Assembly: GCF_963576545.1 (NCBI RefSeq)
Contig: NC_083647.1
Location: 3,949,507 to 4,013,506 of the forward strand
Origin: Limanda limanda
Taxonomy: Eukaryota; Chordata; Actinopteri; Pleuronectiformes; Pleuronectidae
Length of the DNA stretch: 64,000 nt
Reading direction: 5' to 3'
How positions within the stretch are numbered: position 1 is the first letter of the stretch; each line of letters opens with the position of its first letter. Of this stretch, positions 1 to 64,000 are shown piece after piece. The notes under the pieces are model-generated. The model made no database searches and had not been told where the DNA came from. It was given only the letters and a program-made list of their open reading frames with translations. The position numbers and the translations under genes are program-made.

Positions 1-2144
1 GTCACGTCAGCTGTAAATGTTAAACCGTCTTTCGTCATGTCACCAATGGCATAAAGCCAAAATGTGAAAGATGAGATGGTGAATGTGTTCATGACAGAAC
101 ACTGAAAGTTTCTGGTAGATTATCATCTTTTAGATGTTGAAAACAAACAGAATAAATGACATGTCCTCAGTTGTTTGCTGCAGTGAAGTGTTCACTCCAC
201 AGTGTCTGCTCTTTGATATTAAGTGGAAATGTGTTTACAGCCCAGAGGTTGTTACTGAATGACAGTAAGCTTAAGTCAAACCCATGAACATGTTAGTAAG
301 ACGTATAAGAGACATTTAACAAAGCAGGACTGATGAGCCTTTACTCACACACACAGTCAGAGAACATTGGTGACCCAGTTAACTGAACTAAAAGGACAAT
401 CTTCCAAAAACTTTCTGTGTTTTTCCAACAACAAGCATGGAACAGGACTGTGAAGCCAACATGGCTGCCACTGAACACGTAATGGCCGTTGTCTCTGTCG
501 GGTTCTGTACCTACATGGCTGTCTGCTCAGCTGCTGTGTTTGTGATTTTGGTCTTTGTGATGATCTTGTTTATTTTCTTTCCCTTGTACCTCTTATCTAT
601 TTGTACTTTGTGTTTATTTATTGACTCCAATGTGTTTTCTTTGTGAAATGTTCGTCTGCTGGAGGGAAAAAAATCAGTTAGTCTTGAAAGATTAAAGTGT
701 TTAGTACTTTAACTGTTGTGAGTTATTTTTTCTTTCTGAAAACTGTCCAGTATTGTGTCTGTGTCTGTTGTGAACTTGAGAAAAAACACATTAACACTGT
801 TCAAATCAGTGTCACATATTTTCCAAAGGCATTTAAAGTTCTTATTTAAATGCAAGATCAATTTCCCAGTGATGTTGAGCTGTAGTTTCAACCTCACAGA
901 TGTCCAATGTGAGGCTGAGCCTGAGCCCGACCTCAGTTAAGTGTGGGATTGTGTGTGAGAGACAGTGAGCGATGGCCTCTGGCTGTGGCGATACTGTGTG
1001 AATGTGTCTGTCAGGGTGGAATCACAGCATCATGGAGCCAATGGATGATTCAAGGCTGACTGCCTTTATTGACTGACCTGGCAACACACGCACAGGGACG
1101 AACCTTGAACAAAGGAGCCACAGTGAATACACACAATAAATGTCCATGAACTGTGGTGAAGACCCAGTTTTTCAATGCATCTTAGGAAGATTTCTAGTTG
1201 GTGTTTAAGTTAAAATACAATAACCAACTCATTAATCGATTATCAAATTGAAACTTCTTGCTGGAACCCAAAGGAAAATGTTTATCGTCATAGTTTCCTT
1301 AAATGATAAATCAACAGTAAACAGAGCTCCACATTATATTCTGGTGCATGTTTTAAAGTACCACGTTTATTTATTCATTCAACTTTGGTTTTTATTGGTG
1401 TCACAAAATTGTATACATGTAAATAAAATAATATGAGACATATGTTTAAAACACTAATGTAGCAACACACAACAAAGACAAAAAACTACCTACGTGTTTT
1501 ATGTGTCAACTACAGTCTCACCAAACAACTTCCTCTGTGTTCACCACATTTTTAAAGGACAGAACAGGATGGGTGTGCATAAACAGTGATGAAGATGTAG
1601 ATATCAACTTCTAGTCCCTTATTCTCAGAGGAAAACAATCACCGTTATAATAAAAAATGCAGAGCATCTGTGCCGATACATTAGTTTGTATTTTCGCTTC
1701 ATTACTAACACTAATGCTGGGCGTCAAGTGAAATAAAAGAAGAAAAAGGAGTCTAAACTAGCAGCTGCATATTCATAGAATCAAATTGTTCAAAGGCCAA
1801 GTTCAAATCTTTTTCAGCTAGTGTTGATTGCTCCTGTTGCCAGTAGGTGGCGATAATGTATTCTCAAACTGGAACACTTTTCAAGTCATTTGTACTTTGA
1901 ATAGAAACTTGACAGTTGTTTTCCAGGAGACTGACTCCATTTATATGTTTACCAGGCTGAACACATGACGAATACGGTATCACACAAAAGGTGCTAAGTA
2001 CTGAAATGTTTGTACAGTGTGACTTCAAAATGAACAAACAGACACACACAGCTCTACAGTGTCCTTGGCAGCTGTGGACAGCTCTGTGATAATCTGCTGA
2101 ATTTATGACAGCTGAACATCTCTAAAGTTGCTGACCATGTGTGT

Positions 2145-2185
<41 letters not shown>

Positions 2186-2840
2186 TGTGTGTGCTTCAAT
2201 GTCCTCAAGGCACTGCTCTCCATACTGCATTTGCATGTTACCAGAACAAATTGATTGAACACTGAATTGAACACATACATCAGTTTTCATCTTTTTCTTT
2301 TTTAATCTGTTATGAAAAAGCATTACAGCAATCTCAAAATATATCTTACAACATTATGTAATATCGCTACAAACCTTCAAAATGAATGAAGGATTACTCT
2401 ACAGGATTTTTTAAAAACACACTGCATTAATACACTCTGAACAAGTGCTCAGTATATACAAATATTTTAAATATATAACTTAGCACAGTCTTAAAACGCT
2501 ATTATCTGTGTAAGCTCTCCAGCAGTTTAGTACAACTTTGTTGGTGCCGACTCTGCCTAGAGAGGGCGCTCTTGCACATAGTGAATAAACAGCATGTCTG
2601 GAAAATAGCATTGATTGTTGTATTGGTCGATTAGTCCACCACCTAGTTTTACTGCACATGAAAATGAACCTGGAGGCTATATTGTGAGGAGGAGGAGGAG
2701 GAGGAAAGGCCTGGAGGGGAAGGAGAGAGGGGGGAGGGAGGGAGGGAGGTGGTGGCGGATGGGAGGAGGGATGATCGGGACGGTGACCCAGTTCACCCTG
2801 CACACCAACCCACTCATGACCAGAGGATGAGAGTCACAGA
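1..2840. other. Gene-poor flank upstream of ppp1r13b
   Basis: I see no recognisable exon in this stretch. The short open frames here are uninterrupted by chance and lack splice context or a known family. It contains a (GT)n tract near 2138-2193 and a purine-rich G/A stretch around 2690-2760 that leads towards the first exon of the ppp1r13b gene. Parts could be the 3' end of an upstream gene or distal promoter, but nothing in the sequence settles that. Confidence 0.5.
2138..2193. repeat. (GT)n microsatellite
   Basis: Interrupted GT dinucleotide run upstream of the first exon. It produces an apparent Thr/His open frame on the other strand, which is an artefact. Confidence 0.9.
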
Positions 2841-2849
2841 GATTTGAAT

Positions 2850-3281
2850 GGTGAAGCTGCAGCGGCTGTTTCCAGGTTTCTCACAGCCAGCAGTTTTTCA
2901 TCTGTGGCCTTAAAACAAAAAGGAGCGAGAGAGAAAGAGAGAGAGGGAGAGAGAGAGAGAGAGAGAGAGAGACCTTTACCGTCTGTGTGTGAGGGAGAGA
3001 GAGAGGAAGGAAGGAAGAGGGAGGGATTGAACTAAGGAAAGTGGAGTTTTTTTTAGGTTTCCACAGCATCTGGAGACCTGAGAGGATCTACAGACACACA
3101 AGAGGAAGGACAAGAATAGTGTGGACGTACGGAGGAATATCAGAAACCAGAGGAAAAGACTGGATAAAAAACAACACCTTAAAAGAGGAGAAGAGAAGAG
3201 AAAAGAAGAGAGGAGTCGAGGAGGAGAAGTAGTTGATCTAACGGGACGGGAGAGGAGCAGAGTTGTGTCACAGCAGCAGGA
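2850..3281 (+). promoter_or_regulatory. ppp1r13b: Probable 5' UTR and core promoter of ppp1r13b
   Basis: This purine-rich stretch (long GAGA run near 2925-3005, AGGA/GAAGAG repeats near 3180-3235) sits directly before the initiating ATG of ppp1r13b and has no TATA box that I can identify. I infer that it contains the transcription start and the 5' leader because exon 1 codes for only three residues before its donor. The exact start site cannot be read from the sequence. Confidence 0.45.
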
Positions 3282-52090
<48,809 letters not shown>

Positions 52091-53830
52091 AGCCCAGATC
52101 AGGGGCCACGTGCACACTCACTGTGGGCACATGCATGCAGAGAAGAAGAGGAGCAGAAGCCGCATGAGGGCGGGCGTGCTACCCATGTAAGAAGGACTCA
52201 AGGAAGGATAGAAATAGTCAAGAGTGTAAAGAAAGAAAGAGGAATATGGAGGTTAAAGTTGTAGCTGGGTATGTTTTTGGTATGTTTGGGTGTAACGCTG
52301 GAACAAAAGAGTCATGTTGTGGTTGAGTCATGATATATTTTACCGAGTTGCTGCAGAGTTGAGGAAATTGCCTGAATCTTGTTTTTGCTACGGTAGCTTG
52401 AAAACTTCACTGGTGTTCAGCCGCATGACAGATGCTGAATAGAAAAGAAAATCACCGAACCTTTCTTATCTATTGGATGAAGCTTCAGTTCATTTAGCTC
52501 AAAACATGACACAATGAGACTACTCATCATCTGCATAGCAAATGGACAAGATATGTACCAATAGAAATGAACACGATGTCGGACAAATCTGTCACACTGT
52601 GAGGTGTGAAGATTTCTGAATCAGGTGACGTGTGTGATGTGACATGTGAAAGTGAGGACGGAGAGAGGAAAGTGAAAGAAAAGAACAGAGGAATGTGTGT
52701 TCAAGCAAGTTTAGCCAGTACTGTGTGGCTGTTGATCGGTTGATCGAAAATTTGCTGAGGTGCACATCAGCCCAAACAAGCACCAGATTTTCACAGTTAA
52801 ATAAAAAAGCATGGTAAAAAAAAGTTTGAACTGATATCAGAAGATTTTACAAAACTGATGTAAAAAGCATCTGTGAACCATTACTGATGTATTTCAGTAT
52901 TTGCATCTGTCTTATCGCTGGTGCATGCTGACACATCAACATCTGCTCAACTGCAAAATGGTTGTTGATGGAAAAACAGAAGATAGGAAGGAAAAGAGAA
53001 TGTGTACAGAATGTGTTTGTGTAGCTGTGAAACCAAACTATGTAAAAATAAACAGATTTAAAGGGGAGAGACCACAATGAGGAATTGAATAGAGAGAACA
53101 CCTGCTAGCCTTCACACAATTACACATAAAGTTTAATCCAGACTAGAGCCTCGTTCACACTGCTCCTCATACTGTTAGAAAACTGGTATCAGGCTCTAGA
53201 ACTAACGATCACATTAATCAGTCATCGACCAACAAACTATATTTGTTAGTCAAATGTTAAAATACCACATAAAAGCTCCAGTATCTATTTTGACAACTTT
53301 GAACACCAGAGTGTAGAAGGTTGAAAACCAAATGTACAGGCTAAATACCAACACTTTATCCTAGGGCCAATTGGTTTAGTATTGAAATGGGGCTACATTA
53401 GCTCAGAGTGAATGCAGAATCTAAAGTTTGAAAACAACTTGAGTTTTTATTTTATTTCATTTTATTATTATTTTTTTCACATTTAAATACTTCAGTAGTT
53501 GTATTATGTATTCAGCTTTTTGTTTGATTGTTTTATTTCAAGCAAAACAATTTTTTCTATTATTATTATTATTATTATTATTATTGGGACACACTTCTGT
53601 TGTTTCTTTGTCTGGCGCCTCTCACTGCTGCCACCCAGTGTACAGGAACGTTGTGACGCAAAATAAAGAATAATTTCCTTGAACACAACATGAAACAACA
53701 TATTTGAGTGCTGTCTGATGTGAGAAAGGTTCATTGTTGTGAGGAGTGTGTACCATTACTTTCTGTATATGCTAGCAATAACTCTACAGCTGCTGTACAT
53801 TCATAATAAAGAAATTATAATCCCTACAGA
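52091..53830 (+). other. ppp1r13b: ppp1r13b 3' UTR
   Basis: No frame of note follows the stop. Candidate poly(A) signals AATAAA are at 52800-52805, 53662-53667 and 53805-53810, so alternative 3' ends are possible. A short (ATT)n tract lies near 53558-53585. The end of the UTR is inferred from the last signal. Confidence 0.6.
53805..53810 (+). terminator. Candidate poly(A) signal of ppp1r13b
   Basis: AATAAA about 1.7 kb after the stop, followed by a GT-rich stretch near 53870. It is one of three candidates. Confidence 0.45.
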
Positions 53831-54486
53831 GAACCAAAGCTGACTGTGACTGATTTACTCAGAGTTCACATGTTTGTGGTTATTAGACCTTTGTAAAGTG
53901 AGAAAAGAGCATCAGAGAATCTTGTTTGCATTTACAACAGTTTGATGATATACAAGATGATGTAACAACATGACAGGTTATATCATAAGTTAAATATGCC
54001 ATATAGTATAGAAGAAGTTTCAAAGAAAACCAATAGTTATCCATTGAAGGTAACCCCCCCCCCCCCATACACACACACACACACACACACACATCACACA
54101 TACACAAGTCATGGTAATAAACTGTGGACTTTAGAAGGGAATTATCCCATTCAAGTCTCCACACAAACAGCAGGCTCCTAACAGGTAGGTGCATCCCTGT
54201 TGTAATTCACAATATGACTACTCTCTATAGTTTGTCCATTATTTTTCTCTTAAATTTAAAACATGCTGAATCTGTTACAAACTAATCTGAGACTCACACA
54301 TCTTTATTATTGTTATATAGTTTTAATTTGTATTAGTAGTAGTAGAAGTAGAGTTTACATTGAATCTAAAGTCATTAAATAAAACTTTTAATATAACTAT
54401 ATATCAGAATATACCATTAGTAAAGTGTAGAATACTCTTACTTTTACGGATTAAGGCAAATCTTGCAGACACACAAAAAAATTCAC

Positions 54487-54489
<3 letters not shown>
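53831..54489. other. Intergenic region
   Basis: AT-rich sequence between ppp1r13b and the downstream mobile element. It has a short C9 run and (CA)n near 54055-54092 and no gene. Confidence 0.6.

Positions 54490-54553
<64 letters not shown>
54490..54553. repeat. (TA)n microsatellite, left flank of a transposon
   Basis: Pure TA run directly abutting the left end of the DNA element at 54554. Confidence 0.95.
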
Positions 54554-54556
<3 letters not shown>

Positions 54557-55708
54557 TGTTGGGAAGGATACTTTCAAAACGTATTCCGTTACAGAATACA
54601 GAATACATGCACAAAAATGTAATCTGTAACGTATTCCATTACATTAACTAATCTGAGTAACGTATTCTGAATACTTGGAATACTTCCGGTTTGTATTGCA
54701 TTTTTTAAGTGTATGATTGCGGCGTTGTTATAGTCAGTGGAGCAGCAGCAGTTTAAACTCTCTCTCCACCGATGCTGCGGGCCCGCTGGATGTCCGGCTC
54801 CCATCCACTCCCACCTCTGTGCGGGTCTCACCGGAGGCTGAACCCCCCCCTGCGCCAAGGCTGCCTCGCGCCGTGCAGCGATCGTTTCGGCGTCGGGTCT
54901 ATTTTTTGCGCTTGACGCGAGCATATCGCTCCAGGAAACACACTGAAAAAGGATTTTAAACGATATTGATGACATATTTTATATGATATAAATGATAAAG
55001 CATGCATCCCATAGTTTGTATTCCCCTTCTGTTGTCCTGGAGTTTTAAATAAAGAGAGGGGCGGAGAATACGTAATTTACCCTCGACACCCGACATTGAA
55101 CGGAGCAAACAGCGGAGAAGTTCTTGAAGATGGATGACATTAAATTGGGACGCTGTTGCAGTTAATGTTGGAGCAACAAGTGACCATATGCTTTTATACT
55201 ACTGGGTCAACGGGTGATATTATTTTAGCGTCGCTTCAGCGTCCGGTGTGAACCCTGCATGCCTCGCTGGTCTCCTGCAGAGCCATGACAGCGGAGCTCT
55301 GGGAGCGCAGGTCGGTCTTCTCTCACCAGGCGCTGGAAGGGCAGCTTGCGGATCAGCAGCTCCGTAGATTTCTGGTAGCGACGGAACTCTCTCAGAGCCA
55401 AGGTCCCGGGGCCTGTAACGGTCCCGAGCGGGTAGCGGTGAGGCTTCTTCACGCCGCCGGGGTCCGGGCGCTCTTACGGCAGCCCTGGTCTCCAGCTGCT
55501 TCCTGGGGGCTTTGCCTCCGGTGGATTTACGAGACAGTGATTAAACTCGTGAAACAGAGAAGTACCGTCATGTAATCCACTGATTTCAACAATGTAACTG
55601 TATTCTGAATACCATCTATTTAATTTGTAACTGTAACGGAATACAGTTACTCATAATTTGTATTCTAAATACGTAACGCCGTTACATGTATTCCGTTACT
55701 CCCCAACA

Positions 55709-55711
<3 letters not shown>
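54554..55711. mobile_element. Non-autonomous DNA transposon in a (TA)n tract, 1158 bp, with histone H3 fragment
   Basis: The ends are inverted: CAGTGTTGGG on the left and CCCAACACTG on the right, followed inside by repeated GTATTCCGTTAC/GTAACGGAATAC motifs. It lies between two long TA runs, so it inserted into a TA repeat. The subterminal motifs are those of a very common fish repeat; the superfamily is not assigned. The centre (about 54720-55570) is GC-richer than the surroundings and has no transposase, but it contains a histone H3 pseudogene on the minus strand. Confidence 0.8.
55255..55535 (-). pseudogene. Histone H3 coding fragment (pseudogene) inside the transposon
   Basis: Read on the minus strand, 55531 downward gives RKSTGGKAPRKQLETRAA (H3 residues 8-25), then a frameshift. 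After it come VKKPHRY and [20 protein letters not shown] plus FQRLVRE (H3 about 35-72), then a small deletion with another frame change. Last is [19 protein letters not shown] (H3 about 80-98). Compared with normal H3 the first seven residues are unreadable, an extra few codons sit before ALRE, and the C-terminal third is missing. It is therefore a broken copy of a histone gene, not functional. Confidence 0.85.

Positions 55712-55782
<71 letters not shown>
55712..55782. repeat. (TA)n microsatellite, right flank of a transposon
   Basis: Pure TA run directly abutting the right end of the DNA element. Confidence 0.95.
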
Positions 55783-55785
<3 letters not shown>

Positions 55786-56373
55786 TTTGGCTGGAAACTG
55801 AACCTACGTGCAGCACTTGAGTGAATGCACTTTGCACACATACAGTAATTTATTCCCACTGTCACAACTTTCATGTTATTGAGAAATCCCGTAGTAAGTT
55901 TATTTTGAAAGTACAAACGGAAGTTAGAGTGTTTCGCTAGCTGCTACATGCTACATGCTGCATATGACGAATCATATGACAGTTTATCATCTGACGCTCA
56001 GAGGCTCGTATTCTCAGAATGTAAGTTTATTTATCAGCCACGTTCACTCGCCTGATGAGTGACGTAGATGACGATGCTTGCGTCATGACACAGTCACCTT
56101 ATGTGATCATCAGTTACACGGGTTGTTGTTGTGCGAGCAGCGCGTAGATGATTATTTATACAAAGTTAGAGAATGAAAGAAAATCACAAGCGCTATGAGA
56201 TTTAATTTGAACAACAGCCTCACAATGACATGCATTGTGACCAGCTGCAGTTTGAATATGATATGATCTGTTGTAGCCACTGGTTCCAGCAACCAGTCAT
56301 GTGCACATCGCTCTTCATCACTGGGTATCCCTGCAGAATGTGAAGACAGTATCTGCCTTGCACGGTGTAAATG

Positions 56374-56432
<59 letters not shown>

Positions 56433-57121
56433 CTTTATTATAAAGCACTTTTCAACATACTGTTATAACGTTCTTTACAAGGTTTAAAGTGTTTAAAACA
56501 GGAGGTGGCGTTAGAATCAATTCTGAGATTTCCTGTAAGCCAGTGAAGAGAAAGTTAAATCTAAAGTCTGGCTTCTGCGTTACAAAGTGGAGGGCAAGGG
56601 ACACCGCTGAGAACTGTTATACAAATTGATATTAGATGCATTTATAAACTTAAACGTTTATTAGTGCTTAAAACGTCGGTAAATATCTTAAAGTCTATTG
56701 TACAAATAAAGGGCCTTAATTGTATTAAACTCACATTGAGATGGGATGTGTCTTAATTATATTAGACATGTCACCGCCAAAGGTCACAAAGAATTGTCTC
56801 TGCTCTGCTTGAATGAAGAAAATTATTTTTATGTGCTGCATCAATACGCTTGTGACAGGTTTTTAAACTTGGGACAACGGAGATCAAGGCGTTGGAGTCA
56901 TAACGGACATAACTGTGTTTACTGGGAACAAGAACATTTTTCCTTTTTGTCGTGTTTTTCCAACACAAGTTTGGTCGCAAATTTAGTGATTTAGTTAAAT
57001 TTAAGTGGAAATAGAAAGGTCTTCACTGCGACACCCTGCAGCCTGACTATGATAGAACATCCTTCCTCCTGTCACAGTCATATTGAGTTTCAACATGTTC
57101 AACATGTTGTTTGCCCTTCAG
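55783..57121. other. Intergenic region / probable sdsl upstream region
   Basis: Contains an (ATA)n run (56369-56431) followed by a short fish repeat piece ('aaactttattataaagcacttttca'). The promoter and any non-coding first exon of sdsl should lie here. One possible donor is the GTAAGT near 56020, but this is weak evidence. Confidence 0.45.
56369..56431. repeat. (ATA)n microsatellite
   Basis: About 60 bp of ATA trinucleotides. The opposite-strand poly-Tyr frame is an artefact. Confidence 0.95.
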
Positions 57122-57137
57122 TGACTGCAGCTACATC

Positions 57138-57284
57138 ATGGCGGAGCATTTCCACCTGAACACACCACTGCTGGAGAGCGTCAGCATGTCCAGACGGGCG
57201 GGAACCACTGTCTATTTAAAGATGGAGAATTCACAGCCCTCTGGCTCCTTCAAGATCCGTGGCATCGGACACCTCTGTCAGCAG
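57138..57284 (+). CDS. sdsl: sdsl coding exon 1
   Basis: 49 codons from the ATG, including the PLP-binding lysine motif GSFKIRG. Exon boundary at about 57122 (acceptor CCCTTCAG), donor GTAGGA, phase 0. Confidence 0.92.
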
Positions 57285-58477
57285 GTAGGAACCCGAACCC
57301 CTGCTGGAGCTTATAAGAGCCTTTTCTCCCACAGACCTTTCAGAATCAACACCGGTGGACTGTTGCAGAGAGTTTAACTATTTAGTTAATTGATTATTTA
57401 CTTAAGTGTTTATTATTTATATATAAATACTTGAGTTCCCCTGTTTTCATATTGTTGCTCTCCTCTGCAGCTCGGCACAAAGTCCAAAGGAGTTGTCTGT
57501 TCTTCAGGTGACACCTCATGTAGAAATACACAATACACTACTAGAAAGAAACTAATTGGTTGACTTAACTATACTAAAACACTGTGGGTTTCATTCCAGG
57601 TGGTAATGCAGGTATGGCCGCGGCATACGTAGCAAGAAAAATGGGTGTACCAGCCACCATCGTGGTTCCCTCCTCTTCCCCTCCGACAGTCATTCAGAAA
57701 CTAAAGGATCAGGGGGCTGCAGTCCAGATCGTAGGGAAGGTAAAGTGTGACAAACATCTCAGTGATCTCTTTGTGTCACAGAAGCTAGATCACTTTCTTT
57801 TTCTTTTCACTGTAAAATGTTTCGTTGTAGGTTTGGGATGACGCCAACGCAGAAGCGCTCAGACTGACTGAAACTGAAGGACTCACTTATGTTCCTCCGT
57901 TCGATCACCCCCTGCTGTGGTAGAAACACTCATCACAATGTGAACTATTTGTGGAATGCATTAACTAAACTTTGAGATACTTATACTCAGATATCATGTG
58001 TACGCCTCTCTCTGTGGTCACCGCCAGGCAGGGCCACGCCAGCGTGATCTCAGAGGTCGCGGCCTCACTGGGCCCCAGTGGGAAGCCTGGAGCCGTGGTG
58101 TTGTCTGTGGGCGGAGGAGGGCTCCTGTGTGGAGTCGTCCAGGGCCTGAAGGACGTGGGCTGGACGGATGTACCGATCGTCGCCATGGAGACAGTGGGCG
58201 CAGACTGTTTTAACGCCGCTGTTAAGGCAGGGAGGAGGGTCACTTTGGATGACATCACCAGGTAAGAAGTTGAAGAGTTCATTAGTTTTGTGAAGTGATG
58301 AAATGCATCCTCATCCTTGTCTCTGGCTCCATGTGTCCTCTCACAGCGAGGCCAAATGTCTCGGAGCAAAGACGGTGTGCGAGCAGGCATTTAAATACAG
58401 TCAGTGCAGCGAGCTGAAGATCATCTCAGAGCTGGTGACAGACCAGCAGGCCCTGCACGCCGTGGAAACCTTCCTGG
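57138..58477 (+). CDS. sdsl: Serine dehydratase-like gene, first six coding exons (3' end missing)
   Basis: A fold-type II PLP enzyme that deaminates L-serine/L-threonine to pyruvate/2-oxobutyrate plus ammonia in the cytosol. Six exons join in phase to 259 residues; the usual length is about 329. Visible are the PLP lysine in PSGSFKIRGIGH (about residue 41), the phosphate loop SSGGNAGMAAAY and the second Gly loop SVGGGGLLCGVV. SDSL rather than SDS is favoured by SSGGNAG (SDS has SSAGNAG), VWDDAN, PPFDHPLLW and KCLGAKTV. The start is the ATG of MAEHFHLNTPLLE; the acceptor 16 bp before it implies an upstream non-coding exon. The part after VETFLG, which would contain the VEPACGAALA block, is not present before the retroelement that fills the rest of the window. 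The gene may be intact beyond it or truncated. Confidence 0.9.
57471..57507 (+). CDS. sdsl: sdsl coding exon 2
   Basis: 37 bp coding LGTKSKGVVCSS plus one base. Leaves in phase 1; acceptor CTCTGCAG, donor GTGACA. Confidence 0.9.
57600..57739 (+). CDS. sdsl: sdsl coding exon 3
   Basis: GGNAGMAAAYVARKMGVPAT, then IVVPSSSPPTVIQKLKDQGA and VQIVGK. Enters in phase 1, leaves in phase 0. Confidence 0.95.
57831..57919 (+). CDS. sdsl: sdsl coding exon 4
   Basis: VWDDANAEALRLTETEG and YVPPFDHPLLW. Leaves in phase 2; donor G|GTAGAA. Confidence 0.93.
58028..58261 (+). CDS. sdsl: sdsl coding exon 5
   Basis: QGHASVISEVAASLG, the glycine loop VGGGGLLCGVVQGL, VPIVAMETVGADCFNAAV. Phase 2 on both sides; acceptor CCGCCAG, donor GTAAGA. 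Confidence 0.96.
58347..58477 (+). CDS. sdsl: sdsl coding exon 6, last one seen
   Basis: EAKCLGAKTVCEQAF, ELKIISELVTDQQALHAVET, FLG. Enters in phase 2, leaves in phase 1 at a GTGAGT donor. The next exon is not found before the window ends. Confidence 0.93.
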
Positions 58478-58514
58478 GTGAGTGTGTGTTTTCAAACATC
58501 CAGGATGATTTGTG

Positions 58515-58825
58515 AACAAATGAAATCCAATCCATTATACCAACCACTCGTTCTTTGAGGGTCATGGGGGGGTCTGTAGCCAATCCCTGTTGACATTGTG
58601 AAAAAGGCGGGGTTAACCCTAGACAGTTCTCCAGTAAATAAAAGTACTGTATAAAAATTCAGAGACAAACAAGCATACATATTTACACCTACAGTCAATT
58701 TAGAGTCTCAAATCAATGTCCTCCCCAATGTGCATCTCTTTTGGGAGGTCTCCAGGGAAAAACCCACTCAGACACTGAGAGAACATGCAAACTTTACACA
58801 GAAAGACCCCAAACGGGATCCGAGA
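58515..58825 (+). mobile_element. L2-like LINE 3' fragment
   Basis: 'Gggtcatgggggggtctgtagcc', 'gcggggttaaccctagacag', 'cacctacagtcaatttagagtc' and 'agaacatgcaaactttacacag' are the successive phrases of the 3' end of fish L2/Maui LINEs. It is in the sdsl intron in sense orientation, without coding sequence. Confidence 0.65.
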
Positions 58826-60116
58826 ACCATTTTGCTCCGGCCTCCATTGTACCATCATTCCGACTCAAGAACACTGCTTTTTATCTTTATAACAGCCTTA
58901 AGCCTTTATAATAAAGTTATCTTAGATTTGCCTAGGTTTTACTTTACGTATGTGTGTGTGTGTTGTTGGGCAAGGCCCAGTGATCCGACTTAGAACAAAG
59001 GGTCGTAAAACCTTAGGCCAGGCTCGGGTAACCCCTTACATTTAAAAACCCAGCATGGACCCTTATCTCCATGTGGCAAAAGATCACGTCCTGGTCCCCC
59101 ACGGTAAGCCCGCCCCTGGGGGCCAAATCCTGACAACTCAATTGGCTGGAGGGCCACACTGACCCCTGACCCCTCCTCCCAGGGGGGAGTCACCTGAGAC
59201 ATGACTTAAAAGGGCTGAGCTCACAGAAATCTCTCTCTCTTCACTCAGATGCCCAAGCGACAACAGAACCCCTCCGGGGTTCTACTAGTTAACTCGGTAT
59301 TTTTAAGAGACTCTCTTTGTCATATTCCTTTCCACGCTGCTCAAGTTGTTTTCTGACCTCAAGAGGTCTAACCACACGACTCAGTAACTAAGGAGGCGAC
59401 TAGACGTTTGTTTTATTCATTTCAATTCATTTCATTCATTCATTCTTTTATCTTAGTTGACGTTTTATTTTGGAAAGGACTTTTCTGTTTTTAACTTGAA
59501 AAGACAAAACAGGAATCTCACTCGGGACGAGTGAGACACGGACTTTTATTCTTTTTCCACACGATCTTCAACCGGCTCCACGCAGCCGCACATCCCTGCA
59601 GAAGAAGACCAAGCTTCATCCCGTCACGGAGCATGACTGATCCGCTCCGGTCCGGCCCAGCTGCGGTGCTCACGGGAGCTCGCCTGAGAGGCCAAGACAT
59701 TGTTCACTGGACTTCCGGGAGATTCGCGCCGAGGCGCAGGCAACCCACAAAATCACGGTCACAGTAAGAGGCTTATGTTGTCTGGGCAGATGTTAGTTTT
59801 AATATGTAGCGTGTTGATTTAATACTTGAGTGTATTTTGTTGATGGAACTTCCGTGTTCCATTGTTTTAGCCGGCCACTACTCCGAGCCGCTACTTCCGG
59901 TTTCCGGTTGGATCGCAATGTTTTGTGTTGCAGTAAATAGGGCCGCGAGAAGCGCCTCCGCCCGCACTGTTAACGTCTGTGTGAGTCTGCAGTGATTTCA
60001 CCGATCAGAACCTCGGCCCACAACGCTCGCTTGAGGGCTGAGGGGTGAATCACTGTTAACTCATCTCAGACGTATTTTTAAGAGCTTCTTTGGACTCTCC
60101 TTACATGTTTTCTCAT

Positions 60117-60150
<34 letters not shown>

Positions 60151-60599
60151 TCTAAACCGACCTATACACACTCCTGACCTGTATTTATAATACAGGTCAT
60201 GTCACATAGTTAAATCTATGCTTAGAGAGGCTGAACACATCTGGAAACCATTCGGCCCCCAAAGCCAAGCAGAGATAAGAATTCTCTTTGTCTAAAATTT
60301 CCTTTGTGTAATTCATGTGACGACCACCAGTGTGCGCTCCGGCCACATGGTGTCATTAACATAGACTCCATCTTGAATAACGCAAGTTAACCCACCATTT
60401 TGAGTCTATTATTGCCACGCCTCCGCTCTCTCTCTCCTCCCATCCTGGCTCTAAATTCATAACGGCTCCGCCATCTTGTTTTGTAGTCAATCCGCCATTT
60501 TGAGAGTTTTTAGGCCTTGATTCCACTAATCATGATCGGCCTCCATCTTAGATGTGATGTCACTACGCGTCATCGCCACCCCCCCTTCTTTTTCTCTCT

Positions 60600-60654
<55 letters not shown>
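60600..60654. repeat. (CA)n microsatellite inside the LTR
   Basis: About 50 bp of CA, followed by further interrupted CA pieces up to 60690. Confidence 0.95.
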
Positions 60655-60659
<5 letters not shown>

Positions 60660-60679
60660 TAGACACAGACAGACACACA

Positions 60680-61012
60680 CACACACAGAGACACATAGAT
60701 GGACCAGAGGTTACATGCATGTTCTAAATTGTGATAAGCTGCTGTTGTTATCTTTGAAATATGGGAGTTTGTTAAGATGATGAATCATTAAATAACACTA
60801 ACTTTATTTCACACACACACACATAGCCACACACACACAGAGAGACACTTTGACACAGACACACACACACATAGAGACAGACATACATAGGTAGACCGCA
60901 GGTTGTCCATGTATTTTCTGAATTGTGATAAGTGCTGCTGCTGTGTTTATCTTTGGAATATCGGAGCTTGTTAAAATGATAAATCATTGAATAACATTAT
61001 AACTTTATTTCC
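60680..61012. repeat. Imperfect tandem duplication in the LTR
   Basis: Copy 1 (about 60680-60812) and copy 2 (about 60865-61012) share AATTGTGATAAG, 'gctgctg...ttatctttg' , 'gttaa.atgat.aatcatt.aataaca' and 'aactttattt' in the same order, each preceded by CA-rich sequence. Confidence 0.75.
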
Positions 61013-61542
61013 CCTTTTTAATAAATACTTTTGTAATTAAAGTATCTGTAGTCTGTGATTATTTGTGCATATGTATGTGATTGCAGCTGGATTATGATCG
61101 CCTGTGCTCGAACTTAGAAGCCTTCACTGTTTATTAAGTAATCGTTAATATTAAAATATTGACATTATTAATTTGACATTTATCATTATGAGACTGATAA
61201 TTATAGCTTGACATCGTTGGTCCCTGGTAACCAGGGTGGTGCCCCCCTTTCTCAATTATTAATATAGATAGTATTATTCTTAAATTGATAATTTTATTGT
61301 TTTAGACTAATTATTTTCATTATTCTTGGTTGATAACCTTATCATTGTTAATTGACAGCTTGTACTTTCTAATTGATAATTCCTATTTTCTCATTAGTGG
61401 TTTTATTGTTATTTGATTACTGATCATCTTCAATTAATAATTTAATTATTTTTGATAGATAATTTTTATTATTTTAATAATCCTATTTCATGATTATTAA
61501 TAATTAGCCAACGTCAAGTCTACTCCTATTGCACAACATAAA

Positions 61543-61560
61543 TGGTGCCCCCTGTGAGGC
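61543..61560 (+). promoter_or_regulatory. Candidate primer-binding site
   Basis: TGGTGCCCCCTGTGAGGC begins with the TGG expected opposite a tRNA CCA end and lies just after the LTR end. It shares 13 of 18 positions with the tRNA-Lys(1,2) site TGGCGCCCAACGTGGGGC known from other retroviruses. The actual primer tRNA is not settled. A similar TGGTGCCCCCC occurs at about 61231. Confidence 0.5.
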
Positions 61561-61689
61561 GATCTAACTCCAGCTGTATCATAATACTGTGTACAATAAT
61601 CCAGATTCTTTTTTTCCAGAAATTTAATTTTTTTGAAAAATGTAAATTTTTTTTGAAAATTTGATTTTTTTTTTCCAAAACTTTTCCTT

Positions 61690-62175
61690 TCTCTCATTTG
61701 GTATTGATCATGATTCGTTGTTGAAGAAGAAAATAATTTTGGAAATTTATTCTTCTTTGCAAAGTTTTATTTTTAATTCATTTGAACTTTTACCAAACCG
61801 GTATACCGGTGCCTGGTGTATCCGTAATTGGCTGCAGATTGCAATCGGTGGTTGTGTTCTCGAGGCACAAGAATCATAAATAATTTAAGAAAAGAGAAAA
61901 ATAATTCTAGGAATTTATTTCTCTTTGAAAATTTTTATTGTAATCCCTTTGCATCTGTCCCAAGCAGGTATACTAGTGCCTTGTGTATCCGTGGTTGGTT
62001 GCTTCTAGCATATAAGTGGTTGTGTCATCTCAATGCACAATAATTATGATTAATTTTTGAAGAGAGACATAGGTTCGAAACTAATTTCTCTTTGAAGTTT
62101 CTTTATTCTTAATTCCCTTTGCTAAGCAGACTTTTGTGTAACTTTGGTTGGTTGCTGACTGCGTTTCAGTAGTTG
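61690..62175. repeat. Three imperfect tandem repeats in the retroelement leader
   Basis: Units of about 130-175 bp (about 61700-61870, 61875-62040, 62045-62175) share in order a purine-rich 'gaagaaaataa', 'aatttattctctttg', 'tttattnttaattccctttg', 'gtgtatccgtaattggttgc' and 'agtggttgtg'. They lie between the primer site and the gag-like frame. Confidence 0.7.
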
Positions 62176-62450
62176 GTAATTTTTATAGGAGATTTTCTGC
62201 ATGCTTTTTGATCTTAAGGAGACAAACTAGATTTGAGAGACTAGTTTTGAGAAGACTAGTTGTTGACCAACTAGGTCTTAAGGATTGAGCCACCGAGCTA
62301 TCCTTCATTGCTACTTTATAGACACAGGGTGAAGCTCACCTGTGTATCTTGTTGTGTAGTTTTTAATTAAGTGTTTTACCCACTTTATCCAAGCAAGCTT
62401 GAGCAGTCCACCAGGTGCCTTTTCGCACTCAGAAGATGAGTAGCATGTAA

Positions 62451-64000
62451 CACCGTGGGGCAAGTGCTCCCACAGGACCAGAGGTCCTATTAGAGACTGT
62501 AGCCAGTCTGATTAATTTTTTTTCTAATGATGCGGTGAGTGAGTTGAGTGAGTATGAAATAAGTACCTGCGATCGTAAGATCAAGAACTGTCCATGCACT
62601 CATCAACCCCACTGGCCCGCATCCGAAACTACCCCATGCTCTGGGTCAACTGACACTCCTCTACCAGCAGAGAGCCGAGCTGCAGACCCAAGAACATGCG
62701 AAGGCGCTCAGAGCCATGCAAAGCAGCATGTCGAGCGGAGCAGGAGAAAAACTCCCACCTGCGGCATATCATCGAGACCCGCAAGAACAGGACCAGGCGG
62801 GGCAGGAGCACGCGCAGGTCAAAGGTCAGCAGAAAGGGGGGCACAGTCAAACAGAGCTGCCCCCCCCCCTCAAGCTGAGATCCCTGATGACAGGGCCAGG
62901 AGCTGACGTCATTCCCGGTGGAGCCAGCGGAACAGAGACACTGGGAGAAAAGCTGCGAGCACAGCTACGCAACCCTCATGCAGAGGAAGCTTTGATCTGG
63001 CGGGCCAGACACACCCAGCAGTCAACCGCTCCGACCCACTCAACACCAAAGGGGGAGCAGGACTCAACCCCTAGACGTGCAGTGACCTGGGACCGCTATG
63101 AGGCAACATCAAATGCCTGTCCAGCGGACACACAGCATCCACTCCAGCCAGAAGGAACACATCCTGCACGGAGCCATGCTGATCCACATCACAACGACGG
63201 AAGGACTCCGTCCTGGAGGGCTGAAGGAGATTCCCAGTCTGCCACTCAGGCAGAGGCGCACCATGACTCACGGTCGCGTCCTGGATGGTCCTCCAACCCC
63301 GGTGCAAGAGATGGTGGCCACGAAGATGAGTACCGTGGCACATTCGAGTCAAAAGACACTGATGACTCAGCACCCCCTCAAAGAGAGGAAATCCGCAACC
63401 GGCGGCAAGAGCCCCTTGAAAAAGACATTTATCGCTTCGACCCAGACAACCGAGGGTGTAACGAAGACGACACCGCGGTTCTGGCAGTTCAAGTCCAAAC
63501 ACATGTGGACCCGGCGCTGGAAGATGACAACTTTCCCCACGCCCAGATGAACCCCAGCAAAGAGAACCAGAAACAACGACCCTTCCAACAGGGTGCCCCT
63601 CAAAACCAAGGGGGTGAGGATTTCAACCAGCCCCACAAACAGTTTCGACCTCAGCACCTGAATCCCTCTCCACAGAGAAGTAGGGGCTGTAACCAAAGGA
63701 AACCTCATCAATACCAGGAGTATAGTGATGGTGACCGAAATCCAACACATGGGATGCATCCTGGCACAGAGGAATTAATACGGAGATGTGTGGATGAAGC
63801 AATGAGAGACATTGTGCCACGTGTTCCTCCAGGCTCCCCTAAGAGACCAGACACTGAACCCCGTTGGCGAAACTAGAAGCAGTTGCCCTCCTTCTCCACT
63901 CCTAAAGATGACTTCAATGACTGGGAAGGACCGAGGCGCTGCCAGAAACCCCTCTCACCTCCACACCTGAAAGGGGGGGGGAAGAAATCCCAATTTTAAA
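62451..64000 (+). pseudogene. gag-like region of the LTR retroelement, broken, runs off the window
   Basis: The longest frame is 62716-63876 (386 codons, rich in Gln, Glu, Arg, Pro and His). The same frame is open upstream to about 62562, with a Gln/Leu-rich coiled-coil-like start. Before that a different frame is open from 62451 to beyond 62600, and it has no suitable ATG. A frameshift near 62560 is therefore likely. The main frame ends at TAG (63874-63876), and the same frame is open again to the window edge. No zinc knuckle, protease or polymerase motif is visible, so the retroelement family is not assigned. Its position after LTR, primer site and leader supports gag. Confidence 0.5.

What the first reader, a model, noticed from the sequence alone, without database searches (positions are those of the whole stretch)
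54554..55711. Histone H3 gene fragment captured inside a DNA transposon
A terminal-inverted-repeat element inserted in a TA repeat carries, on its minus strand, a clear but broken histone H3 coding sequence (RKSTGGKAPRKQL ... [17 protein letters not shown] ... SSAVMALQE). The element ends are those of a widespread fish repeat, so the capture may be spread over many loci. Such a family could seed H3 pseudogenes or antisense H3 RNA.
Basis: partly seen in the sequence, partly recalled or inferred. Interest (0 to 1): 0.75.

Follow-up and report, generated by a model that had tools for sequence, protein, structure and literature searches.

The report
Histone-carrying jumping gene, hundreds of copies
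A small jumping-gene family in what looks like a fish genome swallowed most of a histone H3 gene, broke it, and then copied itself to hundreds of places, so broken pieces of one of life's most conserved genes are now scattered over the chromosomes.

Summary
Window 54554-55711 is a complete non-autonomous hAT-type DNA transposon: short inverted ends, and identical 8-bp target duplications in 42 of 42 two-ended copies read. Its own genome (717 Mb) holds 554 right ends and 437 copies of the H3/insert junction. All 40 exact right ends on contig C1 carry H3-derived sequence.

H3 is present in two blocks. Gene nt 23-296 lie at 55261-55533; nt 369-441 (last 13 codons, stop, 30 nt of 3'UTR, to the base of the histone stem-loop) lie at 54723-54795. 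A 462-bp insertion separates them. Relatives L053 and L054 lack the insertion and carry a near full-length H3 inside the same ends. So: capture, small indels and an insertion with 72-bp loss, then amplification. The donor was a replication-dependent H3, somewhat closer to the C23 array than to C12.

Five indels break the consensus frame, and its substitutions look neutral: a pseudogene fragment, not a gene. Amplification is recent. hAT capture of H3 is known in fungi (PMC6710886); my searches listed no vertebrate report. The transposase source and any antisense RNA remain untested.

The parts
54554..55711 (.). Complete non-autonomous hAT-type element (1158 bp), identical to the majority consensus of the 28 closest copies apart from a poly-G tract 6 bases shorter near 55057
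54546..54553 (.). Left target-site duplication, compatible with TATATATA (within (TA)n, so not unique here)
   Evidence: 8-bp TSDs identical in 42 of 42 two-ended copies
55712..55719 (.). Right target-site duplication, compatible with TATATATA
54554..54566 (+). Left terminal inverted repeat CAGTGTTGGGAAG
55699..55711 (-). Right terminal inverted repeat (reads CAGTGTTGGGGAG on the minus strand)
54723..54795 (-). Captured H3, 3' block: gene nt 369-441 (last 13 codons, stop, 30 nt of 3'UTR ending at the base of the histone stem-loop); 68 of 73 identical to the C23 gene
54796..55257 (.). Later insertion that splits the captured H3 and replaces 72 bp of it; its right edge ends CCGGTGTGAACCCTG, like a terminal repeat of another element
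   Evidence: its identity as an independent element was not tested
55261..55533 (-). Captured H3, 5' block: gene nt 23-296 (codons 8-99, counting Met as 1); 244 matches, 11 mismatches, five indels -1, -1, +17, +1, -17; start codon and first 7 codons absent
55404..55439 (-). 17-bp tandem duplication in the H3 part (limits read by eye), shared with relatives L055 and L058, absent from L053 and L054, and also absent from L066, which has the insertion

Best explanation
A non-autonomous hAT element acquired, by transduplication, most of a replication-dependent histone H3 gene (codon 8 to 30 nt past the stop). That H3-hAT element then picked up small indels, a 17-bp tandem duplication, and an insertion that removed 72 bp of H3. 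Broken masters of this kind were then spread by cut-and-paste hAT transposition to roughly 440-550 sites at least, the window's subfamily very recently. The H3 part is a decaying passenger that makes no histone. SHOWN: ends, TSDs, copy counts, two H3 blocks, relatives with uninterrupted H3, frame breaks shared by the closest copies, 0-6 substitutions per copy in the closest 28. INFERRED: that the mover is a hAT transposase supplied in trans, and the route of capture (H3 is intronless, so genomic DNA and transcript cannot be told apart here).
For: 40 of 40 scored matches (of 1710 first-look candidates) span the whole 1158 bp at 98-100%. Of 54 element-bearing loci fetched (L001-L028, L053-L078), 41 have both ends by pattern and 41 of 41 have identical 8-bp TSDs, 39 independent insertions; L072, left out there by a length floor, has one too. 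Consensus of 28 equals the window copy except one poly-G tract. Genome-wide counts, control 0 each: 382 exact H3 40-mers, 437 H3/insert junctions, 554 right ends. True H3 genes match the element in two blocks. L053 and L054 carry near full-length H3 without the insertion, same ends, 8-bp TSDs. Uninterrupted H3 at codons 95-105: 29 sites, 24 in H3 arrays and genes, 5 elsewhere. Family consensus N:S 8:3 in codons 8-98 (p=1.0) and 3:1 in the 3' block. L075 and L077 are identical with different TSDs.
Against: No transposase with these ends was identified: the hAT-domain search of the genome did not complete. No H3-free relative was found, so the pre-capture element is unknown. 13 of 54 loci lack both-end evidence by pattern (truncated, nested, cut by the fetched stretch, or L072). 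TSD centres prefer RY (28 of 35 informative), with the recalled Ac-type nTnnnnAn in 1 of 35 and Buster-type nnnTAnnn in 0 of 35, so the hAT branch is unclear. L066 has the insertion but not the 17-bp duplication: it lost it again, or the order of those two steps is not settled. L053 has 11 nonsynonymous to 11 synonymous changes over codons 8-136 (p=0.03, uncorrected); on codons 8-98 none of 17 sequences reaches 0.05 (lowest 0.061, L053 and L063). Donor: consensus C23-like at 4 of 8 diagnostic sites, C12-like at 1, missing at 3; L058 leans to C12 (3 against 2).
Confidence: 0.92

Rival explanations
1. Chance pseudogene: an H3 retrocopy inserted into one old element at this locus only.
For: The H3 fragment lacks its start and is frame-broken.
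Against: The same H3 part with the same breaks is in the consensus of the 28 closest copies; 437 junction copies genome-wide.
Confidence: 0.01
2. The H3 part is kept because it does something: e.g. it yields antisense RNA or piRNA-like small RNA that touches H3 mRNA, or the element benefits from H3-derived sequence.
For: 68-bp exact identity and 80 shared 25-mers with the live C23 gene, 50 with C12, 21 with each C1 gene; H3-derived sequence is in all 40 exact right ends on C1; hAT capture of H3 has happened independently in fungi (PMC6710886).
Against: Substitutions in the family consensus fit neutrality; the internally deleted copy L072 still has both ends and a TSD, so most of the H3 part is perhaps not needed for movement; universality is equally explained by recent masters that all carried it. 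No RNA data available.
Confidence: 0.05
3. Uninterrupted copies (L054, 169-aa open frame) encode a working H3-like protein.
For: L054 has no stop or frameshift over codons 8-136; L053 shows a mild excess of synonymous changes (11:11, p=0.03 uncorrected), though it has a stop codon, and silent changes in the live gene would give the same excess.
Against: No ATG upstream of the H3 part in L054's frame (its first Met lies inside H3), first 7 codons absent; 17 nonsynonymous to 10 synonymous changes, not different from neutral (p=0.29); histone stem-loop not included; few such copies.
Confidence: 0.02

Closest known systems
hAT-borne histone H3 in Pseudocercospora fijiensis and relatives, and in Pyrenophora tritici-repentis (fungi; PMC6710886: outline, abstract and 12 passages seen)
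   Same: hAT element, 8-bp TSD, histone H3 coding sequence captured and amplified (784 H3-like copies in P. fijiensis, where the copies are dead)
   Different: The full-length P. fijiensis elements are ~9.5 kb with a hAT DUF659 domain and were inactivated by RIP mutation; in P. tritici-repentis many copies are potentially active. This one is ~1.2 kb, no transposase was found in it, and it was broken by indels and a nested insertion before amplification
Pack-TYPE / transduplicating non-autonomous DNA transposons (PMC8903248: listing with start of abstract only; PMC8616336: 11 passages)
   Same: Non-autonomous DNA transposon with a host gene fragment and its own TSDs
   Different: Described there as plant elements, usually not highly repeated; here one capture became a high-copy family
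Helitron that captured an SGNH hydrolase gene in platyfish (seen only as a reference title in PMC7599744)
   Same: Host gene captured by a DNA transposon in a fish
   Different: Helitron, different gene, gene expressed according to the title
Short hAT MITE families (e.g. Mar, PMC3517528, search listing only)
   Same: Short non-autonomous hAT family
   Different: No captured gene named in the listing

Membership tests
hAT superfamily (non-autonomous) | 8-bp target-site duplication | tested here: met
   42 of 42 two-ended copies (41, 39 independent insertions; L072)
hAT superfamily (non-autonomous) | Short terminal inverted repeats of the CAGNG...CNCTG type (recalled) | tested here: met
   CAGTGTTGGG...CCCAACACTG in 28 of 28 copies
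hAT superfamily (non-autonomous) | Moved by a hAT transposase with matching ends | tested here: inconclusive
   PF05699 search of the genome sent 11 times, never answered; the hAT-like element at 43674-46214 has different ends
Transduplicated (Pack-type) gene fragment | Fragment of an identifiable host gene inside the TIRs, multiplied with the element | tested here: met
Transduplicated (Pack-type) gene fragment | Donor gene still in the genome | tested here: inconclusive
   H3 arrays on C23 and C12 and two genes on C1 are present; C1 type disfavoured by lower identity; C23 favoured over C12 by a few diagnostic sites only
Functional H3 gene | Open frame from ATG, stem-loop, purifying selection | tested here: not met
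   Five indels; no RF00032 match in L001, L053-L056, L058 while genes L029 and L039 match (true gene L032 also fell below the cut-off); family N:S neutral
Fungal H3-hAT lineage | Common descent of the capture | not tested
   Fungal sequences were not compared; the element carries the 3'UTR of this genome's own H3 genes, which makes a local capture the natural reading (inference)

The most novel reading that the evidence does not exclude
Histone H3 is captured by hAT elements again and again (two fungal events in print, now one in what looks like a vertebrate) because the association pays: H3-matching small RNA or antisense RNA from hundreds of copies acts on H3 supply or on the silencing of the element, so this family would be a natural, transposon-borne regulator of a core histone.
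Probability: 0.05. Interest if true: 0.88.

Novelty: new member of a known kind. Interest (0 to 1): 0.55.

Why it matters
It shows, with intermediates still in one genome, how a cut-and-paste element acquires a core housekeeping gene, wrecks it and then spreads it. It adds an independent, apparently vertebrate case to the fungal hAT-H3 captures, which makes 'why H3, why hAT' a testable question. It also warns that H3 probes (FISH, PCR markers) and H3 gene counts in this lineage may pick up hundreds of dispersed pseudogene fragments, and it offers a clean system (80 shared 25-mers with a live H3 gene) for asking whether a host tolerates small RNA against its own histone.

Tried and rejected
Chance pseudogene in one element: rejected. 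Selection for an H3 protein: rejected for the family; L054 considered and judged dead for want of an upstream start codon and a neutral N:S. My first N:S count (family 23:7) and first donor-site count (family 6 of 8 C23-like) aligned H3 across the insertion and were wrong for copies that have it; I recounted on the true H3 blocks and use those. The odds did not need changing. The other hAT-like element in the window (43674-46214) as partner: its 16-bp ends CAGTGGTTCCCAAACT differ, so not supported; Pfam gave no family for its ORF. Pfam on four reading frames of the element found only a histone match in one. Spread to other organisms: end patterns found nothing in viral contigs or genome contigs, collections of viral and of bacterial/archaeal contigs; a protein search with the element's 106-aa frame gave 12 hits, of which I read 4 of 12 (P0033, P0034, P0036, P0041): all four keep the normal H3 N-terminus and look like frame-shifted ordinary H3, not this element. 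A search with the left frame gave none. A protein search with another window ORF gave 32 unnamed hits and did not name the species. Phage collection: no match. L059-L065 (7 loci) are older H3-hAT relatives with parts of the insertion; six of the seven (all but L060) share flanks, so they are not counted as independent insertions. Literature for a vertebrate case: (titles and abstract starts of capped lists, 1 to 20 papers shown per search of up to 3,542 found; one search covered the end sequence, 20 of 54 shown) and passages of PMC6211105, PMC5599702, PMC7599744, PMC8616336 named none; subscription papers and repeat databases were not searchable.

Full report
What is there. The window lies at C12:3949507-4013506 of a 717-Mb genome in 336 contigs. 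Window 54554-55711 runs from CAGTGTTGGGAAG to CTCCCCAACACTG inside a (TA)n tract. The whole 1158 bp matched 40 of 40 scored places (of 1710 first-look candidates) at 98-100% identity and full length, on many contigs. I read 28 of these 40 with flanks: 28 of 28 have the same ends and an identical 8-bp repeat on both sides (in L001 and L015 it lies in a simple repeat). I fetched 54 element-bearing loci in all (L001-L028, L053-L078). By pattern 41 have both ends, and 41 of 41 have identical 8-bp TSDs, 39 independent insertions (L004-L006 are one insertion in a tandem segmental duplication). L072, dropped there by a 600-bp length floor, also has one. The other 12 loci are truncated, nested, or cut by the stretch fetched. 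This is the signature of a hAT element; Pfam found no transposase in four frames of it.

How many. Whole-genome pattern counts, each with zero hits for the reversed control: 382 for an exact 40-mer of the H3 part, 437 for the junction between the insertion and H3 with up to 3 mismatches, 554 for the right 33 bp with up to 2 mismatches. On contig C1, 37 of 40 exact right ends have an H3 hit within 700 bp in the lists; the other three were read (L071-L073) and also hold H3-derived sequence. Eight right ends (L071-L078), chosen because they lacked the exact H3 40-mer in the listing, hold H3 sequence in 8 of 8 cases: six composites, one with an extra ~1.4-kb insertion (L073), one internally deleted (L072). 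So, where sampled, H3 is a constant part of the family.

The H3 part. Against a live H3 gene (L039) the element holds gene nt 23-296 at 55261-55533 (244 matches, 11 mismatches, indels -1, -1, +17, +1, -17) and gene nt 369-441 at 54723-54795 (68 of 73). Homology ends at the base of the histone stem-loop. Rfam finds the stem-loop in genes L029 and L039 and in none of the six element loci tested (L001, L053-L056, L058); it also missed true gene L032, so that test is weak on its own. Gene nt 297-368 are missing; in their place is a 462-bp insertion.

The history is preserved. L053 and L054 have the same hAT ends and 8-bp TSDs but no insertion: their H3 runs from codon 8 to the 3'UTR without indels (one stop in L053, none in L054). 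L055 and L058 also lack the insertion, and share a 17-bp tandem duplication with the big family that L053 and L054 lack. Of five other composites with the insertion (L066-L070) four carry the duplication or a changed form of it, but L066 does not; it either lost it or the order of duplication and insertion is not settled. A search for uninterrupted H3 at codons 95-105 (up to 3 mismatches) gave 29 sites: 24 in the H3 arrays and genes and 5 elsewhere: L054, L055, L057, L058 and C12:24898927, which I did not fetch; L053 and L056 are too diverged to be counted there. Order of events: capture, indels and insertion with 72-bp loss, amplification. The insertion looks like another terminal-repeat element (its H3-side edge reads CAGGGTTCACACCGGACGC, and L060 has a matching inverted end), but an independent count of it did not complete.

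Donor and age. Eight sites separate the C23 gene (L039) from the C12 gene (L032). Aligned block by block, the family consensus is C23-like at 4, C12-like at 1 and lacks 3; L053 and L054 are 5 to 2 with one other base; L055 is 6 to 1 with one other base; L058 leans the other way, 2 to 3. The stop context and 3'UTR of the consensus match C23. So the donor was of the C23/C12 type, more probably C23; the C1 genes are clearly further (about 82-87% in L053, L054, L055 and the consensus, whose figure for the consensus is rough because it aligned across the insertion). L053-L055 are 93.3-94.7% identical to the C23 gene. In the window's subfamily the 28 closest copies carry 0-6 substitutions each from consensus, mean pairwise difference 0.447%; these 28 were chosen by similarity, so the figure understates the spread. 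L075 and L077 are identical with different TSDs. Eleven other composites differ by 2-4% from the window copy, and L053 and L054 by 12.6-13.6%.

Function. On codons 8-98 the consensus has 8 nonsynonymous and 3 synonymous differences, as expected without selection (p=1.0), and 3 to 1 in the 3' block. Of 17 sequences tested on codons 8-98 none falls below 0.05; the lowest, 0.061, are L053 and L063 (9:9 each), both with more silent changes than expected. Over codons 8-136 L053 has 11:11 (p=0.03, uncorrected) and L054 17:10 (p=0.29). Silent changes in the live gene since the capture would push in this direction too. No copy that I read encodes a complete H3. A 68-bp stretch is identical to the live C23 gene and 80 25-mers are shared with it, so small RNA from the element could touch H3 mRNA. 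That is possible, not shown.

What it is like. PMC6710886 (outline, abstract and 12 passages) reports the same pairing, hAT plus histone H3, in fungi: 784 H3-like copies in Pseudocercospora fijiensis, and an independent event in Pyrenophora tritici-repentis. The present case is the same kind of event, by inference independent (its 3'UTR is that of the local H3 genes), in a short element without transposase. Nine paper searches listed no vertebrate H3 capture; I saw titles and abstract starts of capped lists from open-licence papers only.

Verdict. Ordinary mechanism, striking cargo, an unusually complete record of the steps, and an independent repeat of a pairing known from fungi. New member of a known kind.

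Noticed in passing
window 43674-46214: A second, complete hAT-like element: perfect 16-bp inverted ends CAGTGGTTCCCAAACT, 8-bp TSD GATTAGAT, and an open 616-aa transposase-like frame (43959-45806; 'transposase-like' is my reading) without Pfam match. It looks intact.
   Followed up: partly
L059, L061-L065: Older H3-hAT copies that share flanking sequence at six loci, so the host sequence around one insertion was itself multiplied. By eye, the flank seems to encode a RecQ-like helicase; no tool tested this.
   Followed up: partly
L004, L005, L006 (C1:29.96-29.98 Mb): Three copies with identical flanks 6.8 kb apart: a tandem segmental duplication that includes the element.
   Followed up: no
L050, L051, L052 (C12:3.18-3.46 Mb): H3 genes in the C12 array whose first codons are replaced by a common sequence ending TATACGATATAGAACC; apparently start-less H3 genes.
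   Followed up: no
insertion sites of L001-L028, L053, L054, L066-L071, L074-L078: Target duplications prefer a nnYRYRnn centre (central RY in 28 of 35; 4 of 39 independent sites with only one or two kinds of base left out), unlike the Ac and Buster patterns I recall. This may mark the hAT branch of the missing transposase.
   Followed up: partly
window (C12:3.95-4.01 Mb): The window lies about 0.4 Mb from one of the two large H3 gene arrays (C12:3.18-3.56 Mb); probably coincidence, since copies lie on many contigs.
   Followed up: no
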